Below, piece after piece: positions 1 to 64,000 of a DNA stretch of 64,000 bases. The stretch comes from Coriolopsis trogii (taxonomy: Eukaryota > Basidiomycota > Agaricomycetes > Polyporales > Polyporaceae). The DNA lies in NCBI GenBank assembly GCA_020543525.1, contig JAHYIO010000031.1, positions 2,480,001 through 2,544,000 of the forward strand. Reading direction: 5' to 3'. Numbering within the stretch: position 1 is the first letter of the stretch; the number at the start of each line of letters is the position of its first letter. Made by a program: the position numbers and the translations under genes. The notes beneath the pieces are model-generated. The model worked only from the letters and a program-made list of their open reading frames with translations, did no database searches and was not told the origin of the DNA.

Positions 1-917
1 GCACTTTCGTTCGTTCCGTTCACGTTCACGTCGCTGCCGTCGACGTCAATCATGGTGCACGAACGCTCTCTCGTTCATTTATCCCAGTCTGTCGGCCCAT
101 CCCTCCGGATGGCCCACCGACGGTCCCCGTTCATCTCCTCGGCGATGCGAACGGCGTGGGGCGCGGACGACAGGCACGCCGATCGTCCTCGACCGGTTCC
201 TGCGCTTTCTTCGACACCCACACAGACTCCCTGGCAGCAGCGACAGTTCTTCACTTCGGACTTTCTGATATTTCTACTCGGCGAGCCTCGACGATTTGGC
301 CGTCGGGCGCGATGTGATGCGGTTGAGGGCGGGCCCGCCTGCTCCTCGGAGGCGCCCTGGTGTCAGACAGGAGCGGCGAGAATGTTTGCGTGAAGGGTAC
401 GACGTCGTACATTAAATATCGGCCGCGGCAGAGCCGAATAGGTCTTTAGTGTAAAATACAGCGAAGATGCGCGAGAAGAGGAAGTTGGAGGGGTACGTAG
501 AGGGGAGCAGAGCAGAGCAGAGTAGAGGGCGGGCAGAGGCGATGCATGCGGGAGAAGCAGAAGCAGCTAGCGAGGACGTCCATAGCATCTAGCAGGAAAC
601 ATGCGAAAACTGTGGCTAAGAAGGGCAGGTGGGAACCGTGGCCCCGTACGAGTACTTTATATGTCATCATGCCCGTGCCCAAGATGTTCCGAGTCCGATT
701 GAAAGAAGCAGCGAAGCGAGGTAGCAAGAGATGTAGGTGCGCGGAGTTTTGGGAAAGATGAACGGATCGCGACGAATAGGGCCGGAATGCTACATTACCT
801 CGGAGTCAGATGCCAAGCAGTGGGATAGGCGGCCAGGCGCACGAGGGCGACCTGACGCCAGAAAACAAATCGCACGACGGAAGAGACCACCACTTTTCGC
901 TCTCCTCAACCGCCCTC
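1..917. other. gene-poor left edge
   Basis: I see no supportable gene here. A 113-codon open frame on the plus strand (52-393) is arginine- and proline-rich with no recognisable motif and no splice-compatible neighbour. The interval lies beyond the 3' end of the minus-strand zinc-finger gene, so part of it is probably that gene's 3' UTR. Confidence 0.4.
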
Positions 918-1914
918 TCATGGGTTGAACTCCGGGTCCTTGTCGCACCCGTTGTCCTGGTGCCTCTTCAGGGAGTCGTTCCGGCTGAACGACTTTGTGC
1001 AGAAGCGACACATGTGCGACTGCTGCAGATGCGTGCTCTCGTAGTGGCGCTTCTTGTCGTGCTGGCGTCCGAACGACTTGTCGCACTTGTCGCAGTAGAA
1101 TCGTTCCTGGGACGGGGAGCTCCCTGACGCTGCGGGCGGAATGGACGCAACGACCGGGGCCGAAGAAGACGATGGCAGCATCGAGTGCGCCGCCGCCGCC
1201 GCCGACGTTCCCGAGGGGTAGTTGTGGTACGCCTGCGCGGTCTGGGCCGGGGTGGGGATGAGGTGCGTCGCCGTCGTTGAGTGGGAGAGCGAGAGCGACG
1301 GGTGCTGCGAGCCGTGGCGCGAGGGTGGTGGGTACGTCGCCGAGCGGTCGTATGGGAGGGGTGGCGTACGGGAGTCGGGGGCGGCGGACTGCGCTGAGCC
1401 CCAGTGGGGGATTCTACTGCGCCCCGATCCTCCCGACGAAGACGCGCGGGATGCGGCAAAGGGGAGGTCATGGAGAGTTGGGCCTGTCATAGAGAGCGCA
1501 GCGGCTGTGGTAAGCGCGACGATTAGATAGGAGAAGCATGGCTGTCGGCTCACCCAGCGATGGACCCGCGAAGTTACTCGGGACGTCATGCCGTGTGACA
1601 TCGCGGGAATAGGCCTGCCCGTGGGCGAGCGGGGGAAGCGAGTTGTTTATCGTCTGGGGAGAGGAGTGGTAGGCAGGAGGTTGCTGGTGCGAGTACGGCG
1701 CTCCGTGCGGATGATATGGTGCGGGCGCGGAAGCCGGGGAGTAGGAGTAGGAGGGGTGGACCGGAGAGGGCGTGGGCGAGGCTTGCTCGGGCGTGCGCGC
1801 ATAACCGCGGCGCGGGTCGGGGTGTTGGGCGGCGGAGGAGGAGGAGGAGGAGGAGTCGTGCGCCGAGGGGTAGTAGTTGTTGTAGCGCGGGTCCATGGCG
1901 TAGAGGAGAGACAT
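918..1914 (-). CDS. C2H2-type zinc-finger protein, likely transcription factor
   Basis: Two exons, complement(918..1483, 1554..1914), give 308 residues. The 70-nt intron has GTGAGC...CAG ends and a CTAAT branch-like site. The first 245 residues are low-complexity (Ser, Pro, His, Tyr, Ala runs), as in fungal regulators. The last 60 residues hold two tandem fingers. The first is a classical C2H2 finger (Cys251, Cys254, His267, His272). The second has Cys279, Cys282, His295 and Cys300, so it is a C2HC variant. This suggests sequence-specific DNA binding in the nucleus; the target is unknown. The start is the ATG at 1914; an in-frame ATG at 1896 is an alternative. A TATA-like element lies 52-58 nt upstream. 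Confidence 0.8.
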
Positions 1915-1965
1915 ATGAAGGAGGGGACGGAATGGGCTGAGGGAGGAGGAGGGCGACGGAGGAGC

Positions 1966-1972
1966 ATTTATA
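1966..1972 (-). promoter_or_regulatory. TATA-box candidate of the zinc-finger gene
   Basis: TATAAAT on the minus strand, about 52 nt before the ATG at 1914. Position and sequence fit a fungal TATA box with a short leader; no transcription data are available. Confidence 0.45.
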
Positions 1973-4149
1973 CAGTCATTTACGACGCGGACGATGCGCA
2001 CGGGAAGAGACTTGTCGCAACATGATGGCCGATGGGCACCAGATCGACTGTATCATGCGCACCGACTGGGGCATGTCTGCCAGCGGAAGGGAAGCAGCCC
2101 GCTTTCCTTACTTGTCTCCCGCCCACGCCTCCCGATCGGGTTTCGCAGTATTCATGCATCGTTCGAAGCTGCATATCCCTCTTTGGCCATAATGCTCTGC
2201 CCTCCCTCCGCTCTTCCCATTTGCGTACGCTGCCTTCGATCGCATTCCGTACCCTCTCTTCATTCTCTCCGCCTCGTTCCGTCCGGTCTCTGAACCTCGT
2301 CCCGTCCCCAGCCGTCCGCCCACCAGCCTCGAGTTCAGTTCTATACGTCAGCCCCCGCTGTGATCCAGGGTTCCCATGTCGCCCACCATCTCGTGCATCT
2401 CTATCTCACCTGTCAATATACCGTCCTTGTTCTCCGACACGTTATCCTCCGATCCACGCCCACTTCTTCATTTCGGCTTACGGGTCAACGCGCAGCCCGC
2501 CGCTCACCTGCATGATGATCTGTTACGTGGGCGTCGTCCCAAGCGTCTAGAGAACAACAATGCCCGTAATGTACTCCGTGCATCACCGCCAGCTGCTTCA
2601 CGGAGATTTGCCTGGGCCACGGCGTGTGAGTCCCTGTCGAGAACAAAGACGCAGAGTTCAAACAAGCGCTGAGACATGGGGTGCCATGAGCGCGGACGAC
2701 CGAATGGCGCGTGTTTGCTGCGTGCCGAGAATCTATCTGCTCATGAGAGTGGCGAATTTTTCTTCTCGAAGATCAGCTCCATCGAGATCCTTGCGCGAAA
2801 TTACAGCCTCTTTCTCGGCACCCAAAAACCGTGAATGCGCGCCCTGAGTGCTGAGCGCTGAGCTCCCAAGAGCCGCTTGCCCTATGTGGCACCGGAATGC
2901 AAGTCAGGGAGTGTCGAGAGTTGATTGGTCCCGAGGCAGGTGCTGGTGCGCCTCTCCGGAGCGGATGACATGTGGGTGTCCAATGAGAGGACGTCCTGTC
3001 GATGCGCGTCTTGGGCAGGGCCATCCACAAGTGCAGATCCGCTGCCCTCATAGGAGGAGAGAAGGTCAGCCGTCCGATCAGTAAGGACAACCATGACGGG
3101 TGCGTAGGTCCGCACACGAAGCAGAGAAGGCCGATGGAGTGTTACGACACAGTTCTTACCGCATGGAAGCCTCCCCACGGGTCGGTCTGGCATACAGGGC
3201 ACACCTTCCGTCTAGAAATAACACCGAGGCCGATTCAAGCCTATGGGAGCATTCAAAGGGTGAGGAGAGGCCGGATGCACCGGGTGTGACACGCCGGTAG
3301 GGAGAGGTCTGTCCGTATAAGAGTCAGTCGTTACCGCAAAGAGATACTCGCGTACATACGTACGCAACCGCACTGCTGCAGATGAAGAGGCCAGCCATCG
3401 ATAGTCTTATCGATATTACGGAAGGCCTAGGAAGCCTGTGGATACCAGCCGGCCTTCACGAGGACGATGCTATGTTTGGCGAGGTCAAGAGGGGTTTGTG
3501 GAGGTGCGAGTCCATGTGCGATACATGTGCAGGCCCAGGTATAGGAACCCCAGAGCTATTCGGAGATGTATCTCATATGAGATGGATCTCCTCCTGACGT
3601 CGGGGGAAAAGTGGGCAGCAGCGAGGAAGGATGTCATCGGTGCGGTGTTGTATAGCGGAGGAGGCCACGATCTGGCGGATGGAAGCCGGATACCATCTGA
3701 CCGAGATGGCAGAACAACGGCATCAATACCATAGGACACGTACATCGTCCTAGGAGTGTGAGATCAGTGCGATATATGGTAATATGCTGGCTGCTGCGAA
3801 GGTCACGTTGATTAATAGCCACAAATGAATGCTGATGAGAAGCCTGCTTTTGTCGCTCGTTCGAATAGAGCAAGGATCGTCAGACCACACTTCGGCGGCG
3901 ACCGGCTCCATGCACACCCAATGAGTTGCAGCGAGCGAAGAGAGCAACCTAGACAATCAGCCCATGAGTGGGAGAGAGAAGCACAACCAGCGTGAGAAAT
4001 CGTTTGGTATAGGTCGTGCCACATTTGGACGGGACCGCTGGAGGAACATATGGCCAGATCAGGGAGGAGACAAACACGTGCAAAGAAAGAAGCGGGCCGC
4101 GCGTGGACGAGCGAGACTTGGCTCTAGACCTGACTCGGACACTGCTCTC
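1973..4149. other. gene-poor interval
   Basis: About 2.2 kb between divergent genes. Open frames on both strands are short, overlap one another, and show no conserved motif. The right end must contain the phosphatase promoter. I see no repeat or RNA gene. Confidence 0.4.
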
Positions 4150-5522
4150 ATGGCTCCCTTCGATCTGGACGCGTGCATACAACAACTCCTTCGCAAACAA
4201 CTCCTCCACGAGGCCCTTCTCCGCGAAATATGCGAAAAGACAAAAGAGGTCCTCATGCGCGAGTCAAATGTTGTCCACGTTAGCGCCCCGGTCACCGTCG
4301 TAGGCGACATTCATGGGTGAGCCCTACTGCTGTCAGCGTGAGTGCATACCGGTTGATCGACACCCAAGCCAGTTTTACGACCTCATTGAAATCTTCAGGA
4401 TAGGCGGATACGCACCCCATACGAATTACCTCTTCCTCGGTGCGCAGCTTGCGTTTCGCCATGCGCATGACACCTGCTGAACATGGCCTACAGGCGATTA
4501 CGTCGACCGAGGGCTGTTCAGCGTCGAGACAATATCCCTCCTGACGTGCCTGAAGCTTCGCTGGCCAGATAGAGTGCAGTTGATCCGCGGGAATCATGAG
4601 TCGAGGGCGGTCACACAGGTGAGTGCTCATGACCTCCGTCTCGAACGGTCCCCACTTCATTTCGCATTTAGACATACGGCTTCTATACCGAATGTGTACG
4701 AAAGTATGGTTCATCACACGTGTGGACCTACTTTACGGACATGTTCGACTTCTTGACGCTTTCCGTGGTCATTGACGACAAGATCTTCTGCGTACACGGC
4801 GGTACGCCGAGCCTCCCTTGTGTTTTCGCGCGCACGTCGGCTAAGACAACAACCTTCCAGGACTTTCACCATCAATACATTCAATAGACCAGATCAAGGT
4901 GGTCGACCGATTTCGTGGTATGTGTTGTATCCTCGGGTAGTCCGTTACCAACGTGTTCATGGCCCACAAGAGATTCCACACGAGGGTCCAATGGCGGACC
5001 TTGTCTGGTCTGACCCTGATCCAGAGAAAGAAGACTTCGCGATCTCACCCCGGTTCGTCCCCCATTGTTGTACCTGCACCCGATTGCACTGGTCTGATGT
5101 CACCCCTTGCTCATCCCGCAGTGGTGCAGGGTACACTTTCGGTTCGGGAGTTGTCTACAAGTTCCTCGAGACGAATCGGATGTCGCACATTCTCCGCGCG
5201 CATCAGCTGTGCATGGAGGGCTACACGTCATTATTCGACGAACACCTTTCTACCGTGTGGTCCGCGCCCAACTACTGCTACCGGTGCGGGAACTCGGCGA
5301 GCATCCTCGAAGTGGGGCCGGGCGGGTCGATGTTCTTCAACGTGTTCCAGGCAGCACCGGAGAACGAGCGGGACGGTCCCAGTCAGCAGGCAGCGCAAAA
5401 CGCTGGGGGCAAGGTATGTCGCGTGCTCCCTCACTTCTCCATCCCGCCGTGTGCTCCGCTCAACGTTCCGTCCTTCCCCGCATCGCTTTCGCGCGATACA
5501 GTTGCCAGAGTACTTCTTGTAA
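4150..5522 (+). CDS. PPG1: PP2A-like serine/threonine phosphatase catalytic subunit (PPG1 type)
   Basis: Eight exons, join(4150..4316, 4369..4439, 4494..4618, 4672..4801, 4861..4917, 4971..5052, 5122..5413, 5502..5522), encode 314 residues with every junction in phase. The PPP-family metal-binding signatures are intact: GDIHG (52-56), GDYVDRG (80-86), GNHE (112-115), followed by the HGG, RAHQ and [11 protein letters not shown] motifs. The C-terminus is ...PEYFL; PP2A-like enzymes end in a similar YFL that can be methylated. The tyrosine-containing YCYRCGN and the overall pattern match yeast Ppg1 better than Sit4 or Pph21. It should dephosphorylate phospho-Ser/Thr in complex with PP2A-type partners; in yeast Ppg1 acts with the Far complex. 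Intron 1 splits the GDIHG codons. The last exon is only 21 nt. Confidence 0.95.
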
Positions 5523-7933
5523 TTTATGTTGATGCACGACGGACAATACCCGAACCCCTTTTGGCGCGCAGCGTGCTCGCTGTAGACGTGATACCTGTAC
5601 ATTAGGAAGCCAAGGGCCTGTCGAGCCTTAGAGGCATGTATACCACTGGGGGTTCCCTCCTTCTCGGTCGCGTGGGGCGCAGCCTTCGTGCCGGCCGTAT
5701 GGCCCCTTCTCTTCCATTCGATTCAGCGGGGCTGCAACGGTGCGTGTCTCTCGTAACAGCAGGCCTGACGATAGATCATCTACGCTGGTCAAATGGTAAA
5801 GTGTCGGGTGCATTCAACCGTTCAATCGTTCAAAAACAGCCGAGAGGTGAGTTTTAGACATAAGCGGGACCACCCGGCGTTTCCGTCGGGCATGACGGTG
5901 GCCTGCAAAGTCAACGCTAGCGCACGGAGTTGCAAAAAGCATAGAGCACAACACAAAGGAGAAGTACAATGAACATGTAAGGTCGCCATGCAAGGGCGAG
6001 GTGGGCGAGCCCGCAAAGAGCGTGTTTCCCGAACGAGTACACACGCCACCGCCGCCCCCTGAACTACGGATGGAAGCGCTCTAACGTGTGCGCAGCCGAT
6101 ACTATGTCCAGATATATCAGCGTAGGAGCGTGCGCTGCGAGCCCTAGGCTAAGCCATCGTCGTCCGGGACTAGGAGCGAACGAGGTATGAGGGACGGGCT
6201 CGCTCCCGCCTGGCACTACGCGTACGTACGTACCCAGACAGGGCTCGCGTGCGAATCGGGCGCGGGCCTGTGTTATACGGAGGCCGGCCGTGGGCTGGGA
6301 AGCTTGGGGGTGCGTCGGCTGGGCCGTACGTGTCAGGTGGAGGCAATAAACGTTGTGCATGCCCTCTGGGGCAGGTGTGGCCCCAGTGGGCCCCCCATAG
6401 GCGATGCGTGTGCGTGTGAGAGAGGAGAGGGAGACTAGAGCGGACTGAGCGGTGGAGAGAGTGCGCTGATTAGCGGCTGGGGGGATGCAGACGATCAGTA
6501 GTGTCCTGCCAGGCCTGGTGGAGTGACGAGCGCACGGTCGCGAGCTCTCACCGCTAGCGTCGAGTTTGTGTCAGTCAAGCTCAAGCTCGCTCGCGGACGC
6601 GTGCAGGACGTGAGCTGGCGGTGTGAGGGCGACGAGGGAGCCAGGGAGTGAGGGGTGGGAACGCGAGCAACGAGGCTCGCTTGCGCACGGTGCGTCGTGC
6701 GTACGTGCCGTGTGCTGGCCGTGGATATTGACACTGACTGTCAGAGCACACGGTCACGCACTCACGGTCGTGCCATGGACATCAATAGCCATTGCCCAGG
6801 TGTGCCAACTCGCCGGGTGATGTCCAAGGTTCGCAGTCCGACCCACGTCCGCATTATGGCCATATCTCGCAGGATGTCGCCGTGCGAGCCAGCCCTGGGA
6901 CGGGCCTGGTGGATCGTCTGTATGAATTAGTAGCATGCGACGACCGGTCGTTCAAGCGGTGTCGTCGCGTCGCGTTTTGCGCAGACTCTGCGAAATGGTG
7001 GCGTTTAGGTAGCATCATCGCTTCGCAGAGACATGCATCCGCTCCCCAATGCAGGATGCTGCATCCTGATCAGCTCACCGTCTACCCTACCGTTCGCTAA
7101 TGCTGAGGAAGGCTGTTTTGGGCCACGATCGCCGCCAACTGATCATGGGCATGTTTGCGGAATCCGCCGGCACCTGCCTCGCCCTTTCACAATCCGCAGC
7201 GTCACGGCCGGGCACAGGTGCATATGCACGTCAACGGCGGCGGGCCACAGATCATGGAAGAAGAAGCACCGCACGTATACATCTCCTGATCGTGCGCACC
7301 CTCCTCTGACACTGACACCCATAACTTTCTCAGGCCTCAGGGCTGGGGAGCGTCGAGCCCGGCGCGGCGCACGCCGATGCGAACCCCGCGCACATATGGC
7401 AGCCCGCTAGCCACGGCAGGCAGTCGAGTCCACACGATGGAATCCTGCTCGCCCATGTCCGGCCTTGGCAGCCACGACCGTGAAACGAGTGCACCGCTGA
7501 GCGAGGAAGAGGGCCGGGCATTGGAGCACCTTCCTCGCTACACGGTTGGAGCCCGGTCGACGTGATCATCCTCGTCTTATGGAAGCAGGAGGGGGTGCGC
7601 GAGGAAGGGTCGCATTCGATGGCCTCGCAGCTTGGTTACGGAAGCAGATCGTGCACAGGGAGTCAGGTATAGAAATGGTATGGACGAGACTGGAGAGAAT
7701 TGGCTAGCTGAAACTGGGTTTCTGGGATGCCCGTCACCGGATCGGGATTCTGTTGGATGGGATGAGCTAGAGGTCCGGGTCTTCTATACTTGGATATTCC
7801 CGAGACCGGAATGGTAATGGTGAAGTCTGCTGGCCATCAATAACCCTCGTGACGGCTGAAAAGAGAGGGATCGTTGAAGAATGACAACGTGACACCGTCT
7901 CTGTTCCGCGGACAGAGTGTAGCGGTAGATACA
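5523..7933. other. gene-poor interval
   Basis: About 2.4 kb between the 3' ends of two convergent genes. The sequence is GC-rich with many short overlapping frames on both strands, none with a recognisable domain or a convincing splice chain. Confidence 0.4.
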
Positions 7934-9508
7934 TCATGAACTGGGAGGCGAACGGAGAAGTGCACGCACGGACTGCCTCCACCGGAGCATGCGTGGCTTC
8001 CGACGTAATCTGTACGACAGGAGGGCCAGGATAAGGCAAAGTATGAGCAGGATGCGGCGCTTCCAACGGCCCCACCAGAGCACTGCGAGAGTGCGGAGAA
8101 GGTCCCGCTTCCGTTGACGGCCATGTCTTAGACGTGGTGTCGGGGCACCTCGTCCGGAAACGGGGTAACCAAAATACGGGTTAAGATGGGAAGTGGGGGA
8201 TATCGAGGGTACACGGGGTATAGGGCGTTCTGGTGAAAGCGAAGACTCGACCGGGGATGGTACTGCGGAGGTGTCCGGAGGGCGTGATGAGCTTGTCGAA
8301 TTAGTCGCCTCAGGTAGGGTCGACATGTATCTCTCCAAAGGATCCTCGAGGTCCGTGAGTAACGGTAAGTTGCCACCATAATCTGTTTCGTGGTTAGGAA
8401 ACTGCGTTACGACAAGATGCCTCGTCCTCACCGCCTGGCACAGCGGATGGGGGCAAATACTCCAGGAGTTCCTCTTGGGTTGGAAAAAACACTCGCGAGA
8501 GAGCCGACTTGGGCAATGCGCGCCTAGAAGATTTGTGCAACGTTAGCGTCTGCATGCATATATCACAGTCGTCTCCGATGACCATACTTGACTATACTCC
8601 ATGCCCCTGAATGTGCCCAAGAGTAGTTGAGCATGAATACTACCGACCTAACGTCAAGATGCGGAAGAGCTTGCAAAAGTATGGCTACATTACCGGAGGC
8701 AAGCATCCCGGGAAAACGAGGAAGAAGCTCGTAGATGAACCAGCTAATCAGGTCAACGCTTTGCTGGAAAAAGCAACCGTGTCAGCATGACGAGTGCGAA
8801 TGTGACATGACCAGGACTGGGAACGAAGAGACGTACTACGTTCTGAACTGATATGCCACCTATGTCGATGAGCGCGACATATTGCAATATGGGAGTTTCG
8901 GAGCAACGGGTCCCGGCCTGGACATATTCATTGACAGTTCGCAGATGCATTCGGAGGAGCTCCATGTAATGTATCAGAACCGTGCGCACGTCTTTCGATG
9001 GTTCAAACAGCTGGAACAACTTCACGACAATAACCGGCCTGTCAAACGGGTCTCTCGCGGACAGAGGCAGACATCGAAGGAATGGAACTGTTGGGCGGGG
9101 GATATTTTCCGGGATCACGGCCAACCGCCAGAGCAGGATATCGCGCGCGTTCTCGAGTGCGAAAGATATAGTGAATTTGTGACGCTGGAGAACGACGCCG
9201 TTGACGCATCATGCAGCCGAACCAAAAGAAGATAAACGCACTCTGAGCAGCCTGAAGACGGAGTCTGAGATGATGGAGTTGTGTTATATTGGTGCATATA
9301 GTGACAGTCTTGGCCGACACGTACGAAAATCATTTAACCACTCTAGAGCTCTCTGCTCGTCCGCTCTATCCAACCCCAGCTCGTCCACAACTCCTGGCAG
9401 TATATCCGCTTTGAGAGTCTCTTGCAGAGCGCGTGCGCTCGCGACATTGGCATTGTATGATTCAGCGAGCTGCTCTTGTTTCTCCTTCAGGGCTTCCTTC
9501 ACGGACAT
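7934..9508 (-). CDS. CRAL-TRIO (Sec14-like) lipid-binding protein with C-terminal membrane anchor
   Basis: Seven exons, complement(7934..8382, 8432..8523, 8588..8639, 8694..8763, 8840..9184, 9242..9264, 9325..9508), give 404 residues. Exon 2 is a 23-nt micro-exon that restores the phase and supplies the FRLL of the CRAL-TRIO N-terminal helix. Family features in order are the N-terminal helical part ending in RRHKF, a core with RPVIV and QYVALIDIGG, then PRFPGML, VFMLNYSWAHSG, RALPKSAL, VFFP and DYGGNLP. A serine/proline-rich linker precedes a hydrophobic helix (ILLILCLILALL) flanked by arginines, so the protein is probably tail-anchored with the lipid-binding domain in the cytosol. Sec14-like proteins exchange or sense phosphoinositides; the ligand here is unknown. 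An in-frame ATG at 9523 would add five residues. Confidence 0.85.
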
Positions 9509-9523
9509 AGAGCAGGTGGACAT

Positions 9524-11346
9524 CGGCTGAGATGACGCGGAGGCTAGAGAAGGCGACGAGCAGCTCGCCGGGAGGTCGCGCGATGAGGGGAAAGGGAGCG
9601 CATAGCGGCAGCGATGCCGCATGCGCCCACCACCAGCGGCAATTGCAACATGTGAATTCGGTCCGACAGAGTCGGATATGAATTAGGCGCTGCTACAACC
9701 GAGCCTATAGTCACGGTTGGGTTACGGTTCTAGTTCGTCAACAACTCCAACAACGGTCACGCCAGCCCTCCAGCTGATCCTTATGGATCCACGTTCGATG
9801 GTTTTCCAGCAAAGACTGCAGCAAAAATCGTTCTGGAACCAAATGTACGGGTATGATTGCCTTGTCTTCACGACACGGAGCCATAGGACGTTCAGAACCT
9901 CAGGTTATCGTACGTAGGTTTTTCTACCGCCATATGGGCATGAACCTCAATCCGCCGTCACAATACTTACGGAATGCCGACGTTGCAGATCGAACCCACA
10001 AGTTGTGTTACATTGCCAGCAAAACGACAAACTTCGACAGGGCTCCTCATGTGGCAGGAGTTCGCGTTGCATACTCTCGCGACTATATCGGTAACTCTTA
10101 TCCTAGGCTCGCCTCTGACCCTCGCCATGGACGTTCTATTGCCCGGTTAAACTTCGAGAAATGGTTCTTCCATTGTAACTCGGGCACAATTCTCCCTAGT
10201 GCGTATCGCAAGCAACACGTCACACGTAGTAGTCCTTGCGGCAAATTCAGGTTTGGATGCGACCTCTTCCTTATTGCCGGCGGAGCGACGACTACACCAA
10301 GTCCTTCCGACTCATCATAGACGTATGCCTGCCTTTCGTGTATGGCTTCGTGATGGGCGTTCTGCCCTGGCATTCTTGGCGAGGCCGCACACACACACTC
10401 TGCCTCCCACTGGCTTTGTCTCCATCCTCAGTGCCCTATGGACCCTTGAAGATCTGACACGAGCGAAAATTTCGATCCTTGACAGCAACTCAAGGTACGT
10501 CTTCCCATCTCGTAGCAGCCGCGCCTGTCTCGTCTGCATATCGTACTCATACATGGTCCCCGAGCTGCCACCTCATCCGTACGCACGCATGTTGGTGGTC
10601 ACAGGATGCTCATGGTCAACGCGACCTGAGTCATGTTTGCCTGCAGCCAGGCGGTGGGGTTGCTCATGATTCAACTCAAGACTTGATCTGCTTCCGCGCC
10701 TGTATACTCGTGTATTCCTGATTCCGCAACAGTTTGGTAACACCCGTAAGATCCGAGCGCGCAGGTCTGTGGGTACACGGTGTGAGCCGTGTGTACGCAG
10801 AACGCTGCTCGTTCCACCGTCTCTGTGTTCTCCGCCGTCCGTGTAGTTTTCCGTGGGGTGTATTGACGATGTGCGTGGTGCTGAGGTGAAGAGAAGTGAC
10901 GACAATGTGCTCACGTGCGGTATGTTGAAAGTGGCCAGCTGGCGTCCACTCCGCTCTCCTTCTCCCTCTTGATCTCGTACCACCTCCACGCCCCCCTCTT
11001 GCCTCTCTCCGCGCTGTCTTACGTCTCCGCGATATCCTTCCAATCCACGCGATTGCTTCTAGTCGGGCAACGTGTCTCTCCGTTCACTGGCATCCCTCTC
11101 TTTGGCATCCACCCTTCCCGCAAAGCTGGCAATATCAGATAAGGCATAATAGCAGGACTCTGACCCGCACAGGCCTGGCATCAAGCGAGATACGTAGCAA
11201 GTCCCAAGCCCATCCTTCCTCGCTTCAGGTGTATTCGAAGGGTGGTTTTTGACAGCCTCAACCTTACCTACCTCGCCCAATCGCCGTCGGTGTATCAGCT
11301 TCTCCTTACGGCACAGTGTAGATCCCGTCAACGCCAGGCCCACGTC
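9524..11346. other. gene-poor interval
   Basis: About 1.8 kb with no gene I can support. Short frames near 9717-10320 on the plus strand have no recognisable motif and no consistent splice structure. Confidence 0.35.
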
Positions 11347-13087
11347 ATGGTGCTATTGGCAAGTGAGTGTGCTGCCTCACAGTTGCTCCCTCGCTTGAGG
11401 TCATATCACAGGCAGATACCGGGGCTCAAACGGCCAGACGCGAACCCCATTGGTCCCGTCGGAACGCGATACTATCCTAGTCAACACCCCTCCGTCTACG
11501 AATACCAGTTCAGGATCGTACCCGCGTACACACGCCGGGGGAGATAGGGCGGCCGATACGCAGCGCATGATGTACCTGTCTCTCACTCTGACGCAATGGA
11601 CGCCGCAACAGTCTCCCTCTCAGAGCCTTCCGGTCATCGGCAACGGCACTATGATTCAGGACCATCTTCTCACAGTGGACATCTCAGGCAATACTTCGCG
11701 CACGATTACCTCAGCTTCTGCTGCTTCTTCTATCCAAGCTCCTCCCCCTTTTACGGCAAGCCAGAGAGACATCCGACAGACCACTGTGTTGGAATCCCAA
11801 CACGCTACGGACCGCTTTCCTCGTTTCGCTTATCTGCTACGGCACGGTACTCCTCACCCCGAGTCCCAATCGGACAATGGACGTTCGCGGCGCTCAGCGG
11901 ATCCTCGCTCTGATCCTGGGGCTCACGCTTCTTTGGCGACAAATCCGGATGCTCGTGCGCAATGCGGAGTGGGCGACGAAACAGCCTTGCAGTCATGCGC
12001 CGCCGCTTCAGCAACTGATACTTTGGGACTCTCCGCTCCTACAGAATGCTCTTCTTCCTCCAGGGCCACCACCCCTCTCTGTGACACCTTTGTCCCCTCT
12101 CCTCCTGGGCCTCTCCTTAAAGACCAGCTCCGCTTTGAGTCTGCTCCTAGTTCTGAACTTATGGCGAACTTCTACCAGCCGGGAACGACCTCATCAACAA
12201 GGGGCGGATCGCGTGCTGAACAGCTGATGGGATCCTCGAGGACGCATGCTGATAGCTCACAGAGCGAACGCACGATAGGAGTTACACAGCAATCATTCTC
12301 ATACTCCTCGAATTATGCCTCGAACGAGCACGAGGACCTGGAGGAAGACGACCAAGAAGAGCAACCAGAATCGCACTCTCAGTCGCAAACTGGGGCCCAG
12401 ACTCAGACAGAGGGACAGCAGAAGAAGAAGAAGACGCGCCGGGCTGGAGTCGCCATCACTCGCGTTCGCCGCATGCAGCGTGAGGTCAGGAGGCTGGAGG
12501 AGGAAGAGGCGAATGCTCAACGGCAGCCGCCTGGTCGCGTATGGCTCCACTCACTATATACTGAAATCGACTGGGCAAACTCACTCGAACCTTCTCTGCT
12601 TGCAGTCGCTTTTGGGGCTCCAGATCCATTCGACGTCGCCTGGGCCCATCAGCCCTGTGGAAGGAAGTAGGCCTGGAAGTGCCGCGACGAGCCCAACGTA
12701 CCGCCAATTCCCAGGTCTGCCGTTTTCTGGAGCCATCAGTCCTCAGCCCCGCTCCCTCACGAGCCCCGGGCTGTCCCTCGCGCGACCCACGCCTGAACGC
12801 CAGTCACGCAGCGAACCTGGTCCGCTGCAACCCGTGACTGGACATTCACGTGGGCCCGCGTACGACCGCATCCTCGAGGTACGTGCTCGTCCACGAGCGA
12901 ACTTACATCATACTGCATCCTCTGGCTGACTATGGCCCCCCCTCCGCGCTTGATTACTTGCTACGTGTAGGATGGCGATGACGTGGTGCTCCTGAGGCTT
13001 CCCAGCCTCAATCGTGCTCCAGGGTCTGCCAATATCTGGGCGTATGGCCCTGAGGAGAGGCAGCGGCCTCGTGGTGGCTCTGCTTGA
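11347..13087 (+). CDS. low-complexity protein with basic/acidic coiled segment, function unknown
   Basis: Proposed exons join(11347..11362, 11412..12538, 12606..12878, 12971..13087) give 510 residues, all in phase. I do not recognise a family. The N-terminal two thirds are Ser/Thr/Pro-rich. An acidic stretch (HEDLEEDDQEEQ) then leads into a lysine run (KKKKTRR) and a charged helix (RRMQREVRRLEEEEANAQ) that could be a nuclear localisation signal followed by a short coiled coil. The next exon is proline/serine-rich with repeated SPG-like motifs. The first 16-nt exon is inferred from a good GTGAGT donor and may be wrong; an internal ATG at 11567 is the alternative. After the stop at 13085-13087 the same frame stays open to 13288 with protein-like composition, so the 3' structure is uncertain. 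Confidence 0.5.
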
Positions 13088-13655
13088 GGCCTGCGGGCAG
13101 CGAGTTTGGAGCCCGTCCTCGTCTTCTCTTCGTGGCATCAACCCACTCCGGCATTCCACGCGCCTCACGATCCTCCATTCCCATTCACCCCCTCTCCCTC
13201 CGCATATTCTCCCTATTCTCGCCTGTTCCCGCAAGGCCGGGCTGGATGCCAGTGGCGAGTGTGCCTCGAAGGCATGTTGATTGCATAACGTCATTGCCGA
13301 ACACACCGCGGCCGTAAGTAACTTGGTTGCCTCGCGCGTTCCCTTGCATACAGCCCATTCCAGCATATTCCCATCCCACCACGTTGCCTCTGAGCAGTCG
13401 GATATCCCACATTGTCTTCAATCGTCTGTCAGCCTTCCGGTCTTGACTCAACCCAGCTTCGTATGTAGATGTAGCCGTCACGACTCGATGTCTCTTATGT
13501 TGTTGTTGTATTTGTACACCCACCAAGCTATGTAAGCCGTCTATGACTTCATACTTCCCGCCCACCACTTCCTACACCGCCGCTCCGTTTCTCGAAGCCA
13601 ACTCATTGTTCTTCAACGTCCGTCCATCACGATCGAATGCGTAGCAATCGGTCTC

Positions 13656-15812
13656 TCAAAGGTGAGCCGGCTTCGGCGTTAGCGGCTGGGGCCCCGCACG
13701 CCCGTATGCCCATTCGCTCAAGATCACGCCCCCAATCGCCGTGCGCGGCGGGATCCTGATCGATGGGCCGCGCGCAGGGGCAGGTGCGGTGCTCGCGGAG
13801 GCCTTGGGATGCGCACTCGCCTCGTCCGGCCTCGCGTTCGGGTTGCTCTTCTCGGCTGCCGCGGCGAGCTCCTTCTGGTCCTGGCGGGAGAGCTTGGTGC
13901 CCTCGGCGTGGCTCAGGACGGCGAGGATCTCTTCACGCGTGTACCACCGTGCCTCTGCAAAACCGTAAGTCAATTGGGATCAGATCAACAGGGTCCCGTC
14001 GCGCCGCGCAGAAGGCATCACCACCACACAGCTGCTGGCGCATGCATGCGGGAGTGTGAGTGTGGGAATGGACAGACACTCACCCTCCAATTCGTTGTCG
14101 AGGTCAGTGCGCAGCGGCTCGTCGGAACTTGCGGTCGCGTAGAAGCCGACCATGAGCGTCGAAGGGTAGGGCTGTCAACGTACACAACATTAGCGCCGGT
14201 TCGACATGAGCGCTACACGTGCCGCCGAGAGAGAATGCGAGGTGACGTACCCATGGCTGCGAGGAGTGGTAGCGCACATCCCAGACCTTCACGCCTGCCT
14301 CTTCCCAAAGTTCGCGCTGGACTGCGTCCTCGAACGACTCTCCGGGTTCGATGAACCCTGACATGCACGACCAGAACGCCTTGGGCCATTTTGTCTAGAG
14401 GAAGTCGAGAACATGATCCGCGTTAGCGGCGGAAGTGCCATAAATTCAGGAGCGGGACGCACATTGCGGCCCAGCAGAATCTTGTCGCCAGTCTCGTCGA
14501 TCACCGCCATGATCACAACTGCGTCCGTTCTCGGATGAGAGAAGTTATTGAGGCCGGTCGCGGTTGGGCATGGTTTCCTGCCGGCATTCTCCGCCCACGG
14601 CAGGAGCGAAGAACATGTGAGCTTCCACCCTGCCCACGATGAGTGCACCCGCGAACCACACGAAGGACAGAACTGTCGAGATGTTCGCCAAGTTCTCCGT
14701 GAATGACGGTACCATCTCCGACTGCAAGAACGACGTACCTTGTTGCGACCGTTCCAATCGACCATGCTCCGTGCCGCCGCGAACACAGCGGCTTCGAATT
14801 CCTCCAACACGCTCATGGCCGCCCTCGGCTCCGAGAACGCCAGCTGGAGACCTTCACCGGCCGCAACAGACGACGCGAGCACATTGTCGAGCTCCGTGCG
14901 ATCCACATCCGTCACGTCGAGGGAGAAGTATGCGGTGCCTTGAACGTTTGAGATCAAGGCCTGGAGGTCGGCTTTAGCACTGAAGTCAGACGACGGCAGA
15001 GCGGCAGCAAAGCTCGTCTCGGACTCGTGCAGTCCAAGAAAGACGATCGGGGGACCCCTCAGGCGGGCGGCTTCAAGGGCCTTGACGTCTGCGGGCGCAA
15101 GATCGCCTCCCTGTTGGCCCTGAGAGAAGAACGGCTCCGGACCTAACAGGGGCCGGACATCGCGGGTGGTCAAGCGAGCAAGGGACTGTTTGAAAGGGTC
15201 GTTGCTCGACCCGACGCTGGACTGCAGGAGTGGCTGGCCATCCCTGAAGATGAGCCAGCGCGTTGCGGGTGCGTGGACGATGGCGTTGAGGAACGGCTGG
15301 GAGGTGCGGAGCCACGCCAGGCGATTGAGCGGGTTACCGCTGAAGAAGTTGACGTATCTAGGAGGAGAGAGCCAGATGAGCAGCAGTACGTTATGACACG
15401 CGATAACGGGCAGGAGACAGGCGGTCCGGCAAGTGTTTCACTCGAAGTGCACCTCTCTAAAGCTCTCGGGTAGAGAGGGACTGACCGACGGCCTGTAGTG
15501 ACTGCGACAAATACTCCGATATGTCAGAGCGCACACCGCTGTTACGTGGCCATCTGTGGGGGAGAGGCATGGCGTATAGACAGTAGGTGACAGAGGGTGG
15601 TACCTCACACCGAATCACGTAGGCGACGATGCTCGCGCAACTGCGTGCCGTAGCGCTACGACTGCAGGCGTTGCGCTGCGGGCTGGATAACACGGTAAAT
15701 CCTCCAACAGCCCAGCCCAACCCTCCCGCTAATAACGCCTGGAACCACCTCTTGCGCGGCATTGTGGATGTGTGGTGAAAAGAGCCAGGTGTACTCACGG
15801 TTCTTTACTCAT
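13656..15812 (-). CDS. NPY1: peroxisomal NADH pyrophosphatase, Nudix family
   Basis: Exons complement(13656..13954, 14084..14171, 14251..14394, 14463..14672, 14739..15357, 15799..15812) give 457 residues. The order is as in NudC/Npy1: an N-terminal NUDIX-like domain starting YVNFF.GNPLNRL, a zinc ribbon (Cys213, Cys216, Cys231, Cys246), then the Nudix box from Gly294 to Val316 matching GX5EX7REUXEEXGU without a mismatch, followed by SQPWPYPS (326 onward), the array typical of NADH pyrophosphatases. It hydrolyses NADH (and other NAD derivatives) to NMNH and AMP. The protein ends in AHL, a good peroxisomal PTS1 signal, matching the peroxisomal location of yeast Npy1. The body is certain. The 14-nt first exon (MSKEP) is phase-correct but needs a 441-nt intron and overlaps the upstream gene's intron, so the start is uncertain. 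Confidence 0.88.
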
Positions 15813-16127
15813 CTCGAATCTCGAGAGAGCGCGGCGAAGCGGCGGTAGGATCTGGCGGTGAATGTTGGTGGTAGGTAGAACCGTGCACTATGGTGCGACG
15901 GGAACGAAATGATCGTGTCGAGAGATATAAAGGGTTGCGCGGTGGACGTGGGGCAGATGACTATCAGTGCCAATCGCTTACTCACCCTCGGCGGGGCTAT
16001 TAAGGCTTTCTCGTCGTCGCCGGGGTTCGCCTTGCCTTGGTGTACCGGAAACAACGTCAGAGACGGACGAATAGAGAGGCAGAGGACGAAAGACAGCTGA
16101 GGACATCGTGGAAGACGATGAGGACAT
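15457..16127 (-). CDS. small single-span membrane protein, unknown family
   Basis: Four exons, complement(15457..15553, 15611..15748, 15809..15887, 15986..16127), give 151 residues with canonical splice sites and introns of 57-98 nt. The N-terminal half is serine/arginine/proline-rich. One hydrophobic glycine-rich segment (ALLAGGLGWAVGGFTVL, residues about 78-94) could cross a membrane, and the tail ends in a predicted helix (SDISEYLSQSLQAVG). I do not recognise the family; the Arg/Ser-rich start would fit a mitochondrial presequence, but that is inference. Its 3' end is about 100 bases from the second exon of NPY1 on the same strand, and the proposed NPY1 first exon falls at its second exon-intron junction, so the two models need transcript data to separate. 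Confidence 0.5.
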
Positions 16128-17218
16128 CCGGCCCGCCACCGTGTCTACCCGACGGTCACAGTCTCGCACGCGTCTCCAGCGTCCGCCGGGCGCCAGGTCC
16201 ACGTTGGTACTTGACCTTAGCCATTCACGACGGACAAAGACCCCCGACGAGCAGACGAGAAACCAGCCGTGGCAGGACAGACTATGGCAACCCAATATCC
16301 GCCGTTCGCTCATCACATTGTGCGTTCTAGGGCCCCCACGCGCGGATACTTTTGACAGAGCGCGTCAGGCAGCCGCGTGTTTTCGGCGAGGAGGTGTCGA
16401 AGACATCGCATTCTGGGACAGCCCCGACGGCTGGGCACGGTTGGCCATATCTCGTTTCGATGTCTTGCTGTCTTGGGCTGAAGTGACTCTTACGCAGTCG
16501 ACAACCCACCGTAAAGTTGTCTGCATTTGATGGCGCATTCCTGATGCAGTATGTTGGAACGCTTCCGGCAGGACATCGGTCCTGGATCTCGCCATTGTCC
16601 CTCGTTTTAAGCACTCAAAGGAGAAAGTCATACAACTCGCATTTAGGCACGGCCCTCCGCGCTTCACCTGCCATTCTCAAGCTAATATCCATGGCCCCAG
16701 GGGGTACATAACCCCCAGCCTGCGAACTCGGGCAGCCAGACAGCCTTCCTCTCGCCCTCCATCGCCCCAGACGCTCCGTCGCTTCTCGCACCGACTGCGT
16801 TCCATTTCACCATGTTTCTACCACGCTCCTCGTGGATGTACAGCGCGGTATGTTGACTTCCACTCGTCTTTCGCCGCTACACACGCTCCCTTCTCCCGAG
16901 CTCTTTTGAGGTTTCCTTTTATGGTATGAGAACGCGCGGTGCCTCCGACCGTATGCGGCTGTTCCTATGTACTTTCCTTGCTCGACGCCTCTGCCATCCC
17001 GGCGGCGGCTTCGAGGCGAGGCATGTGAGGCGATCTATGATAGCTCAGCGGCACTTTGACCGTCGTCTTATATAAACTCGAACTCTCTCGGTCGCGCTAG
17101 GCCATGTTTATGACCCTTTCACGACCATTGTGCGCATCTTCCCTAGTCCTGAGTGCCCTCTCCCTTTTTCCGGCGTTCTTACCGGTGTTTCACCTGTACT
17201 CACGCGCAGTGCATGCAG
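16128..17218. other. intergenic, promoter-like
   Basis: No supported gene. A 140-codon open frame on the plus strand (16108-16530) lies antisense to the small membrane-protein gene and looks like its shadow. A TATA-like TATATAA occurs near 17070, about 145 nt before the next small gene. Confidence 0.35.
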
Positions 17219-17467
17219 ATGCCATCAGATTCGGCGTCGCCAAAGCGCCCTAGCCCTCCTCGCACTCACAGTACCAACAACCCTGCCACGCCTCGCGTAG
17301 CGCTCAGCCCCGCAGAAGCCATCGCGCAGGCGTGGCTGCGGGAGTCGGAGGAGGCACAACACAAATGGCGCATGGCAGACATTCGCGCCAAGGAACGGTT
17401 CGCGAACCCTATCCGATGGGATGCGGCGTTCAGGCAGGAGAAGAAGAAGTTCGGGGCCAAGATGTGA
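17219..17467 (+). CDS. small hypothetical protein (82 aa)
   Basis: A short open frame in good coding style. It has a Ser/Pro/Thr-rich N-terminus, then a charged helical C-terminus rich in Ala, Glu, Arg and Lys ending in ...EKKKFGAKM. I do not recognise it. A TATA-like element about 145 nt upstream supports transcription in this direction. The frame stays open to 17153, but the upstream part follows a pyrimidine-rich CGCAG acceptor-like site at 17204-17209, so it may be an exon whose first part lies upstream. Confidence 0.45.
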   Translation: MPSDSASPKRPSPPRTHSTNNPATPRVALSPAEAIAQAWLRESEEAQHKWRMADIRAKERFANPIRWDAAFRQEKKKFGAKM

Positions 17468-18131
17468 GGGGCGGTCACTCATGACGAGGGTCGGAACGCA
17501 ACATCCAGAAATCACTACCATGCATTGTAGGCCTAGTCCCCGTCGAGGGAGCGCACTCCTTTTTCGCTGATCGGAAACGTTGGGACTCTAATCACTTCGT
17601 TCGTTTGTATATGTTGCTATCGTTATGCGCATGCTATGTATCATGGATATTATGCTCACGAAACGTCCGAGGACCTTCTGTCATACTCTGTCTGCGAGTA
17701 TTGGCGACCGGCGACCGTAAGTTAGTTGTCAAGGCACTGATATCTCCGTCTCGGTTGCTTTCAATTGGTACATGCGTGTGCCATGCCCCGAGTGTGGCAC
17801 CCCATTCCTCAGCAATTCAAAGCCGACTGCTGTTGACGGCTCCTGCTCTAGGGATCACCGTAAGAGTTGACATGTACGCTGTCACAGTGTGTGCTTGAGC
17901 TGGTAGCCGTGGTGAATGAGGCTAAGTCACGGTCTCGCTCGCATGGAGATCTAATCTTATCTAGAGCAGAAGGTTTATGTACACGCCCTCTGATTGGCCG
18001 CTGGTGCGCTCCCCAGCGCAAAGCTTGCCGTCGTTTCAGCTGTGGCGAGTGGTGACTCGACGAGCTCCAACTCGAACGGCCATCCCCTCCCTCTTCCTGA
18101 GCATCGCGTCGTCCAGCGGACCCCCTCAGCC
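17468..18131. other. intergenic
   Basis: Nothing recognised. It contains the 3' flank of the small plus-strand gene and the promoter of the mitochondrial carrier gene. Confidence 0.35.
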
Positions 18132-19734
18132 ATGTCGAAGACGATCAAGGATCTCACCGCGGGCACTGCAGGAGGCATCGCACAGGTTCGTGACATCGTC
18201 TGCATATACACGCTCGCCGACGACTCATGCATTACGCTGCACTCGGGGTTGCTCAGGTGCTGGTTGGGCAGCCGTTCGACATCGTGAAAGTGGTACGTTC
18301 GCATACTACCTATCGGGGATAACCTCTGCGCGAGAAGACGAGCCCGACAATGTTAACGCGTGCCCTCCCACCCGCTCCGACCTGCAGCGGATGCAAACCG
18401 CGCCTGCGGGCACGTACAACGGCATGCTGCACTGCGCGGGCGGCATCCTCAAGAACGAAGGGCCCCTCGCGTTCTACAAGGTTTGGTGCGCCCCGTGCCT
18501 TCTCACGTCTTCCATTGTGCTCAATTGTCTGCGCTCGAACTCTCCGCGCTGGCCGCCCATCCTCGCGCTGCTTCCATTCTGCACCGTTCACGCGACCTCG
18601 ACCCGCAGGGCACGCTGACTCCGCTCCTCGGCATTGGCGTGTGCGTCTCGATCCAGTTTGGGGCACTAGAATACTCGAAGCGCTATTTCGCCGCGCAGAA
18701 CGTGCGGAATGGGCGCGGAGGCCCGGATGGAATGACACTAGGGAGCGGGCAGCTGTTCGTCTCGGGCGTGTTCGCTGGTCTAGCGAACGGCGTCGTCTCG
18801 GGACCAGTGGAGCACATCCGTATACGTGAGTGCCCTCTTTACTGTTCTTGTACCCCAACGCGAGAGGCGGCGACCAACGTCATTGTTCGCACATGGCTAA
18901 CTTGCCGACGCCATTCGCTTTGAGTTTGTTGTGGGCAGTTGTTGTCCACACACCTGGGTCCTCCCCGTTTCCAAACAGAAACGCTTTTGTTCTCTCCTGG
19001 GCACCTACTGTCCCAAATCCTGCATGCCCGATCGATGTCGCGGAGTTGAACGAACGACGGACATGAAATTGTCTAATCCCGAACGTTAACTCACGCGCGC
19101 CTCTTCCCTTGTTCTCAGGACTGCAGACCCAGTCGGCAACAAATCCCGTCTATGCTGGCCCGTTTGACGCGATGAAGAAGATCTACGGGCAGTACGGCAT
19201 CGCGGGGATATACAAAGGCCAGGTCGTGACCCTCTACCGTGAAGCAATCGGATACGGTATCTACTTCTGGGCGTACGAGAAGCTCATGCAGCGCGAGATG
19301 GCCAAGAAGGGCATCCGGCGCGATCAGGTCAACCCTGCGAACGCGGTCCTATTTGGTGCCGCAGCCGGCTATGCGGTGGGTGCTCTTCAAGCGTATATAT
19401 ACGGGAAACCCCAAGGATGTTGATATTCTCAAACCTTCTCAGTTGTGGGCCGTGATCTACCCTATAGACATGATCAAGTCTCGTATGCAGACCGACGGCT
19501 TCTCCGCCGCCGACGGACAAAAATACAAGTCTACGCTAGACTGCGTGCGCACAGTGTGGCGGACGGAAGGCCTTCCCGCCTTCACACGAGGATTGGGGCC
19601 GACGCTCATCAGGTAAGTCCTAGTCTGTCCCTCAGTAGTACATATGTTGACGAATCGTTCTCAGGTCACCGTTTGCGAATGGTGCTACTTTCCTCGGCTT
19701 CGAACTGGCAAGTCGGGTGCTCAATCAATTGTAG
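18132..19734 (+). CDS. mitochondrial carrier family (SLC25) transporter, YMC1/YMC2-like
   Basis: Seven exons, join(18132..18185, 18257..18292, 18388..18480, 18609..18825, 19119..19375, 19443..19612, 19665..19734), give 298 residues, the usual length for this family. All three repeats carry the PX[D/E]XX[K/R] signature: PFDIVK, PVEHIR and PIDMIK. The start (KDLTAGTAGGIAQVLVGQPFD) and the GTLTPLLGIG stretch resemble yeast Ymc1/Ymc2 and the carnitine/ornithine carrier branch. It should span the mitochondrial inner membrane six times and exchange small metabolites; the exact substrate (glycine/glutamate, carnitine or ornithine type) cannot be set from sequence alone. Exon 2 has only 36 nt and intron 4 is unusually long (293 nt). 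It converges on the eIF2-alpha gene 316 bp away. Confidence 0.93.
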
Positions 19735-20050
19735 CTCGCGTGGTCGTGCTATTGAAAATCTTGAGACTACCCTGGCTATCCAGTATTCATAGACTAACGC
19801 ATACAAAATACCATGTAATTGGCCCTGTCTATCAACGCAAAGGGTGCATGGGTTCTCCTGTGTGGAGGACGATATTCCAGGAGAAAAAGTCGTAGCAGCC
19901 AATCGCAACTTCTGAGTACGTCATTTGCAGCGAAGTGTTGCATCCAGTGAAAGCAGTCAAATCGTATGTAACGTCAAGAATACATGCAGATTTCCATGGC
20001 TACAGCGTGGCGGGAACCTAATACACGTATGAACACCGTTCTCGCGAATT
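19735..20050. other. shared 3' region between convergent genes
   Basis: A 316-bp spacer between the stop codons of the carrier gene (+) and the eIF2-alpha gene (-). It should hold both 3' ends; I see no further gene. Confidence 0.5.
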
Positions 20051-21562
20051 TTACAACGCTTCCTCGTCGTCCTCGTCGCCAGACACTTCCGCGTTCTCGG
20101 CGCCCGCCTTGGCCATGAGCTGCGCGAGATCCTGTTCTTCCGTCTCGGACACCGCTTTCGGCTGAATGGGTACATCCAATGAGCCATGCACGCCTGGGTC
20201 ATAGAATGAATACCACGAACCTTCATCTTGACGACCAAGGACCCGCCTTGGTCCTCGATTGTTGACTGGATGGACTCGATAGCGCGCTCCAGTCGGTCAA
20301 CAGCAGCGTACTGCAAGCAGCACCCGCTCTGATCAGACACATGCAAGCCGTCAACAGAACATGCTACTTGCCTTGTCAGTCGCGTTCGTGCTGAGCACGT
20401 ATAGTGGGGGAGCGACGAGCTTAGCCTTGATCGGGACCGCCTCGCTGCTCTGGGCCTCGCCTGCCCGGAGCGCCTTCTTGATAGCGTCGATGCCGGCGGG
20501 CGTATAGCAAGTGAGCTCGATGTCCGCACGGAGCTTGATCGGCTGGGGCGTCAGCCGCCGTGCGATCGTGCTGATCAGCACGTTCAGCACCGCAGGCTGC
20601 GGCGGCGAGGGCAGTGACGAGAACACGACGTCGGGTTCCCTGCATGAACGGAGAAAACCGCGTCAGCTTTGCTCCCGTGCTTCTGCCTCGTCGTCATCGA
20701 CAATCGTGGGCTGTCAGATGTCCGCGGGTGATGGATACGCACGTCAGAGCGAGCTTGAAAGCGTCGTAGGGGTGCCCGTACTTCCTGCCCAAGGGCCACG
20801 CGATCTCCTCATACAACTGCTCGAGGCGCGCTTCTTCGTTCGCGCTCCCCGCGCCCCCCTCCTCGGCCCCACCTGCTGCTGCAGCAGCGGTGGCGGCGGC
20901 ATCCTCTTCGTGACCCTCCTTTTTCGCTGCGCGGCGGGCGCGCTTCGTCTCGGCAGCCTCGGCCTCGGCCTGCTTCGCCTGCTCGCCCTCGAGGACCTCG
21001 CCGTTAACGGAGGGGACCTTGGAGGCGACGTGCCGCATGATGGACGCGACGGTCTTTGACTTCATGTACCGCTCTTCACACTTGGTGATGTCCTCGGGCG
21101 AGACACGACGTTTTGACAGGTCGATGTAGCCTAGACATATATATGATGCGCATGCAATTCCCCGTTAAGTTCCTGAGGATGGGCGGAGGACAGGGACCAA
21201 GAACGGAGGGCACGCACCCTTCTCCTTGTCCACTCGGAGGACGACGACGACTTCGTTCCGCCCGACACGGATGAGCTTCTGGATCGATCGGATACGTCTC
21301 CGGGAGAGCTCGGAGAGGAGGATCATGCCCTCGATGTTGTCATATTCGAGCTACTTGTGAGAACCGGATTGGAAGAGGGGTTGGATGAGTACCACGAGAC
21401 GGAATGAGCCCGACTCCCTCTCTTCTGACGGAGGGCATGCCATGCAATCATGGAGGGAAAGAAACATACGAGTTTCACATATGCACCCATCTCCGCAATC
21501 TGGCGGACCTGCACCATGACGAGCTCGTCCACCTCCGGATAGCGCTGTTCGTAATAGCGCAT
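20051..21562 (-). CDS. SUI2: translation initiation factor eIF2 alpha subunit
   Basis: Six exons, complement(20051..20161, 20221..20310, 20372..20639, 20743..21130, 21218..21350, 21470..21562), give 360 residues. The N-terminal S1 domain is intact. It includes the regulatory loop [15 protein letters not shown]; the serine equivalent to human Ser51, the target of Gcn2-type kinases, is about residue 47. The helical domain and the C-terminal domain ([29 protein letters not shown], acidic tail DEDDEEAL) follow. It is longer than yeast Sui2 (304 residues) because of an Ala/Glu-rich insert around residues 130-185. Intron 4 (20311..20371) uses a GC donor (GCAAGT) rather than GT. It works in ternary complex formation with Met-tRNAi and GTP. 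Confidence 0.96.
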
Positions 21563-22183
21563 CTTCGCTGATCTCTATTCGTGTCCTGTTCTTTCTGTGA
21601 GATTTCGCTTGGAGAGGATCGAGCGAGCAAAGGAAGTTTTGAGTAGGTTCCGGGACGGAGAGCGTGAGGATGATGGCGGGTCCTTCTGACTCTTGCCGAG
21701 ATAAAAGATTATATCGGCGCTAATCTGCAGTTAGTCGATAAGTGCGTAGTGTTGCCCGAGGTTGTAGATCTCGACATGATCAACTAGCACAGCTTTTGAA
21801 TAGCAAGACTGCAGTAAGCACGGATTATGCCCGCTTGATAGCTTAGAATAAACCACTACCTGATCCCGTCGAGCACGAAGGTCGATCCCATACTCGTTTG
21901 AAATGCTCGATGTACGAAAAGCGAACATACGCATTTATATCTTATTTATATATTAAGCAAGACAGTCGACTCTAGTGAGTCCTACGAACGAGGGGAGAAG
22001 TGCATGCGATGCTGTCGACCCCATTCCCATGAGGGAAGAGTCTGCGGCACCGTGGATTGGTCGCATGCTTGCCAGACATGTGACGTCGTCCAAACCTGGG
22101 CGTATTGCACACATCCATACAGCAGGCACGGGAATGACTCAGAATCCCCGGGAAGCGGAAGGCTCGGTATCTGTGTAACCACC
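21563..22183. other. intergenic, eIF2-alpha promoter side
   Basis: Between the start of eIF2-alpha (-) and a weak plus-strand frame. The AT-rich part around 21930-21960 (TTATATCTTATTTATATATT) is unlike its surroundings; no gene seen. Confidence 0.35.
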
Positions 22184-22375
22184 ATGTCGGCTCACCACCA
22201 CCCGAGAGCACAGCCTGGCGAGTATGGCCACCAGGAATACTCCAACATACCCATGAACACAACTCCTAACGGGTCCCCCTATGCCAACCACAGCCTCTCA
22301 AGATACATGCGATGGCCATCCGAGCATGTACATGTCCGACATCTCGCAGCGACCCCCTCTGCATTCATCCAATAA
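22184..22375 (+). CDS. weak candidate reading frame
   Basis: A 63-codon frame rich in His, Asn, Pro, Ser and Tyr, starting ATG TCG GCT CAC. Composition is like low-complexity fungal regulators. Adjacent frames stay open after it (22281-22650), so it could be the first exon of a gene running toward the 3' end of the aspartic protease gene on the other strand. No motif is recognised and it may be spurious. Confidence 0.2.
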   Translation: MSAHHHPRAQPGEYGHQEYSNIPMNTTPNGSPYANHSLSRYMRWPSEHVHVRHLAATPSAFIQ

Positions 22376-22652
22376 GCCAGCACCAGCATTCTTCGCGACG
22401 ACTCGTCAAGGTTTCCAAGAAAAGACAGCACAGGAGTGTGGAGTGTGTACAGTATACAACGCGGCCGCGTCCCATTTTCCCGGTATCACAAAGCCAGATC
22501 CCAACGACAACAGCAAGCACAGTGACAGCAGCTTGGAGACCACCAACAACACTGGCACCGCAGCAAGCACAGCAGCAATACAAGGGCGCAAACGGTCCCA
22601 GGTTTCTACGAACGCTCCAACCACATGGCCTGCGGGGCGCACGCTATACGGG

Positions 22653-24726
22653 TCATGCGACGATCGCCCACCCAGAGACGACGCTCACGAGGAGCGAGAC
22701 AGCGACGCCAACGACAGCGTGCACGTTCGGGTGCATCCCCGCCGCACCATTGCCGTTGCCCCCAATCGGCACCGCGCTCGGGTTCAATGGATCTATAGAA
22801 GAAACAAAAAGGAAAATCAAACAGGCACAGGGGACGAGAGCACCCGTCAGCGTCTTCCTGTCGGTTCCACGGAGCGAGATAGACGACTGACCGGTGAAGG
22901 AGACAGCTCCGCTTGCGAGCGTCGTGCCGGACGGGAAGGGGTCACCGGGGACAGTGACCGTCGCACTGGGGAGGTTCGTGGGGCCAGCAGAGGGTGCGCC
23001 TGAGGAGGGCGATGTAGACACAGCGCCGGAGGACGACGATACAGCGCCGGAAGACGCCGATGCAGCGGCAGAAGTCGTCGGAGGAAGAGCGGGGGACGAG
23101 AACAAGGAAGACGTCACGGAAGATGATGGGGCTTGTCAAATTGATGTTGGCGGCACAAAGATGGGAGCAAGGTAGACATACCGGATGAACCGCCCGCGGC
23201 TTCAGAGAGTTCGGCGAAACCGACCGATGGAGGGTCTGCGCGGAACACGCTGTACACGTTTTTCTGTATGGGCGTGTCAGTGGAGCGGATTCCATATATT
23301 TGGCGGCCGCGACTGACCAGGAAAGTGTCGCCGACGACCCAGACGGGGTTGCCTCCGCCACTGCCGACGTTGCTGCCAAGGGTGAGGTCGAAGATGCCAC
23401 CCACGCACATTCCCGCCGTAATCTGTCCGAGGTTCATGTCCACATCGCTAATGGGCCATGACTTGCCCCCAAATGAGAATGAGACGTCCAACTGGGCGGA
23501 GCAAGCTGCGGACGGAAAGTACTATAATTAAGAACGAACGTTCGATACCGCGGGACGACGAACACGATTGTGTCCAGGAGTGAGGAGACGTGATGCTTAC
23601 GGAACGCATAGAAGCCCTCCATGTTGCCCCCTAGGGCTTGGGAGCCGTCGATGGCGTCGTAAATAGCCTTGACGGCGCCGGAAGGACCACCGATAAGGGT
23701 CGTACCAGTGTCTATAGCGGAAAGCGCAGCAGCACCTGTGGGTACTGAGACAGATTTGCCTTGAACAGTGACACCTGATGACATGACGGATAGATGAGTT
23801 CTCATCCCACCCGCATGCGACCACAATTGTGCGCACCGGACAACTCCAACATCCAGAAGGTGGGTGAACGACCCAACGTGGAGAGATTGATGAATTCGAT
23901 GTCGCCAGTGAAAAGCGAGCTGTTGGTGCCACCGAGGGTCATGACGCCGCCATCCTGTTCGACGGGCGAGTTGACGTCGTCGAGATGACGAGCAAGCCAA
24001 AATGAGATATCGGGCTGGTTGAACATGTTGTTGTTGACGAGAGTCTGCCAGAAGGGAGTGGCCCCAGTGGAGGCGAGAGCCTCGAACGCGAGGCCCATGA
24101 TACCAGAGACGTCACCGTCAAGGAGACCGTCAGACATATCCTCGACGACGACAAACTGTTGGGGGTTGACGGTGAAGCCTGCCATGGAGACTGTGTCGGA
24201 GGCGAGTACGCCCGCAACCCGACCACTGCCATACTGGATGCGGATGATCTGGGCTTGGCCACTGAGATCATTCACTTGCTTCACGGTGGATGACCGGGTT
24301 GGGTCGAAAGGAGGGGTCTGTCCGCAGGTGAGACATTCGGTAGCGGCAACCCAGAGGTCGGAGGAGCCAGTGTCGAGGACGACCTTGAAAGACTGAGGAG
24401 GGGTCCCAATGGTGATTTCACCAATGTATGACGAGTCTTGGTTCTAGTAGAACAGCCGTTATGGATGGGAGGGCGTGTGAGAGGCATAGAGAACGCACCT
24501 GGTCGATTATGCCCACACCGACGGTCTGTCCCGCGCGCTTCGCGAGCTTGCTATAGCCATACTTACCTCGGAGATGGTCGGCGTGGTGCACAAAGCGGTC
24601 GACGGAGGCGTTGTGGGGGAGAGCTCTGCGAGTAAGTGGGATGTGCAGGGGCGGGGGTTTGAAGGTCGGGGTAGCGAGAGTGGCAGCAGCAAGCGAGAGC
24701 AAGGGGAGAAGGGTATACGGGAGCAT
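22653..24726 (-). CDS. pepsin-family (A1) aspartic protease with Ser/Thr-rich, GPI-like tail
   Basis: Seven exons, complement(22653..22792, 22892..23131, 23182..23263, 23318..23505, 23601..23774, 23837..24443, 24499..24726), give 552 residues. A signal peptide (MLPYTLLPLLSLAAATLA) is followed by a pro-segment of about 55 residues. Catalytic Asp100 lies in DTGSS, the flap tyrosine in IQYGSG, and catalytic Asp300 in DTGTT. The catalytic unit ends near KNVYSVFR...GFAEL. A tail of about 110 residues, rich in Ser, Ala, Thr and Pro, follows and ends in a hydrophobic stretch at the very C-terminus (VVGVAVSLLVSVVSGWAIVA), the layout of GPI-anchored yapsin-like proteases. It should act outside the cell, bound to membrane or wall. 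The last intron (99 nt) is in frame and could be retained. Confidence 0.9.
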
Positions 24727-26715
24727 GGCAGAAGAACGCAAGGTGGACGCGCTCGGCGCTGAGAAGAGAGCAAGCTATAAGGCGAGGGAAAGAAGGTCGG
24801 CGCTGCGTACGAAGCGTGTCTCTCCCGAGATGATCACACAGGGCTGACAGAAGACTGGAGACGTGAACGACCGGGCACGGCAGACGGCCGTCCGGGAATG
24901 AAGGAAAGACGGCGGAGAGAACGAGAGCCGCGATCTTGAGGACTGGGAGGAGCAGAGGGCGGAGACGAAGGGGATGGCATGGTCGCGGCGACGAGTGTTT
25001 TGTTATAAACGCAAACTCCTCCTCATCCGTCCTCTCGTTCCTCTCCAAGCGCCCATCCCTACCCTCGGTCCGCCGTCGTCCACGCCGCGCCGCCCAGCCC
25101 TTGGCTTCCTTATGGGTTCGTCCTTCACCTCTCCGTTCAAATTCCATCGCAGGACCGAACGATGGTAGACATGACTTGCAACACGCACTCTCGTGTCTAG
25201 ACATGCTCAGACTTCTCATACTGGGTCATCATTCGCGACTGGATTGACTGCACGACTGGGGCGCGGCAACGGCTTGCGCAGAGCTTACTTCGAAAATACA
25301 AATGGAACTTGGGATCGCTGATGTCGTACAGCTGTCAGTGTCACGGTGGCTGCCAGGTGATGTAGCACAATAGTCGTGGACGATACAACGTGATGTCTCA
25401 GATCAGGCCATATACCGGAAACTTGCAAGACATGTCCTCGTCGGCAGCCTCGTACTTAATTTGCACCAAGAGCAGCGTCTACTGTCAATCCCGCCCGTTA
25501 GTCTCCCTACGGTGCGTTCAGTCGCTTAGCCCAGGTACTGTGGCAGGCTACAAACACCAATCCGCTGAAGTCGTTCCTCGTTCTTGTCATCGTCCCTCTC
25601 CCACCAATGCCTCGCTCCGTGCGTCTGACAATCGATGACGTGATGCTTCATTTCGTGCGCTGTCATCGCCCTACTCACCCCTCCCTGGATCCGCAGGGAT
25701 CGCCTGTGTTCTCACTATCCTATAATGCCACTGGCCCCAGATCATATTTGCACTTCAGCAAGGATCTGCCACGATTGGTCATGCTGGCTCCCTCTCACAG
25801 AACGCCAACATCGGACCGAAAGAGCCCGCAACCAGAGGTCGCAGATACGCTCGAAGCCGTGATTGACCACCGACCATATACAACAATCCGCGACGCAGTA
25901 GCCATACATGCATCGCAATTCCTGTATTGGGAGGACCTCATACCACTTCTGAGCCTCGCGGACATCGACATCAGAACATCGGTGAGCTCCTTGACACGAT
26001 AAGGAGAATGCCTGACAGCCGGACCAGTGACCGGCTCTTCTATACACATTTCACAGCACATCGTACTTGGATTCAGTGGCCGGTGCACAGGCGAACAGGA
26101 ATATGAACTCCGCGTCGACAAGCAGGTTTTTGGGTTTTAGCCTTTTCCCATCTACGCGCGTGTGGCCACGTACGCCATTGCACACGCCGCTGAAAATCTG
26201 CCAGCAGATAAGGGTGCTCCTCCTTACTTCAGGCGTTGGAGTTACTCATGAGTACAACGCTGCACAGTCTACGCCCGAAGCTATGGGCGAGTCATCTGTG
26301 CAAGCCACATGGTCCCTATCAGACTTCGGCTCCCTTTCAAGTTTCGCCGCGACCATTTTACAGTCATCAGCCCCGAATGTTGGTGCTGCCAGTGGTCAAA
26401 ACTTAAGCCTCTGCGCTGCGTTGGTCTCATCATCGTGACCTGATTTCGCCTACCCGGTTCCCGATTGACGGACCCCTCGTCCCACAATCTCGGGACTTCG
26501 CGCAGCGAAAGGTTCGTGCTGAATCTCTCTCCGCCTCTAGGTGAGCACTTGTGACACGAGGCCTGTAAGCTGTGAAATCCGAATACAGGGCAAGAATATT
26601 GCATTGACAATGAGCAGTTCGTGACAGTACTTAAACATATCAGCGGACGCAGGTTCTCCAGTACCCCAACCCTCTCTCGCTTCTTATCCCTCTCTCGTCT
26701 CTCACTCGTCTGTTT
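24727..26715. other. gene-poor interval
   Basis: About 2 kb upstream of both flanking genes, which are divergent. A plus-strand open frame at 25607-26002 (131 codons) has no recognised motif. Promoters of the protease (-) and of the 259-aa gene (+) must lie here. Confidence 0.35.
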
Positions 26716-27875
26716 ATGTTTCCCAACGAGTCCGATAATGACGCGGAGCAGGCCTCGTCCTTCTCCTCGCTCTTCCACGCGCCCGCGCCTCAAGCGCAGC
26801 AAGTGCCCGCGTCGTTTGTCGACCAACACGATCGTCACGGTTCCGCTCCCTTCTTGCAGTCTCAGTCCTGGCAGTCTCATCAGGGCCATGCGAGCAATGG
26901 GGGCATTGTATCTGCCTCCCCCACCCACGCCTCGCAACTGGCTATGGAGCTGGTGAGCCAAACCTCCCGCAGTCGTTTGTTCTCTGCACGTGACGCACCT
27001 TTCCTGACTCAACTTGTGTCTACCAGTTCACATCACATCCGAATCCAAGGATCGTCGCGGGTACGGGGGGAACGGCCAGCATAAGTGTCACAGTGAGGCT
27101 GTCCTTGGCCGTGCTCTATGCGGCTCACTCATGATCCCTTTGGGAACGACACTACCCAGCAACAGACAGGCATCTCGGTGGTCCTCGTGCCAGGATTGAA
27201 CGGCACTTGGGTAAGCCTCCGTGCAACAATCCCACTCTCGATCTACCTGACGGTCAACGGATCACCTGCAGATACTGGGACAGTACGAATACAAGCGCGG
27301 AAGGCCGGGCGATGCTCGCATCCCTACCATGGTCTTTCCCAGTGTCAATTTGAGGCAAGCCATCAGAGAAGAGTACAGGGATGAGTCACTGGCATGGTCC
27401 TGCGCCGTTACTGTTCCGCAAAAGCTCGCCATCGTTCTCTGCGTGAGTCTCCTCCTGTTCGTCCGCGCCTGGCGGCATGAGCGACGACTGACCGGGGTTG
27501 AGCGGATTGCGCACGCAGCTGCCTGGATGCGACGAATACACCCGTCAGGTGCACGTCCTCAGGACGCACCAGAAGTCGCCGACTCGCGCTAAGCTCGCAT
27601 TCCTCGTTGCCCGCGAGGTGGAAGCGTTCCTTGTAAGTTGAGGTCCCTCCTGCCTCTCACCGCCGGTTTAAGCGCTCGACCGCTCTTCGCTGATACGCTC
27701 GCTCCGCCCCTGTGCGTTGTGTGTTTAGCTTAAGCAGGCAGAGGGTGGAAAGACCTTGTTCGTTGCATTCGGCGGTCAAAGACAGCAACTCACTCTCGAC
27801 CACCTTGTCCTCTTGGAAGTCCGGCACGTCTCCAAGGGAAGTCTTCAGCCGACTATCGGGCTCGTGCGGCTCTGA
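26716..27875 (+). CDS. conserved-looking protein of unknown function (259 aa)
   Basis: Six exons, join(26716..26952, 27027..27092, 27166..27210, 27272..27442, 27519..27632, 27729..27875), give 259 residues; all five introns (61-96 nt) are canonical and lie between codons. I do not recognise the family. Residues 1-79 are low-complexity (Gln, Ser, His, Ala). The rest is well-ordered in composition: a beta-rich part (SHPNPRIVAGTGGTASISVT, ISVVLVPGLNG), a charged helix (NLRQAIREEYRDES), and a C-terminal half with REVEAFLLKQAEGGKT and LVLLEVRHVSKGSLQPTIGLVRL. No signal peptide or membrane span is seen. The clean phase across six exons argues for a real gene. Confidence 0.65.
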
Positions 27876-28167
27876 TCGTACGATGTTGCGCTTGCCACTT
27901 GGGCCGCGACAGCTTCTGCTGGTAGGTAAGTGGACCCTGTACCCTCCTTCCATTTATCTCTCGTCTTCTCCCGGATCCTGTGTCAGTTTACATGCTGTGT
28001 ATTGTGCGGTTCTTGCGTTGGACAATTTGACTTGTTTTGTACTGATATTTCGCGCTCCGAATCTCTGTTGCCGTCGTGACTCTCCTAGGGATTTGTTATC
28101 CGGACTACGTCTGTCGCTACCTGGACTTAGTACGGATGGCGCTCTAGTGACTGCCTGTACTACTAGC

Positions 28168-28552
28168 ATGGACTCTTTCGGCGATGTGTATACTGGAAAT
28201 ACTAGTCTCCCGGCTCTTGGATCTGCGTGGTCGCTTCAACAAGCCTCGAGCTCAATTTGGACAGCTGGGCGCCCCACTACTGAGGAGTTCACACACTCCT
28301 CCGCCACGGCATTCCATCCTGCCATTGCCCATTACATACCGTCTCAGAAGTCAGAAATTGAAAGCACCCGAGCTATTAATTTACGTGCGTATCTTCCAGC
28401 TAAATCCTCCCGTACTTGAATTCCCATCAATACGCCGGCGCATCACCGCCAATGCTTCGACGTCCATAGGCTCCGGCGGGACTTCAAGTGGACGTTCTCA
28501 ACGGTATCTCATAACGCCCGCTAATATGGGACCAGACAAGTCCAGAGTATGA
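28168..28552 (+). CDS. possible two-exon gene upstream of a DNA transposon
   Basis: Exons 28168..28384 and 28470..28552 give 99 residues (start MDSFGDVYTGNTSLPALGSA), joined in phase by an 85-nt intron. No family recognised. The annotated stop directly follows AGAGTATGAGT, which could instead be a splice donor, so the gene may once have continued to the right where a DNA transposon (28818-30706) now sits. Open, intron-like pieces reappear at 30713-31253. Confidence 0.35.
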
Positions 28553-28817
28553 GTAGGATCGCGAGGAGTAGGGCGCGAGAATCTGTACCGCCTCCCCAAT
28601 GCGCGCAAGGATTCCCTAGAGGCTCCCTACGAATCGCCGAGGCTGCGGCTATAAGCTTGTAAGTGCGGAAGCCGTCGCCTATATGCGTCCAGCTATGTTC
28701 TTGGGGAATGGTGTTACTCCCGGGCTTTCAAAAGAGGCTACGTGACTGGTTGAAGCCCTGACCTCTTTTCGTCGCCTCTGCAGCAGGCTCTCAAGTTAAC
28801 CTATCCTCACGCCAGTC

Positions 28818-28832
28818 ATCAGCATTCTGTCA
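28818..28832 (+). repeat. left terminal inverted repeat of the 1.9-kb DNA element
   Basis: 15-bp inverted repeat, perfectly matched at 30692-30706. Confidence 0.8.
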
Positions 28833-29482
28833 GTAACTTGGATGACAACTTATAGTCAAGACACCAGACTTGGGTCCAAGACATTGGTCTTGGCCCCAAG
28901 GCACGGTCCTTGGAGCCAAGGTTACATACTTGGTAGACCTGACTGAATATGTTGATAGTTTACCTAGAGAATTGACGAACTCAGCGCTGCTTAGTATCAT
29001 ACTATCGAGTCAATAAATGTTCGTACATTTTGTTGCGTGACGACTGTATCAACATGAGAGATGCTCATAAGGTACTACGCCGTTAGATGGCGGATCGTGA
29101 TCGGACCGCGACCTGCCCTAAGTGCTTGCGGCATTCTCCGAGGAGTTGGAGTGCGCGCCTCTGCATGTTGAACTTCTCACTATCGAGTTCTCGCTCTCTT
29201 GCCACCGACATCCTGTGGTGTGATTCGTCTGGGCTCAGCTCTGTCTCTGGCTTACTATCTGGCAATCTCATATGGCATCCATCTGTTGTAGCTCAAATAC
29301 TCTAGGCTGCTGGGACTGTCATTAGGTATCTAGCAACGCACCTGGAGTCAGTACCACTATCGAAGGGGCGGATAGGAGAGCCTGGGAACGAGTAAGTACA
29401 ATATGAACTTCCTTTTGAGCTCCATGGCCGTGTTCCGTCACCCGCAGGGTGCAAGTGTGTCAAGACGGCGCTTTCCACGAGC

Positions 29483-30012
29483 GTGAGGACTCCGCTCAAC
29501 GTCGAGTCGATGCTGAACAAGATCAACAGCTGTCTCACGCGCGTAGAGTATGAAGTGATCTGGTCCCGGGTCCTCAACCGTCTCCAGGCGCCACAGGTCA
29601 GGATCTCGCCGACCGTGCGCTGTCCATCGGCCAGATCGACGTCGTCAAGCTCATCGGCCGGTGCATGCGTGTTACCAGCGTGCGCAACAAGTTCCAGGCG
29701 TAGTTCGACGTTCGCTATGGTGTTGTCCGTGCTCCACGTGCACGAGTTTTTGATGCAGGATATCATGCCGTACTCGGTCACTCAAGAGTGTTGGCTGGGC
29801 GACAAGGACAACCTCACGGTGATCACGAAGGTAAGTCCGCCCGTTGTCGCAGATCCGCATCTTCAGTGCTAGGCTGACCTTGAAGTGAGCTATGCGGAAC
29901 CTTTGCAGCTCCCAGGGGAATCAAGAGCATCCAGCCACAGCAGAATGGGGACGTGGCTATGATGGCAGTGACGACGCGGCTGGACATGCACGGTATTGTC
30001 TTGTTTGAGGCT
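29483..30012 (+). pseudogene. coding-like fragment inside the DNA transposon
   Basis: A 129-codon open frame (29483-29872) is followed, after an intron-like GTAAG...TTTGCAG stretch, by another open segment to about 30030 with protein-like composition (GIKSIQPQQNGDVAMMAV). I do not recognise a family, and the competing frame around 29600-29700 is also locally protein-like, which suggests frameshifts. It may be a captured host gene piece or a decayed transposon gene. Confidence 0.25.
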
Positions 30013-30691
30013 GCATATACGATGGAGGTGAGGAGAAGAAGCAGGCCGCTACGCAGGTTTGTGGTATATATGCTTGTGTCTTCTGCCCATAGGCTGACAT
30101 GTGCGTTTGGAGACTAATTAGCTGGTGCTCCATCGAGCTGAACGTTCCTAGGTCTCGGACCGTCGGTAAGCAAGTTACATTGGAGACCTCCATGACGCGA
30201 ATGGATGGCGCTGGTGGAGTTGTGTGGGAGCTGCGGCTGCGACTGGGGTGGCAAATATGGATGTTGGATAAAGGTGCGCATAAGTCCGGCGGAATGTACT
30301 TGGCCTCTTACTCCGTGTCGACATCCTGTTCTGGGTGCACATTCACTATCCTGCTGCACGTGTGGAATCTGCTTCTCCGGTGATCGATGCCGCATTCAGC
30401 ACCCATTCTTTACGCATTAATACTGTCGGGTTGAAAGCAGGATGGATGGTTACATGTAGACGTTGTACTGTATCTAGACAATGCGAATATACACTTTATG
30501 ATGAAAGCAAATAAGCGACAATCACAGTGTGAAGCTACAGTGCATATTTGAGAGTCGGCTTGGATATGTCCTTGATTGACTTGGCCCAAGGCATCTGCCT
30601 TGGGCCAAGGAACCCCACCTGCCTTGGGCCAAGTCAGTTTGGTCTTGGCCAAGTCAGTAACTTGGATGACTTGGGTGCCTTGAGGACAACA

Positions 30692-30706
30692 TGACAGAAT
30701 GCTGAT
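30692..30706 (-). repeat. right terminal inverted repeat of the 1.9-kb DNA element
   Basis: 15-bp inverted repeat, perfectly matched at 28818-28832. Confidence 0.8.
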
Positions 30707-30712
30707 GCAGCT

Positions 30713-31253
30713 TCAAGGATTGGGACAAGATACCGGTGCCATCTATGGTCGACTTGTACAAATCGATATCGATGTTCTACTAGCTGGTGAGTCGAGCGAA
30801 CGCGCCTTCTGTGGTTCATGTTCATTTGCAACTCATATATTTCTGATCATGTTCCAGGCAATGCAGCGGCCGGAGCCTCTCAACGCAATACGCTTCAATC
30901 ACTCTCGCGGCCCATTGTCAGGGTCACATGTGCGGTCAGATCCAAGGCAGCGGACTCGCCCAGAACAGCCCCCATGACGCATGATCATGGGCCATGGCCA
31001 CACTCCTAAAGTTTCAGTTCTCACTGCCTATGCAGTATTCGCAACTTCACCGGTATGGGCAAACCCATTCCAACAAAGCTGGGTACTTGCCTCGTACAAA
31101 GCACCGACCCCACAGCCTTCTCCTTCTCGAATCGAGAGGAGAATCTACCCCGACGAGCCCGCAGTCACACATGTACAGCCCCATGGGCTACCGGATGGTA
31201 TCTCCGTCGGCTATCATACTAAGTGACATGTACAGGAGTGGAGCGAACTGACA
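30713..31253 (+). pseudogene. possible gene remnant right of the DNA transposon
   Basis: Open segments 30717-30786 and 30858 onward join in phase across a 71-nt GTGAGT...TTCCAG intron. Another protein-like segment (SHMYSPMGYRMVSPSA) runs at about 31030-31253. There is no start codon of its own. It may be the 3' part of the gene beginning at 28168, separated by the insertion. No domain recognised. Confidence 0.25.
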
Positions 31254-31737
31254 GCATATGTATGCGGATACTTATTGGACACAAACCACATCCCTTGTTC
31301 CAGACTCGCTCGATCGCATACCGTCGCGCTGACCAATGGCGTTGGGCGGAGATGAACGGTAGGGCGGAGATGAGTGCGATGGCACTCAACCTGTTAAGTG
31401 GTGATCGCTCAGTTCTGTGTATTGGACTCGTGTGATCCGCTCTATTTGCGTCCGGGTCTAACTCGCGCTATGCTGATGAACGTTCTTTTCCACTAAATAA
31501 TTCTGAACATCACGAGGTACTTTCCCCCCTATGGATGTATGCAAGTGTCTCGAGGCATTTGCTTTATGAGCATGACTACTTTCTAGATCTCCGCCACTAG
31601 CCTTCAACATAGTCGGCTTCTCGGCGCACAATAGCATCAGCAAAACATACATGTAAGTAACCGCATGCGGTCGTCCTATGAAAAGCATGACCATCTTTGT
31701 CGGAGGGTTACGAAGATTTCCGGATGTACCTTGAACG

Positions 31738-31860
31738 GTCAGACCACCCTAGGACGTGATCGCGCGCGGTCACGAATGGGCGCCTGTTGCAGTTGCGCGC
31801 GCGCGCATAGTCAGCGTTGGTCGGACATCAGTGGTGTCTGACCATTGACGACCACTGACG
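31738..31860. repeat. GGTCAGACC/GTGTCTGACCA-bearing repeat remnant (left)
   Basis: Contains GGTCAGACCACC, a GC-alternating stretch (GCGCGCGCGC, 31796-31805) and GGTGTCTGACCAT followed by CGACCAC. A similar arrangement in the same orientation lies at 40820-40880, 9 kb away on the other side of the copia element. Confidence 0.4.
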
Positions 31861-31908
31861 GCAATACTGCAAAGGAGAGTGACCATTCGAGGTCTAACAT
31901 AGGGGTAT

Positions 31909-31913
31909 GTACA
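31909..31913 (+). repeat. target-site duplication of the copia element (left)
   Basis: GTACA, matched exactly at 38417-38421. Confidence 0.9.
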
Positions 31914-32480
31914 TGATGAACTCTGAACCTGGAAGGCTTGGAGCGACCTGTAAGTCACACAAAGAGAGATCTTCAGTCAGTGAGCGAACGACTATATTGC
32001 ATAGTTTAGTACCTGTAAGTCACACAAAGAGAGACTACAAGTACTAGTAAGTAAAGTGTAGTAGAGCATAAGTAATGAGTGAGACTTACTCTTCAGTCAG
32101 TGAGCGAACGACTGAAGAGCAGAGGGGCAAACAGACTGCCTTATATACTGGAGAGAGGAGTGCATGAGTAAGCGAATGAAGCAGTCACATGTTAACCATA
32201 GAGCGATGAGTAAGAGTCCGTACTCGGCGTATGAGTAAGAGCCGAGAGTATTCTGAGTAAGACATAAAGTCTAGAATGTTCCGGTGCATTGTAGAACGCA
32301 CAGGAAGACAAGGGAACCATATGGTCATGGGAATGTACAGTAGTTTCGTAGAGAAAACCGTATATGGTAAGTAGAAACACAGCCTATAGTAAGCGCTATC
32401 TAAACATAGGTAAACATGACCATACAAAGGTTGTGTGCACAACTCTGGACCGGTAGAGCCGTAAATCCAGAATGTCAACA
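31914..32480 (-). repeat. 3' long terminal repeat of the copia element
   Basis: 567 bp, identical as far as I can read to the copy at 37850-38416. It contains an internal direct repeat of about 20 bp (TTCAGTCAGTGAGCGAACGA, twice) and a second (CCTGTAAGTCACACAAAGAG, twice). Confidence 0.95.
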
Positions 32481-32489
32481 CTCCCACTC
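32481..32489 (-). other. polypurine tract of the copia element
   Basis: Reads GAGTGGGAG on the element's sense strand directly before the 3' LTR, the expected place for the plus-strand DNA primer. Confidence 0.7.
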
Positions 32490-32491
32490 GT

Positions 32492-35400
32492 TCAAGATGC
32501 AACGGACACAAGACCTATCTCCTCAATGAATTTGGCCTGATTGGAGTAAGGCACGTTCTTCGTGAGGGGGTCGGCCAATTGGTCCTCAGAAGCGACATAG
32601 TAGATCTCGACAGATCCCATCTCGACCTGTTCACGAATGAAGTGATAACGGATCTCTATGTGCTTGGTACGACGGTCAATGACTGGATTGACAGACAAAA
32701 AGATCGAGCCTTGGTTGTCGAGACACAAAGGCGTCGGATCAGTCACGTCATCTCCGAGTTCATCGCCGAAGGTCCTCAGCCATGCCAACTGACGACAAGT
32801 GTCGGAGGCCGCTTTATATTCCGCCTCGGTCGAGGAGAGCGAAATGGTAGGCTGACGCCTCGATGCCCACGATACAGCACCACCTGCCATCAAGAAGACA
32901 AAGCCAGAGGTTGAGTGCCGATCATCACGGTCTTCCGCCCAGTCCGAATCTGAGTACGAAATCAGACCGTCATTAGACGCTCCCTTGTAGCACAGCCGGT
33001 ACGCCTTTGTTCCCTGAAGGTAACGCAGGACATACTTGGCATAGTTCATGTGCGCTTCAGAGGGATTGGCATTGTACTTGGATAACCGTGTGACAGCGAA
33101 AGCAATATCAGGGCGCGTCCCGAGCATGGCATACAAAAGACTGCCAATAAGACTCTGGTAGCGTTGCCTGAATGAATCGGAAGCGGGCTGATCGGTTTTC
33201 ACCAAAACAGCACCAGCAGGGAGAGGAGTACGCGACGGTTTACAGTCAGCCATCTGGAAACGCTCAAGGACAGACTGGATATACTCTTCCTGGTCGATGT
33301 CGAGTGTTCGAGTGGAACGATCTCGAGTGATGCGAAGACCAAGGAAGCGCTTGACTGGTCCCAAGTCCGTCATCTTGTACTGCTTAGAGAGAGAGCGCTT
33401 GACGTGCTTGATGTGACTAGACTGATCGCCAATGAGAAGTAGATCGTCGACATAGAGTACGACAATTGTTACGTGTTCCCCCCCTTGTCGCCGATATACG
33501 TAGATCCCGGCATCAGAATAGGTCCGTTGGAATCCCAAGTCAAGAAGCGACTGATGAATCTTCGCATTCCATTGACGTGACGCCTGTTTAAGACCATAGA
33601 TAGCCTTTTTGAGCAGACAGACGTGGTCTTCCTTCCCAGGAACGACCCAGCCCTCGGGCTGTTCCATGTAGATTTCCTCTTCGAGATCGCCATTCAGAAA
33701 CGCGGTCTTGACATCCATAGATTCGATGTCCCAGTCCTCAAGCGCAGCATGCGCAAGAAGATACCGGATAGACTCGAACCGCGCAACCGGAGAGAACGTC
33801 TCGTGATAGTCCTCACCCCATACTTGAGTAAAACCGCGAGCAACAAGACGAGCTTTATACCGCCCATCATGTTTAATATCATAAACCCAGCGGTTTGAGA
33901 CGACGTGTCGACCTTTAGGACGAGGAACAAGTACCCAGGTCCTGTTCTCGATGAGCGAGTCATACTCCGACTTCTCAGCTTCGCGCCACTTAGGAGCATC
34001 AGGCGATCGCATGGCCTCCTTGTGGGATTGAGGAATACCAGCTTTCGACTGAGCAGCAGCGAGAAAAGCGAGGAAAGTCTCTGCCTCCCACTGATCTCCA
34101 TCCGGATCTGTCCGAGCGTCAACATGAACCGGGTTCTCGTCACCATAGATGTTGTCCTGAGTCCTACTCGGGTGGGGAATGCCTGCTTTGTCACGACGAG
34201 GACGGTCACGAGCAATGCTAGGCTGATTATCTCCCACTGGTCTGTTACGACCACGACGGTGAGGAGGATGAGGAGCAGGAACAGGCGGTGGTGTTGGAGG
34301 ACGATCAGGGGCATTAGCCAGAGCAGGTGCTTCAGGCGCATCATCGTCTACAGAGTGATCAAGCGGTGGTGGGACATCAAGCGGAATGGGAAGGGGAATG
34401 TCCAGGATGTCGTTGGGATCGACCGAGTCAGAGTCGTCGTTCGAGGACTCATCCGACTGGTCATTCACAAACGGATTATCACTGGGGGCGACAGGTTGAT
34501 TGCCAGGAAGTTTTCGTGCAGGGAAAGACTCTTCATCGAATGTCACATCGCGGGACACGACGATAGAGCGGGTGGCCGGATTCCAAAAACGATACCCCTT
34601 GGAACCCTGCTCATACCCCACGAAGATCATCTCGACTGCCTTCTTGTCGAGCTTCCCTTCGCGCTTCGCCTTCTGCACATGCACAAAGGCTTTGCACCCA
34701 AACACGCGGAAGTAGGAAACGTCCGGTATGGTGCCGTCCCACAACGTGATAGGGCATTGCCATTTGTGTCGTCGCATAGGTTGACGATTGTAGATATGAA
34801 CAGCTGCATCGATGGCAAGTTGCCAGAAACCGTGACTAAGTCCAGCCTGATGTAACATACACAAAGCCTTCTCGGTGATGGTACAGTTCCAGCGTTCAGC
34901 ACGTCCATTCTGTTGAGGTGAACCCGCAACTGTCTTCTGGTGCTCGATGCCATGCGAACGAAGAAGCTCGCTGAACTCGCTAGACGTGTATTCCCCCCCT
35001 CGATCAGAGCGGACTTTCTTGATCTTTTTACCGGTCTGAGTCTCAGCCCATGCCTTATAGTCGAGGAATGCTTTGATAGCATCCGACTTGTGCTTAAGGT
35101 AATAGGCGCGAGCAAGACCAGAGTAATCGTCAATGAAACCGGCAAAATACTTCCATCCTCCGATAGCCTGAGTACGCATCGGTCCATCGAGATCTGTATG
35201 GATGAGCTCGAGAACTTCAGTCGCATGCTTCTCAGAAGGTGGAAAGGGGGCGCGAGTGGATTTGCCAAAGGCACATCCGTCACATGGCTCTTCATCCGCA
35301 GGATCAACGGCATCAACTCCCTTGGTGTTCTTAGGAAGATGACGCAGCACGTCCTTGCCCGCATGACCAAAGCGACGATGCCAGGTCTTGAAGCAACGGA

Positions 35401-36796
35401 CATTGAGGTGGACACGCTGACCATTACGGAGTTCGAGGAGCGTCCAGTACGTGTTGCTATTCGGGTTGTACCTCGCTTCAAGGATCTTTCGACCCATGAT
35501 ACGAATCGTCGAACCATGTTTGACAGCACCATCAGGTAGCTTGTCAAAGATACACATGCGACCTTCGCCTTGGAACAAGGAATAACCATTGCGCTCGATG
35601 GAGCCCGTCGAGAAAAGACGACCTTCCACATGCGGGATGTAGTAGACGTTGTTGAAGGTGACAGGGACCTTCTGATTATCGATGTAAGTGAACCCTTCAA
35701 CCGTTCCCGATCCAAGCGCATGGATAACACTACTTTCCCCTGACGCAGCCGTTCCGAAAGGAACAGTGGTCTCGAAAGGCTGGTAGGTGGAGAAGTCAGA
35801 CATGTCGCCGGTGATATGTTGAGAGGCTCCTGAGTCCATAAGCCACATGGTCCACTTCGAGCTGTCCGAGGCCATAGCCTCATCATAGAAAGAAGCAGCG
35901 ATGTTCGAGGGACCCGAAAGTACGTTTACAGCAGATACAGACTCAGAGACGACATGTGCATGGCTATGAGAAGTAGTGTCCTTGTTCTTCCCCTTGTCCT
36001 TGTCCTTATCCCTCTCCTTCTCCTTCTTCTTGCCCTTGGGACGCTTGTCTGGGTGCTTCTTGTAGCAGTTGGACTCGTGGTGAGAACTACCGCCACAGAA
36101 GGAGCAAGGACCCTTAGGCTTCGGCTTGGTCTGGGAGACCTTGTTGGCGGACTGTCCGTTCTTGCGCAATGACTCCTCGGCCAAGGTCTTCGACTGGATG
36201 TCGTCGAGGGTGACCTTGTCGATGTCCGTAATAGCCATTAGCGCAGAAACCATGGACTGGTAGGACTCGGGGACCTTCGACAGCAACAGGAGAGCCTGCA
36301 TGGTCTCGCTGAGCTTGACGCCGTTGCTATCGATGTCGCGAAGGCGGTTGATGATCTTCATCATCTGGTCCTGGAGAGGCTTCGAATCGTTCATGCGAGG
36401 CTCTGCAACGAGCGACTCAAACATGCCCCAGACGTGAGCACTGTTGGGCGTGCCAAACTTCGTCTTGATGGCGGCCCAGGTTTCAGCGGCTGTCATGGTA
36501 CGAGGAGCAGCACCACCTTGACCCAGAACCTTCGCATCGAGGACGTAGTGGAAGTTCGGTGAGACCCGCATATACATCATGCCGCGAGCCTGCCCATTGA
36601 GCTTCTGCCATGCCTCTATGGCGACTAACTCCGCCGCAGTGGCAGTAGTACCGGCAGGAGAGGGCTCAGTCTTGGTGCCTTCGACAATCTCCCAACAGCC
36701 CATGAAGATGAAGTACCCCTTGAGCTTTGCAGCCCAGTCATTGTACTGGTTCGCCGAAGAAAGGATAGGGATCGAGTCGATCTTGACGTCTCCCAT
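32492..36796 (-). CDS. copia-type Gag-Pol polyprotein
   Basis: The frame is open from 37147, but its upstream codon is GTG; the first ATG is at 36796, giving 1,434 residues. The part upstream (37147-36797) may be leader. Domains in order (numbered from 36796): Gag (UBN2-like), a CCHC knuckle CX2CX4HX4C near 230-245, aspartic protease with DSGAS near 320, a pre-integrase motif HRRFGHAG near 475, an integrase core starting HTDLDGP near 535, reverse transcriptase with YVDDLLL near 1115, and RNase H with STEAEYKA near 1310. All core motifs are intact with no stop, so the element looks autonomous. The product is processed to virus-like particle and replication enzymes inside the cell. Confidence 0.95.
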   Translation of the reverse strand: MGDVKIDSIPILSSANQYNDWAAKLKGYFIFMGCWEIVEGTKTEPSPAGTTATAAELVAIEAWQKLNGQARGMMYMRVSPNFHYVLDAKVLGQGGAAPRTMTAAETWAAIKTKFGTPNSAHVWGMFESLVAEPRMNDSKPLQDQMMKIINRLRDIDSNGVKLSETMQALLLLSKVPESYQSMVSALMAITDIDKVTLDDIQSKTLAEESLRKNGQSANKVSQTKPKPKGPCSFCGGSSHHESNCYKKHPDKRPKGKKKEKERDKDKDKGKNKDTTSHSHAHVVSESVSAVNVLSGPSNIAASFYDEAMASDSSKWTMWLMDSGASQHITGDMSDFSTYQPFETTVPFGTAASGESSVIHALGSGTVEGFTYIDNQKVPVTFNNVYYIPHVEGRLFSTGSIERNGYSLFQGEGRMCIFDKLPDGAVKHGSTIRIMGRKILEARYNPNSNTYWTLLELRNGQRVHLNVRCFKTWHRRFGHAGKDVLRHLPKNTKGVDAVDPADEEPCDGCAFGKSTRAPFPPSEKHATEVLELIHTDLDGPMRTQAIGGWKYFAGFIDDYSGLARAYYLKHKSDAIKAFLDYKAWAETQTGKKIKKVRSDRGGEYTSSEFSELLRSHGIEHQKTVAGSPQQNGRAERWNCTITEKALCMLHQAGLSHGFWQLAIDAAVHIYNRQPMRRHKWQCPITLWDGTIPDVSYFRVFGCKAFVHVQKAKREGKLDKKAVEMIFVGYEQGSKGYRFWNPATRSIVVSRDVTFDEESFPARKLPGNQPVAPSDNPFVNDQSDESSNDDSDSVDPNDILDIPLPIPLDVPPPLDHSVDDDAPEAPALANAPDRPPTPPPVPAPHPPHRRGRNRPVGDNQPSIARDRPRRDKAGIPHPSRTQDNIYGDENPVHVDARTDPDGDQWEAETFLAFLAAAQSKAGIPQSHKEAMRSPDAPKWREAEKSEYDSLIENRTWVLVPRPKGRHVVSNRWVYDIKHDGRYKARLVARGFTQVWGEDYHETFSPVARFESIRYLLAHAALEDWDIESMDVKTAFLNGDLEEEIYMEQPEGWVVPGKEDHVCLLKKAIYGLKQASRQWNAKIHQSLLDLGFQRTYSDAGIYVYRRQGGEHVTIVVLYVDDLLLIGDQSSHIKHVKRSLSKQYKMTDLGPVKRFLGLRITRDRSTRTLDIDQEEYIQSVLERFQMADCKPSRTPLPAGAVLVKTDQPASDSFRQRYQSLIGSLLYAMLGTRPDIAFAVTRLSKYNANPSEAHMNYAKYVLRYLQGTKAYRLCYKGASNDGLISYSDSDWAEDRDDRHSTSGFVFLMAGGAVSWASRRQPTISLSSTEAEYKAASDTCRQLAWLRTFGDELGDDVTDPTPLCLDNQGSIFLSVNPVIDRRTKHIEIRYHFIREQVEMGSVEIYYVASEDQLADPLTKNVPYSNQAKFIEEIGLVSVAS

Positions 36797-37832
36797 GATT
36801 GAAAGCAGGTACTGAGAAGAGTGGAGATAATCCTCGTCGTCGAAGTCTAGAGTGAAGGATATAGGCGCAACAGATGGAAGCGCAGTGACGAGAGGAGGAG
36901 GGAGAGTTTCGATTGGAGAGAGATGCGGAGATGCGACGAGAGGGGTGTCGTATGGGGTGTTAGAGGCGAGAGGAAGCGCTACGACAAGTGGTGTGTCGTA
37001 GGGTGTATCGGATGCGACTGGAAGAGCTGTGTTGACTCCAGCAAGAAACTCCTCGTCTGCTTGGTAGGGAGAGATAGGTTGCCAAGCGAACGATGTGGGA
37101 TCTTCCGGTAAAGCAACGTTGTTGTACCGATGAGGACAGGGGCTCACGGCACAATTGTACCAACCGTCGCTTTGAAGGTGGGCGTCGACTTGTTCGTCAG
37201 AGTCCCAAACGTGCGGAAGATCCTCGCAGGATTCCTCGTTGCCTGAGCTGTCAGAGGATGCTTCTGTCGAAGTATCAACGATGTCCTCGACTTCAGACTC
37301 AGAGGAATGAGGAGATGCTGGAAGAGTCGGCTCCAGAACGGTGGTTCAAAGTATACGCGATGATTGACGTGCCACGTGCGAGGAAGGTGGACAGGGGCAC
37401 CTTTTGAGGTGAACCAGAGAGCCAGTAAGCCGAAATTACCGACAATCCGGGTAAAAGTCGCCAACTGTGCCCAAGAAACGCTATAGTAACTACCGAGGCA
37501 AAAAGGTATCGTAAGGAGGGTCCGAACGGTTGTCCTCCGGTCCAAAGGTGCTAACCACCCCGGGTACAACAGCTGGCGGGCGCAAGTGCGTGGCCTGGCT
37601 GAGGGATGCCTGAATCACCCAGGTGCCTCGAGAGCACAACAGGTGTTACAACGATAGTAGACTAGAGACTGACTACGAAGCGCTCAGGGCTGCGTCACAA
37701 GCGCAGAAATGTCCCCCTGGCAGCAGTGTCGGCGGGCACAGTCAAGAGAGTAGGAAAGTGGGATGCACGGGCAGAGAGTCGACGTACAAAGAGTTGCGCG
37801 CAGAGGTGTCGACAGAGAAGCAACCGATTAGA

Positions 37833-37849
37833 GCGCAGGGCTCATAACC
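37833..37849 (-). other. primer-binding site, initiator tRNA-Met half-molecule type
   Basis: The plus-strand sequence GCGCAGGGCTCATAACC, directly next to the LTR, equals the anticodon arm of fungal initiator tRNA-Met (anticodon CAU inside GGGCTCATAACCC). The element's sense strand is therefore complementary to the tRNA interior and not to its 3' CCA end. That is the half-tRNA priming used by copia elements. Confidence 0.75.
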
Positions 37850-38416
37850 TGATGAACTCTGAACCTGGAAGGCTTGGAGCGACCTGTAAGTCACACAAAG
37901 AGAGATCTTCAGTCAGTGAGCGAACGACTATATTGCATAGTTTAGTACCTGTAAGTCACACAAAGAGAGACTACAAGTACTAGTAAGTAAAGTGTAGTAG
38001 AGCATAAGTAATGAGTGAGACTTACTCTTCAGTCAGTGAGCGAACGACTGAAGAGCAGAGGGGCAAACAGACTGCCTTATATACTGGAGAGAGGAGTGCA
38101 TGAGTAAGCGAATGAAGCAGTCACATGTTAACCATAGAGCGATGAGTAAGAGTCCGTACTCGGCGTATGAGTAAGAGCCGAGAGTATTCTGAGTAAGACA
38201 TAAAGTCTAGAATGTTCCGGTGCATTGTAGAACGCACAGGAAGACAAGGGAACCATATGGTCATGGGAATGTACAGTAGTTTCGTAGAGAAAACCGTATA
38301 TGGTAAGTAGAAACACAGCCTATAGTAAGCGCTATCTAAACATAGGTAAACATGACCATACAAAGGTTGTGTGCACAACTCTGGACCGGTAGAGCCGTAA
38401 ATCCAGAATGTCAACA
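37850..38416 (-). repeat. 5' long terminal repeat of the copia element
   Basis: 567 bp; this is the promoter-bearing LTR for minus-strand transcription of Gag-Pol. A TATATAC at 38079-38085 sits in both LTR copies. Confidence 0.95.
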
Positions 38417-38421
38417 GTACA
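38417..38421 (+). repeat. target-site duplication of the copia element (right)
   Basis: GTACA, matched exactly at 31909-31913. Confidence 0.9.
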
Positions 38422-39461
38422 CACACATACGTTCGAGTATATAGTGTTTTTTGGCCATATGCAAAGAATGTACAGACCGTACATGTCCATGAGCGCCCAA
38501 ATCCGTGTGCATCCGTGATCTTTGATGATCGGGTCTCAAGCGACATCCTCAACCCTGATTGTCAAATGGGTGCTTGGGGTACTAAAGGGAAACTCATTGG
38601 ATTGCAATACTAACGACGTCAGACGGTCAGGAAATACATGCGCGGGCGCTCGCTACAGCTACGGAAGAAATACGAGAGGAAGAGGATGGTGGGATGACCT
38701 ACTAATGCTCACAGGCGACTTGGTTGAGGAAAAAGGATGAGTTGAGCATTGGGAAGGGTTCACTGCCTTCTCCGCACCCACGCCCACACCGACATGGGAG
38801 CTGGTCCCAGATACGCGGACAAGCAGTTTGCAGTGTTACTCGCAGACGTCATTACGGGCAAAGATCATGACATAATGTGTTCATGGTCCGCTTGGGGGTG
38901 CTGTTGCCGTCAAGCCTGAAGGTGAGTAGTGCATGGTAGGGATCGTCTGCAGGCAAGGGAGAAAGGTGTACCTGAAGACGGGTGTTCATCGGTGGTGGAA
39001 TTGGTAAGACCGCAAAGGGGAATAGTTCACTGCATCAGCATATATGCACTCTGAGAATCAACCTGGGCACATATGCTGTCAGTTTTGGGAAAGGAATTGT
39101 GTATATACTCACTTGCTCAGACGTGCAGACGCGAGTCCAATCATTTGGTATGTGAACGGTGGCTCAGTGCACCGTGCATTTGATGTGGCAGGTAGTCGGA
39201 TTCTGTTGCCAAATGAGGTGGTCCAATAACAGTGGAACGCGACGTGGAGCGAGAGTTGTAAATCTCATGGGAGTGGGAGCGAGAGATGGAGCTCAGGAGG
39301 GAGTGGTACACAGAGTCGATAGATTATATAGCCCTGCAGTGGGGAGGCTTTTCAGTAATACTAAAGGCAAGACAAGCAGGAAGATGACAATACTAGCAGT
39401 CTGATTGGCTCACACACGATCACATGATCCGCAACCACGATCATGACGCGTTGAGACTCGA

Positions 39462-39914
39462 TTGGCGCCTCCTTATCTCCACGTCCGTGTCAGTGACGAC
39501 ATTACCTATCCACACCCATCTAGGCTGATCTTGCAAATGTGTCCCTCGAATTCGACCAGTGAGCGTCCACTTTGTCTATTGCGAACACCATCACCATCAC
39601 CCTCCGCCTCCCTCGCTTTCCTGGAGAAGAACGTGGAGTCTATTAACCCCAACTTCGTTTCACTCCTGTGTGGAACAAGCACGGGTATTGCAACACTCCT
39701 GCACCCAATGGACGGCTCGATGAACGTCTTTCTCAGCAAGGCAATCGCTAATCAGGCACACCCACGCAGCGAAGACACTGTTTGGTGGCTGTCCGAGAGA
39801 ATCTGGACAAACACACTGCAAGCGGATGCAGTCATTGACGACGAGCACCTCCGTGTCTTGGTACGTGCGTGCCATGACCTTGATGGCCTCCTTCCGCAGA
39901 TGGCCCATGCCTAG
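39462..39914 (+). CDS. unrecognised open frame (150 codons)
   Basis: The C-terminal two thirds (after a serine/proline run) look coding, with balanced composition and segments such as NFVSLLCGTSTGIATLLHP and EHLRVLVRACHDLDGLLP. No start context, splice chain or family was recognised. It lies between a fresh retrotransposon and a repeat remnant, so it could be a relic gene. Confidence 0.25.
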   Translation: MAPPYLHVRVSDDITYPHPSRLILQMCPSNSTSERPLCLLRTPSPSPSASLAFLEKNVESINPNFVSLLCGTSTGIATLLHPMDGSMNVFLSKAIANQAHPRSEDTVWWLSERIWTNTLQADAVIDDEHLRVLVRACHDLDGLLPQMAHA

Positions 39915-40819
39915 CATGCACAGCGAGTCCATCCAGTACGCGCCTATTTGCAGGAGGAGCAGCTGAACGAGCCGTGCAAGATACTACTTCAGCCGCAGCG
40001 GTGAGTGCTCACATCTCACAACCGGACCTTTGGATTGTCGCATTGTCGTGCCCTTGCGTGTGTGCGGTGTATTGTCAGTTAACTAGGCTAGGCGAGATAC
40101 TGTACCATTTCAAACAGTTCGGCCAGTCACGCATCACAAGGCCTCATTTCTGGACGAAATTGGGCTCTTGTCACCGGTCACAGGGGGTATCTGCCCAATG
40201 CGCACACGGGCGCTTATTCAATTGCTAAGCGAGCCCACCATGTACACTCGAGCCGTCCCAATCATACACGTTGGATATGAGCAAAAAATTGCTGGAGACA
40301 TACCTTATGGCTAATATCAGTCCCAACAGCTAAATTGAGTTAGCTTATGACTAGGTAAGGCAACAAAATAGACGGATCTGCAGGTTCGTCACAGCGCCTA
40401 AGCCTGTGCTGACGAATTGTACAATGAAATGTCCATGTCACACGTCACAGCCAGTGCCGAACTGTTTGAAATGGTACAGTATATCTCATTTGAATTGGTG
40501 GACGAGCCTGAGGGTATGAAGAGAGCAGAGTTGGGTGAGACAGACCCGGAGCTCAAGGTCCAATTACTTCAGCCCGAGGGCCACTGACAATGCGTGTTCA
40601 CCTGTGAATCACATGAGCACATATGATCGACCGTACTACGAGGGATGATCATACACCGATCGCTCCCGTTAGTAGTACTCACCTATGGTCGTGGAGAAAG
40701 CAGCGGATGGTCATCAAGCGACCACGCGATTTGCGCGTGACCGTTTGAGACGCATATGGCGGTTACGAGCGATCGTGGACGTCCATGTGAGGTGGTTGAG
40801 GTCGGATGCTGGTGGAGGA

Positions 40820-40856
40820 ATGGTCAGACACCGTCTGTCCGATGGTGTCTGACCAT
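40820..40856. repeat. 13-bp-arm palindrome (GGTCAGACACC type)
   Basis: Arms ATGGTCAGACACC (40820-40832) and GGTGTCTGACCAT (40844-40856) enclose an 11-base loop. The core resembles the GGTCAGACC repeats at the ends of the 48.2-52.8 kb transposon and the remnant near 31.8 kb. Confidence 0.6.
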
Positions 40857-41433
40857 ACCCGACCACCATCCGACGGGTCGCTGAGGCGCTTGTCACGCAC
40901 TGCCACCGCCGCCGCCTTTCAACGGCGACTGCGCTTTTTGCTGATGAGTATGTAATTAATACCCCATTGAAACCAGGCAGCTATACACAAATCCTTCGAC
41001 CGCTTCGTTGCAAACATGTTAGTAGGATACATCCCCAGATGTCGACTGACGAGAGTGCCTTGACTCGGATCCCAGGAATGCATCCAACCTCTTCAATCTT
41101 GAGGCCCAGTCTTCTCGAGGGACTGGCTACTCGATGAGTCAGAGGCTGTCATGATGCCGAGTTGCGAAGTTATGACATGTCACGTATATTGGAAATCTAT
41201 AGTACTAGTTATGGCTGCAACGACAGTGGAGAGATAGTAGCGATATACCGATATATGAAACAGTGAAGAAAAAGTCCGGTCGTGAAGAGAAGTCGAAATA
41301 GATGAAAGTAATCAGAAAATATCAGACGAAGCCCGCGCGCCCTCAAGACGATCCGTCACAGAAGCCGAACCACAGCAGTCACGTCCCACAAACCGACGTT
41401 CGGAAGTTGTCGGAGGGAGTCATGCGCATCCGC

Positions 41434-44167
41434 TCACTGCGTAGAGTCGGCGTACGGATCGCCGTAGCGCGAGGAGCCACCCTCAGCGCCATAGAGCGGC
41501 ACCTTGGGCTCCGTCGACTCCGACTCGTGGATCGTGCGATACGCAGACGGGCGGGGAGCGTTCTTGGACTTGCGCCGGCTGATGACGCAAGCGGTGATGG
41601 CCCCGAGGAAGCCGACCCCGATGACGGACGCGAGGACGATGATGATGGTCTGGTACAGCTTGGCCTGAGATGAAAGGTGGTGAGTCGACAATCGAGCCTA
41701 CACTGCAATACGGCACATACCGTCTTCTCCCAGTCGGTCGTACCGTTGTTGGAGTCACTGTCGTCCTCCGCAAGGTTCCCGGCGACCTTGTTGGCGGCGT
41801 AGCCGTATCCGTTGCCATAGTTATTGCCATTTCCCGAACCGTAGCCTGGCGCGGAGGACGAGTATGCGCCGTTGTTGTAGCTGGGTGAACTGTAGCCGTT
41901 GGATCCGCCGCCATTGTACCCGCCGCCGTTCTGGTACGGGGCTGTGCTATGATAGGTCTCGTAGCTGTACCCGTTGCCGTTGTTGTACCCGTTGCCGCTG
42001 CCCTGGTAGTATGAGGTCGTAGTAGGCTTGTAGACCTGCGTCGACGTATACTTGTTGTCGTTGTTGTAGTAAGACGAGCTAGATGAGGTGTACACGTAGC
42101 TGGGGGTCTCGAACTTGGGGTGATAGTCGATGGGAACGCTACTGGACGAAGTGTACCCGTTGCCGTTGGAGTACGAGGAGGACGAGTAGTAGGTCGGCTT
42201 GGAGTAGTAGCTGCTGCTGGACGAACTGTACCCATGGCCGTTGCCGTTGCCGTTGTAGTAGGAAGCAGACGAAGAAGATGAGTAGTATGTCGGCTTGGTG
42301 TAGTAGGACGTGGTAGTGGTGGTGTCGGTGTCGTACTTCACTGAGCTGTAACCGTTGCCGTGACCGTTGTAGTAGGACGAGGACGAGGACGAGTATGAGT
42401 AGGAGATGGGTTTGGAGTAGTAGCTCGATGTGGTGGTGTAACTGGGCGCGCTGTACTTCTGGCTTGAGTACGCATTGCCACTGTTGTAGTTTCCACCGTT
42501 GTTACCGCCACCGTTATAATTGCCACCGTTATAGTTGCCACCGTTCTGGTTGCCGCCGTTGTAGGTGCTCGTGTACTGAGGTGCGTGATAGGACGAAGAC
42601 GTGCTTTGCCACGAGCCCTTCGAGTTGTCCTGGTAGTTGTTGCCGTTCGACTCGCCGCCGTTATAAGAGCCACTGCCACCACCGTACGTGGTCGTGTACG
42701 TCGGCTTCCAAGTGGTGTACGGGTACGAGGGAGTGGTGTAGTACTGCTTGTTATCCCAACCGCCCTTGGGAGTAGGGAGAGGGAGCAGCTTGTAGTACGG
42801 CTTCTTGCTGTCCTGGCTCCATCCGGCACGGTAGTAGTAGGAGGACACTATGTGCCCGATCCTCGTCAGCCCCAGCTCATGAAGAGAAGATTCAAGGACA
42901 TCGTAGCACTCACAGACTTGGAACCCGATGATGATGTCGACCTCCGGGACCGCAGAAACAGCCTGCCCCTTGGTGAAGATCGAGCCGATGCACTGGTCGC
43001 CCCACGGGTTCGCGGCGATGAGAGTCTCCTCCGTGACTACGTATTTGGTTCCCTCGATGACGATCGTAAACGACAGCTTGGCGTCGCAGGGAATCTGGTA
43101 GTAGCCGTACGCGGACTGGGGGTAGTACTTGTTACCGGGGACATAGCTGTAGATCGCCTTCACGATCTCGTCGGGGAACGTCGACCAACGCTCGGTGATG
43201 CGGATATCGACGACGACCTTGTCCGACGGCGTCTTCGGCACCTCCGAGTTCCAGTTGTACTGCTTGCCTCCGACCCAGAAGCAGTTGTCGGCGTAGAAGG
43301 TGCCATCGTCGCGGAGCCAGATGTACGGCTGCTTGCTGATGCCGTCGAGAGAGGGGAGGCCGTACTGCGAGACCTGGCTAGACGAGATGCCGAGAAGGTT
43401 GCTCCAGGAGAGTGTCTCGCCGAAGACGATGACACCGGCAAAGTCCACATCGGATGACTTCTTGTCCTTCCACTCGTACCCGACCATCATGTCGTAGTAC
43501 CACTTCGAGTAGTCCTTGGGCCACTTGTAGGACCAGTACGAGTAGGGAGCGCTGTTGGGGTTGTTGACGTTCATGCCAATGTACGCGGTGCCGATATCCT
43601 TGTAACCAAGCTTGGGAAGTTTGCTCGGCCACGAGGGTGCATGGACTGCGCAGGATATCGTCAACGCTCTTGTTCGACTTGGAGGAATGGGAAGTAGCTC
43701 ACAATACGCGATCTCGTACTCCGCGCCCCACATGCCCCAGTATGAACGTCCGTCCTGGACTGTTAACCATGGGTGTTAGCGATTGTAGTGCTGAACAGAT
43801 TGTTGTCAGCTACCTTGCACTTGAGTCTCGTCAATGGTGATGGAATGAGTGGAACCCCCGGACGAGTACTTGTCACCGTAAACCGCAAGGCCAGACCTGC
43901 GCAATCATTAGCAGGGCCCACCAACACACGGTCCCAAGCCACTCACCACTTGTTGTCCATACAGGCAGCGTAGGTCTGCGACCCCATGGAGATGGCCGTG
44001 TACAGGCAAGACTTCTTCGAGTCGAGGTACAGAAGGTTGTCATAGTAGTCCTTGAACGATCGCTGGGCGAGGGCGGAGGGGAGGCTCGTCGGAACAGAAA
44101 CGACCGGGGAACATAAGGAAGCCGCAACCAAAAGGAGCGCACGGAGTGCGCCGAAGCTCGAAAACAT
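41434..44167 (-). CDS. membrane-anchored pepsin-fold protein, catalytically degenerate, with Tyr/Ser/Gly/Asn-rich region
   Basis: Six exons, complement(41434..41664, 41721..42847, 42914..43645, 43703..43759, 43814..43896, 43947..44167), give 816 residues. Layout: signal peptide (1-24); a pepsin-like domain to about residue 390; then some 340 residues of Tyr/Ser/Gly/Asn repeats (units such as YYSKPTYYSSSS and NGGNYNGG); one transmembrane helix (about 744-768); and a 45-residue cytosolic tail beginning with SRRKSK. Pepsin landmarks align, but the first DTGSS is replaced by DNKWS and the second DTGTT by DIRIT, so proteolysis is unlikely. I infer a surface, wall-associated or adhesion role; the repeats could be glycosylated or aggregation-prone. 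A TATA box lies about 71 nt upstream. Confidence 0.75.
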
Positions 44168-44237
44168 GTCTTGAAAGCGAAGAAAGGGAAGAGGAGTGCA
44201 GTCAAGACTGGGGAGCAACCTCGTCCTCACTGCGCCG

Positions 44238-44244
44238 ACTTTAT
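44238..44244 (-). promoter_or_regulatory. TATA-box candidate of the pepsin-fold membrane protein gene
   Basis: TATAAAG on the minus strand, about 71 nt before the ATG at 44167. Confidence 0.45.
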
Positions 44245-45796
44245 ACCGCCTCCCACCTAGGGTGGCTCTATCTTGTGCTCGGCGTCGAACGCTTCGAGAC
44301 GCCTTCAGTGTTCACGGAGTCCCTGGTGGGCATCACAGAATCCTAGAAGCAGTGTGAGCGCAGGCGCTTTCGGTTTCGTCGGTGACCGCCCGAGCAACGT
44401 TTGCTTCTCAGCCGCCACTGCATCGGGCGGTGGTATTGTCTTGGATCGGACTTTGAGCCCTTCATCGCCCGATTTTGATTTCAGGATCAACTGTGTGAAT
44501 TGTCATTTCTGAATTCAATGGTTGAGACGGCCCCGAGATGGACCATACCGTACTGGGCAGTGGACCCAATACAATATCCCCCCTCACGCTGAATGGCTGC
44601 GAGTGCAGTGATACTCCTGTCCTAGCCAGCATCGCGCATCAGCGCCCTTCAAAAGGAGACTCCGGAGCGGCAATGGAGAATGGGACCCACATCGCGTAAC
44701 CTTGCCTTCTCGGAATAAGCAAGTCCCGCCCGTCCCTGCACCTTGCAATCTTTGCCGGGCGAGGCGTTCATTTGCAGTGTACGCCCAAGCGGTTGCACTC
44801 GACCCCGAGCGCGACGCCATTGCCGTCATGCACGACATCTCAGCAACAACCAGAGAGGAGATGTACAGAACGCACGAGAGCCAAGGGTCGCCGCCTCGGG
44901 AGTTCGTTGTCCCCGTTGAGCATGACCTCGCAAGGAAACCATCCTCGACGATTGCATCTTTTGCGAGAAAGACCAACCCGAGCTAACAGACAGAGTAGGT
45001 GCCGCCTGCACCCTGCAACTACGACCAGATCCCCTGTCATTCGTTCTCGGATACACACGGGTTTCACTCACCTTCCTTCGCACGCCATGAGACCAATCGC
45101 TTGACGATCTCCGTTCCGGACAGGCAGACGGAGTTTCGACAGGACGGGGTGGAGCAAAGCAATTCGCGCGCGACACAGCCCTCGCTACTCGACTTCTGTC
45201 CTGCTGAGCATTGGCCAGCGCGCGTGCATCCCGCCCACACCCCTATACATGCTTCTCCTGCGATGGATGCGTCCTGCCCTCCGGAGATCGTGCTCGGCGG
45301 AGCTTAGCCTGTGCCAGAGTCTGAATCTCGTGTTGATCCTGTGGTATGGTCGCAGTCCTCCCTCTTCTTCCTGTCATGCGAGAACAAATGGCGCACCACT
45401 GACTGCGGAAGGGTCATGTTAGGGTACGTCCCGTGCGACTTACCGATATCAACTCTTATATGCGCTATGACAGCTCGTGCACTTGTATTTCGTGTGCCAC
45501 AAGACAAGTCAGTCTTGACTCCAAATGTGTGATTAGCAACTCACCCACTCATGCAAAACCTCGACGAGTTCATTTGGTCATCCGACGAATCATGGACTCT
45601 AAGGGGTGCCGCAAGCAATGCTGCACAACAGGTCTAAGTTCTCGACGACGGACATATATTACATGGGATGCGCTGGTAAGATTGACTATGCCTGTGGATG
45701 AATGCTATGTGTAATGTGAGGGCGACAGAGATGGGGGTCTGATACAGGAAGGAAACGAAAAACAATGCGAAAACGACGACAAAGTGTCCGAGTTTA
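44245..45796. other. gene-poor interval
   Basis: About 1.5 kb upstream of the pepsin-fold gene and downstream of the TFIIA gene. A coding-like but unrecognised plus-strand frame runs from about 44702 to 44986 (PCNLCRARRSFAVYAQAVAL); it starts with a non-ATG codon and I do not support it as a gene. Confidence 0.35.
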
Positions 45797-46897
45797 TCAC
45801 CACTCAAACTCGCTGAGAGCAATAATCCATCAGCAGCGACCACATATAAGACGCAGAGTACGTACCCAGTGCACTTGGCGAAGAGGTAGTCCTTGCCGTT
45901 GATATGGATCATACCATCCTTGAGGACACACTTCCACTTGTTCTTCACACGAGCGACCTACACAAGACACTTTGAGGACAGCGGTCGACAACGGGCCCTG
46001 TGGCAATGACTCACCTTGTCGTAAGTACAGAACACGATGTCCGTGTCTGCCGCGCCGCCCTCAATGCCCTCCTGCTCGTTGTCAGAGTCCGAGTCGTCTA
46101 GGTCGCTATTAATAGCTTCCGAATCTTCCACCTTGTTCGCGGCCGAATTGGGAGCCGGTGCTGAAGGCAAGGACGGGTGCGATGCTCTCGGCGCATAATT
46201 CTGACTCGGAGGCGGCGAAGGCGACTCGGATGAAGACGACGAGGGTCCATCGACCTGGGGTATCCTGGCCGCGGGCGCCGGCTGTGAGGATGCTGCGGGC
46301 GGCGCAGGATAACGGGCAGTGGGTGGCGGAGGGGCAGGCGCCCCAGCGGGACGTGCGTTCAACGTAGGGTATTGCGTAGGAGCGGGAGGCCTCGCAGAAA
46401 GTTGGGGCCCAGGCAGGGACGGGATACCGTATGGAGGATTACTTAGCAAGTAACGGTTGTCCACAGGCTCTGCCTTCACGTGCGGCTGCTGGGGCATTTG
46501 CATCGGGTGAGGTGGAGGTGGATATGCATGTGGTGGATAATGCCCATGCGGCATGGAATGCATTGGGTGAGGCGGGTAAGCGGGATGAGCCGGTGCAGGT
46601 GGTGCAGGCTGAGGCTCAAAATCCGCTACATGAGAGGCAATGACCTTTGCTTCCCATTTCTATGTTCGGAATGCTAGGTGAATAACAGGTTAGGACGCAT
46701 AGACGGTATACTTACACTCTGAAGTTCTGCGATAACGTCCTCAGACACTCCGAAGTCATCGAAGTCGGGCTTAATATTTGCGATCACGTCGTCGATGACG
46801 GCACGATATATGGTTGGCTCAACGAAATTCACGGTCATCAAAGGAACTACTGCAATAACACTGTTGGTGAGTAGCTCACCACAATCTTATTCGACAT
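45797..46897 (-). CDS. TOA1: transcription factor IIA large subunit (alpha/beta)
   Basis: Five exons, complement(45797..45812, 45866..45957, 46015..46659, 46716..46817, 46880..46897), give 290 residues. The conserved N-terminal helical domain (MSNKIV...YRAVIDDVI, KWEAKVIASHVADF) is followed by a long Pro/His/Ala-rich linker, an acidic run (DLDDSDSDNEQE) and the C-terminal beta-barrel part (VKNKWKCVLKDGMIHINGKD...FAKCTGEFEW). The EFEW end is characteristic of Toa1. With Toa2 it binds TBP on promoter DNA in the RNA polymerase II preinitiation complex. The last coding exon has only 16 nt and the first only 18. It is divergent from the small gene at 47417, sharing a 519-bp upstream region. Confidence 0.95.
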
Positions 46898-47416
46898 CGC
46901 CGCTAAGCTCCCGGGATCGTCGACAACAGCGAGCGCGAATACGGGGCCACGGTGGTGAGAGGAGGGGACAAGGAGAGGGCATTTATAGAAGGTTGCGATT
47001 GAGGGAAGAGGGGAACTCCGGTTCAAACTCCGCTTTCTCATCACATTCCCGCGCACGGACCAGGCCAGAGGGCCAGGGACAGATGACGTCAGCGTCTTTG
47101 GTACAGGAAGTGGCGCCTTGGTGGTCTGCAAGTTGCAAACGACGTCGCAGGAGAGGACCAAGGAACTGCGTCGCCGCTCCATACAACCAGCGGGCTCCAA
47201 TGGCTTCAGCGGCGGTTTTTGGACCTCTGTCCACACTTGTACAAGAACAGCATCCGCCTGCACCCAGCACCCCACTGACGTAGTCTTCCTCAGCCAGGCA
47301 TATAAGCCTTCGCTAAACACAAGGGGAATGCACTACATTTCAACCCAACACCTCGGGTAGGTCTCGTCGTTCACAAAATACCTTTTTCCACCCACTCATC
47401 TATCAACTAGATATCC
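46898..47416. promoter_or_regulatory. shared divergent promoter region (TFIIA large subunit / small coiled-coil protein)
   Basis: 519 bp between two start codons pointing away from each other. A TATA-like TATAAG at 47301-47306 faces the plus-strand gene. GTAGGT...AACTAG (47356-47410) could be a 5' UTR intron of that gene. Confidence 0.45.
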
Positions 47417-47923
47417 ATGCCTCTCTTCCACCACTCTTCGCCCACCCAGACCCAGGCTCCTCCTCCTCCGGCGGAGACCCACAAGAGCGGCGGCTTTTTC
47501 TCGCGTCGCTCTGACTCTCCGGAGAGCTACAACAACACCAATACCAGTGGTGCAGCTTCGACGCGCTCCGCGTCCACTCGCCGCTCCGGCGGGGGCTTGT
47601 TCGGCCGCCGTCGCTCCTCGTCCTCTGAATCGGTTGACCTGAAGCACGACCCCTCCATCCTGGCCGCGCGTCAGAAGGTTACCGACGCTGAAGCCGCTGA
47701 GGCCGCTGCAGACCGCGCTTTGAACGAAGCGAGGGCTGCAGTCCGTAGCGCCAAGAATCAGGTCAAGATGCTCGAACAAGAGGCTCTGGACGAGTACGTG
47801 TGGTTTGTGCCTATACGACATCTAGTGCTGACTCTTCCATCTAGGGCTCGTCGCGCCAAGGCTAAGCAGGCCGAGGCGAAGTCCATCAGGAAGACCACTG
47901 GTCGTCTCGGTCGCCACGGCTGA
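47417..47923 (+). CDS. small Ser/Arg-rich coiled-coil protein
   Basis: Two exons, join(47417..47793, 47845..47923), give 151 residues across a 51-nt intron. The N-terminus has two similar SGG(G)(L/F)FxRR motifs embedded in Ser/Thr-rich sequence. Residues 80-128 are a strongly predicted Ala/Glu/Lys coiled coil (VTDAEAAEAAADRALNEARA), and the tail is basic (SIRKTTGRLGRHG). I do not recognise a function. The clean ATG context, TATA box and compact structure suggest a well-expressed gene. Confidence 0.7.
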   Translation: MPLFHHSSPTQTQAPPPPAETHKSGGFFSRRSDSPESYNNTNTSGAASTRSASTRRSGGGLFGRRRSSSSESVDLKHDPSILAARQKVTDAEAAEAAADRALNEARAAVRSAKNQVKMLEQEALDEYVWFVPIRHLVLTLPSRARRAKAKQAEAKSIRKTTGRLGRHG

Positions 47924-48225
47924 AGTATCCTCAACGAGAATGTATGAGCTCGCCCCCCCCCCTCCCCCCACCCTATGACGACCTGAACCATTTGCTTGCT
48001 GCCTTCCCTTTTATCATAATGTACATACCCTGCATCCATTACTCGAATTGTACTAACAGTAATGTTCACGACGTATGTCATATCATACCCTGTATCCCGT
48101 TGACATGATGATGACACATCTCATCCCCGTTCAAACTCCGGAGCGGAAGAAAGGAAGTTGTCGGTAAACTCCCAGCATCGAACATATTGCATACAGACCG
48201 ACTGGATATAAGTTTTGATGACCGA
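47924..48225. other. 3' flank of the coiled-coil gene
   Basis: It contains a C-rich run (47953-47970, mostly C) and ordinary 3' UTR-like sequence up to the transposon's target duplication. Confidence 0.4.
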
Positions 48226-48233
48226 CCTTGTGC
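48226..48233 (+). repeat. 8-bp target-site duplication (left)
   Basis: CCTTGTGC, matched exactly at 52790-52797. Confidence 0.88.
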
Positions 48234-48342
48234 CAGGGATGCGCGGGTCAGCTCTTGACCGCTTGACCTGGTCAAGGGGTCAGTGGGGTCAGACCCGAGG
48301 TCAGACCCCGGTCAGACCATTTCGAGGGGTCAGCACGTGATA
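48234..48342 (+). repeat. left terminal inverted repeat with GGTCAGACC subterminal units
   Basis: CAGGGATG at the tip, then TTGACCGC, three GTCAGACC-type units and the inner block GTCAGCACGTGAT; the right end repeats these in inverse order. Confidence 0.8.
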
Positions 48343-48949
48343 GAACATGGGTCGTGCCTCATGATATATCCAGGCGCGCTATACGGTATAACATACTTGT
48401 GAACCCGACGGGTAAACCAAATGCCTTCCGCGCGGTTGACTGGCTTGTGGAACTCCTCAACCTGTATACAAAGGTATCAAGCTATTGAAGTATAAGTTCA
48501 CGTATGCACAGACTAAAATTGGTGTTTAGGTGACATATGGGGGTGACGGCCCCAACTACACCAAGGATCGCATCATCCTCGAGTCCATTCTTATCAGCAT
48601 ATACCGCAGCACACACGCTGACTTCGAACACATTTTCCACCTGTCTGGCCTCTCACATGCACACAGCAAACCAGACATGACCGCAACCTTCACAAGCATC
48701 CTCGAACACGTCAAGAAATTGCAACCTAACGAGTACAAAGCGGGACGTGCCACTAAATACAAAACACCGAATGTCCTCGTCCGAGGGGCAGCAATAATCG
48801 AAAGCGAGTCGCACCGTACAAAACAGGCGGAAGAAACTAACGTTCCGGATGAGGATCATGTGATGGACGAGGAGTTGAATGGAGATGAGGAGCAGGAAGG
48901 CGAGACGGACCTAACAGCAGACGATCTGAGCGTTGATGGAGTACTATGA
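48336..48949 (+). pseudogene. 5'-truncated DUF6589-like gene, C-terminal part
   Basis: Two exons, 48336..48473 and 48530..48949, joined by a 56-nt intron with GTATCA...TTTAG ends. The protein segment has ILVNPTGKPNAFRAVDWLVE, then LNLYTK, VTYGGDGPNYTKDRIILES and an acidic tail (DEELNGDEEQEGETDL). From memory of the family this matches the C-terminal part of fungal DUF6589 proteins (function unknown; large families in Agaricomycetes). It has no start codon. Its open frame begins at the inner edge of the left inverted repeat, so the N-terminal part was lost when the end of this element formed. It might be the remnant of the element's own mobility gene or captured cargo. It converges on the helicase gene, 10 bases away. 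Confidence 0.5.
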
Positions 48950-48959
48950 TAGAGAACAA

Positions 48960-51591
48960 TTACATACCAGCACCACCTGCCATGATGGACATTGACTGTG
49001 GACGGCGACGGTAGGAGGGCGAATCAACAAAAGTTGACCAGAAGTGCGCGTACCCCTCCTCTGCTGGCGTACCTGCCGGTTGTGGGACTACATCGGCAGG
49101 GGTGTGAGCAGATGATGTGGGGGCATGATTCTCCTTATGTGCTCCCGTGGAGTACGTTGTCGCCGCCGTTTCCCGTGGCGTATACTTGGGACATATCTTG
49201 TTGGATCGGATGTGCCCGATCGCACCGCACGCCTGGCACCTCCGTGAAGACGAGCCAGCAGTGGGAGGTGCAGATGGTACAGGGCGAAGGGGAGTCAGGG
49301 AAGTGGTTGAGATGACGCTGCTTGGGGCATTTACGCCCGCAGCTGCTGCCAGAGGGATGTCGGGTGGATAGAACCTGAAATAAGTAACATGAATCCGAGG
49401 TTTCACGTCCAATTAGCGGAGTGAATATACTTGGGATGAGACGTACCGGTCAATTAGAGCTAGTACACCCCCTCCAAGCTTCCGCGCGCGATTCCACTTC
49501 GTTTCGCGCTTGAGCTGCTCAATCGTTCTGATTTTGCTCACCCGTGCGCAGTCCATAATCCGCTGGAAGATCTCATCCCCCATTACAGCACCATACCCGA
49601 GGTTACGCAGGTGGACCACGCTGTAGAGTTTCACGGTTTGTTCCCGCCGGAATTGGTGGAGAGCGTGTCGGAACTCCTTGTCAGCGTCGGTCATCTTGTA
49701 TACTGAACTGACGCGTGACGCTCGAGGTGCGGTCGGTTCTTTCGATAGAGGAGTGTTGGCAGGGGGGAGAAGGGCAAAGGCGGGGTCATCTGGAGTGCAC
49801 AGCGAGCAGCAGGTAGAGGAGGCAGAGAGGTGACAGTGTGGACAACCTTGTGCGGCGTCAGGCTTGCAGCGGTGATGATCCGACTCTATTATGTAACACT
49901 AGCATATTAGAACGGCAAGACAATGGACAATGAATCGACACTTACCAATTCTATCATTCTCATAGAACGCGGCTATAGGCTTACGGTAACACTTCCACGC
50001 CCGAGTTGCCGCGTTAATCAAGCTGTCAAGCTCGGGCGGTAACTCTTCTGCACCGAGTCGGTGTGTTGCTGTCTTGCCCTTTGTCTCCTTCTGCTGTCCT
50101 GCTCTCGTTTGTGCAAACCCAATCCGGATCTCCTCATATATTGACAGCGGCACGAGGGGCTCGTCCATATCGAGGAGTGGTGGGACAGCACCAGCGTCCT
50201 GCACGCTGCCCACCACTGCTTCTCCGGAGACCGCCGTTTGACGCCCACCAGGACGTTTGGGCGCACCGGGACGACCTTCGGTTCTCTTCCTCCTCTTCTT
50301 CTCTCTCTCGACAACTTGCCTTCCCTCTGCCAGCTTTCGCTTTTCGGCTCTCGCAGCGGCTGCCCGTCTCTCCTCGTTGAAGTACTTGGGTTCAACCAGA
50401 AGGATTGCGACCCCCGTCTGGCCCACTCCTCTAGCAGCGCGTCCCCACCGCTGCCACAGTGTGTCCAAGCCACAGGACGCACGCCACTGGACAACAATGT
50501 CAATATCCGGTATGTCAACTCCCTATGTCTCTTTCGTAAGTCTAGCACGCCGTTGTTCAGCATGAACACGCACCATTCCGAACGCGTCCGTGCATAGTAG
50601 ACCATACAGATTGTGGTCGTGAAATCTGTTGGTCGTCTTCTCTCGGAACCCCGATGTGTTGTTTGCATTAAACTAGGTGATACGTGTCCGGTGCTCCTTT
50701 GGAATACGTAGCCGGAGTACGTCTGCCACCTTCACAGACTCGTCGATGTTGTCGAAGAACACGACGAAACGTGGAAGTGGGCGTGCAGGGGTCCAGTCAT
50801 TGGGGATCAAGAAGTTGAGATCTTTGAAACTTGTAAGTGCATGCCGAATCTTCCGCACAGTGAGAAAAACATTTGGCCGGTCATTTGACCGTCGGATAAT
50901 CTTGAGATGCTCTTGTCGTAGTCGAGCTGTATCTATGACATCAGACAGTACGGTATTGGGCATGGTCGCAGAGGGAAGGAGGAATGGGATTGATATAGGG
51001 ATCATGTTATGCAGACGGCTCGCCTCTCCCATCTCCGGACGGAAAGACTGCCAGGCTTTGAGGAGGTGCGCTTCGTCCCATATGACGCTGATGAGACGCG
51101 CTAGGAAGGCCTTGCTCTTCCAGATTTGCTCGAATACGCCATGTGGCTTAAACACCATCTCGGGGCTCACGGCAATTACACGATACTTGAAGGCAAGGAT
51201 ATCCTTGTATATAACATACTACTAAGTGTCGCATATAGCACTAGAAGCACATACATGCACTCACCTGGATGTTCTGGTGAGTGGCAGTCTCCCCAGTAAT
51301 TGTTATGGCACTGATGCCGAGAGCCTCCAGCTTCTGCTTGTTCTGACTTCCCAGTATATTGAGTGGTGTTACAACTAGCTGGATACCGCCTGGTCGGAAG
51401 AGGAGAGGGATCCAGAATGGGAGAGTCTTGCCAGAGCCTGTACCGGAGATGCATATGACATCTTTGTCACCTTGGAGCAAGGTCTGCGCGACTTCACACT
51501 GCCAGAGACAAGGGGTACATTTGAAGGTTTCGAGAGTCTTGGTTCGGATCTCAGCAATAGATGGTGAAGCAGGAGGCGGGCGGTCAGCCAT
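48960..51591 (-). pseudogene. RecQ-like DEAH-box helicase gene with one in-frame stop
   Basis: Five exons, complement(48960..49374, 49447..49885, 49946..50522, 50574..51203, 51265..51591), make a 795-codon frame with all junctions in phase. Motifs are I GTGSGKT (50-56), II DEAH (152-155), III SAT, and VI QRWGRAAR (343-350). A Lys/Arg-rich linker follows. Near the C-terminus lie a Cys/His-rich segment (CKPD...CPHCHLS...CCSLC) and a knuckle CQACGAIGH. Codon 286 is TAG (50673-50675), within a conserved RecQ-like stretch (RIT*FNANNTS) where relatives usually have tryptophan, so TGG to TAG is the simplest change. Either the gene is newly dead, the stop is suppressed, or it is a sequence error. RecQ helicases unwind DNA 3' to 5'; such genes are expanded in basidiomycetes and also occur near telomeres. 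Confidence 0.8.
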
Positions 51592-52684
51592 GATAGACAG
51601 GAAAGGGAACTCTCTCTTCTCAGCGCACCCACAAAAAGCGCATCAATATCATGTAGGCGGGCGGGTCTCTACCAAAAGGGGTCAGATTGGGCGTCTCGGG
51701 GCCGGTCGCCCGTTATTTACTCGTGTTTGGTGCCAGCCGTCGCTGAGGGTTGAGAGGAAGAACTTTGGCACGTGATGTTTGGCGCTTGTATTATCCAGCC
51801 TGTGTACGCTACTCTATCATAGCCTTGCCCTCACTCTAGAATATCGTTCCTCTCAACCCGAAGCGCACGGTGGGAAGGAGCCTGGTCGGGCACGGTACGG
51901 CGCACGGCGGAGTGGCCGAGGCGTATCGGAGTGACGTGCTTCACAAGGTCGCCCCGCGACACCCCCGCCTCCCTTTCTTAATTAGAATCCGAATTGCTTG
52001 ACATAGGATGTACGTGGACTGCTAGTCAATCAATACACATTGTCTTCGCTATTCGACATCTACCATGCCCACCAACCAAACTTGAAGGTCTCTGTGATAA
52101 GCCTACTTCATCAGGGCTCTACGAAAATTTAGATCAGAAATGACCTGGAAGGCACTCTGTCGGGCCTGTGTTTCCACGACTGTTCATTGTTAATGCTACC
52201 ATGACTGCCTCACTCTGAGAACACGCTGCATCATGATTGTACTATCCTGAAGATGTCTTGAAGGTCATTCCAAGACAGTGCACCTCAGCGAAGGTCTCCT
52301 CCTTCACAACATCTTGGCTTACTCATCAGGCTATTCCATAGCATTTACCAATGAGCTTTGGGATAGGTCAAATCATTATCATAGATGCGGAACACGTGTA
52401 TCTTGAACGCGAGACAATTGCTGCCATAGAGGCACTATTGCAGCGTGAACTTGAAGCACGACATACAGCGGCCGCAGCCGCAGATTACTGTTCTCCTCCA
52501 CGTATATTGACCTACTTCGTTCTACCGCTTCCATAGTATTCAATATACCTGTGTAATGGTGGACGCTTAGCTCGTATAGATTCTGGACGGTTGCCTATGG
52601 AGCTCTGCTAGGGCCAGTATTCAATCGACCGATTGGCTGTACGTCGACCAGCTGGAGTCCGATGCCGGGATGCCGAGTCCGGGA
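51592..52684. other. helicase-upstream region inside the transposon
   Basis: 1.1 kb between the helicase start and the right inverted repeat. It should hold the helicase promoter. A short plus-strand frame at 52351-52536 starting MSFGIGQIIIIDAEHVYLER has helix-like composition (ETIAAIEALLQRELEARH) but no known motif. Confidence 0.35.
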
Positions 52685-52789
52685 CCCTCTCCTTGGCCAT
52701 CACGTGCTGACTTTTTGGACCGGTCTGACCTTGCGGTCTGACTGGGGGGCGGGTCTGACCCGGTCTGACCGCGGTCAAGCACATCCCTG
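52685..52789 (-). repeat. right terminal inverted repeat with GGTCTGACC subterminal units
   Basis: Inverse counterpart of 48234-48342: ATCACGTGCTGAC inside, four GGTCTGAC units, GCGGTCAA, and CATCCCTG at the tip. Confidence 0.8.
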
Positions 52790-52797
52790 CCTTGTGC
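52790..52797 (+). repeat. 8-bp target-site duplication (right)
   Basis: CCTTGTGC, matched exactly at 48226-48233. Confidence 0.88.
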
Positions 52798-53261
52798 CGC
52801 GACAGTGGACATGATATACTTATGAATTCACTGATCTCGAACGTCCTCAACAGCTCACGTAGCCGTAGTCAATAATTCTGATATCATGCTCTTCCAAGTT
52901 TTGAGACATGCGCACAGTGACATGATGGTGTAGCTGTCGATGAGGAGCAAGCTGCGAAATACCTTACCAAGACCAGCACACAACATAGTAAGCAGAGATC
53001 AACGAGAGAAAGCAATGTTATTGATAAAGCCACAACCAATGGACCTCAGCAATAACGACGGTGACATGCGATGCGTGCGGTAAGCAGTTGCGGTAAATAA
53101 CAATAATATGCAGGTCCGGAGCGGAACAGGAGCCGGTCAGTGCACGGGAATATCGCTACAGTGTCAGAGTTTCTTTCAGGGACCAAACAGGCCGCTCCTT
53201 CCTTCCGTTCCACGAGCACAAGCGACGGGCGTGCAACCCGCGATGACTCGGCGACGCGCGC
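52798..53261. other. spacer between transposon and protease gene
   Basis: No gene seen; 3' flank of the aspartic protease gene. Confidence 0.4.
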
Positions 53262-54719
53262 TCAGGCGAGAGCGGCGAACCCGACCGCGTTCTTCTCGAA
53301 CGAGAACGCGGTGTAGACGTTCTTCATGAAGCTGTCACCGAGCAGCCAGACGTTGCTCCCGAGCCCGAGGTCCTGGCCCGCAAGCGCACCCACGCACTTG
53401 CCAGACCCGCTCGAGGTCTCGCCAAGGTTGAAGCTGCAGTAACCATAGCACGCGCCGATCAGCATCCTGTCATCTCGTATACCGATTCAGCAAACGGAGC
53501 ACGTACTTGTCAGCAGAGATCGTCCACTGCTTCCCGCCCCATGAGAACGCGACGGTGGGGGGCGAGTTGCAAGGGTAGTAGTAGTAGCCCTGCGAGGAGT
53601 CGTACACGCCCGAGCCGGAAATGGCCTTGTAGAACGCCCTCACGGCCGAGGGCGGGCCGTACATGATCGTGGTGCCCGAATCGATGATGGTCTCAAAGCC
53701 GGAAACGGCGGCCTTGCCGTTCACGAGCGCGGACGCGCCCGTGATTTGCCAGAAGCCGGTCGAGGTGTCCACGTTGTGATACTCGAGCGAGCCCGTGTAG
53801 AGCTTCGAGTTCGTGCCGCCGAGGTAGAGCTCAGAGCCGGTCGTGGCGAGCTTGAACCCGAACACGTCCTGGGAGACGACCTTCTGCGAGAAGGCGGTGT
53901 TGAAGAAGGGGTTCTGGGAGCATAGAGGTCAGCTATGAGTGTGTGGGCTGTGACCTGCGAGGGATGGACATACGGCGTTGAGGTTGGAGATGGCGGGGTA
54001 AGCGAGACCCAAGATGCCGTCAATCGGGTCGCCGTTGAAGCTGCTCGAGAGCGTCGTCACAGGCGAGAAGGTCTGCGACTTGACAGCAACACCAGCGACG
54101 GTGACGGTGTCGGTGTAGACCGGGCCGGAGACAGTGGAGCCATCACCGTACTCAATCGAGAACGAGCCGCTCTTCTTGGACGCGGTCGAGGAGGACGAGG
54201 CGGCGTATCTGCTCTTCGAGCGGCAGGTGGAGCTGGTGCAGGAAGAGGACGGGACCCAGAGGTCGGACGAGCCGGTGTCGAAGTCGATGAGGAACTTCTG
54301 GCCGGGGGTGCCGATGGAGATCGTGCCAGCCCACTCGAGGTCGTCCTCCTCGTCGGTGAGGGGCTCAGCCTGACGCTTGGCGAGGTGGCTGGGGAGGACA
54401 GCGAGAGGCCGGATGGCCGCGCCCTCCTTGAAGACGTGGGCGCCAATGTTCTTCTCCAAGTTGATCAGGTTCGCGCGGTGCTTGCTGGAAAGTGGGCGGC
54501 AATGTTAGCACTGCCGCGAGAGGAGGTATGGAGGTGTACGTACTTCTGCGTCTTCACTGTCTGGATGATAGCCTTGTCAAGGTTGAAAGTACCATCCTCG
54601 TTGGTGAGGGTAGCACGCTTCCCGAGGGGGATGCGGATGCCGGTAGCCTGAGGCTCGATGGGGCTCGCGGACGCCACGAGGGCGAGAGCGACGGTGAGCA
54701 ACGTAGCCTTGCAGAACAT
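53262..54719 (-). CDS. secreted pepsin-family (A1) aspartic protease, polyporopepsin type
   Basis: Four exons, complement(53262..53433, 53507..53913, 53974..54484, 54544..54719), give 421 residues. A signal peptide (MFCKATLLTVALALVASASP) precedes a pro-segment ending in a Kex2-like KR pair (residues 95-96). The mature enzyme has catalytic Asp128 in DTGSSDLW, the flap tyrosine in IEYGDGS, and catalytic Asp307 in DSGTT. The last part (FNLGETSSGSGKCVGAL, LLGDSFMKNVYTAF) is typical of basidiomycete A1 proteases. There is no tail after the fold, so the enzyme should be freely secreted and act in acid surroundings on external protein. For the last intron two acceptors are possible; the one giving ...NFNLGE fits the family best. 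A TATA box lies about 100 nt upstream. Confidence 0.95.
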
Positions 54720-54815
54720 GGTGTATGCCGAGTGAAGAGCTGAGAACCGGGAGGCTTCAGAGGGCTGCAGGAGACAGGGATGTCCTGGTGAGGATTGAGG
54801 AAAGGAGTGTGGGGG

Positions 54816-54823
54816 TATTTATA
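54816..54823 (-). promoter_or_regulatory. TATA box of the secreted aspartic protease gene
   Basis: TATAAATA on the minus strand, 97 nt before the ATG at 54719; a consensus match typical of strongly induced fungal secretory genes. Confidence 0.6.
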
Positions 54824-57064
54824 CTGTCAAGGCGGGGAGCCTGACGGATACTAACGAAGGGAAGGTGAGGGTGCGGTGCAAGGAGGAAGGGAGGACAGCA
54901 TGGACGGGTTGGTCGCCATATGGTGCGTTGGCGGGTCGGCAAGCGCGATGTCGGTTGGGATCGGTTGTTGAGCTCCGCTCAGATGGGCAGTTGTTTGTTT
55001 GGCCGGCGTGCTGGCTGTTCATTTCACCCTGCATCTCGTGCGCGAAGTGGGGTGGAAGAGACGAATGATGATGCGCGTAGCATGGATGGACGCACTCCGG
55101 ATCGAGTGTAGTTACGCCGGCGGCCCATCCCCATGTGCTTCGCTGCAGCACTGGCAGCGTTCTGGCGCGAGTGCGACGCTCGCGTGTCAGATAAGACGTT
55201 CATACGAGAGTGCTGGACGTGCGGGGTAGACAGAGGGAGAGAGAGCATCGGACGTACGGCAGGGTGCGCATGCAGCGCCCGGGGACATTCCGGCCGGCGG
55301 GATCCACTGGCGGTGATCGTCACCCCACGTGACGCTCATTGAACAGATCCTCCCCGCCCGATAGCCGCTCCTCCCCTCGACCCGGCGTTTACTCTCCAAG
55401 CCTCCCTTGTACTTGGACAAGTCTTCCCTTCTCTTCGTCCTATTCCTTCTTCTCTGGACATGTCCAGTGGGATACGCCTGACTTCATTCTCCCTGACCAC
55501 TTGCGATAGCGGCGCAACGCATCTCAGCAATGAACTTGCGATCAGACTCACCCTGTCCTCCAGAACACAAGTGGTGCCTGCACACATTGTACGCACCGGG
55601 CGACCTCGACGTACACCCTCTCCTGCCTGTTCTATTCTTAGCACACATCCGCCGGAATCGCATGCACACCGACCCCGGACTGCGGTCGCCGTCGACTGTT
55701 ATCTTCTCGAGACCATATGCTTCCACTGCACGAAACGCCCGGTACCGAGGACGTGATTCCTCCTCGATTGCGTAACCCTTGCAGACACCGCGTGCTCGCT
55801 GGCATGTCTTCCTCAACACCGCCTTTGTCCCAGGCCGTACGGATGCAATCAATGGGTACCGTAGGCCTTGCGCCGACAGCGATCGCCTCGAGCGCATCAC
55901 TCACGCTGCACTATCGGCCATAGCACGGTCTCCGACCCCTCCGTACGCCATATGGACAAGGTCGCAGGATTCGCCAGTCAGTCGCGTCATTCTTGGTCAT
56001 GCATACATTTCCACTTGACGTCTAATCAGACCGCTCTCATGAGAAAGTCTGCTCCATGCTTCTCTCAATGAGTGGCGTACGCATTTGTCGAACAGGAATT
56101 CTTCTCATTGAGCATGTGTATCGCAACGCCCTGGAAGTACTCGTCGCGGTCTGCGATAGAAGTCTCCATATTGAATCCACGGAGGAGAGCCGTGGTGAAT
56201 CATTTCATCGGTCTACTCGGGAAATGCGTCAAGGAAGTCGTCCTGATGAACTTCCAAATGACTGCATGAACGTAGGTAGCTATCGTAACCCATCATCCCG
56301 CCTTGCATGGCATTCATGCCAGTCTGGATTCCACGCGCAAGAAGCATGATTTGTACGTATGCATACTCACATCTACTCACCAACGAGACTACTATTTTAA
56401 CATCGACAGCATCCCAACAAGTCCGTCAGAGTCCAATTGCTTCTTTCTATGTATAGAATTTACAAGGGCTAATGATGGATGGCGCCGGCTATGCCATGTA
56501 TGTATGTAGCTGAGCAGCGTGATGGCAGGCATTCTCGACAGCTCGTAGCATGTGCAGACTTCGACTCCCGCTTTCATCCGTCTTCCGTCGACACAACGCA
56601 CAGCAAGGCGTATGATGCAAGCCACGCAGGTCCCAGGTTGCCATGATCGCATTGCGCAATCATTGTTCCGCTCGAGATACGGGACAAGGGCACGGAACAT
56701 ATGGAGCGTACGTGTATCACTGTTGGTAGCGATGGTTGACTCGAGGTTGAAACATCGAGGGTCCGCCGGACATCCCACTAGGCGCATGTACGACAAAAAA
56801 CCACTGGCTGGGTACATACTGCACACGACCGCATTCTTGACAGGAACGCTGACACGGGTACGTTCTCTGTGTGACCTGGCCATTCCCGACAATTACAAGC
56901 ATGCACATCAATTTACATACAACAACGCATGCACTTCTTCACCTTTCCTATCCCCATCCAAGCCCGTCCGTCGCCGCTCCCTACCCCGGACCCCAGAAGG
57001 ATAACGATGACGTTCAAGCAAGGTATACGTCGGCCTCTCTCAACCCCCTGAAACGATCACGCAA
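54824..57064. other. gene-poor interval
   Basis: 2.2 kb with several open frames (for example 55779-56018 and 56072-56269 on plus, 56392-56892 on minus), none with recognised motifs or a consistent splice chain. Scattered protein-like segments on the plus strand (55700-56260) could be a decayed gene. Confidence 0.35.
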
Positions 57065-58910
57065 CTACTTGCGTTCCTCAAACGGGTTCTCGACATACTC
57101 CAGTTCGTCATCGTCGTCGCTCGGCCGCGTCGCCGGAGGCGAGCTCGCGTTCATGAGCGACACCGGCCGTTTAGGCAGCAACCCGATCTTCGCTGTCGTC
57201 ACGAGTAGCGATAGCGGTAGGCGCAAAGTGTAGTTCAGCACAAGTATAGAAAAAAGAGGCTCAAACGGAGACATGAGAACGCGCACTCACCTGCGTTGAC
57301 CGGACTCCCGCTGACCGTCGTGGGCGGACGGGGCACATCGCCGGACGGGCGTGGAGACGGTGCGGGCGAGAGGCCGGAGCCCACAGCGGGACTCGCTGAC
57401 CTTGCCGCCGGCGTAGGGATCGGGGCCGTGGAGGAGGCGGGCGGAGTCTGGGGACTCGGCTTACCTGAGGATCGGCGTCGAGTGGTCAGTCAGTCAGTAC
57501 CGAATTCAAAATACCCTCACGAAATGCCTGCATCTGTCACTCACTCTGCACGGGCGGCGCATCGACACTGTAGCCTTGTACCTGGCTGTGAGTATCGTCG
57601 TGCAAAGAGACTTGGTGGGGCTCGGCGTTCGGAGAAGGCTGCTGAGGAGGCACGGGAGGGCCAGGGGCGTAGTACGCCTGTTGGTATGCCTGCGAAGCCG
57701 TGTGTCGATCGACTTGTGCGGGCGGCGCAGAGCCCCACTGCGGCATCGTCGAGTGTGACCCCTGCCCGGCACCACCAGCAGCACTATCAAGCGTTCTGCG
57801 TCAGTCCCCAGCCTGACACAGTATCGGGACGAGTTGGGATTCAGGACATGCACTCACCGATTCTGGTCAAACTCGTTGATCTTCGCCTTGACGCGCGAGA
57901 CGATCGAGCTGAACGTCCGCTTCCCGCTCTCCGCGATCTGGCCCATCGTCCGCTGCAGCTCTTGGAAGTCCGTCGCCCGCTCGCTCTCCACCGGCCTGCC
58001 ACCTGCCTGGGGGTGTTGCCGCGCCTGGTACGGGACCTGCTCCTGGCTCTGGCGCGGCCACGAGTTACCCGTCGCGTGTGGGCGGCCCCGGTCAGCCTGT
58101 CGCTGATCTTCGAGCATCAGCTGGCGCGCGAGCTGCTCGTCGAGATCTGTGCTCTGCTGCTCGTGCTGTGTGGAGAGGGCACATGTACATCGTCAATGAG
58201 AATGTCTCGATACGGACAAGAGGGTCGAGACTGCTTGTAGTGGCACGTACCTGCGGGGCGGCCGCATGCGTAGAGACGTAGTCCGGATCGCTCATTCCTA
58301 GTAGAATGTCCACGGCGCGCTCCTGGTCATTGTTCACCGACTCGAGCACGGATTGCCTGTCGCACACAACGGGGATGCGTCAGTCCTTCGTCAGGGCATG
58401 TCCAATCGCCTCTCGTAGCGATAGCGCAGGTCAACGCAGACGAAGGAAGACGTACAAGACCATCACATCGAAATCCGGGAACATCGCGCGCAACGCAGCA
58501 ACTTCCTTACTAACATGTTGTTCCTCCTCTGGGGGCACATCCCGTCCAAGCTCGAGGTTTATACCCTGTCTCTCCGCCGCATCCATAGCATAAGCAGTCG
58601 TTGCCGCCTGCTCCATCTCCGCTTCCGGTCGAGGAGGCAATACTGGAGTGTGCTCGACCGAATGCTCTTCGAAGGGATTGGTACCAGCGCTCGTCCCTGG
58701 GGTAGCGGTTGCAGCAGCTGTAGCAGCAACAGTCGGGTCAGTCGCAGTCGAAGGAGCGTGTGTGGCCGCAGCAGCTGCCGTGGCTTCAGTAGCTTCATGA
58801 TTTGTTGTTGGATGACCGGCTACCTCCGTCGTGGGTGCGTTATCCGGGAGTTCCCCTTCATTCCGGATAATCGTGTCGTCAGGCTTCGGAGAATGTGCTA
58901 CTTCGGTCAT
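57065..58910 (-). CDS. CUE-domain ubiquitin-binding protein (Cue5-like)
   Basis: Six exons, complement(57065..57192, 57291..57464, 57545..57783, 57858..58165, 58251..58356, 58456..58910), give 469 residues. After an Ala/Thr-rich N-terminus a CUE domain spans about 136-178, with the hallmark MFP (143-145) and the di-leucine DILL (168-171) that contact ubiquitin. A charged helical part follows (LDEQLARQLMLEDQRQ, then GKRTFSSIVSRVKAKINEF), then a Pro/Gln/Tyr-rich region and a C-terminal acidic motif (DDDDELEYVENPFEERK). The arrangement is that of yeast Cue5 and its relatives, autophagy adaptors that link ubiquitinated cargo to Atg8. I do not see a confident Atg8-interacting motif, so that role is inferred. 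The protein is probably soluble in the cytosol. Confidence 0.85.
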
Positions 58911-59228
58911 GATGTAGGAGTTGAACAGTCAAGGAGGATGCAGGAAGGAAACGAGATGTGTATTGTGCGCAGTCGCCGAGTTGAGCCAGGTTATATGACG
59001 CGGACGCTGCGGTCGTCCAAGAGTCAACTCATGTGGCGGTGGCTGGCGGTGGTCCCTTGGAGCCACTGCCTCCCAGCGTCTTGACCAATTACGACGCACT
59101 CGAGCTCTGCGCCGGGGTTGACCCCCTTTCCGCAGGCCGATGTGCGCAGTCTCACCAGACAGACAGACAACAGTAACAATCCGTATTATGGAGCGTGTTA
59201 CAGCAGTGTAAGGTATGTACAATAACAT
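58911..59228. promoter_or_regulatory. upstream region of the CUE gene / 3' end of the Vps3844-like gene
   Basis: 318 bp between two minus-strand genes; it contains CUE-gene promoter sequence and the neighbour's terminator. No individual site stands out. Confidence 0.35.
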
Positions 59229-60327
59229 TCATCTGGAGGCATGACCCGTACCACTCGTCAAGGTACTAGGCAACTTGTCAGCACCAACACCGGAGAGAAG
59301 GGCAACGGACCCGAAGACCAGCAACAAGAGCGTCACGGTCGTCCCGGCAAGGAGCACAAATGGTCTACGGACCCACGCGTAAGTATATGGAAGACGCGGA
59401 ATGTCAAGACAAACTCACCCGCTAACGTCCTTACGCTCACACGCAGTCCCGGCCCAGCGCTCCGTGCGTCCTTTGGGGTCCTTCGTCGTGCTGCACGCAC
59501 AGACAAAGCAAGTCTTCCCTGCCTTAGTCGCAGACACGCACTGGCCATGGCCGTTGCACGAGCTCGTTGCGTTACCGCACGTGTCCACGCTCGAATGACA
59601 TGTCGAAATACCCTCAATAGGCTCCGCGGGGTGCGGCAGGGGCGGAGGGAAAGGTGATTGTGGAGGTTGACGTTTGTCATGTTCGTGGTGATCGTGGTGA
59701 GAGGGAACGGTAACGACTGCGAGTTTGATATCGTTACGCTTGACAATACGCTCGAGAATCTCGTGGATGGTTTTGCGTGCTTGTTTGGCACCGTGTGCCT
59801 TCGAGATGGAAGTGAGGTCGAAAGCTCCGAAGCGATCAGAGACGTAGTCTCCCTCCAGGAAGTCCAGCAGGTTGGAAAGCTCGGATTCAGCGGCCCTCTC
59901 GTACACGTACGAGTAGACATGATGGGCGCGGTCATTGTATGTGGGTATAAGGGCAGATAGTGAGTCTTGGGTAGGCTCGCCAGAAATCGAGAAGGAATGC
60001 TTCTTTAAGGAATGAGGGATGGCATCTGTTTGCAACCACATATGAAGTCACCCGGGGCTAACTCAAGTGCACCTGGTACGCACCTTTAGCATCCTCAGAG
60101 CTTACAGTCAACAACAATGCCGTGTTAGACCCTTGTCCAAACAACAACTCCTGCTCTCCAGCAAACGGTGACGCATCCTCGAAGCGTTCGAGGTCAAGAT
60201 GTTTAGAAAGAACGGCGCCGGCTTTGCTGGCAGGAAGGCGGTGCGGGACGTGAGGCTCTGGATGAAGATAAACACGAACAGCCTGACAGAGGCCAGTGAG
60301 CAACAGAGGGATGAAGAGTCCCTTCAT
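59229..60327 (-). CDS. Vps3844 (DUF3844)-domain type I membrane protein
   Basis: Three exons, complement(59229..59364, 59419..60025, 60084..60327), give 328 residues. A signal peptide (MKGLFIPLLLTGLCQAV) leads into a lumenal domain. The C-terminal part has the conserved EGF-like cysteine cluster (CHSSVDTCGNATSSCNGHGQC, CFVCACSTTK, ACERKDVSG) directly before a transmembrane helix (FVLLAGTTVTLLLVFGSVALL) and a short tail. This is the Vps3844/DUF3844 arrangement, proposed to act in the endoplasmic reticulum or in vacuolar protein sorting; the biochemical role is not established. The start at 60327 gives the signal peptide; an in-frame ATG at 60384 would add 19 residues that hide it. Confidence 0.85.
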
Positions 60328-60760
60328 GGTCGTATGGTCGCTGCTAGACGTCAGGACTCTGCAACCGTTCACTACCGGGGTCATTGTTTGCTCGTATTTG
60401 CTTTTGTGGCAAAAGCGCTCATGCCTCGATCAAGCCCGTTCCACAGTGGAATGGGATACCTGCAGAGTACCGTACCACATAATACTAACAGGATCAATAC
60501 TAACAGGGTCAGGACAGAAAAACTGCCACTACACCATACCTTCCATTGGGATCAATTATAATCCATACCGGTTCAACCGGATACATAGTGCTACACTATA
60601 AGACATACACTTGAGTCACATCGAACTGACACGCAGTACAACGAGCTCATCAAGAGAGTACATCCAGAACCACAAAAATAAAGCTAAGTGCGGCGCTGAA
60701 GCCGCAGCGAATGTGAAGTTCGATGACGTCAAAATCAGGATAGAAAGTATTCAAAACTCC
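60328..60760. other. intergenic, AT-richer
   Basis: 433 bp between minus-strand genes. A short tandem-like repeat (GGATCAATACTAACAGGGTC region, 60480-60515) is present; no gene seen. Confidence 0.4.
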
Positions 60761-62237
60761 TCAATAGAAATCGGGAGACTTGCCCATGGAATATGCGTTT
60801 AGACACTCGACGAGCGGCGTATGAACCAGCGTAGCTGCGCGGAGATTGCTGTCGCACGCTTGTAGTACCGGAGGGTAAGTCTGCAAGAATGTGATGCTGA
60901 TCAGCGCAATTGCGGTGCGGAAGGCGTAAGAAGCGCTCACCATTGTGAAGCTCTTAGCCATCGCCAGGTCCGAGGAGAGCTTTGAGCACGCAAGGTAGAC
61001 AACGTGCCACGCGCTTTCAAACGCGGTCAACTTCTTGCTCAATGCGTCGCTGTTGTCCTGGATCTCGCCCACGAGTCTGTTCTTGGTCATCTCGAGGCCA
61101 TCAGCGCCTAGGACGGGTTCGGAGTCTTCTATGGCTCGGTCTATGTGACGGTGAGATTCTCAACACACAACGGGAACCAGATATTCAACAACGACCGCTT
61201 ACATTGACTGAAGTGGACATCGAGCGAGATTCCGACTGTATGCGACGTCATGAGCTGGGCAACGTGCATGCGAGAAACTGAGGATACTCACAGCACGAAA
61301 ACCGGAGCTTCTCCAGACGCGCTAGAGCGACTTTGAACGTGTAAACTATCTTGGTCAGGAGCCCGTTCAGGACCTGTTCACCCCGAGTGAGTACACTAGA
61401 AGGTGTCAGACATTCACAACGCGGGTGACCTTCCAGATGCCCATACAAAGCCTATGATAGTACGTGATCAGCAAACCGGAGCAATTCTGAATGTAGGGAA
61501 ACAACTCACTCTTCGATTCCGGTCCATACGCTCTCAAAGAAGCCCTGTGGCTCGGCCTTGATTCTTAGTGCACTTGCGACCTTGCGCGGGAAGACCTCGA
61601 CTACTTTCGATAGTTCATTGAAGTCCTCCGCGTTCTCTTGCGCAGTCTTGAGGTGCACTGGGATGGTCTATATGCGTGCATACATACTCAGCTGACATCA
61701 TCCGAGCCACAGAACCCAATCTCACCTCAAGGAACTTCCCGATCATAAGTCTCTTCTGCTCTAGTGAAACATCTTGCGATTGCGATAGTGGGATAAGTAT
61801 ATCCCCAAAGTCTGCAGTATGATACGTCAGTCCACTTGTCACCTCGCAACGCACATTCACAGCACCCATGAACAAGTAAGGAGGAAAGGAACGTACTTCT
61901 CAAGAAATGCGCGCACAGCCCCGCGTGCCGCTGCGAGTCCCGATAGATCCTTCGATGTCTCTAGACCGCCCAACGATACAACCGTAAATCCCTGACTATC
62001 TCCCACCGTGGCTAAAAGAGGGGGCGCGCGCACCTGCCGCAGTTCGTTCCATTCATCGCACAAAGGATGCTTCTCCCCGATCTCGGGTGTGCTCTCCAGC
62101 TGGGCCGCGACCGTCCGGAAGAGTTCTTGGATGTCAAGCTGGTCGTTCAGCAGCGTCACAAAATTCTGCTTCAGCTCCGCGCGGGCCCGCTGGGCCGCTT
62201 CAACATCGCTGTACGAAGGGAGGCCTGGCTCAGCCAT
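60761..62237 (-). CDS. nine-exon helical protein of unknown function (340 aa)
   Basis: Exons complement(60761..60880, 60941..61140, 61203..61235, 61292..61373, 61430..61451, 61510..61667, 61726..61834, 61897..61991, 62034..62237), including micro-exons of 22 and 33 nt, join in phase to 340 residues. I do not recognise a family. The sequence is mostly alpha-helical and amphipathic (DVEAAQRARAELKQNFVTLL, LSQSQDVSLEQKRLMIGKFL, TAQENAEDFNELSKVVEVFP, KIVYTFKVALARLEKL), with no signal peptide. The pattern suggests a helical bundle, but this is inference. Intron 1 is only 42 nt and in frame, so it may be retained. The frame is open upstream to an ATG at 62504, which could be an alternative start with a 5' extension. 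Confidence 0.65.
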
Positions 62238-62717
62238 TGTACCGGTTGTGTGCAGTTGCGCTAGGGTCGTCGAGGATGCTGTCGTGTAATGTCGTCGAGC
62301 TGTAGAACCGATGATTACAAGTGCTGAGTACAAGATAGAGCCTGGGTTGGGTGCTGCGGACTGCTCCGAGCTGCAGCACAGTCGGTCGAGGAGACTGGCC
62401 CCGGGTTCATCGCGTGCATAAACGCGAGCCGCAGCCTCGAGGCATGTACTTCTCTTGTCACGTGCTCCGGCGCATAGAGCAATGTCTTCAGGCGTCATTG
62501 GCATGGACCACTTGAAGTTGGAGAACGGTGTCGACTTGTTGCTGGGAGAGTTTATGTTGTTCCAAATATTTGAGTAAGGCTATCGCAGCAATTTGTATAA
62601 TACAAGAACGCGGACGATGCATCTATCCATCATGGGAGACTGCGACTAACCTTCACGTCTACTAACCCTCGGTCCATATTGCACACCCCGGAAATCACAC
62701 TTCTATGCGGAGGGCCC
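62238..62717. other. spacer between minus-strand genes
   Basis: 480 bp; includes the open frame extending upstream of the nine-exon gene (to 62504), probably 5' leader. Nothing else recognised. Confidence 0.4.
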
Positions 62718-64000
62718 TCACCCCGCAACATCCTTCTGCTCGGGTTCAGCAGCCACCTGGCCCTTCTCCACATCGCTCCTATCCGCCTCCTTGCCTCCCG
62801 GCTTCCCGTCCGGCTCCTCCGTCATCCACACCACGCCCTCTCCGTCCTGCAAGTCCACACCCGCCCGCTCGAATTTCTCTGTCCACCAAATGAACAAGTC
62901 CGGCGCGATCGGGTCCGTCGACGTGTCGACGAGAAAACCGAGCGTGCGCACGACTTCGAGGGCGGGGAAGAGCGAGCGATACGCCACGAACGCCTCGAGA
63001 TGCGCCTGCGCCTGGTTCGGCTTATTCGGATACAGCTTGCTGATACTCATTCCTCGGATCCCGACCCGCCGGAGAGTCGGATGGGGTACATCGAGCAGTG
63101 GCAGGCATGGTGGGCTCGCGTTGAAGTACTCCAGGTTCACGACCGGTGCGTCCGGCGCATTGGCTGTTGCAGTAGGGCCCTTCTGTGGTTTCGATGCTCC
63201 TGCTGCCTGCTGCTGCTGTTGATGCTCCTGTTTGAGGCGGAAGTGCGCCTGGGGCGAAATCGACACGACTTTCTCTCTCATGTCGAAGACCAGGGTTTCG
63301 AGGATCGGACATGTGGTCGGAGATAGAAAGGAGGACACACTGATGGGACCCGGCCGAAGCGACTGCGTCTTTGATGGCAGAAGCTCGACAGTTCGCAGCT
63401 GCCGGCCGTGTACCTCGAGGAAGCTGGCCAATTCCCTGGCTACAAGGGGCGCGTAGACTGTCGGGTGCGCACCGGCCGCGTCAAGGACGAGGTATCGTAG
63501 GGCAGGCATCACCTGCTTGGTTGCATAGCGAAGAAGCAGCGGACAGGTCGGCAGCGCCAGGTGTGTGACGTACGGGAAGTTGATGGTGTGAAACGAGCTC
63601 TGCTGGAGACAGCGCTCCGGATTGACGACGCAAATCTTCCCGAGATCCAGAACTCGCAGGGTGGGGAACTTCTCGAGCGCAGGTGTCGTCAGGAGAGGAA
63701 GCTCGTCAACCGCACAGACGCTGTCTTGCTGCCAACATAGTTCCTCGAGGGCGGACGGGAGATATTGTATCAGGACGGGGAGAAAGCCACTTGGCGCGGG
63801 TTTCTGCCAGACGCCACTGAAAACCCGCAACCTCGAGCAGAAGGATATGGAGATGATGACAGACCGCCAGAATGAGTGTGAATTCTTCGACATGGACCAG
63901 AGCTGGACTTCGAGATGCCTAACCCATCTCCCATGGCCCAAACCCTCGATCGCCGCTTTGGACCCATCCTCGCTCTCGACGACCTCCTTCCGGCTTTCTC
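62718..64000 (-). CDS. F-box/LRR-like protein, partial (runs off the right edge)
   Basis: A single open frame of at least 427 codons, continuing past the window end, so the N-terminus and any F-box lie outside. Leucine-rich, strand-helix repeats occur: LPSALEELCW, LEKFPTLRVLDLGKICVV, VTHLALPTCPLLLRYA, ALRYLVLDAAG, CPILETLVFDM. This layout is common in basidiomycete F-box proteins, which recruit substrates to SCF ubiquitin ligases. A glutamine run (QQQQQ) and a charged C-terminal tail are present. No intron was needed in this part. The exact function cannot be set. Confidence 0.6.
   Translation of the reverse strand, partial: ESRKEVVESEDGSKAAIEGLGHGRWVRHLEVQLWSMSKNSHSFWRSVIISISFCSRLRVFSGVWQKPAPSGFLPVLIQYLPSALEELCWQQDSVCAVDELPLLTTPALEKFPTLRVLDLGKICVVNPERCLQQSSFHTINFPYVTHLALPTCPLLLRYATKQVMPALRYLVLDAAGAHPTVYAPLVARELASFLEVHGRQLRTVELLPSKTQSLRPGPISVSSFLSPTTCPILETLVFDMREKVVSISPQAHFRLKQEHQQQQQAAGASKPQKGPTATANAPDAPVVNLEYFNASPPCLPLLDVPHPTLRRVGIRGMSISKLYPNKPNQAQAHLEAFVAYRSLFPALEVVRTLGFLVDTSTDPIAPDLFIWWTEKFERAGVDLQDGEGVVWMTEEPDGKPGGKEADRSDVEKGQVAAEPEQKDVAG

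Follow-up and report, generated by a model that had tools for sequence, protein, structure and literature searches.

The locus at positions 48226 to 52797 of the analysed window, a 64,000-nucleotide stretch of the genome of Coriolopsis trogii, raises the question of whether a hAT-like transposon carries and spreads a RecQ-like helicase gene and a DUF6589 fragment, as an earlier note had proposed, or whether these genes belong to a mobile element of their own. The outer termini, read directly from the sequence, start with CAGGGATG at 48234 and end with CATCCCTG at 52789, and a perfect 8-bp duplication, CCTTGTGC, lies on either side (48226–48233 and 52790–52797). The left inverted arm (48234–48341, plus strand, CAGGGATG..CACGTGAT) is rich in GGTCAGACC and aligns with the right arm at 52699–52789 (minus strand), the similarity extending to the common word CACGTGAT. 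Aligning the left 118 bp with the reverse-complemented right 118 bp gave a score of 88.5, compared to a best score of 54.5 and a mean of 37.1 in 500 shuffles of the right arm. The ends, the perfect duplication and the inverted arms described before are confirmed. The terminus CAGGGATG is what we take to be a hAT-type end, the same as that of Ac, and the outer element shows both hAT hallmarks, the 8-bp duplication and the inverted termini CAGGGATG/CATCCCTG. Beside the element, an open frame at 53470–53928 on the minus strand resembles part of an aspartic peptidase, as judged by eye.

The interior agreed with the earlier description in that Pfam detected no known transposase, only traces of a RecQ-like helicase and a DUF6589-like fragment. 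Because no transposase domain, hAT included, was found in eight ORFs of the outer element by Pfam at E values up to 1, it can be called hAT-like and non-autonomous at most, and it looks like a non-autonomous hAT-like element enclosing an inner fragment. Its movement would depend on a hAT transposase provided in trans by another locus, for which the 15 matches to the hAT dimerisation domain in the genome are possible sources. Neither CAGGGATG nor CATCCCTG occurred in the 12 loci examined around these 15 matches. A search of the genome DNA with the outer ends (187 bp left, 290 bp right), which may skip common words, yielded no second copy. When three mismatches were tolerated, an 18-base pattern of the ends occurred at 826 and 769 places, only the window being exact, and its reversed control at 616 and 636 places. 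A further 18-mer, CAGGGATGCCGGATTCAG, recurred at nine places with up to one mismatch, and was dropped as a candidate for another hAT end because no two of these places lie near each other and none allowed an element to be delimited. Because the outer element was found once, nothing shows that it has ever moved the inner fragment to another site.

The inner sequence has a different distribution. Searching the window's genome (38.8 Mb in 39 contigs) with positions 48343–52684, we obtained near-identical matches to 48352–51884 on C34 and C36, neither of which has the outer ends. The identity of the window's fragment was 98.0% to C34 and 98.7% to C36, while C34 and C36 share 98.4%, and no match outside the window extended beyond 48352 on the left or 51887 on the right. 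The fragment is thus separated from the left outer arm by a 10-bp spacer (48342–48351) and followed by the remainder of the outer element (51885–52698), which contains no Pfam domain above the cut-off and for which no second genomic copy was found. The right border at 51884 coincides exactly with the terminus of a second transposon, GGAGCCTG at 51877–51884; the left border at 48352 falls within intron 2 of the DUF6589 gene and is not a transposon terminus. We conclude that the locus probably consists of two superimposed transposons: a non-autonomous hAT-like outer element and, on the minus strand at 48352–51884, a dead, AcademH-like inner element with its left part lost, the both-ended members of which encode a DUF6589 protein, as DDE transposase, and a RecQ-like helicase.

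Alternatively, the helicase/DUF6589 piece may be cargo that the hAT-like element picked up, for example by gap repair after excision, and now moves, as the earlier note had proposed. That the piece is wholly enclosed by intact hAT-like ends, themselves bordered by the perfect 8-bp duplication, would fit such a capture, as would the left junction at 48351/48352. We consider it unlikely, since no second copy of the outer ends was found, the same sequence lies on C34 and C36 without them, and the right junction is placed exactly at the terminus of the inner family. Because of this exact terminus, we favour insertion, and the order of events would be that the inner element inserted into the outer one and its left end was then deleted. 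The proposal that the hAT-like element spreads these genes is not supported, as two of the observations that the earlier note had named as refuting it were made: the DNA search, which may skip common words, gave no second copy of the outer ends, and the near-identical helicases on C34 and C36 sit outside such ends, within another transposon that has repeats and 9-bp duplications of its own.

In the window copy of the inner element, one of the two inverted repeats is missing, as is the greater part of DUF6589. According to gene models drawn by eye without transcripts, it starts with the 3' end of DUF6589 intron 2 (48352–48373, plus strand, from a splice model on the C34 copy), the site of truncation, followed by an exon with the motif FRAVDWLVELLN, bearing the putative catalytic Glu (48374–48473, plus strand), and the final exon of 139 aa (48530–48949, plus strand). 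The Pfam match to DUF6589 (8.1e-11, 48267–48488, plus strand) covers profile positions 325–366 of 410 only. The helicase, which the earlier note had called a gene, is a RecQ-like pseudogene on the minus strand (48960–51591, start codon 51591–51589), with Pfam matches to DEAD helicase (1.2e-9 and 4.6e-6) and to a CCHC zinc knuckle (1.1e-7; about 49167–49244). It is interrupted by an in-frame TAG at 50673–50675 (minus strand), where the copies on C34 and C36 are open and encode Trp; the helicase on C36 is interrupted by a stop at another place. Lacking one end and the two putative catalytic Asp residues, and with a premature stop in its helicase, the window copy is dead, even though its 98.0% and 98.7% identity to C34 and C36 indicates that it is young. 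The related helicase on C20 matched WRN (3.7e-16) and RECQ5 (6.9e-15), as well as the RecQ model TIGR00614 (E 2.5e-26); because the 92.5 bits of the latter match lie under the curated cut-off of 219.8, we use the term RecQ-like.

Four copies of the inner family were found with both ends: on C34 (5,971 bp), on C36 (7,377 bp, counting a 1.39-kb insert), on C20 (5,975 bp, diverged) and on C1 (C1:3870141-3876206, 6,066 bp). All four begin with CAGGCTCC, finish with GGAGCCTG and have inverted repeats of about 210–240 bp which are 83–99% alike. Each lies between the two halves of a perfect 9-bp duplication (GATTATTCA, GTCTACTCC, AGGTCACGC and ACACCGGTC), and a short derivative on C1 (L022) has GAACGCGCG, the last two of these five being read by eye. 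Helicase matches were present in all four copies, and the coding matches found there were DUF6589 and the helicase. Because CAGGCTCC was absent from the stretches around five other DUF6589/helicase loci, these ends are established for the window's clade only.

Other repeats were noticed around these copies. The 1.39-kb insert on C36 (L020, about 2304–3698) has the termini CATCAGG..CCCTGATG, which resemble PlavakaB ends as given in PMC12730594, and a 2-bp CT duplication. An element of about 540 bp with the termini CAGGACCCCTGAATATA..GGGGTCCTG occurs on C34 (L019:8392-8932) and C20 (L021:8078-8611), the two being 95.8% alike and flanked by the 6-bp duplications ACTCCG and TTCGGA, respectively. 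The C20 copy is flanked by inverted repeats of about 285 bp (L021:701-985 and 8921-9205; 79% alike), which could stem from an older element or from a pair of inverted gene copies. C34 also contains a 100% identical 308-bp inverted repeat, 250 bp apart (L019:9036-9343 and 9594-9901), which is truncated at the edge of the locus.

The association of both genes extends beyond the four both-ended copies. The C20 helicase as query gave at least 25 genome matches in at least 12 loci, and Pfam DUF6589 at least 21 matches in at least 12 loci; these counts from one genome, with only the best candidates scored, are lower bounds. Counted from the coordinates, 10 of the 12 helicase loci have a DUF6589 match 1.6–2.6 kb away. 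Of the two helicase loci that lack DUF6589, C28:1330837 is an exon fragment and C3:2445199 a weak match (2.2e-4). DUF6589 occurs without helicase at C3:1146739 and at C7:495855, the latter being full of stops; a weak 50-aa DUF6589 match at C1:28871 was left out of the 12 loci. The genes are convergent in eight pairs and divergent in two (C28:2.25 Mb and C20:31 kb). Both ends are intact in four of the ten pairs; one end each is present at the window and at C3:3.54 Mb, none at C20:31 kb and C30. The pair at C36:453 kb has 349-bp repeats of 99% identity, with the terminal motif missing at one end. A distant head-to-head pair (C28:2252543-2260089) lies within 80-bp inverted repeats (92.5%) of other sequence, starting with CCCGAACG; a target duplication was sought at this pair and not found.

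The predicted structures suggest a function for DUF6589. For two distant clades of DUF6589, the AlphaFold models, with an RNase-H-like core and an inserted helical domain, had DDE transposases (Hermes, P element) as their best alignments, although Foldseek alone was weak for the clade-2 model, the fold similarity is long-range, and the absence of a family from the VIA-align lists does not exclude it. D, D and E are retained in both clades: D249, D429 and E683 are conserved, matched in clade 2 and positioned on strand 1, following strand 4 and within a late helix, respectively, the Glu being a choice of ours rather than one superposed on a solved active site. The underlying alignments comprised 39 of 78 proteins (A1) and 44 of the 120 matches listed among 313 (A2), both picked by eye for length, and the residue counts omit gapped rows. 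Because the predicted fold is nearest to DDE transposases and D, D and E are kept, DUF6589 is probably the transposase of the inner family. This also lends substance to the earlier suggestion that the helicase and DUF6589 may themselves take part in mobility, as the both-ended copies pair a helicase with a DUF6589 protein of DDE-transposase-like predicted fold. It would be very improbable that DUF6589 is an accessory DNA-binding protein and the 6-kb elements are moved in trans by another protein: the long-range fold similarity of the predicted structures leaves room for this, but the four both-ended copies show coding matches to DUF6589 and helicase, transposases are the best fold matches for both clades, and the acids are conserved at the three positions named.

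With DUF6589 as the probable transposase, an intact inner element of about 6 kb would encode both proteins. The DUF6589 transposase would bind the long inverted repeats, excise the element and join it to the target with a 9-bp stagger, and the RecQ-like helicase would probably unwind or remodel DNA in excision, insertion or repair. The name DUF6589 was found in none of the literature searched; a search for PF20231 returned a false string match, the other results being judged by title only. Named DUF6589 members among the matches listed were all from mushroom-forming fungi, where this domain of unknown function has many members. Tentatively, DUF6589 could be the DDE transposase of a broad two-gene, RecQ-assisted cut-and-paste group with AcademH as one branch and clade 2 as an undescribed lineage, and the Agaricomycetes DUF6589 and much of the RecQ-like expansion might then be transposon genes; the features of clade 2 come from a single locus examined for the 80-bp repeats with other termini and from two loci for the head-to-head genes. 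The wrong lead that helicase genes are borne by hAT gives way to a testable one, namely that DUF6589, paired with a RecQ-like helicase at 10 of 12 loci in this genome, is probably a transposase. If it is, annotation could mask such genes rather than tally them among the gene families of the host, and what a helicase does in cut-and-paste transposition would become open to study.

Compared to known systems, the outer element is like hAT elements of the Ac/Hermes type in its 8-bp duplication and CAGGGATG end, but differs from them in that it has no transposase gene, was found as a single copy and has its interior filled by another transposon. For the inner element, several families come into consideration. 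Mutator-like elements typically have long inverted repeats and 9-bp duplications, both of which it shares; membership was rejected because Pfam at E values up to 0.1 detected DUF6589 only and no MULE domain. Kolobok elements have TTAA as target duplication, and AcademH was reportedly described first by Kojima 2020 (Mob DNA 11:15). Fungal KolobokH also encodes a RecQ helicase, according to PMC9587614, and is in this respect a fungal transposon of the same kind. With the assignment to AcademH drawn from duplication size and helicase, the inner family could instead belong to a different lineage that carries a helicase, either KolobokH or an unnamed group characterised by DUF6589. We regard such a placement as improbable, and KolobokH membership itself was rejected, because five different 9-bp duplications were observed instead of TTAA. 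The inner element also differs from KolobokH in that the helicase is not located downstream in the same protein. PMC10045372 gives duplications of 9 or 10 bp for AcademH and of 3 or 4 bp for AcademX, and ties this difference to the encoded helicase and nuclease. The 9-bp duplications of all four both-ended copies and of L022 agree with the AcademH size, the window copy being one-ended. The AcademH lineage is therefore the probable one for the inner family, as judged by duplication size and helicase. The inner element further resembles AcademH, which occurs at low copy number in Basidiomycota, Ascomycota and Mucoromycota (PMC10799480), in its low copy number in a basidiomycete, while it differs in having its helicase encoded separately, by a gene of opposite strand.
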